Virus record (IMG/VR): IMGVR_UViG_3300048032_000109
Span: 1-20,828 of that record
DNA from: a virus
Direction: 5' to 3' (one strand)
Length of the DNA stretch: 20,828 bases
Shown here: one piece after another, positions 1 through 20,828 of the stretch
Position numbering within the stretch: position 1 is the stretch's first letter
Layout: each line of letters begins with the position of its first letter
Program-made: the position numbers and the translations under genes
Notes under the pieces: generated by a model
What the model was told of the DNA's origin: nothing
Seen by the model: the letters and a program-made list of their open reading frames with translations, nothing else
Database searches by the model: none

Positions 1-288
1 TTGAGTGGTTGACATGACACATTTTTCATTACGTTTGAATAGTTCAGCCTCAATTAGATTGAGACCAGAGAATGTGGGATCGTCAGATATAACACGAACA
101 ATCCAGACTTCTTCACGCATTTGGACAGAGTTTGTAGTGCCGTCAGTGTTAGTACCTTCATTATTCCAGTGACCGACACCGTTGTATGCTGTGCAGCCGC
201 CATGAATATTAGTTAGAAGTGTCTTGGCATCTTCAAAGGTTTGTCTACCCACTGCACATGGGATATATACTTCATGTATGTAGTTCAT
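1..288 (-). CDS. Hypothetical phage protein, C-terminus cut by window edge
   Basis: The first 96 residues are visible (starting MNYIHEVYIPCAVGRQ) and the frame stays open to the window edge, so the C-terminus is missing. The start ATG overlaps the stop of the upstream gene as ATGA, which suggests translational coupling and fixes the start. The visible part contains a Gly-rich stretch (THIS region reads NIHGGCTAYNGVGHW) followed by EVWIVRVIS, a mixed alpha/beta pattern. I see no catalytic motif and do not recognise the family. It is the most downstream visible gene of the leftward arm. Confidence 0.75.
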   Translation of the reverse strand, partial: MNYIHEVYIPCAVGRQTFEDAKTLLTNIHGGCTAYNGVGHWNNEGTNTDGTTNSVQMREEVWIVRVISDDPTFSGLNLIEAELFKRNEKCVMSTTQ

Positions 289-509
289 TGTTCTAGTACC
301 ACTTCTGCATTAGTTTCTATCCAGACTTTAGCACCACATGATAGTGGTTTGTCAGGGCTGTATACGACTGTACTACCGCCCATGATATGAACAGCGTGTG
401 CATACTCGTTAGACTTATTGGTTTTGACAGTGATTACAGGGTTACGATTACCAGACTTTGCATTGGCTTTGATAACATGTTGGTTGATATGAATACGTTT
501 AAGTGTCAT
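285..509 (-). CDS. Conserved small phage protein of unknown function (SCGAKVWIET motif)
   Basis: This is a 74-residue protein starting MTLKRIHINQHVIKANAK. A GGGAG ribosome-binding site lies eight bases before the chosen ATG. A longer frame without a good site exists upstream and was rejected. The sequence has the pattern INQHVIKAN, PVITVKT, VVYSPDKPLSCGAKVWIET. From memory this recurs in small hypothetical proteins of many tailed phages. It is probably a compact beta-rich protein; its function is unknown. It overlaps the upstream gene by 11 bases and the downstream gene by 4, as part of a coupled string of early genes. Confidence 0.8.
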   Translation of the reverse strand: MTLKRIHINQHVIKANAKSGNRNPVITVKTNKSNEYAHAVHIMGGSTVVYSPDKPLSCGAKVWIETNAEVVLEQ

Positions 510-696
510 TATCAATCTCCCATAAGTCATCTACATCAATACCGTCACAAAGATATGAGTAATCATAGTTAGGTACGTTAAACAGTTTGACAGTTCCATC
601 TTTATTGCGGATGTAATCTTCTGTTTCATCATCCACTACACATATAGGCATATCCCATACATGTATTGTATAAGTTTTATTTGGGTCAAAGATCAT
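499..696 (-). CDS. Small acidic hypothetical protein
   Basis: A 65-residue acidic protein starting MIFDPNKTYTIHVWDM. The start was chosen because GGAGAG lies just upstream, whereas the longer frame to 813 has no comparable site and overlaps the preceding gene deeply. The C-terminal half is Asp-rich (GIDVDDLWEIDNDT). No domain is recognised. It overlaps both neighbours by about 11 bases, as expected for a coupled operon. Confidence 0.65.
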   Translation of the reverse strand: MIFDPNKTYTIHVWDMPICVVDDETEDYIRNKDGTVKLFNVPNYDYSYLCDGIDVDDLWEIDNDT

Positions 697-868
697 CCTG
701 TCTCTCCACACAAAAGCATTGTTGGTTTGGGTGGTCAAAACCACGTTCAGTTGCAGAGACATGGCATTGAGACATGTATTTATGTTCTGACCATATTTCT
801 GTCTGTACTTCAATAGGTGTGATTGTAGTTACACAGGCAAGCACCCATTTATATACTATTGGGTTCAT
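686..868 (-). CDS. Small Cys-containing protein with hydrophobic N-terminus
   Basis: A 60-residue protein starting MNPIVYKWVLACVTTITPIE. A GAGGT site lies eight bases before this ATG; another ATG six bases upstream is too close to it. The first 20 residues could act as a signal peptide or membrane anchor, followed by a hydrophilic part with four of the five Cys. The layout resembles the phage gene at 9085-9294 on the other arm (hydrophobic start, then a Cys-containing body), but there is no clear sequence identity. Function unknown. Confidence 0.6.
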   Translation of the reverse strand: MNPIVYKWVLACVTTITPIEVQTEIWSEHKYMSQCHVSATERGFDHPNQQCFCVERQDDL

Positions 869-1133
869 CGTCATACACCTCACCAAAGTCTTGCCATTCT
901 TGTTCCCAAGTAGGCTGACCATCATCGTAGTCGTTTTCATCTTCATACCAATGTGGTTCTGTGCCAACTACGATTTGTGCAATAGCTGCACAGTATATAT
1001 CATCACCTTGCTTTATAACATTGTACATTTCTTGGGCATGTTCCCATGTTTCAGAGACTTGCCAGTGATCTACAAGTGTAGGTTTGTTGTCAATTGTTTG
1101 TCTGACATTCCAAGATACAATATACATGCTCAT
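849..1133 (-). CDS. Hypothetical acidic protein
   Basis: A 94-residue protein starting MSMYIVSWNVRQTID. The ATG overlaps the upstream stop as ATGA, which fixes the start; a longer frame to 1178 was rejected. The C-terminal third is strongly acidic and rich in Trp (EPHWYEDENDYDDGQPTWEQ). Acidic proteins of this size in phage early regions often bind or mimic nucleic acid, but nothing here identifies a target. No known domain is recognised. Confidence 0.7.
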   Translation of the reverse strand: MSMYIVSWNVRQTIDNKPTLVDHWQVSETWEHAQEMYNVIKQGDDIYCAAIAQIVVGTEPHWYEDENDYDDGQPTWEQEWQDFGEVYDDEPNSI

Positions 1134-1528
1134 AGTATTTCTTCCCAATCGTTTACAAGGTGCTCTACATCGTAGCATTCCATGCTGTCATGGTGTGTGA
1201 CTAATTCAACTCTTAGATCACCATCTTTCCATTCTTGTGCATGTACCTCGTGAAAGTCCCAATCAGTTGGTGTATTAAATCTTAAGTGCATATTACCAGA
1301 GCCAGTAATGTGTTCTTTCCATGCATTGGAAGAGAACAGATCGTCTCGTCTAGCAAGTTTAATAAACTCTTTACCAGAAGTTTTAGTTAGTTGTAATACT
1401 ACTTCACCGTATCCATTAGAGCATATATCTTCAATATCATCCATTGTAAATTGATATGGTAGTTTACAATGTAGGTCGAGTTCATAGTATTCTGTACATC
1501 GTACATCAATTCTGATTTGAGTTGACAT
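1130..1528 (-). CDS. Hypothetical protein
   Basis: A 132-residue protein starting MSTQIRIDVRCTEYYELDL. AGGAG lies ten bases before the chosen ATG. The frame extends 12 codons further upstream, but without a ribosome-binding site. The beginning (STQIRIDVRCTEYYELDLH) looks like a beta-strand pair and the end is acidic (DVEHLVNDWEEIL). No catalytic motif is visible and the family is not recognised. Its stop is shared with the ATG of the next gene (ATGA). Confidence 0.75.
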   Translation of the reverse strand: MSTQIRIDVRCTEYYELDLHCKLPYQFTMDDIEDICSNGYGEVVLQLTKTSGKEFIKLARRDDLFSSNAWKEHITGSGNMHLRFNTPTDWDFHEVHAQEWKDGDLRVELVTHHDSMECYDVEHLVNDWEEIL

Positions 1529-1718
1529 CTTTAAGATACTCCTGTTTCCATTCTGAGAATGCATAACCGCCCATTTGACTGAATTGGTGCAGAATGTGAT
1601 TGTTTACCATGAGAGCAAGAACAGTAGCATATGCTTTGTATTCAAAGGTCTCAATGTAATCTTGTATATCATCCCAAGATTCTGGGGTGATTACTAGTTT
1701 TTGATTTGATAGATCCAT
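1506..1718 (-). CDS. Hypothetical protein
   Basis: A 70-residue protein starting MDLSNQKLVITPESWDD. The ATG overlaps the upstream stop codon (TGATG), so the start is set by coupling. It looks mainly alpha-helical, with no transmembrane segment, and contains YATVLALMVNNHILHQF as a possible amphipathic helix. Function unknown. It overlaps the next gene by about 23 bases. Confidence 0.7.
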   Translation of the reverse strand: MDLSNQKLVITPESWDDIQDYIETFEYKAYATVLALMVNNHILHQFSQMGGYAFSEWKQEYLKDVNSNQN

Positions 1719-1942
1719 CAGTGACCAGCCTTTCCTGCATATCCTTTACCGTTTAGTTTGTGTCTGCGATCACTGGCTTCTTGCCTATCGATACGCTCAA
1801 CATCTTCCATTTGGTCACGCAAGAAATGATACAGCTGAGTCATTTGCTCTGCAGGTGTTTTGTCATCGTATGGTACAAAACAAGTCTGCATGAATTGATA
1901 GTTATCTATCATTCTTTGTATTTTCTTTTCTGTAAGTGTCAT
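1718..1942 (-). CDS. Hypothetical helical protein
   Basis: A 74-residue, probably all-helical protein starting MTLTEKKIQRMIDNYQ. This is the first ATG in the frame; a further-upstream TTG is possible but less likely. The ribosome-binding site is weak (AGAAAG). The C-terminus is basic (RRHKLNGKGYAGKAGH). It overlaps the small basic gene upstream by 41 bases in a different frame. Function unknown. Confidence 0.65.
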   Translation of the reverse strand: MTLTEKKIQRMIDNYQFMQTCFVPYDDKTPAEQMTQLYHFLRDQMEDVERIDRQEASDRRHKLNGKGYAGKAGH

Positions 1943-2048
1943 TAGATTTCTTTCTGTTGTAAATCTTTTTTGACTGTACAACCTTTTTACTTTGCCTGTT
2001 CATAAGCATGGCACGAGCAATACGGTTGACTGGTTTGATTGGATCCAT
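1902..2048 (-). CDS. Small highly basic phage protein
   Basis: A 48-residue protein starting MDPIKPVNRIARAMLMNRQ and continuing with VVQSKKIYNRKKS. From memory, the KVV-x-SKK-x-YNRKK pattern recurs in tiny basic proteins of tailed phages, which supports a real gene despite its size. About one third of residues are Lys or Arg, so nucleic-acid binding is plausible. It begins three bases after the stop of the membrane peptide upstream, with a GAGA-type site before the ATG. Confidence 0.65.
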   Translation of the reverse strand: MDPIKPVNRIARAMLMNRQSKKVVQSKKIYNRKKSNDTYRKENTKNDR

Positions 2049-2050
2049 CG

Positions 2051-2134
2051 TTATCTCTCTGTTGCTATATATTTTACAATGTTTAGTACAATGAACAATA
2101 GCAATATGATGATATAGATAGATCCGAACAACAT
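2051..2134 (-). CDS. 27-residue single-pass membrane peptide
   Basis: A tiny gene starting MLFGSIYIIILLLFIVLNIV and ending KYIATER. Nearly the whole peptide is one hydrophobic helix followed by a positive tail, which predicts an N-out, C-in membrane peptide. The ATG shares its A with the TAA stop of the upstream gene (TAATG). That makes translation by coupling likely and is the main reason to accept such a short frame. Function unknown. Confidence 0.55.
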   Translation of the reverse strand: MLFGSIYIIILLLFIVLNIVKYIATER

Positions 2135-2442
2135 TATATACTTACCACATCTTTATCATATTGAATTTCATATTCAGTGATATGTCTGATAAGTGCTACT
2201 TGTTCAATGACAAGAGCATCTGCAAGAATACCAGTAGCTTCATCAACATAGTCTGCTGCTGTTGATATGATTCTTCTGGATTTACTAACAGTGGTTTTGA
2301 TACCCCTGTGTTTTGCACAGGATAACACAAGCATTACTTCAGCTTCTGTTAGTTTATCTTTAAGAGTAAACTCTACAGTATTATGAACGATAGCATTGAT
2401 ATCTTCTGTATCACTGTCACGCCATTCGTTGTCATTAGACAT
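2134..2442 (-). CDS. Hypothetical protein
   Basis: A 102-residue protein starting MSNDNEWRDSDTEDI. The chosen ATG overlaps the stop of the upstream frame (ATGTCTAA), and GAGAGG lies about ten bases before it. An alternative start at 2463 (MKRGFGNMSND) also has an acceptable site and cannot be excluded. The middle (FTLKDKLTEAEVMLVLSCA) looks helical. No domain is recognised. Confidence 0.7.
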   Translation of the reverse strand: MSNDNEWRDSDTEDINAIVHNTVEFTLKDKLTEAEVMLVLSCAKHRGIKTTVSKSRRIISTAADYVDEATGILADALVIEQVALIRHITEYEIQYDKDVVSI

Positions 2443-2668
2443 GTTTCCAAATCCTCTCTTCATGGTGACCTGCCCATGAACTAGCGTTGTTTTCAGCAAA
2501 CTCAAAGATTGTCCACTCTACATCATCGTTAGTTCCTTCAGCAACTGTTCTGCGTCTGTCGGCTATAGAAAGTAAACGTTTGTAGACTCTGGCTTCAAAG
2601 GAATCTTTGAGAGCATCTGGTTCTGTAAATAGATTAATCGTAAGTCTCCATGCATTTTGTCGGTTCGA
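2435..2668 (-). pseudogene. Start-less open frame, possibly 5'-truncated or split gene
   Basis: This 77-codon frame begins right after a TAG stop and reads SNRQNAWRLTINLFTEPDAL onwards, ending ENNASSWAGHHEERIWKHV. Its composition looks coding (FTEPDALKDSFEARVYKRLL), and its stop overlaps the next start in the coupled manner of the rest of the arm. It has no ATG, GTG or TTG in a usable position. Either the 5' part has been lost, or it lies elsewhere and is joined by frameshift or splicing, or a rare start such as ATT is used. It abuts the ORF-less block at 2669-3397. Confidence 0.5.
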
Positions 2669-3397
2669 CTAAAATTATCCGAGAGTAGCCCAAGGTTTCC
2701 CAAGGCTATCTCTGATGTTTGTACAAGGCTCCAATAGAGCAGGGTGGGCTACTATTTAGCCCTGCGAACATAAAGTGTCCCGAAGGGACTCAATAATAAA
2801 TATACAAGCGCCTCTGGTGCTTCAAGGCTAACTAAGACCGAGCACACAGAGTCGCTATACGAAACTGGCGAGATGTGGTGTAACAGTGTGACGGGATATG
2901 TTCCAGTTTAGTATGTTACAAACGCTGTCAGTGCATATAATTCTGTACAGGCCAAGACAGACTCACTCGGCACAGTTGAAGCTGTACCACTACCCTCGCA
3001 AGGCAGCATTGCAATTTGAAGATGCGTGATCTGTAATTAGACCACGACTAGCTGTTTTCACCGGAATTGGTGCATACGGGACGCTTCTCTCCCCGTCTTG
3101 ACTATATGCAGCACTGAACATCCGAGTCTTACTCTGCGATGTGCCCCACCATACTTATAAGTGTACCGCGCTTTGGGTTCTTTTGATGTATACTACGCTC
3201 TCACCGAGCTTCCACGTTTTTTCATTCTGTTACCATGTGTCCTATTGCTAGGCTAGACGCTTTTCCAATATGCTAGTCGTAGTTTGCAACACAGTGGGTA
3301 CAGGCTATTGTGCCTGAGTTTCAGAGATAAACTGCAGCGGTTCTGCAGCACGTAGTATATGAAGAAAGCAGTTTAGTGTCATGCTAAGGACATAGAA
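2669..3397. ncRNA. ORF-less block of about 730 bases, candidate structured RNA
   Basis: In a genome otherwise packed with genes, this stretch has no frame with a credible start and composition. It contains many possible helices: 2684-2692 with 2745-2753 (9 bp), 2739-2744 with 2760-2765 (6 bp), 2806-2812 with 2816-2822 (7 bp, UCU loop), 2862-2868 with 2903-2909 (7 bp), 2972-2976 with 2981-2985, 3044-3052 with 3272-3280 (9 bp), 3118-3122 with 3138-3142 enclosing 3124-3127 with 3131-3134, 3301-3305 with 3312-3316, and 3328-3335 with 3368-3375 (8 bp). Some helices gain G-U pairs only on the + strand (2806-2822, 2972-2985). Others do so only on the - strand (3025-3046, and 2915-2923 with 3282-3290), so the transcribed strand is unresolved. 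One or two of the long-range 9 bp matches are expected by chance. Confidence 0.4.
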
Positions 3398-3910
3398 TTA
3401 GAACAGATCGCTAGGTGACCCTTGAACTTCTGCAGTTGGCTCAATAGAACCTACAGCTTCAAAGTCTACACCACCAGTTGGTGCATAGACTACAAGGTCT
3501 GTGATCTGAATAGCTGTGAGTGAGCTTGCAACGCCCTTACGACCAGCAGTGTCATATGGGTATTGAAACACAATCACGTTAGCTTTGGAACCATTACCGA
3601 TTGTGGTAACAGACTCCATAGGTGTGAGATCAGAGTTGACCACACGTACCTTGCCGTTAGTATCACCATTTGCCTTGTGAGCTTTACGCTTAAGACTAGC
3701 AGTGAACATACCAGCAGCATCTTTGACCAATGCTCCATCTTTCCTACGGAACATGACATAGTTCTCTTCAAGCTCTTGGACTTTAGTTTCATCAGCAGTA
3801 GCAATTTGTAGCTCATACTGTTCAGTACCAAAAGGATTGACAGGCTTGTCAAGTTTAGGATAGTTGATAGTTACGTCATTGATCTTGAAATTACGTACTT
3901 CTGTTAGCAT
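3398..3910 (-). CDS. Single-stranded DNA-binding protein, T7 gp2.5-like
   Basis: A 170-residue protein starting MLTEVRNFKINDVTINYPK. Residues about 95-155 carry the pattern IGNGSKANVIVFQYPYDTAGRKGVAS, SLTAIQITDLVVYAP. This matches the beta-strand core of the OB-fold single-stranded DNA-binding proteins of T7-like and related phages. The C-terminus is mildly acidic and ends SPSDLF; a terminal aromatic residue is typical for recruiting replication partners. Such proteins coat single-stranded DNA during replication and recombination. AGGAAGG lies upstream of the ATG. The length is shorter than T7 gp2.5 (232 residues). The assignment rests on pattern, not on alignment. Confidence 0.7.
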   Translation of the reverse strand: MLTEVRNFKINDVTINYPKLDKPVNPFGTEQYELQIATADETKVQELEENYVMFRRKDGALVKDAAGMFTASLKRKAHKANGDTNGKVRVVNSDLTPMESVTTIGNGSKANVIVFQYPYDTAGRKGVASSLTAIQITDLVVYAPTGGVDFEAVGSIEPTAEVQGSPSDLF

Positions 3911-3935
3911 GGGATATTACCTTCCTAGCAAGTTA

Positions 3936-3949
3936 CACAATATTGTGTT
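3936..3949. promoter_or_regulatory. Palindrome ACACAATATTGTGT, possible operator
   Basis: This perfect 14-base inverted repeat lies 26 bases upstream of the SSB start codon, in the leader of that gene. Such two-fold symmetric sites often bind dimeric repressors. No regulator is identified in the window, so the role is inferred from position only. Confidence 0.3.
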
Positions 3950-4150
3950 GATGATCAGATATTGTAACGTGCACCCCTCCGCAAGCAATCTTATTTCTGG
4001 CTTTCACAGATTCATCAAGGGTAGTCTACATTTTTAAGTACACACCTGTTTACCCACATGAGGTTCTAATTAAAGCTGAATCATGTATGGTTACAGTATC
4101 TGAAGAGGTAAGATGTCAGTTCATTGTTCTGTACCATCTTACCAATTTGA

Positions 4151-4171
4151 GGACGCAGCTTGTCTGCGGCC
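4151..4171. other. Strong hairpin behind the membrane-protein cluster
   Basis: GGACGCAG and CTGCGGCC form a stem of seven pairs with one mismatch around a five-base loop. It lies seven bases after the stop (in - orientation) of the gene at 4178-4339. The T-rich tail (TTCTTGTTATTT) is on the + strand side, so it is not a classical terminator for the leftward genes. It could instead stabilise or separate the transcript. Confidence 0.35.
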
Positions 4172-4177
4172 TTCTTG

Positions 4178-4339
4178 TTATTTGAAAGACTCTATAAGAA
4201 CTATGAAAGATATCACAGTTCCTATGGTCACAAGCTCTTTGTGTCTCAATACCCAAGGTCCATTACCGATTGTAACGTACTGGCATAGACACAGCATGAT
4301 ATACATAAAGAGCGTCAATAGGGTGATAGCTGTAATCAT
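4178..4339 (-). CDS. Small membrane protein, two predicted helices
   Basis: A 53-residue protein starting MITAITLLTLFMYIMLCLC. It has two hydrophobic segments, residues about 2-22 and 37-50, separated by a polar turn (GNGPWVLRHKE). The ATG overlaps the stop of the upstream gene as ATGA, which supports both the start and the reality of the gene. It is third in a run of three adjacent tiny membrane proteins. Function unknown. Confidence 0.65.
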   Translation of the reverse strand: MITAITLLTLFMYIMLCLCQYVTIGNGPWVLRHKELVTIGTVISFIVLIESFK

Positions 4340-4500
4340 TTGCTGAAGTCCACAAGTGTCAATGCATAAGTAACGACACCAGTTACAGTCATAATACCAC
4401 AGATGGCAATTATGAATACGTGTGTGTCAGACACAGCAGCAAGGAATGACATAACAAACCCTACAAGAGTAAGTATTAAACCGACAATAGTATTATCCAT
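4336..4500 (-). CDS. Small membrane protein, two predicted helices
   Basis: A 54-residue protein starting MDNTIVGLILTLVGFVMSFL. Hydrophobic segments span residues about 4-22 and 27-50, with a short polar turn (SDTH). AGGAG lies seven bases before the ATG, inside the end of the upstream gene. The layout is compatible with a small holin-like or envelope-modifying protein, but no family is recognised. It lies in the early (leftward) arm, away from the candidate lysis genes. Confidence 0.65.
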   Translation of the reverse strand: MDNTIVGLILTLVGFVMSFLAAVSDTHVFIIAICGIMTVTGVVTYALTLVDFSK

Positions 4501-4501
4501 T

Positions 4502-4618
4502 TTAGTCTCCTAACCATTCGTTGAGTGCATGGATCAAGGGTGACAGGCACATGAACAAGAGACCTGCCAGTGACGTTGCGAGACATACGGCAACAATAGC
4601 GAACACAATATCATACAT
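4502..4618 (-). CDS. 38-residue single-pass membrane protein
   Basis: This starts MYDIVFAIVAVCLATSLAGL and ends ALNEWLGD. One hydrophobic helix fills residues 3-31, followed by a short polar tail. The start overlaps the end of the DUF4258-like gene by eight bases, consistent with coupling. Function unknown; it belongs to the same run of micro membrane proteins as the two genes that follow it. Confidence 0.6.
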   Translation of the reverse strand: MYDIVFAIVAVCLATSLAGLLFMCLSPLIHALNEWLGD

Positions 4619-4826
4619 TGTATTGACCTTTCCAGAATACAGTGATTACAACAGTAACCTCTGAGTTAGTGACAACATACATACCAGTAGAGTTGTCAAT
4701 GAATGTGAACTTGTTGGGGTCAGTACGGTTGACCATCTTGACACCGTTGTTGGTAGTGTTGATGATATCCTGTACTGTGCCACCACGCTCTGATAAGCGA
4801 GCTTTAGCATGTTTAGTGATATGCAT
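4611..4826 (-). CDS. DUF4258-like small protein
   Basis: A 71-residue protein starting MHITKHAKARLSERGGTVQD. The pattern is H-A-x-x-R-x-x-E-R-G near the N-terminus, then IINTTNNGVKMV, and a C-terminal strand pair VVTNSEVTVVITVFW. This matches DUF4258-type proteins, which are short alpha/beta proteins sometimes compared with the RelE toxin fold. AAAGGA lies upstream of this ATG; the frame could extend to 4877 but without a good site. Whether it has RNase activity cannot be told. No partner antitoxin is evident. Confidence 0.6.
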   Translation of the reverse strand: MHITKHAKARLSERGGTVQDIINTTNNGVKMVNRTDPNKFTFIDNSTGMYVVTNSEVTVVITVFWKGQYNV

Positions 4827-4858
4827 GACAGATCCTTTCTGAGATCTTTGAGTGATGA

Positions 4859-4878
4859 TGAGTATCCCTAAGGACACT
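4859..4878 (-). other. Intergenic hairpin (8 bp stem, TTAG loop)
   Basis: On the - strand GAGTGTCC and GGATACTC pair over eight positions, including one G-U pair that exists only in this orientation. It occupies the gap between the 23-codon gene at 4878-4949 and the DUF4258-like gene. It resembles the hairpins at 2774-2793 and 5327-5346 in sequence. There is no T-run, so an RNA-processing or stabilising role is more likely than termination. Confidence 0.45.
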
Positions 4879-4949
4879 CAACGCTCTTTAGCAGCTAGAG
4901 CTTCTTTATGGTTGAAGTAAACGACTCCATTGACAACATAGTATGTCAT
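4878..4949 (-). CDS. 23-residue hypothetical peptide
   Basis: This starts MTYYVVNGVVYFNHKEALAA and ends KER. AGGAG lies six bases before the ATG. An upstream ATG at 4988 lacks a ribosome-binding site. Peptides of the form YYVNG...F..K.EA occur as tiny phage gene products, which supports it weakly. It is the first gene of the leftward arm after the divergent control region. Confidence 0.4.
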   Translation of the reverse strand: MTYYVVNGVVYFNHKEALAAKER

Positions 4950-5026
4950 GTGAGACTCCTGTGTTAGGACAAGAGGATTCTTATCCATTGTGAAGACAAA
5001 CCGAGGTACGAGTGTTTGGCTCTTAT

Positions 5027-5057
5027 AGTACTCTATGGTTACTTTAAGTACTCTATG
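5027..5057. repeat. Direct repeat AGTACTCTATG, two copies
   Basis: Two perfect 11-base copies lie at 5027-5037 and 5047-5057, exactly 20 bases apart. That is close to two helical turns, so both sit on the same face of the DNA. They lie between the possible leftward promoter and the first leftward gene. Tandem sites with this spacing are typical of cooperative regulator binding, which is an inference here. Confidence 0.4.
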
Positions 5058-5069
5058 TATCTATAGATA

Positions 5070-5097
5070 CTTATATGTATATAGAGTTACATTCCAA
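5070..5097 (-). promoter_or_regulatory. Possible sigma70-type promoter for leftward genes
   Basis: On the - strand TTGGAA (5097-5092) is followed after 16 bases by TATAAG (5075-5070). These match the consensus -35 and -10 hexamers at four and five of six positions. In an AT-rich region this can occur by chance. Confidence 0.3.
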
Positions 5098-5104
5098 AGA
5101 GGTT

Positions 5105-5122
5105 TCTATAAGGGGTATATAC
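5105..5122 (-). promoter_or_regulatory. Promoter-like motif copy 1, pointing left
   Basis: On the - strand this reads GTATATACCCCTTATAGA. The same 17 bases TATATACCCCTTATAGA occur at 5201-5217 and 7124-7140 on the + strand. The block ACCC...TATAG resembles in general form the promoters of single-subunit phage RNA polymerases (T3 and T7 class). This copy faces the leftward arm. Confidence 0.45.
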
Positions 5123-5200
5123 AATTGAACATCGTCCCCAAGGTTCCTCATAGTCCTCTAACAGTACTCCTGATCGGGTAATAGTCTTAGTAAAGGGTTC

Positions 5201-5217
5201 TATATACCCCTTATAGA
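5201..5217 (+). promoter_or_regulatory. Promoter-like motif copy 2, pointing right to terL
   Basis: TATATACCCCTTATAGA is identical to the core of copies 1 and 3. It lies 254 bases before the terL start codon and faces it. With copy 1 it forms a 17 bp perfect inverted repeat with a 79-base spacer, so a large hairpin is an alternative reading. Confidence 0.45.
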
Positions 5218-5326
5218 TACCATTAGTAGCTCTATAAGGCTCACTGACAGCCCTTAAAGGTACAAAGAGTAGGTATAGTACCTAAAAAGCCTAGCGGCGA
5301 CTGAGCGAAGAGAGAAAGACACTATA

Positions 5327-5346
5327 AGTATCCCGAAGGGATTCAA
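5327..5346 (+). other. Hairpin AGTATCCCGAAGGGATTCAA in terL leader
   Basis: ATCCC and GGGAT pair around a GAA loop. The element matches 2774-2793 at 18 of 20 bases. The two differences are at paired positions (A-T here, G-C there), so the stem is kept by compensatory change. It lies between the motif at 5201 and terL, and may be an RNA-processing site. Confidence 0.45.
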
Positions 5347-5366
5347 AGACATGATTGAATGATTAA

Positions 5367-5412
5367 GAGTACCCTGAGTGATTGAGGGGGTACGAAAGTA
5401 ATCAGGGTACTC
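5367..5412. other. Inverted repeat GAGTACCCTG / CAGGGTACTC
   Basis: A perfect 10 bp inverted repeat with a 26-base spacer, ending 58 bases before the terL start codon. There is no T-run behind it on either strand. It could be a leader hairpin affecting terL expression or a two-fold protein-binding site. Confidence 0.4.
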
Positions 5413-5470
5413 ATATATATTGTTACTTTAATCAGGCTTACTCAAAGACAATTAAGAGGACACAAGACAC

Positions 5471-7123
5471 ATGAACAAGAAAGAGCTATCTAAACTGCTC
5501 AAAGAAAAGCAGAGAAGGTCTAGGCTTAAGGATTATGAACATAACTTTACTAAGTTTGCAGAAGAACAAATACAAATCGTTACTAAGGACGTATCCAGGG
5601 GGTTTGTTCCATTTAAATTCAATAAAGCCCAACAGATAATTACAGAAAAATTAGAGGAACAACGGAATGCTACTGGAAAAGTTAGAGCAATTATTCTTAA
5701 AGCTAGGCAGCAGGGGATATCTACATACTGCGCTGGACGAGTCTTCTGGAAGAGTTATTATACTCCCCATTCAAGATCAGTTGTCATGGCGCATGATTCG
5801 GCTACGTCAGATGCTCTATTTGCTATGTCCAAAAACCTTATTAGAAACATGGAGGGAAACCTTGCACCCAATGAAATACGTAGTAATGCTAAAGAAATTA
5901 TTATTAACAGTCCTGCTATGGGCGATAAAGACGCTACAGCTTCCTATAGGCTTTATACAGCGGGGTCTCCAGAAGCTGGAAGAGGTACTACGCCGACTAT
6001 AGCACACTGTTCTGAGGTAGCTTTCTGGCAACATGATGAGAAGATCCTAGCAGGACTCTTCCAAGGTATCTCACAGGCTGACGGTACTGAGGTTATCCTG
6101 GAGTCTACTGCTAATGGTGCTCAAGGGGAGTTTTACAGGCTCTGGAAGGGCGCTGAGATGGGGGAGAATGAATATCTACCTATCTTTCTACCGTGGTATA
6201 TTACACCAGAATACACTAGAGAACCCCCAGAGAACATGGAGTTGACAGTTGAAGAAGAAAAACTACGAGATAAACACGACCTCACAGACGGACAACTCTA
6301 CTGGCGAAGACTTAAGATTGCAGAAGGAGGAGAACTCAAGTTCAAACAAGAGTACCCCTCAACAGCTGACGAAGCGTTTATTATGTCAGGATCTAACGTC
6401 TTCAACCTGGAGCGTTTGGACGCACTAGTTCCAGAATCTTATCAAAGAAGGTCTGAGTGGGACCCTGCATCGAAGATGTTTGATGAGAATAAAGAAGGTT
6501 CTTTGTACATATACCAGTTTCCTGACTGGAATGAACCCTATGTGGTTGCTGCTGATGTAGCCTTGGGGGTTGGTCAGGACTATTCTGCTGCTGTTGTGTT
6601 AAATAAAAAGTATGAGATTGTAGCACACTATAGGAATAACAAGATTGACCCCAGTATGTGGGGTGATCTTCTGTTTTATTTAGGCCGTTATTATAATAAT
6701 GCCCTATTAGCAGTAGAATCTAACAGTATGGGTATTGCAACCCTGCAGAAACTAGACAGTACAGGCTACATAAACCTGTATAGACAGACAAAGATAGCTA
6801 ATGTGTCCTCGGAAGAGGGTGTTAGGTTGGGTTTTAGAACGACATCTGCTACAAAACCAGCGATTATAGCTAATCTTAAAAACCTAATAGAGAATGAAGA
6901 GATACTTATCCCGTCTGTGCAGATAATTAAAGAACTTAAGGACTATATTTCTACGGATACGGGTAAGACAGAAGCTGCACCCAACTGTTATGATGATTCG
7001 GTTATAGCATTAGCGATAGGTTGTGAAGTATTACGCACACATTGGGACAGATTGGGGACTTCAAATGTTTCATGGAAACAAAAGATGTCTGGTATAGAAC
7101 AACCAGAAGTAAACTGGATATAG
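5471..7123 (+). CDS. terL: Terminase large subunit (ATPase and nuclease)
   Basis: This 550-residue DNA-packaging motor subunit has the two expected domains. The N-terminal ATPase carries LKARQQGIS at residues 76-84 as a variant Walker A motif, a Walker-B-like strand with acidic Glu182 (IAHCSEVAF), and the coupling motif ESTANG at 211-216. The C-terminal RNase-H-like nuclease carries Asp362 and Asp370 in AADVALGVGQDYSA, Glu416 in LAVESNSMG and Asp508/Asp509 in CYDDSVIAL. These fit the three metal-binding acidic positions. In the family it cuts concatemeric DNA and drives it through the portal into the prohead. GAGGA lies ten bases before the ATG. No small terminase subunit is recognised in the window. 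Confidence 0.95.
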   Translation: MNKKELSKLLKEKQRRSRLKDYEHNFTKFAEEQIQIVTKDVSRGFVPFKFNKAQQIITEKLEEQRNATGKVRAIILKARQQGISTYCAGRVFWKSYYTPHSRSVVMAHDSATSDALFAMSKNLIRNMEGNLAPNEIRSNAKEIIINSPAMGDKDATASYRLYTAGSPEAGRGTTPTIAHCSEVAFWQHDEKILAGLFQGISQADGTEVILESTANGAQGEFYRLWKGAEMGENEYLPIFLPWYITPEYTREPPENMELTVEEEKLRDKHDLTDGQLYWRRLKIAEGGELKFKQEYPSTADEAFIMSGSNVFNLERLDALVPESYQRRSEWDPASKMFDENKEGSLYIYQFPDWNEPYVVAADVALGVGQDYSAAVVLNKKYEIVAHYRNNKIDPSMWGDLLFYLGRYYNNALLAVESNSMGIATLQKLDSTGYINLYRQTKIANVSSEEGVRLGFRTTSATKPAIIANLKNLIENEEILIPSVQIIKELKDYISTDTGKTEAAPNCYDDSVIALAIGCEVLRTHWDRLGTSNVSWKQKMSGIEQPEVNWI

Positions 7124-7140
7124 TATATACCCCTTATAGA
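7124..7140 (+). promoter_or_regulatory. Promoter-like motif copy 3, behind terL
   Basis: TATATACCCCTTATAGA recurs directly after the terL stop codon, facing the holin-like and structural genes. It is identical over 17 bases to 5201-5217 and to the complement of 5105-5121. A copy placed in a gap before a new operon supports a promoter role. Confidence 0.45.
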
Positions 7141-7146
7141 ACATAA

Positions 7147-7162
7147 AGACCCCTAAGGGTCT
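7147..7162 (+). other. Hairpin AGACCCCTAAGGGTCT
   Basis: A perfect 6 bp stem (AGACCC/GGGTCT) with loop CTAA, seven bases after promoter-like copy 3. There is no T-run, so it is not a standard terminator. It may cap or stabilise the 5' end of a transcript starting at copy 3. Confidence 0.4.
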
Positions 7163-7190
7163 AAGAGATCCGCGTTGTCCTCATGCGTCC

Positions 7191-7214
7191 GGTGGTACGC
7201 AGCGGTATACCACC
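7191..7214 (+). other. Hairpin GGTGGTA / TACCACC
   Basis: A 7 bp perfect stem with a ten-base loop, 20 bases before the next start codon and just ahead of its GGAGG site. It may influence translation of the holin-like gene. Confidence 0.35.
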
Positions 7215-7234
7215 ACTTATTTACGGAGGATAGT

Positions 7235-7441
7235 ATGTCAGTAGAAACATTTCTCAAATGGAAGATACTACCTCGTTTTATGATGTTGGCTAGTACAGTA
7301 ATGTCTTGGCGATGTGCTGAGTGGTTTATGGATCTTCCTGATCCAACAGGAGCACAGTCAGCTTTTGTGTCCGTAGTAATGGGCGTAATGACGGGTGTTT
7401 TTGGAATTTGGATGGGTCACGAACATAAAGGGGACAAATAA
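7235..7441 (+). CDS. Holin-like small membrane protein
   Basis: A 68-residue protein starting MSVETFLKWKILPRFMMLA. GGAGG lies six bases before this ATG; the frame continues 20 codons further upstream, but without a site. Two hydrophobic segments (residues about 11-32 and 40-60) are joined by a short loop, WFMDLPDPTGAQ, and the C-terminus is charged (GHEHKGDK). This two-helix layout and size fit class II phage holins, and the sequence resembles small membrane proteins of marine phages seen near the structural genes. No endolysin is recognised in the window, so the lysis role is an inference. Its stop overlaps the next start (TAATG). Confidence 0.6.
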   Translation: MSVETFLKWKILPRFMMLASTVMSWRCAEWFMDLPDPTGAQSAFVSVVMGVMTGVFGIWMGHEHKGDK

Positions 7442-8493
7442 TGCCACCAAGAAATCACAAGGATTGGAAGAAAGAACCTAATGTAGAATACATAAACTCT
7501 AGGATATATTCAGATTGGGATATATACAGCCAGGAACTAGAAACCATATTCTCTAAGGTATGGGTTCCTGTTTGCCATGAAAGCGAACTACCTGAAGACA
7601 ACTGGTATCGGACCTCAACAATTGCACATACACCAATTGCTGTAATAAAAAATAAACATGGTATTCATGTGTATAAAAACACAGGGCTTCATGGTGTATC
7701 AGGGCCAGTAGGTATTATAACTGGTAATCGACTACATAGTGAAATAGGATACGGTGGGATGGTGTGGGCTACCCTTGATGATAACCCAACACAATCTCTA
7801 AAAGAATGGCTTAATGGATCATTTGATTGTATTATAGATGCTATTGATGCTGAACCATTAGAGGTGTTTCATTACCACAAGGCTATTATAGATACGAATT
7901 ACAAACTGTGGCATGACACTAACTCAGAGTTCTACCACGACTTTATGCACTACTTTAATCGTGTGTCGGGGTTTAACGATGAATACTTTGCTAGAAAAAA
8001 TATACCATTTGATAACGGACACGTTAATGTCAGCAGCTTCACAGTCAACTATGAGGAGTACGATGGGTTTGAGGATAGAGGAGAGCTTAGTTTCCCTAAC
8101 CTTCCACCCAATCAATGGTATATGGTTGATTTGTTTCCTGGATTTAATTTTAATCTTAGGGGGAGTGCTTATAGAAGCGATAGTGTTACGCCTCTTGGAC
8201 CAAACAAAGTTCTTATTGAGTTTCGTGGCTATGGTCTCAAAAGTGACTCACCAGAAGATAGGAAGACCCGTATAAACCACCACAACTCTATTTGGGGTCC
8301 ATTCGGTAGAAACTTACACGAAGACCTTATTGGTGTCGCTGGTCAGGGCACAACAATGCGTCCAGGCACAGAAGATCGTTTCATACTTCATGGTCGGCAT
8401 GAAAACAGAACCATACACGATGAAGTAGGCATGAGACATTATTATGAGGAGTGGGGGAAATGGATGGGGATAAATCCAAAAATAGCAGCATAA
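7441..8493 (+). CDS. Rieske-type ring-hydroxylating oxygenase homologue without a Rieske cluster
   Basis: A 350-residue homologue of oxygenase alpha subunits. The N-terminal part matches the family (RIYSDWDIYSQELETIFSKVW at about 21-41, then VCHESELPEDNWYRT and TPIAVIKNKHGIHVYKN). Where the family has the first Rieske motif C-x-H this protein has TGLH, keeping His84 but replacing Cys with Gly82. The second motif, C-x2-H, and its surroundings are absent: the chain passes straight to GYGGMVWATLDDN. Only two Cys exist (45 and 130). The C-terminal catalytic domain keeps a plausible mononuclear iron site: Glu163, His166 and His170 in NSEFYHDFMH, and Asp295 in NLHEDLIGV. Family members are usually 400-450 residues, so the shortening matches the lost cluster region. 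The start is coupled to the holin-like gene. Substrate unknown. Confidence 0.8.
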   Translation: MPPRNHKDWKKEPNVEYINSRIYSDWDIYSQELETIFSKVWVPVCHESELPEDNWYRTSTIAHTPIAVIKNKHGIHVYKNTGLHGVSGPVGIITGNRLHSEIGYGGMVWATLDDNPTQSLKEWLNGSFDCIIDAIDAEPLEVFHYHKAIIDTNYKLWHDTNSEFYHDFMHYFNRVSGFNDEYFARKNIPFDNGHVNVSSFTVNYEEYDGFEDRGELSFPNLPPNQWYMVDLFPGFNFNLRGSAYRSDSVTPLGPNKVLIEFRGYGLKSDSPEDRKTRINHHNSIWGPFGRNLHEDLIGVAGQGTTMRPGTEDRFILHGRHENRTIHDEVGMRHYYEEWGKWMGINPKIAA

Positions 8494-8687
8494 AACCAGT
8501 AGCTTTAGAAGTAGGTGAAAATAGTTTTGAGCTTGTGTTACGTATATTAGGTAATGAGTTTATAGCAATACGAATAGGATCAACAAACTTTAGTGGTAAA
8601 CTAATAGCAGGTGGTGTCTTATTACTTTTCTTTACGTTTATGCTTCTGGAGGTATTTGGCCTGTCAAGGATTATGGGAGTTGAGTAA
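8460..8687 (+). CDS. Small protein with C-terminal membrane segment
   Basis: A 75-residue protein starting MDGDKSKNSSIKPVALEVGE. AGGAG sits eight bases before this ATG, inside the end of the oxygenase-like gene; a GTG start at 8451 is possible. Residues 1-40 are polar with a strand-like FELVLRILGNEFIAIRIG. Residues about 47-68 are a membrane helix (LIAGGVLLLFFTFMLLE). Function unknown. It is coupled to its neighbours (34-base overlap upstream, TAATG downstream). Confidence 0.65.
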   Translation: MDGDKSKNSSIKPVALEVGENSFELVLRILGNEFIAIRIGSTNFSGKLIAGGVLLLFFTFMLLEVFGLSRIMGVE

Positions 8688-9085
8688 TGCCCACCAGAGT
8701 CAATGAAAATACAGAAGTAGCTTTACCATTACGAAATATTATAAGCATGGTAGCAGCAGCTAGTGTTGCAACATGGGCGTACTTTGGAATTATAGAACGT
8801 CTTAATCAAATGGAAACAAACGTAACCATGATGGAAGCAGACGTAGGTCAGAACACAGAGTTTCGTATTAAATGGCCTCGTGGTGACATGGGAAGTCTAC
8901 CCGCAGATAGTGAACAATATATGCTTATTGAACACCTTGCGGGAGAGTTAGAAAAACTACAAACCGATATTGAAAGTGGTAAGGCTCCGTATGATCAACA
9001 ACAAAAGTTGACTTTAGAGTTCTATGAAAAACGAATAACTAGCTTAGAAGAAAACATAGAAAAACTAAGAAACGGAGATAAGTAA
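8687..9085 (+). CDS. Membrane-anchored coiled-coil protein, spanin-like layout
   Basis: A 132-residue protein starting MPTRVNENTEVALPLRNIIS. A membrane helix spans residues about 16-37 (RNIISMVAAASVATWAYFGI). Helical, charged sequence follows (ERLNQMETNVTMMEADVG), and a C-terminal coiled coil (FYEKRITSLEENIEKLRNG). One helix plus a long coiled coil resembles inner-membrane spanins of phage lysis cassettes. No outer-membrane partner with a lipobox is seen, so this remains a guess. Overlaps of TAATG type join it to both neighbours. Confidence 0.65.
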   Translation: MPTRVNENTEVALPLRNIISMVAAASVATWAYFGIIERLNQMETNVTMMEADVGQNTEFRIKWPRGDMGSLPADSEQYMLIEHLAGELEKLQTDIESGKAPYDQQQKLTLEFYEKRITSLEENIEKLRNGDK

Positions 9086-9294
9086 TGAAAGAAACTCTTT
9101 TCGTTCTATTCTTAACATTAGGTGGGGAACCTATAGAATGGACACCTCATTTTTCCCTAAAGGATTGCTTAAGTATAAAACGAAAAATTGATCGTCTTTC
9201 AAAATCAGGTCACTTATACAGTTGTAAAAAAGAAACTGTGACTCTGGAACAAGATGGTGATAAATACGTTATAGTGGATTTTATAAATGAGTAG
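9085..9294 (+). CDS. Small secreted-type Cys-containing protein
   Basis: A 69-residue protein starting MKETLFVLFLTLGGEPIEW. The first 13 residues form a short hydrophobic stretch like a weak signal peptide. The body carries two Cys (SLKDCLSIKRKIDRL and LYSCKKETVT), possibly a disulphide in the periplasm. Small phage proteins with this layout (FLTLG..EW.......DCL..KR) occur next to lysis genes in marine phages, from memory. The start is coupled by TAATG, and the stop overlaps the following DUF1289 gene by eight bases. Confidence 0.65.
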   Translation: MKETLFVLFLTLGGEPIEWTPHFSLKDCLSIKRKIDRLSKSGHLYSCKKETVTLEQDGDKYVIVDFINE

Positions 9295-9445
9295 CCCATG
9301 TGTTGGTGTTTGTAGATTAGATAGCGAAGATAAATATTGTGTTGGATGTGGACGAACAACCGATCAAATAAGAGATTATTATTTGGATGGACTAAAAAAT
9401 GGTACACATACCTTATACTCAACCCAAAAGAAAAAGAAAACCTAA
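9287..9445 (+). CDS. DUF1289-family Cys4 protein
   Basis: A 52-residue protein starting MSSPCVGVCRLDSEDKYCVG. It matches the DUF1289 signature SPC-x3-C-x-L-D...YC-x2-C-GR-T, with Cys5, Cys9, Cys18 and Cys21 all present, followed by the usual IRDYY region and a Lys-rich tail. These bacterial proteins are thought to bind iron-sulphur or zinc through the four Cys; their function is not settled. The gene is coupled to its upstream neighbour by an eight-base overlap. It is one of two iron-associated families in this cassette, the other being the oxygenase-like gene. Confidence 0.75.
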   Translation: MSSPCVGVCRLDSEDKYCVGCGRTTDQIRDYYLDGLKNGTHTLYSTQKKKKT

Positions 9446-9623
9446 AGAATACAAAAGCCCTATTGTGTGGTGGAACAGTGTTCGTTATAGTAATGGAGAA
9501 TTGTCATGTCAATCGAAAAAGCAGGAGAAACCTTCTCCGGTTACAACAAACCAAAGCGAACCCCTAACCACCCCAAAAAATCCCACGCTGTCCTTGCGAG
9601 GTCGGGTGGTAAAGAAAAACTAA
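9399..9623 (+). CDS. Possible small basic protein overlapping two neighbours
   Basis: The first 36 codons read like a real phage protein (MVHIPYTQPKRKRKPKEYKS, then PIVWWNSVRYSNGEL). The rest lies inside the better supported gene at 9506-9784, in another frame, and has a composition that looks forced by it. The ribosome-binding site is weak. A real gene whose stop drifted downstream is plausible. It overlaps the upstream gene by 47 bases and the downstream gene by 118. Confidence 0.4.
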   Translation: MVHIPYTQPKRKRKPKEYKSPIVWWNSVRYSNGELSCQSKKQEKPSPVTTNQSEPLTTPKNPTLSLRGRVVKKN

Positions 9624-9784
9624 TACGGTTTGGTGAAAAAGGTGCGAGTACTGCAGGTAAACCAAAGGCTGGTGAATCTAGGCGTATGAAAATGAAACGT
9701 AAATCTTTTAAGGCTCGTCATGCTAAAAACATTGCTCGTGGTCCTTTAAGCGCAGCATATTGGGCTAATAAGGTTAAATGGTAG
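9506..9784 (+). CDS. Conserved basic phage protein (AAYWANKVKW C-terminus)
   Basis: A 92-residue, strongly basic protein starting MSIEKAGETFSGYNKPKRT. GGAG lies before the ATG. The pattern SHAVLARSGGKEKLIRFGEKG, then RRMKMKRKSFKARHAKNI, and the ending SAAYWANKVKW recurs, from memory, in marine phages and some other aquatic viruses as a hypothetical protein. The high Lys/Arg content suggests a DNA- or head-associated role. Position before the portal fits an accessory head gene. Function unknown. Confidence 0.8.
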   Translation: MSIEKAGETFSGYNKPKRTPNHPKKSHAVLARSGGKEKLIRFGEKGASTAGKPKAGESRRMKMKRKSFKARHAKNIARGPLSAAYWANKVKW

Positions 9785-10017
9785 ATATGGAGGATAAATT
9801 GCTAGAAGCTGTTCGTAAACACGCAGAGGGTCATGTGGCTAAGCACGTGGCAAATATTGAGGTCTATTTAGATAATCCTGTTGGTATTGGTGAACATAGT
9901 GATATTATTGATGCTATTGAAACTGAGTTAAGTCATATGGCTAAATGGCATGAAAAATTAGAAATGATTGACATATATATCACGGAGGTAAAGGATGGCT
10001 GTAAATGCGGCAGGTAA
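9778..10017 (+). CDS. Conserved hypothetical helical phage protein
   Basis: A 79-residue protein starting MVDMEDKLLEAVRKHAEGHV. The ATG overlaps the upstream stop (ATGGTAG), with AAGG before it; an alternative ATG at 9787 would be three residues shorter. The central part, NIEVYLDNPVGIGEHSDIID, with AIETELSHMAKWHEKLEMID, forms two probable helices joined by a turn. This pattern is familiar from short hypothetical phage proteins next to the portal and terminase. It ends GCKCGR. No assigned function. Confidence 0.75.
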   Translation: MVDMEDKLLEAVRKHAEGHVAKHVANIEVYLDNPVGIGEHSDIIDAIETELSHMAKWHEKLEMIDIYITEVKDGCKCGR

Positions 10018-10162
10018 CTACACAAAACCGACAATGCGTAAAAACTTGTTTAATAAAATTAAAGCAGGTAGTAAAGGAGGTCGTCCAGGCCAATGGTCGG
10101 CGCGAAAGGCGCAAATGCTTGCTAAACAGTATAAAGCAAATGGTGGAGGCTATAGAGACTAA
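9995..10162 (+). CDS. Conserved small basic phage protein (GGxPGQWSARKAQ)
   Basis: A 55-residue protein starting MAVNAAGNYTKPTMRKNLFN. The signature KAGSKGGRPGQWSARKAQML and the end NGGGYRD is, from memory, common in small proteins of aquatic phages and large viruses. GGAGG lies eight bases before the ATG. Basic and Gly-rich; a nucleic-acid-associated role is likely but unproven. TAATG overlap with the next gene, whose homologues are usually its neighbour or fused to it. Confidence 0.75.
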   Translation: MAVNAAGNYTKPTMRKNLFNKIKAGSKGGRPGQWSARKAQMLAKQYKANGGGYRD

Positions 10163-10416
10163 TGCCAAAAAAACCGTCACAAAAGAGCCTAAGCAAATGG
10201 ACTTCTCAGAAGTGGCGAACCAAAAGTGGTAAAAACTCTACTCAAGGTCCGTTGGCTACTGGAGAACGTTATATGCCAGCTTCAGCTGTGGCTAGTCTTA
10301 CGCCAGCAGAACACGCTGCTACCACTAGGGCTAAGAGAAAAGCTACAAAAGCAGGAAAACAATTTAGTAAACAACCTAAAAAGGTTGCAAACAAAGTAAA
10401 ACGACATAGAACGTAA
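10162..10416 (+). CDS. Conserved small basic phage protein, DUF5872-like
   Basis: An 84-residue protein starting MPKKPSQKSLSKWTSQKWRT. The pattern SLSKWTSQKWRTKSGKNS, then GERYMPASAVASLTPAEHAA, and the Lys-rich tail (KQFSKQPKKVANKVKRHRT) matches what I remember of DUF5872-type proteins of phages and algal viruses. Net charge is very high. Probably binds DNA or RNA, but its function is unknown. The start is coupled to the previous gene. Confidence 0.7.
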   Translation: MPKKPSQKSLSKWTSQKWRTKSGKNSTQGPLATGERYMPASAVASLTPAEHAATTRAKRKATKAGKQFSKQPKKVANKVKRHRT

Positions 10417-10431
10417 ACCCAGGAGTGGTAA

Positions 10432-10572
10432 ATGTCTAGATTTGTACAAGAAACACATAAACAAAAAGATGCTAAAAAACCTCAGCCAAAGTTACCTAAG
10501 GCTGGTTCTTATGATTTAAAAGCTTTAGAGAAAGCTAAGCCTATTTATTCAGGCACTGGAGGGAAACGATAA
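10432..10572 (+). CDS. 46-residue basic hypothetical protein
   Basis: A short Lys/Pro-rich protein starting MSRFVQETHKQKDAKKPQPK and ending YSGTGGKR. AGGAG lies six bases before the ATG, and the stop overlaps the portal start (TAATG), both of which support a real, coupled gene. No domain is recognised. Confidence 0.6.
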   Translation: MSRFVQETHKQKDAKKPQPKLPKAGSYDLKALEKAKPIYSGTGGKR

Positions 10573-12764
10573 TGGAACCCGAAGGATATAAAGAGGTTGT
10601 TAGTGATGAACAACTGATTAGCATGATAGAGTCTGGTGTACAGAACTCTACAGGCGATTGGTTAAATTCATCTGAACTAGCAAGAGAAAGATTAAAAGCT
10701 ACCTACGAATATGCTGGAGTGGCTGACTACCACTTATCACCTCAAGGTGTTAGTACAATTGTAGATACCTCTACAACAGAAGTAGTCGAAGCTTATACAG
10801 CCGTATTATCTGACTTGTTTCTTACAAATAAAAGACTAGCAAGGTTTATGCCTTGGGACAGTTCTCCTGCAGCAATTCAAGCTGCTAAAGATGCTTCTGA
10901 TATAACTAACTATTGTTTGTTTAAAAAAAATAATGGGTGGGAACTTATTCAACAATGGATGAAAGCAGCCTTACTGTGGAAGAATGCTGTGTGCCGTTGG
11001 GGGTATGTTGAAGATTACGATTATGTATTTGAAGAATACGAAAAGATTAGTCAACCAAATCTAGATAAACTATTATCAGAAGATAATGTTGAAATTGTTG
11101 GTGATCTAGAGTTTGAAAATGAGTTTCAATCAACTGACTCTATAACTGAACAAAACGTAGAACTTATGTACGTTGATGTTCGTATTCGTAAACGTATTAA
11201 TAAGTCTCGTGTTAAAGTGGAACTGGTCCCACCAGAAAACTTTCGTATATCAAGAGATGCTACCTGCATAACTGATGCAGCATTTGTTGGTATGCAAACA
11301 GAAATGACACGCTCAGAGATCCGTAAATACTATCCTGAAATGGCTGACAGTATTGATGCCTGGGATGAACTTGGTGATGATACGTGGTCTGGTAGTTTAA
11401 AATACTCTCAAGATATTGCAGCACGTAAACAAGTTACAGGACAAGAGTATACTCAAGGATCCTTGCAGCAAGAAACCACACCGCTAGAGGCTAATCGTGA
11501 AGTAGCTGTTACAGAGTGCTGGATGCATGTTGATCGTGATGGTGATGGTATTGCAGAGTTAAAACATTTTATTATAGCGGGTTCTCACATCTTATATGAA
11601 GAAGATTGTGATGAAGTCCCAATGGCTTCTATTGTTCCTATTGATATTCCATTTGAATTTTATGGTTTATCAATGGCAGATTTTACACGTAGTTCTACAC
11701 TGGCATCGACCGCCATCCTACGTGGCTTTGTAGAGAATACATACCTCACTAACTATTCGCCTAAACTGGCTGATCCAAATGTGGTAGACTTCTCTGCATT
11801 GCAAAATATGAAGCCTAAACAGATTATACCAACTAATGGTAGTCCTGTGGGTGCTGTTCAACAGTTACCTCCTGAGACAATCTCAACAGGTACAGTACCA
11901 TTGCTTGAACATCTGCAAATGATTAAAGAACAAGCTACTGGTATGTCTAAAGCTGCTCAAGGTCTTAATGATACACTCTATGTGTCAGGAAACTCTGAGC
12001 AAAAACTATCAGCGGTTCAATCTGCCGCACAAAAACGTATTCAACATATTGCTCGTAGATTTGCTGAGACAGGGTTTAAACGTCTTTTGTCTGGTATTTA
12101 TTCTACAATGCGTAGTAATATGAAAGGCAATATAGATTACAATATTGCAGGTGCATTTAAATCTATTAATATGCAAAACCTACCTTCAACTATGGACTTA
12201 GAAGTTTTGTTAGATATTGGTGAAAATTCTAATTCTTCATTAATAGGAAAGTATAGTCGTATTGCTGGAGAAATCCTCCCTGGACTAGCACAACAAGGTG
12301 CAGGTATGATTGTAAAACCAGAAGCCCCAGCTATCCTTGCTACTAAACTTATTGAAGCAATGGATATAGATAGTAATGACTTCTTGCAAGATTACAATAC
12401 AGACGACTTTAAACAAAAGGCAGCACAGGCTATTCAAAGCCAACAACAAAAAGCTCAAGCAGAACAAGCATTGCAACAACGTAAGGTTGAGGCAGAAGCT
12501 GCTTTATCAGAAGCAAACGTTGTTTATACAGGTGCTCAAACTAAAAACACTATGGATGATAATGCAAAACAACTTGCAGTATCAATTGATAAACACTTTC
12601 AAGAATGGGCAGATCTTCAAATTAGAGCAACTAAAGAGGGTGCAGAGTTACCAGAACATCCTGGTTATGACCAGATTATTATGTTAGCTAGGCAAATCCT
12701 AAGCCCACCTCAACAACAGCCACAACCACAGATGGGACCACAGGGACCTCAGGAGATAAGATAA
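10572..12764 (+). CDS. Portal protein
   Basis: A 730-residue portal of the large podovirus type (P22/N4-like size). The portal is a ring at one head vertex that docks the terminase and passes DNA. Family features seen: an N-terminal helical part with YHLSPQGVSTIVDTSTTEVV (about 55-75), a beta-rich clip and stem region with the acidic motif DRDGDGIAELKHF (about 320-332), and a helical segment EHLQMIKEQATGMSKAAQGL (about 442-461). A Gln-rich, coiled C-terminal tail covers about 620-730, like the barrel of large portals, and ends in a Pro/Gln-rich tip. The start is coupled to the preceding small gene. Confidence 0.85.
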   Translation: MEPEGYKEVVSDEQLISMIESGVQNSTGDWLNSSELARERLKATYEYAGVADYHLSPQGVSTIVDTSTTEVVEAYTAVLSDLFLTNKRLARFMPWDSSPAAIQAAKDASDITNYCLFKKNNGWELIQQWMKAALLWKNAVCRWGYVEDYDYVFEEYEKISQPNLDKLLSEDNVEIVGDLEFENEFQSTDSITEQNVELMYVDVRIRKRINKSRVKVELVPPENFRISRDATCITDAAFVGMQTEMTRSEIRKYYPEMADSIDAWDELGDDTWSGSLKYSQDIAARKQVTGQEYTQGSLQQETTPLEANREVAVTECWMHVDRDGDGIAELKHFIIAGSHILYEEDCDEVPMASIVPIDIPFEFYGLSMADFTRSSTLASTAILRGFVENTYLTNYSPKLADPNVVDFSALQNMKPKQIIPTNGSPVGAVQQLPPETISTGTVPLLEHLQMIKEQATGMSKAAQGLNDTLYVSGNSEQKLSAVQSAAQKRIQHIARRFAETGFKRLLSGIYSTMRSNMKGNIDYNIAGAFKSINMQNLPSTMDLEVLLDIGENSNSSLIGKYSRIAGEILPGLAQQGAGMIVKPEAPAILATKLIEAMDIDSNDFLQDYNTDDFKQKAAQAIQSQQQKAQAEQALQQRKVEAEAALSEANVVYTGAQTKNTMDDNAKQLAVSIDKHFQEWADLQIRATKEGAELPEHPGYDQIIMLARQILSPPQQQPQPQMGPQGPQEIR

Positions 12765-13067
12765 ATGGCACATTCGACTATTAGTAAACTTGGTGTAGGA
12801 GGAACTCAGGCAGGAACTGCAGTAACAAGCACTTCAGGAAATAAAACAGTTGTATTTACAAATGAAACAGACTCTGTAATTACACTTGATCTTAAATGCG
12901 CTGGCTCAATTAACGCAGCTGATAAAGGCATTAAGGTTCCAGCCAAAGAATTTCTTAATTACACACATGTTGGTGGACACGGTGCTTGTGTAATGGAAAA
13001 TGTTAAAACAGCACACGGTACAGCTGCTCAAACTGATGAGCGTATCTATATCCACCATCGTGTGTAA
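12765..13067 (+). CDS. Small head-associated protein
   Basis: A 100-residue protein starting MAHSTISKLGVGGTQAGTAV, immediately after the portal stop. Mostly beta-strand, Gly/Thr-rich, with a likely jelly-roll or Ig-like pattern (NKTVVFTNETDSVITLDLKC). Size, composition and position between portal and scaffold fit a minor head or decoration protein, but there is no sequence signature to prove it. Confidence 0.65.
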   Translation: MAHSTISKLGVGGTQAGTAVTSTSGNKTVVFTNETDSVITLDLKCAGSINAADKGIKVPAKEFLNYTHVGGHGACVMENVKTAHGTAAQTDERIYIHHRV

Positions 13068-13070
13068 GTA

Positions 13071-13406
13071 ATGGATAAGTATCGTAAGACAGCTGAGAAG
13101 AAGCTGGGAAACGAGAAATCATATGGTAATCATAAAATTCATCCCGAAGAACTAGCAAGGCAAGCTCATGTTAAAGGGCACTTTGCAGCTAGAGAACGGG
13201 ATGAGTTTTTTGATGAAGTATACGGTGAAGTTTTAATTGATTTCTTTTTAGAATGGTTAAAAACAGAACCGCATGAGACTAAATCTCGTGAGTTTCTCTA
13301 CAGTTCTGCTATGGCACTAGGAAGTGTTAAGGAGAAAATGATGAACTTTGAGATGTACGGAAAAAATATTCCGCACCTACAGGAGGACAACAATGAGAAC
13401 AATTGA
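13071..13406 (+). CDS. Hypothetical helical protein of the head operon
   Basis: A 111-residue, probably all-helical protein starting MDKYRKTAEKKLGNEKSYGN. No membrane segment. The sequence AARERDEFFDEVYGEVLIDF and FLEWLKTEPHETKSREFLYS suggests a compact helical bundle. Similar small proteins occur between portal and scaffold in marine podovirus-like genomes. Function unknown. The stop overlaps the next gene by 14 bases. Confidence 0.7.
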   Translation: MDKYRKTAEKKLGNEKSYGNHKIHPEELARQAHVKGHFAARERDEFFDEVYGEVLIDFFLEWLKTEPHETKSREFLYSSAMALGSVKEKMMNFEMYGKNIPHLQEDNNENN

Positions 13407-13596
13407 TATTGATGCTCTTATAAATAACTACAAAGAGATGATTAATACGTTAGAATACGATTCTATGCGTAGTGCAGGTAAAGCAAAACTAAATTCTGAA
13501 AAACTTATACACATGCACTCGCTTGTTAATCACTATTCTAAAATAAAAAATTCTGAAAAGGCTAGTCCTAAAAAGGAGATAGCAAATGGAAAGTAA
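13393..13596 (+). CDS. Small helical hypothetical protein
   Basis: A 67-residue protein starting MRTIDIDALINNYKEMINTL. AGGAGG lies six bases before this ATG, so it is preferred over the upstream ATG at 13348. Helical, with a Lys-rich end (KIKNSEKASPKKEIANGK). Overlaps the scaffold gene by 11 bases. Function unknown. Confidence 0.7.
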   Translation: MRTIDIDALINNYKEMINTLEYDSMRSAGKAKLNSEKLIHMHSLVNHYSKIKNSEKASPKKEIANGK

Positions 13597-14692
13597 TACC
13601 GAAGCACCTGTAAGCTCTACCCAATCGGATGAACCTACTGCAGAGGTTAATAGTCAAACTGAAGAGGCTTTGCTGGCTGACATTGTACGAAACTCTGATT
13701 TCGTAGATACTCTACCCGATGAGCAAGTACCTGAGTTAGACGCGGAAGACTCTGATGATGAAGACCCAGAAGAATCAGAAGAATCCGATAATGAAGATGA
13801 TGAAGAAGAGATTGAAGAAGAAGCTGAAGAAGACACAGACGAAGAAGATGCCGATGAAGAATCCGCTACCGATGAACCTGATGTGTTTGCTACAGATGAC
13901 TTGGATCTAGAAGCTAAAGTTGTAGTCAAAATAGATGGCGAACATACAGAAGTTTCTTTTGGTGACCTTATTAAAGGTTACTCTACTGAACAACATCTGT
14001 CTAAAAAGGGTCGTGAACTTGGTGATGCAAGAAAACAGTTAGAAGAAGAATACCAAGAAAAGGTTGGAGAAATCCAAAACCTATCTAAGGCATCTGCTGC
14101 TATACTGTACTCAAATGAACAAGCTCTTTCTAAAGAGTACCATGATATCGAAGCTCAAATTGATAAGGCTCGTAAAGATGGTGATACATATGAAGTTGGC
14201 GAGTTAAAAGATAAACGAGAACAAGCACAAAAAAAATACTGGGATGCACGTAATCAACGTGAAGCACTAGTAGAAACTCTTCAAAAGTCTGAACAGGAAC
14301 AAAATCAAAAAGAATGGAATGAACAAATACAATATTTTAATCAAACCATTCCTGATATGATTCCTGACTTTAATGAAGAGACTGCTTCAGCAATTCGTGA
14401 GTTTGCTATTGAAGAAGGTATTTCTCCAGAAGTATTAGACTCAATTGCCGATCCTGTAATTGTAAAGTTTGTCGATGACTATCGTAGACTAAAACAAGGT
14501 ATCACTAAAGGTACTGCTAAAAGGAAAGCTACTCCAGCTAAAAAGGCTCCGCTTAAGAAAGCTAAAACTACAACTCGCAAAAAACAAGATAAAGCAGCTG
14601 AAGTTAGAGCTAGAGCGATGAGTCCTGATTCTTCTAATGAAGATCAAATGGAGTTTTTGAGAGGTCTTGCCAACCAATCTTTAAATCTTTAA
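13586..14692 (+). CDS. Scaffolding / capsid assembly protein
   Basis: A 368-residue protein directly before the major capsid gene, the usual place of the internal scaffold. Residues about 45-105 are almost wholly acidic (EDSDDEDPEESEESDNEDDE). A long charged coiled coil follows (about 145-245, KQLEEEYQEKVGEIQNLSK), and a Lys-rich segment covers about 305-345 (AKRKATPAKKAPLKKAKTT). An acidic N-terminus, coiled coil and basic C-terminal region form the classic scaffold pattern; the basic end normally binds the capsid protein. AAGGAGAT precedes the ATG. Confidence 0.8.
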   Translation: MESNTEAPVSSTQSDEPTAEVNSQTEEALLADIVRNSDFVDTLPDEQVPELDAEDSDDEDPEESEESDNEDDEEEIEEEAEEDTDEEDADEESATDEPDVFATDDLDLEAKVVVKIDGEHTEVSFGDLIKGYSTEQHLSKKGRELGDARKQLEEEYQEKVGEIQNLSKASAAILYSNEQALSKEYHDIEAQIDKARKDGDTYEVGELKDKREQAQKKYWDARNQREALVETLQKSEQEQNQKEWNEQIQYFNQTIPDMIPDFNEETASAIREFAIEEGISPEVLDSIADPVIVKFVDDYRRLKQGITKGTAKRKATPAKKAPLKKAKTTTRKKQDKAAEVRARAMSPDSSNEDQMEFLRGLANQSLNL

Positions 14693-14712
14693 TACCTTGG
14701 AGGTATAATTAA

Positions 14713-15882
14713 ATGGCTAATAATCTTGGTGTTCGCGGAACTGGTGGCCCTCAGGGACCAGCCCGTGGAACTGGCAAAGATGTTTCCCAACGGGAAGATC
14801 TAGCAAACTTTATCACGATGATTACTCGTGATGAAACTCCTTTTACATCGTCTATCGGTAAAGCTAAAGCAACCGCTATCTACCACGAGTGGCAGACAGA
14901 TCAGCTAGAAGCTCCAGGCAACTCACGGATTGGTGAGGGTACTGACTGGATTGCTCCTGATGCAACAGGCTCTGGTGGTACTGGTGCAACTCCAGCAACT
15001 GGCGCTAAATTTGCTATTACTGGACCTTATCGTACTCGTTTGGGTAACTACACTCAAATTAACGGTAAGACTATCGCTGTGTCAGGTACACGCCGCGCAG
15101 TAGATCAAGCAGGTGTTGCAGACGAATATGCATACCAGCTTAAAAAGCGTGGAACTGAGCTACGCCGTGATGTGGAATTTGATATGATCCACTCATACAA
15201 CACAGCTAACGCTGTGGGTGTACAAAACGCTAACTCACGTTCAGCTGGTGGATACCAGTCTTTTATTAACTCAGCAACTACATGTAACTATGTAGGTGAG
15301 TTCGAAGCTCCTTCAGCTTCTTCCTCTAATGCTGGTACTGATGCACAAGGTACAGACACTGTACGTGGATCAATCAATGGTGGTACTACTGCTCCTGCAC
15401 GTGGAACTCTTGCACTGACAGACATTGATGCTGTTATGCAGAAGATCTATGAGCAAGGTGGTAAGGCAACTAAAGTTATGTTGTCACCAAAACTACGCCG
15501 TGATTTCTCAGATCTAATGGTCTCAGACACTGGTGTTGTTCGTAACATTGATGCTGGTGGAAAACTCCGTCAGTCAGTTGATGTATACATGTCAGACTTT
15601 GGAGATCTTATGGTAGTTCCTAACTACATCATGGGTCTGTCAAACTCTGTTGCACTGAAAGGTGATAACGGTACTGCATTCTCAGGCGCAGGTATCCCTG
15701 ACGTTGCTGACTTTGCAGCATTGATCTATGACCCAATGTGGTTCGCTACAGCTTACCTACGTCCTATGCAGGAAGTAGACGTAGGCCAGCAGGGTGACTC
15801 AACCAAAGGAATGATGGTTGAAGAATGCACCTTGGAAGTACGCAACCCACTTGGTTGTGGTGCTATCTACGGTCTTAACTAG
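14713..15882 (+). CDS. Major capsid protein, SU10/DUF5309 type
   Basis: A 389-residue HK97-fold-type shell protein. The N-terminus (about 25-75) has the family pattern ISQRE-like VSQREDLANFITMITRDETP, FTSSIGKAKATAIYHEWQTD, QLEAPGNSRIGEGTDW, as in DUF5309 proteins related to the phage SU10 capsid. The C-terminal half has KVMLSPKLRRDFSDL, then VYMSDFGDLMVVPNYIM, typical of the P-domain and A-domain strands. GGAGGT precedes the ATG. Codon use and Gly/Ala/Thr richness fit a highly expressed gene, and an intrinsic terminator follows the stop. Confidence 0.88.
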   Translation: MANNLGVRGTGGPQGPARGTGKDVSQREDLANFITMITRDETPFTSSIGKAKATAIYHEWQTDQLEAPGNSRIGEGTDWIAPDATGSGGTGATPATGAKFAITGPYRTRLGNYTQINGKTIAVSGTRRAVDQAGVADEYAYQLKKRGTELRRDVEFDMIHSYNTANAVGVQNANSRSAGGYQSFINSATTCNYVGEFEAPSASSSNAGTDAQGTDTVRGSINGGTTAPARGTLALTDIDAVMQKIYEQGGKATKVMLSPKLRRDFSDLMVSDTGVVRNIDAGGKLRQSVDVYMSDFGDLMVVPNYIMGLSNSVALKGDNGTAFSGAGIPDVADFAALIYDPMWFATAYLRPMQEVDVGQQGDSTKGMMVEECTLEVRNPLGCGAIYGLN

Positions 15883-15892
15883 ACTATTTGTT

Positions 15893-15925
15893 AGGGGAGG
15901 TCTTTATGGCTTCCCCTTTCTTTTT
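15893..15925 (+). terminator. Intrinsic terminator behind the major capsid gene
   Basis: AGGGGAGG (15893-15900) pairs with CTTCCCCT (15910-15917) over eight positions with one G-U pair and a nine-base loop, followed by TTCTTTTT. It lies 11 bases after the capsid stop codon. A terminator after the capsid gene is also found in T7, where it lowers expression of the downstream tail genes. Confidence 0.7.
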
Positions 15926-15935
15926 AGGAGGTAAT

Positions 15936-16148
15936 ATGGCTTATTCAATGTCCGGTAAAGATTTTAAAAAAGCTGAGTCTGGAAAAATAAATAAAGATTT
16001 TAAAGAGGCTAAACCAGCAACGGGTAACCCTTTTAAGAAAAGAAAAGAAGATCCTGCACAACAATATGCAATGGGCGGCAATGTAGCAAAATACTACAAT
16101 ACAGGTGGTAAGGTTGCTGGATGCGGTCCTGCTCAAAACAAATCATAA
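15936..16148 (+). CDS. Small basic hypothetical protein (CGPAQNKS C-terminus)
   Basis: A 70-residue protein starting MAYSMSGKDFKKAESGKINK and ending NTGGKVAGCGPAQNKS. AGGAGG lies four bases before this ATG, downstream of the terminator T-run. A second ATG at 15906 (adding MASPFFLGGN) also has a GGAGG site, but it lies in the terminator loop, so 15936 is preferred. Similar short Lys/Gly-rich proteins follow the capsid gene in marine phages. Function unknown. Confidence 0.65.
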   Translation: MAYSMSGKDFKKAESGKINKDFKEAKPATGNPFKKRKEDPAQQYAMGGNVAKYYNTGGKVAGCGPAQNKS

Positions 16149-16166
16149 ATTAAAGGAGTACAGTAA

Positions 16167-16385
16167 ATGCTAGTTATAAGAACAGCAAACGGGAATACTT
16201 ACCCCGCAGAAACATGTGTATGGCGTACCGCAGCAGTTGCTGCAGGTGGCTATAAGCTAACACACTTAGATATTAACTCACCTAACGTAGCGACTAATGG
16301 TAATCCTACAGCAGCACCATCTGGCGCTGAGTTAGGTTATATTGGAAAATCAGGACGTTTTGTATCTTATACAGAACCTGCCTAA
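16167..16385 (+). CDS. Hypothetical protein of the head-tail region
   Basis: A 72-residue protein starting MLVIRTANGNTYPAETCVWR. AAGGAG lies before the ATG. Beta-rich, Gly/Ala/Asn-rich (AAVAAGGYKLTHLDINSPNV), no membrane segment. Size and position suggest a minor head or connector protein. Family not recognised. Confidence 0.65.
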   Translation: MLVIRTANGNTYPAETCVWRTAAVAAGGYKLTHLDINSPNVATNGNPTAAPSGAELGYIGKSGRFVSYTEPA

Positions 16386-16402
16386 TTAAGTAAGAGGACA
16401 CA

Positions 16403-16744
16403 ATGGCAAAAGAAAATGAATTTAAATTTCGCAGTTCAACTGTGGAAGCCACAAAAGATATTCATGCTGGTTTTGATCTTCAATCTGGAGATTGGGAAGC
16501 TAAGCAAGACATTACACAATATAAAGAAGCTGCTAAACTTGATAGAGATAAAGAAGCATATTATGGTCGTACTAAAAATGGTTACCGTAAGTTAGCAACT
16601 ATTCCTGATATTGTAGCAATTAAGATTTTGCAAGAGCATCATCTGGATTTGCATGATCCAAATTTTATGCAAGATCCTAATAATCTTAAAAAGCTTAAAA
16701 CAATTTTGATGTCTGAATATTCTGATTTGGTAGTCAATACTTAA
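16403..16744 (+). CDS. Conserved phage protein of the head-tail region
   Basis: A 113-residue protein starting MAKENEFKFRSSTVEATKDI. The C-terminal half has NGYRKLATIPDIVAIKILQE, then HHLDLHDPNFMQDPNNLKKL and a helix ending SEYSDLVVNT. This pattern (RKL.TIPDIVAIKI...LHDP.FM.DP) recurs, from memory, in hypothetical proteins just before the adaptor gene of marine phages. AGAGGA precedes the ATG. Probably a structural or assembly protein. Confidence 0.75.
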   Translation: MAKENEFKFRSSTVEATKDIHAGFDLQSGDWEAKQDITQYKEAAKLDRDKEAYYGRTKNGYRKLATIPDIVAIKILQEHHLDLHDPNFMQDPNNLKKLKTILMSEYSDLVVNT

Positions 16745-16758
16745 TTAGGAGGCCAAAC

Positions 16759-17646
16759 ATGGCAATGACATATACGGAACTTGTTGCTAAAGTTCGTAGT
16801 TGGTCTAACCGCGATGAAGAAGTAGTAAGTGACGACATTATTAAGGATGCTCTTAAATATGCAGCAGATAAAGCATACAGAATTTTAAGAGTCCCTCCAT
16901 TAGAAAATGTTGCTATTTATGAAAAGTCTTTGTTACAGGCTGGAACTACAGCAGCTAATAGTTTACAGGGTAGTATTACAGAAATACAATTACCCTATGA
17001 TCTTATAGAATTTATTCAAATTAGAGAAGTAGATTCTGCTGGATTAACCACACGTGTATTTAATGAAAAATTAGACATACGAACATTTAATGATGCTTTA
17101 AGTGAAAAGTATACAAACCTTAACTACTGGGCAAGACAACAAAATGTTGTATACCTTACTCCAGGGTTTGGTGCTGGATCAACAAGCAATCAAGCGAACA
17201 CAATAGAACTTTATTATTATCGTAGACTACCTGCATTAGATGCGGTATACGCTGTGACTGTTCTTAACTACAATGCGGGATTTCTTACTACAACAGGTGC
17301 AGGATCAGGTGTAGCTAATTCTAAACAATTATACTTTAATAGTAATACAGGAACAACAGCATACGCAACAAGTGCAGACGCACAGGCAGCTAGTGCTGGT
17401 GGTACTGTAACAAACGCTTACTACATTGGTATTGCAACCCCTAACTGGCTACGTGATGAAAACCAAAGGATTCTTTTGTTTGGGGCATTAGCAGAGGTGT
17501 TTGCTTATGTTCAAGATGATCAACAAGCAGCAAAATACAATCAAGCATTCTTATCAGAAATTACAGAAGCAAATGATGAAGATGCTAAACGTAACGCTTC
17601 AGGCGGTAATTTACAAGTAAACTTTAATGGACGAGGGTTAATATAA
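16759..17646 (+). CDS. Head-tail adaptor protein, SU10-adaptor type
   Basis: A 295-residue protein starting MAMTYTELVAKVRSWSNRDE. The N-terminal helical region (about 1-60) follows the adaptor pattern YTELVAKV-x2-WSNRDEE...DDIIKDALKYAADKAYRILRVPPLE. A strand region with ITEIQLPYDLIEFIQIREVD follows, and a final helical part (about 225-275, RDENQRILLFGALAEVFAYV). It joins the portal to the tail in phages with SU10-type heads. AGGAGG precedes the ATG. The stop overlaps the fibre gene start. Confidence 0.78.
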   Translation: MAMTYTELVAKVRSWSNRDEEVVSDDIIKDALKYAADKAYRILRVPPLENVAIYEKSLLQAGTTAANSLQGSITEIQLPYDLIEFIQIREVDSAGLTTRVFNEKLDIRTFNDALSEKYTNLNYWARQQNVVYLTPGFGAGSTSNQANTIELYYYRRLPALDAVYAVTVLNYNAGFLTTTGAGSGVANSKQLYFNSNTGTTAYATSADAQAASAGGTVTNAYYIGIATPNWLRDENQRILLFGALAEVFAYVQDDQQAAKYNQAFLSEITEANDEDAKRNASGGNLQVNFNGRGLI

Positions 17647-18962
17647 TGACTACACCAGCAAGACCTGGCTCCTTTACAGGAGCTACTGATAATGCCGCCA
17701 GTGGTGGATTATTTACAGATACCCTTATTGACGGTATCCCCGATATTATAGGGGCCGATGTAGCATCTGCAGAAGCAGCCGCCGCAGCCGCAAAGGTATC
17801 AGAAACAAACGCTGCAACCTCAGCCACTGGTGCAGCTACAAGCGCAACTAACGCTGGAACTAGCGCCACGGCTGCAGCAAGTAGTCAAACAGCAGCAGCA
17901 AGTAGCGCCACAGCAGCTGCTAGTTCTGCTAGTAGTGTGGCAGCAGATGCCGCTACAGCGACAACTAAGGCAGCTGAAGCAAGTACGTCTGCAACAAACG
18001 CAGCGGCTTCACAATCAGCAGCAGCAGCGTCACAAACTTCAGCAGCATCTAGTGCAACTTCAGCTACTGGGTCTGCTAACAGTGCAACAACCTCTGCTAC
18101 AGCGGCAGGTAACAGTGCTACAGCAGCGGCTAATAGTGCTACTGCAGGAGCAAGCAGCGCAACGGCAGCAGCCAATAGTGCTACAGCAGCAGCAACGTCA
18201 GAAACTAATGCAGCAAGTTCGGCTACTTCAGCAACCACTAGTAAAAATACAGCTACTACTCAAGCTACTAATGCGGCAACAAGTGCAACGAATGCAGCCA
18301 CGAGTGCAACGACTGCGACAACTCAAGCAAGTAGTGCAACAACGTCAGCTGCAACAGCTACGACACAGGCTACTAAAGCAGAAGACTATGCTGTAAAAGT
18401 AAACGGAGTTGTCCCTAGTACTTCAGATTATTCATCTAAAGCATGGGCTGTGGGTGGTACAGGTGTAGATCAAGCTTCAGGCGGTGGTAACGCTAAAGAC
18501 TGGGCTACTGAAACAACAACAACTGCTGATAACACAGAATACTCAGCTAAAGAATATGCTATTGGTGTACAGGCAGGGAATACTAACGGTTCTGCTAAAC
18601 AATGGGCTTTAGGTGGCGGTAACTTTGTTATGTCCACAGCAGTAACAGGATCAGGCGGTACAGCACAATATTCGGCTAAGTACTGGGCAGATCAAGCTGC
18701 TAGTAGTGTAGCTAACTTTGATGAAAAATATTATGGTAGTTATGCAAGTGATGCAGCAGCCGAAAACGCACATGAAGCAGCAGGTAAAACAGTAGCAGTA
18801 GGTGACTTGTATTATAATACAGGTGATCAAGCTGTTAAATATTGCACAGTTGCTCCGTCTGGAACAGGCGCACCAGTAGGAACATGGGTAGCAATTGAAG
18901 CAACAGACACTAGCGGTTTTGCAACAAACGGGTTTTCAATTGCAATGTCAATCGCATTATAG
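17646..18962 (+). CDS. Ala/Ser/Thr-rich tail fibre protein
   Basis: A 438-residue fibre. Residues about 1-35 could anchor it to the virion (PARPGSFTGATDNAASGGLF). Residues about 38-245 are a low-complexity run built from units such as SATAAANSATAA and TNAATSATT, expected to form a long trimeric stalk. After it come repeated YSAKEYAIG, SAKQWALGGG, YSAKYWADQAA modules (about 255-355), common in phage tail fibres. The C-terminal part has VGDLYYNTGDQAVKYCTVAP, then SGTGAPVGTWVAIE. The TAATG overlap couples it to the adaptor. The receptor-binding tip is probably on this or on the following small proteins. Confidence 0.8.
   Translation: MTTPARPGSFTGATDNAASGGLFTDTLIDGIPDIIGADVASAEAAAAAAKVSETNAATSATGAATSATNAGTSATAAASSQTAAASSATAAASSASSVAADAATATTKAAEASTSATNAAASQSAAAASQTSAASSATSATGSANSATTSATAAGNSATAAANSATAGASSATAAANSATAAATSETNAASSATSATTSKNTATTQATNAATSATNAATSATTATTQASSATTSAATATTQATKAEDYAVKVNGVVPSTSDYSSKAWAVGGTGVDQASGGGNAKDWATETTTTADNTEYSAKEYAIGVQAGNTNGSAKQWALGGGNFVMSTAVTGSGGTAQYSAKYWADQAASSVANFDEKYYGSYASDAAAENAHEAAGKTVAVGDLYYNTGDQAVKYCTVAPSGTGAPVGTWVAIEATDTSGFATNGFSIAMSIAL
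17749..18390 (+). repeat. Low-complexity GCA/ACN repeat tract inside the fibre gene
   Basis: About 640 bases of near-repeats such as AGTGCTACAGCAGCAGC and AGTGCAACGAATGCAGC. The units vary in spacing and base use, so this is a protein-level repeat and not a perfect tandem array. It offers many sites for slippage or recombination that would change stalk length in frame. Confidence 0.7.
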
Positions 18963-18971
18963 GAGGTCTTT

Positions 18972-19325
18972 ATGGCACAAAATTTTAGAAGGTACGTTGA
19001 AAAGTCCATTGGAACCTCGGCAACTGATATTCCTGATGGCGCTAATTTCGACTCATACGACACAATTGTAGGAATAAATTTAGCAAATAGAATTGCTCAA
19101 CAGATTACAGTATCAGTATATATGTTAGCTGGAGGAGCAACAGATAGTCTAGCCAATCGGTACTACGTTGTAAAAGATGCACCGATTCCAGCAGGATCAA
19201 CACTTCAAGCATTAGATGGTGGTGCTAAAATTGTAGTACAATCAGGGGATAGGCTTTGGATTGTATCTGACACTGCAAGCTCACTTGACGCTTGGGTATC
19301 TGCTGTTGACGCTATTAGTACATAG
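18972..19325 (+). CDS. Tail-associated protein
   Basis: A 117-residue, beta-rich protein starting MAQNFRRYVEKSIGTSATDI. It contains IVGINLANRIAQQITVSVYM, then PIPAGSTLQALDGGAKIVVQ and LDAWVSAVDAIS, a pattern I know from short phage proteins encoded among tail-fibre genes. AGGAGG precedes the ATG. A structural role on the tail is likely; no detailed function is known. Confidence 0.72.
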   Translation: MAQNFRRYVEKSIGTSATDIPDGANFDSYDTIVGINLANRIAQQITVSVYMLAGGATDSLANRYYVVKDAPIPAGSTLQALDGGAKIVVQSGDRLWIVSDTASSLDAWVSAVDAIST

Positions 19326-19336
19326 GAGGATTAGTT

Positions 19337-19822
19337 ATGGGTTACATTGGTAATCAAGCAAATAGTAATTTTTCCTCTCTAGCTAAACAAGATATTACAG
19401 GTAACGGGGGTACAGGCTATACGTTAAGCACAGCAGTAGCAAACGCTAACGAAATAGAAGTATTTGTGAACAACGTTAGACAAGAACCAGCAGTAGCTTA
19501 TAACGTTTCTGGTACAACACTTACCATGACAGGTAACGTAGTAAGTACAGATGACTTTTATGTAGTCTATCAAGGTAAGGCAGTTCAAACAACTACTCCT
19601 TCACCAGCATCGGTGACAGCAGCAATGCTTGCTCAAGGTGCTGCAGGATCATACCTTGGTGACGCTACACAACTCGGTAATATTATTAGAGTACATGAAA
19701 AAGAGCTAAACACTTCAGTAACAGTAGCCGCAAACACTAATGGTATGTGCGCTGGCCCATTAACCCTAGCTTCAGGAGTCACCATCACAGTTAGTGCTGG
19801 TGCAACATTGGTGGTAGCATGA
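19337..19822 (+). CDS. Tail fibre-like structural protein
   Basis: A 161-residue protein starting MGYIGNQANSNFSSLAKQDI. The middle (about 25-80) has NANEIEVFVNNVRQEPAVAY, NVSGTTLTMTGNVVSTDDFY and VVYQGKAVQT, a beta-sandwich pattern frequent at the head of marine phage tail fibres. The C-terminal half has a Gly/Thr/Val-rich repeat-like end (LASGVTITVSAGATLVVA), as in short beta-helix tips. AGGAGG precedes the ATG. Stop overlaps the next start. Confidence 0.75.
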   Translation: MGYIGNQANSNFSSLAKQDITGNGGTGYTLSTAVANANEIEVFVNNVRQEPAVAYNVSGTTLTMTGNVVSTDDFYVVYQGKAVQTTTPSPASVTAAMLAQGAAGSYLGDATQLGNIIRVHEKELNTSVTVAANTNGMCAGPLTLASGVTITVSAGATLVVA

Positions 19823-20190
19823 GTACGGTACATTGTAATACAATACAAACTAGTTCTGGTGGTCCTGTTACGCTGACTAAGCAGAGTGCGGCAAAGGCAA
19901 GAGCAACAGTTAGAGGATTAGATACGTTTCAAATCCATGAAAGTTTCGGTGTCAGTTCTGCAAGTGACGAAGGAGCAGGGCATCATAACATTGCATTAAC
20001 ATCAGCAATGTCGAGTATTTCTTATCAACCGCAAATTGCTACTGGTTACGCGGATGGAAACCCAGGCAACACGATTTCAACTTGTTGGTCAGAAACATCT
20101 ACCAATGTTGAGTTTGAAACCAGTTCTGCCGCAGGTGCAAATCAAGATATTACAAAAGATTACTTGGTTGTTTTTGGAGACTTAGCATGA
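19819..20190 (+). CDS. Tail fibre-like structural protein
   Basis: A 123-residue protein starting MSTVHCNTIQTSSGGPVTLT. It contains KARATVRGLDTFQIHESFGV, SSASDEGAGHHNIALTSAMS, the pattern (SFxVSSxxDxGxGxxxIxxT) seen in receptor-facing phage fibre modules. The start overlaps the upstream stop as ATGA, and the stop overlaps the next start in the same way, so three small tail genes are translated in series. Confidence 0.72.
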   Translation: MSTVHCNTIQTSSGGPVTLTKQSAAKARATVRGLDTFQIHESFGVSSASDEGAGHHNIALTSAMSSISYQPQIATGYADGNPGNTISTCWSETSTNVEFETSSAAGANQDITKDYLVVFGDLA

Positions 20191-20696
20191 GTAAAATACT
20201 TGTAAACGAAATAGGTAATAACAACGGCACTACGGGTATGACTGTAGCAACAACAGGCGTTGCTAGTTTTCCAGTATCGGCTCCTTTAACACCTGCTAGA
20301 CCAGCTTTTCTTGCAAGACGAAACGGAACAAATTTACAACTTAACAATCAAATAATGCCCTTTGACAGCAAAACTATTTACGGAGGATTTGATACTGCTA
20401 ATGGGTATAATACAAGTACATATACATATACTTGCCCAATAGCAGGGTTATATTGGTTTCATGTATCTAGTATTCTCGGTTCTATAGCGGTTGATAATGG
20501 TCAATGGAAAATTCAATTAAACAGCAGTGATTATGAACAAAGGCATTTTACAAATAAAACCACTGAGTTTTACACACACAGCATAGACACATACATAAAC
20601 GCCTCGGCAAATGACACTGTCAGAGTAAAAATGGGATCTAATATTTATTTTTATGGCAATCAATGGGCTGTGTTTATGGGACATTTAATAGGGTAG
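20187..20696 (+). CDS. C1q-like tail tip protein
   Basis: A 169-residue protein starting MSKILVNEIGNNNGTTGMTV. Residues about 40-169 resemble a C1q/TNF-like jelly roll: PAFLARRNGTNLQL, IMPFDSKTIYGGFDTANGY, YTYTCPIAGLYWFHVSSIL, ending WAVFMGHLIG as in the family's final F-x-G-x-L strand. Such trimeric domains serve as receptor-binding heads in some phage fibres. The first 30 residues are a fibre-type N-terminus shared in style with the neighbouring genes. The start is coupled (ATGA) to the previous gene. Confidence 0.72.
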   Translation: MSKILVNEIGNNNGTTGMTVATTGVASFPVSAPLTPARPAFLARRNGTNLQLNNQIMPFDSKTIYGGFDTANGYNTSTYTYTCPIAGLYWFHVSSILGSIAVDNGQWKIQLNSSDYEQRHFTNKTTEFYTHSIDTYINASANDTVRVKMGSNIYFYGNQWAVFMGHLIG

Positions 20697-20705
20697 GAGG
20701 GTATT

Positions 20706-20828
20706 ATGGCAAATGGAAAAATAAAAGCAGATACCCTAGAACACAGCACCGCTGGGTCACTTGATACGCAGTATGTTGTTCATGGTAGTGCGAAGGCGTG
20801 GATAAATTTTGCTGGTGCTGGAACATCT
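20706..20828 (+). CDS. Tail fibre-like protein, cut by window edge
   Basis: The first 41 residues are visible, starting MANGKIKADTLEHSTAGSLD and reading on to GSAKAWINFAGAGTS. The phrase VHGSAKAWINF is typical of tail proteins of marine phages (GSAKAWxNFxGxG), related to the module at 19819-20190. AGGAGGGT precedes the ATG. The C-terminus is outside the window. Confidence 0.75.
   Translation, partial: MANGKIKADTLEHSTAGSLDTQYVVHGSAKAWINFAGAGTS

Follow-up and report, generated by a model that had tools for sequence, protein, structure and literature searches.

The locus described here raises the question of how an oxygenase alpha subunit that has lost its Rieske cluster could still obtain electrons for its iron site, and why a phage would carry it. 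The window, i.e. the whole stretch of 20,828 nucleotides that was analysed (IMG/VR virus record IMGVR_UViG_3300048032_000109), contains this gene, whose product we call the iron half, together with the following features.

5471 to 7123, plus strand: terminase large subunit, with Roseobacter phage CRP-7 as nearest isolate (62%).
7175 to 7441, plus strand: 88-aa ORF upstream of the iron half, matching PHROG 10198, of unknown function.
7441 to 8493, plus strand: putative Rieske-less MsmA-type oxygenase alpha subunit of 350 aa, the iron half (ORF, domain, alignment and structure model).
7627 to 7731, plus strand: loop replacing the Rieske cluster motifs, residues 63-97, in fast drift (dN/dS 0.43).
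7927 to 7929, plus strand: Glu163, at the position of the bridging acid (from the mononuclear iron to the Rieske cluster of the neighbouring subunit), identical in 81/81 phage sequences and aligned with the Asp of D-x2-H in solved oxygenases.
7936 to 7938, plus strand: His166, iron ligand by alignment, identical in 81/81.
7948 to 7950, plus strand: His170, iron ligand by alignment, identical in 81/81.
8323 to 8325, plus strand: Asp295, iron ligand by alignment, identical in 81/81.
8451 to 8687, plus strand: 78-aa ORF overlapping the 3' end of the iron-half gene (ORF list), without a match in the PHROG search.
8687 to 9085, plus strand: 132-aa protein whose best match in the PHROG search is a family of unknown function, with a weaker match to a holin family (E 1.5e-4).

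A sequence-only reading of the window had described the 350-residue product of the plus-strand ORF 7441-8493 as having TGLH in place of the first cluster motif and no CxxH, and this was confirmed on the sequence: the region of the first Rieske motif reads NTGLHG and the CxxH motif is gone. When the protein was searched against Pfam, Ring_hydroxyl_A was above its cut-off (27 versus 24.9 bits) and the Rieske domain was matched by its first half only, below cut-off (18.3 versus 20.3 bits), and no PHROG family was found at E 1. The best sequence matches among solved structures were the terephthalate, biphenyl and cumene dioxygenases, and Glu163, His166, His170 and Asp295 align with the residues that we take to be the bridging acid and the three iron ligands of the solved oxygenases. 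A structure model made from 74 related sequences reached a pLDDT of 86.6 and a pTM of 0.88, an earlier model from near-identical phage sequences having been poor (pLDDT 48.4). Residues 12-345 of the model matched oxygenase alpha subunits in a structure search, with salicylate 5-hydroxylase (7c8z_A; Z 33.1, rmsd 2.4 over 308 residues) as the top match and terephthalate dioxygenase at Z 32.8. The superposition that the first reading had proposed as a check thus recovered the oxygenase catalytic fold at Z ~33, and a lack of structural match, which would have refuted the assignment, was not seen. According to the model, the phage protein has the full alpha-subunit fold of a Rieske oxygenase, and its sequence has no Rieske ligands.

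At least 599 stretches of viral contigs encode a relative of this protein, and the best 80 were read, which together with the window makes 81 phage sequences. A CxH-Xn-CxxH motif (n 10-30) was found within the first 120 residues in none of the 81, and E163, H166, H170 and D295 are identical in all of them, the window included; the position of the bridging acid is occupied throughout by the Glu that aligns with the Asp of solved oxygenases. Most of residues 142-335 are invariant and residues 76-97, where the cluster motifs would be expected, are variable, so that the scoring of these positions in homologues, also suggested beforehand, came out in favour of the proposed iron site. The dN/dS of the phage gene was 0.032 for the catalytic part, 0.098 for the N-terminal scaffold remnant and 0.43 for the loop of the lost cluster (182 pairs with dS between 0.15 and 1.0; 158 pairs for the loop). 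As far as residues can tell, a 2-His-1-carboxylate iron site is present. An assembly error as the source of the missing cluster, which would have overturned this description, is excluded because the best 80 viral relatives and 15/15 SAR116-type bacterial copies share the same loss. Damage to the iron site by a one-residue deletion was likewise rejected: H-x3-H occurs in 63/63 loci of canonical MsmA, the spacing is normal for this family, and therefore it is no defect of the phage protein.

The gene is found in at least two types of phage, since 26 of the 80 loci carry a terminase or portal of the window type and 18 of the 80 carry the HMO-2011 type; no locus carries both, and 36 of the 80 show neither within the flank examined. 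For the terminase (TerL) and portal of the window the nearest isolate is CRP-7, which itself gave no match to the iron-half gene. The first reading had placed the gene in a late operon, coupled to a holin-like gene ahead of it. The overlap is there and the late surroundings broadly hold: the start codon of the iron half shares one base (7441) with the end of the upstream 88-aa ORF, an arrangement also seen in HMO-2011, and of seven marker genes chosen from the late region of the window or HMO-2011, one or more have a relative at 68 of the 80 loci. The holin-like label does not hold, the upstream ORF belonging to PHROG 10198. Among the seven markers only lysozyme, present at 34 of the 80 loci, is annotated as a lysis gene, and late expression of the iron half is a guess from gene position alone. 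The late region of the window also encodes, at 17646-18962, a repetitive 438-aa protein rich in Ala, Thr and Ser.

Bacterial relatives were examined in the best 80 of 160 confirmed matches, which form two main groups, 63 canonical and 15 SAR116-type loci, plus the loci L095 and L096. The canonical group shares 52-60% identity with the phage protein in the best segment, and the active-site segments are nearly identical. The pattern CXH-X26-CXXH, the MsmA signature according to Henriques and De Marco (2015; source available in part), occurs in 62 of these 63 loci, the remaining one having an ambiguous residue, and within the stretch examined the loci carry relatives of msmB (63/63), msmC (59/63) and a tauA-like gene (35/63). 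The phage protein resembles canonical MsmA in its active-site segments and in the H-x3-H spacing, and its SAR116 counterpart also has the same operon partners. It differs in lacking the Rieske cluster and the long-spacer CXH-X26-CXXH (0/81) and in being shorter (350 versus 409-433 aa), and the phage gave no match to msmB, C or D of the canonical msmABCD operon; in SAR116, msmB, msmC and a reductase are in the vicinity of the iron half. On identity and on the trees, the catalytic domain of the phage protein shares ancestry with that of MsmA, the methanesulfonate monooxygenase subunit. The first reading was therefore right about a Rieske-type oxygenase homologue and had left the family unnamed. 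The second group (L081-L094 and L108, some records being under other names) is closer, with 72-76% identity, and its iron halves have the cluster motif in 0/15 and the iron motif in 15/15.

SAR116 includes IMCC1322, the host of phage HMO-2011, and it is there that a candidate partner was found. This protein, the Rieske half, is an MsmA relative of 787-857 aa with an intact cluster motif, fused to an FAD reductase. It occupies the canonical msmA position, adjoining a divergent set of ABC transporter genes (tauABC-like) and just before msmB and msmC. The four cluster ligands are present in 15/15 distinct genes (17 alignment rows, two of them repeats), and no bridging acid and no His or Asp iron ligand could be aligned in any of the 15. 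The loss of the iron site is read from a poorly conserved part of the alignment; where rows carry a deletion, the letters opposite the second His are alignment noise, and no row has a His there. Instead of a deletion, the IMCC1322-like and L092 copies show substitutions at the ligand positions, as if these copies represented an earlier stage of the loss. Fusion to the reductase is found in 14 of the 15 genes (Pfam names the domains in L081 and L166), unlike G008 (L169:14189-16575), in which the Rieske half and the reductase are two adjacent ORFs.

In L081, msmC is followed by an unknown 279-aa protein, the iron half, a LysR regulator, a TauE sulfite exporter, panB, fhs and folD. From the start of the iron half to the Rieske half the distance is ~2 kb in L081, ~7 kb in the genome inferred to be that of IMCC1322 (G029) and ~11 kb in G002 and G008 (L167-L169); since the halves can lie up to ~11 kb apart across other genes, they are not always on one transcript. 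The neighbours of the pair in SAR116 (ABC transporter, TauE sulfite exporter, FTHFS and FolD) would fit the breakdown of methanesulfonate (MSA). In G002 both halves are present twice, the copies being spread over two contigs (L167 and L168). The 279-aa protein (L081:6953-7792) had no Pfam match at E 0.1, and relatives of it occur in 11 of the 63 canonical msm loci. In the IMCC1322-like locus, three genes between msmC and the gene for this protein (L166:10912-15502) match molybdopterin oxidoreductase, 4Fe-4S and DmsC, i.e. a putative DMSO-reductase-like set beside the split oxygenase, which would likewise fit MSA breakdown; dmsABC near msmA in SAR116 is mentioned in the available part of PMC8547437.

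Next to these complementary losses stands the distribution of the two genes. Within the host family (61 genomes), the same 12 genomes have both halves, with the Rieske half of G006 as a fragment, 49 have neither, and no MsmA of canonical type was listed for any of the 61. When the 15 SAR116-type genomes behind the loci are considered, the Rieske half was found in 14 (in G006 in pieces), and in the fifteenth, G005, the contig starts inside msmB. The order of G012 (297 genomes) yielded one iron half, accompanied by a Rieske half, ten matches of canonical type by identity, eight more distant ones and one partial, and an iron half together with a canonical-type match was found in none of the 297 genomes. 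Since the genomes surveyed are related, the co-occurrence is an association and not independent proof.

The two halves are also under mirror-image selection, the conserved part of each being the decayed part of the other. Across six SAR116 gene pairs, dN of the Rieske half was 0.003-0.025 in the Rieske domain versus 0.083-0.217 in the catalytic remnant, and dN of the iron half was 0.026-0.08 in the N-terminal part versus 0.002-0.015 in the catalytic part. Three of the six pairs are among the same three genomes, and only dN was compared because several dS values were saturated.

We consider it probable that in SAR116 MsmA has been split into two complementary alpha subunits, with the electron crossing the interface between them, and that the phage carries the catalytic half alone; activity, assembly and substrate are inferred. 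Transfer from the Rieske cluster to the iron takes place between subunits, over ~12 A as against 45 A within a chain, via a conserved bridging acid (PMC12445004, of which part was available). Therefore two chains that each miss one site could still form a working site at their interface, and that Glu163 is kept although the protein has no cluster agrees with what interface transfer predicts. Iron half and Rieske half would be neighbours in a hetero-alpha ring that also contains MsmB. Electrons would pass from NADH through the FAD domain and the MsmC ferredoxin to the cluster of the Rieske half, and from there across the subunit interface by Glu163 to the iron held by His166, His170 and Asp295, where iron and O2 would oxidise methanesulfonate, or a close relative of it, to formaldehyde and sulfite. 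Methanesulfonate is inferred as the substrate from the active site and the operon only; it may have changed, and these data do not show growth of SAR116 on it.

In such an arrangement the phage would supply the iron half only, and Rieske half, reductase, ferredoxin and transporter would come from the host. One possible reason would be to replace a subunit that harms itself through uncoupled oxygen chemistry, in the way proposed for phage psbA, so that C1 units and reducing power keep flowing. The idea that the rest of the MsmA system lies elsewhere in the phage was not supported, none of it being found, though the window is a 20.8-kb fragment and the other loci are stretches. Relatives of the Rieske half, MsmB and MsmC were not detected in viral contigs with single-sequence patterns, which reach close relatives only, and msmB, msmC and the reductase had no match in ~85 phage stretches, the window and HMO-2011 included. 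The Rieske-half query matched 84 of the 85 stretches, in MsmA-type genes only; these were taken as cross-matches to the iron-half gene, of which a homologue is known in each. Without a viral Rieske half, MsmB or MsmC in these searches, the phage protein would depend on the host for all three.

The complementary losses and the occurrence of both halves in the same genomes are established at sequence level. The partnership itself is inferred from complementarity and from co-occurrence in related, non-independent genomes, with no complex or biochemical data. The first reading had left open whether the protein takes electrons from another partner, uses a different oxidant or is no longer an oxygenase; the first of these options gains support, with the host Rieske half, which has kept the cluster, lost the iron site and lies in the same region of exactly the same genomes, as a specific candidate, although still an inferred one. 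What counts against the split is that the host of the window phage is not known and that its nearest isolate relative infects a host of the Roseobacter group. This leaves room for a mixed trimer, in which the phage iron half would join a normal two-site MsmA of the host and be fed by its clusters. Many phages carry the gene, their hosts are nearly all unknown, canonical MsmA exists in one SAR116 bin (L107/L172) and in other bacteria, and the same subunit interface would serve. However, the sole named host, IMCC1322 (G029, as inferred), carries both halves of the split and gave no canonical-type match, and we regard the mixed trimer as unlikely. A decoy that stops or redirects the host oxygenase, or a non-catalytic structural protein, would agree with the position of the gene in the late region, but constraint on the protein is strongest at the iron ligands and the active-site segment, which a decoy could do without, and SAR116 bacteria keep the same protein as a resident gene of their own, which makes such a role very improbable. 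Rieske oxygenases can run on peroxide and the iron site is complete, but a protein working alone by a peroxide shunt, without electrons and O2, is hardly credible given that the bridging Glu is kept in 81/81, the Rieske-domain scaffold is still constrained (dN/dS 0.098) and the cellular copies are accompanied by a Rieske half in 12/12 family genomes, all of which point to an electron partner.

A Rieske domain acting in trans has a precedent in the caffeine N7-demethylase NdmC/NdmD/NdmE. As in NdmCDE, the SAR116 system has a Rieske-less oxygenase and a Rieske domain fused to a reductase (14/15 genes), the phage standing alone without such a partner. It differs from NdmCDE in the substrate, in the make-up of the Rieske donor (in SAR116 a degenerate alpha subunit whose reductase is of FAD type), in the retention of a ferredoxin gene, and in that the catalytic part is also borne by phages. 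The second precedent is the oxygenase of strain CBB5 in entries 6ICK/6ICL, which we take to be NdmA/NdmB. With its alpha3-alpha'3 composition, it combines two different alpha subunits in one oxygenase (PMC12445004) but, as far as the available part of the source goes, NdmA and NdmB both keep the Rieske cluster, unlike the SAR116 pair.

The phage protein belongs to the same family as gp61 of HMO-2011 and the second 'MsmA' of IMCC1322. The HMO-2011 'MsmA' was described as a possible auxiliary metabolic gene (PMC4928673), and the absence of CXH-Xn-CXXH from gp61 and from one of the two IMCC1322 copies was noted by Henriques and De Marco (2015), who, in the portions of their paper that were available, report neither an iron-site loss in the other copy nor a complementary pair. 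No mention of a complementary iron-less partner in SAR116 was found in the literature searched, which was available in part. As far as these searches reach, the complementary loss in the SAR116 partner, the co-occurrence and the view of the phage gene as the catalytic half are new. Viral msmA has been counted by name as a sulfur-cycle auxiliary gene, e.g. in PMC10134843 (again a source available in part); if MsmA is indeed split, viral msmA could function only where the host provides a Rieske donor. What had been a puzzling, seemingly 'broken' metabolic gene of a virus would become one testable half of a two-protein enzyme, the pair would be a natural experiment on electron transfer between subunits, with each metal site lost in a different chain, and a marine phage may restock one working part of a host machine.

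Trees were calculated from thinned sets of 31 of the 81 phage sequences (11 in the two later trees) and 13 to 37 of the 63 canonical ones. When canonical MsmA served as outgroup, the SAR116 iron halves fell into a single clade (96/93 and 100/99) within the phage sequences, but phages as one clade were not rejected (AU p 0.22 and 0.30). A single clade (SH-aLRT 96) also holds the Rieske halves; its neighbour (89) is L107, the canonical MsmA from a SAR116 bin, and it lies apart from the iron half. In the tree before last, the Rieske-half rows fell among canonical MsmA, not beside L107 alone. In the last tree, from which the L092 copy (R_L092) was left out because of its very long branch, the smallest starred set with the IMCC1322-like Rieske half was that row plus two canonical ones (99/91), L107 being the nearest. 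Uniting the iron half with the Rieske half gave p 0.023 with and 0.065 without the long-branch row, and uniting both with L107 gave p 0.077 and 0.073, so that duplication in place seems weakly disfavoured (p 0.02-0.08). The phage may have come first: an iron half without a Rieske cluster would have arisen there to supplement a host MsmA with both sites, after which a SAR116 ancestor would have captured the gene into its chromosome and its own MsmA lost the iron site to become the Rieske half. The place of the SAR116 iron halves within the phage sequences and that of the Rieske half near L107 would agree with such a course. We hold this to be possible but doubtful; if true, a host enzyme would rely on a viral subunit that has been domesticated. 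What counts against it is that 15/15 SAR116 iron halves, and 0/81 phage sequences, still show a Cys-Pro remnant of the first motif. GC content gave no sign of a recent transfer, the host iron halves matching the GC of their neighbours, and on these data the direction of gene flow remains unresolved.

Two groups of records are mentioned apart. The INPHARED contigs CAKLQH/CAKLQF (H3-H8, H29-H30 and H37-H38), filed as 'Acinetobacter phage MD-2021a', carry several antA-type oxygenases, thcD and nirB, and look like bacterial DNA filed as phage. L095:2742-3800 and L096:8001-9089 encode a Rieske-less iron half of low GC (0.34-0.35) on contigs that resemble phage DNA and were binned with bacterial genomes. 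Among 20 proteins scanned on these contigs, matches to baseplate, endolysin and ribonucleotide reductase PHROGs suggest a third, larger type of phage.
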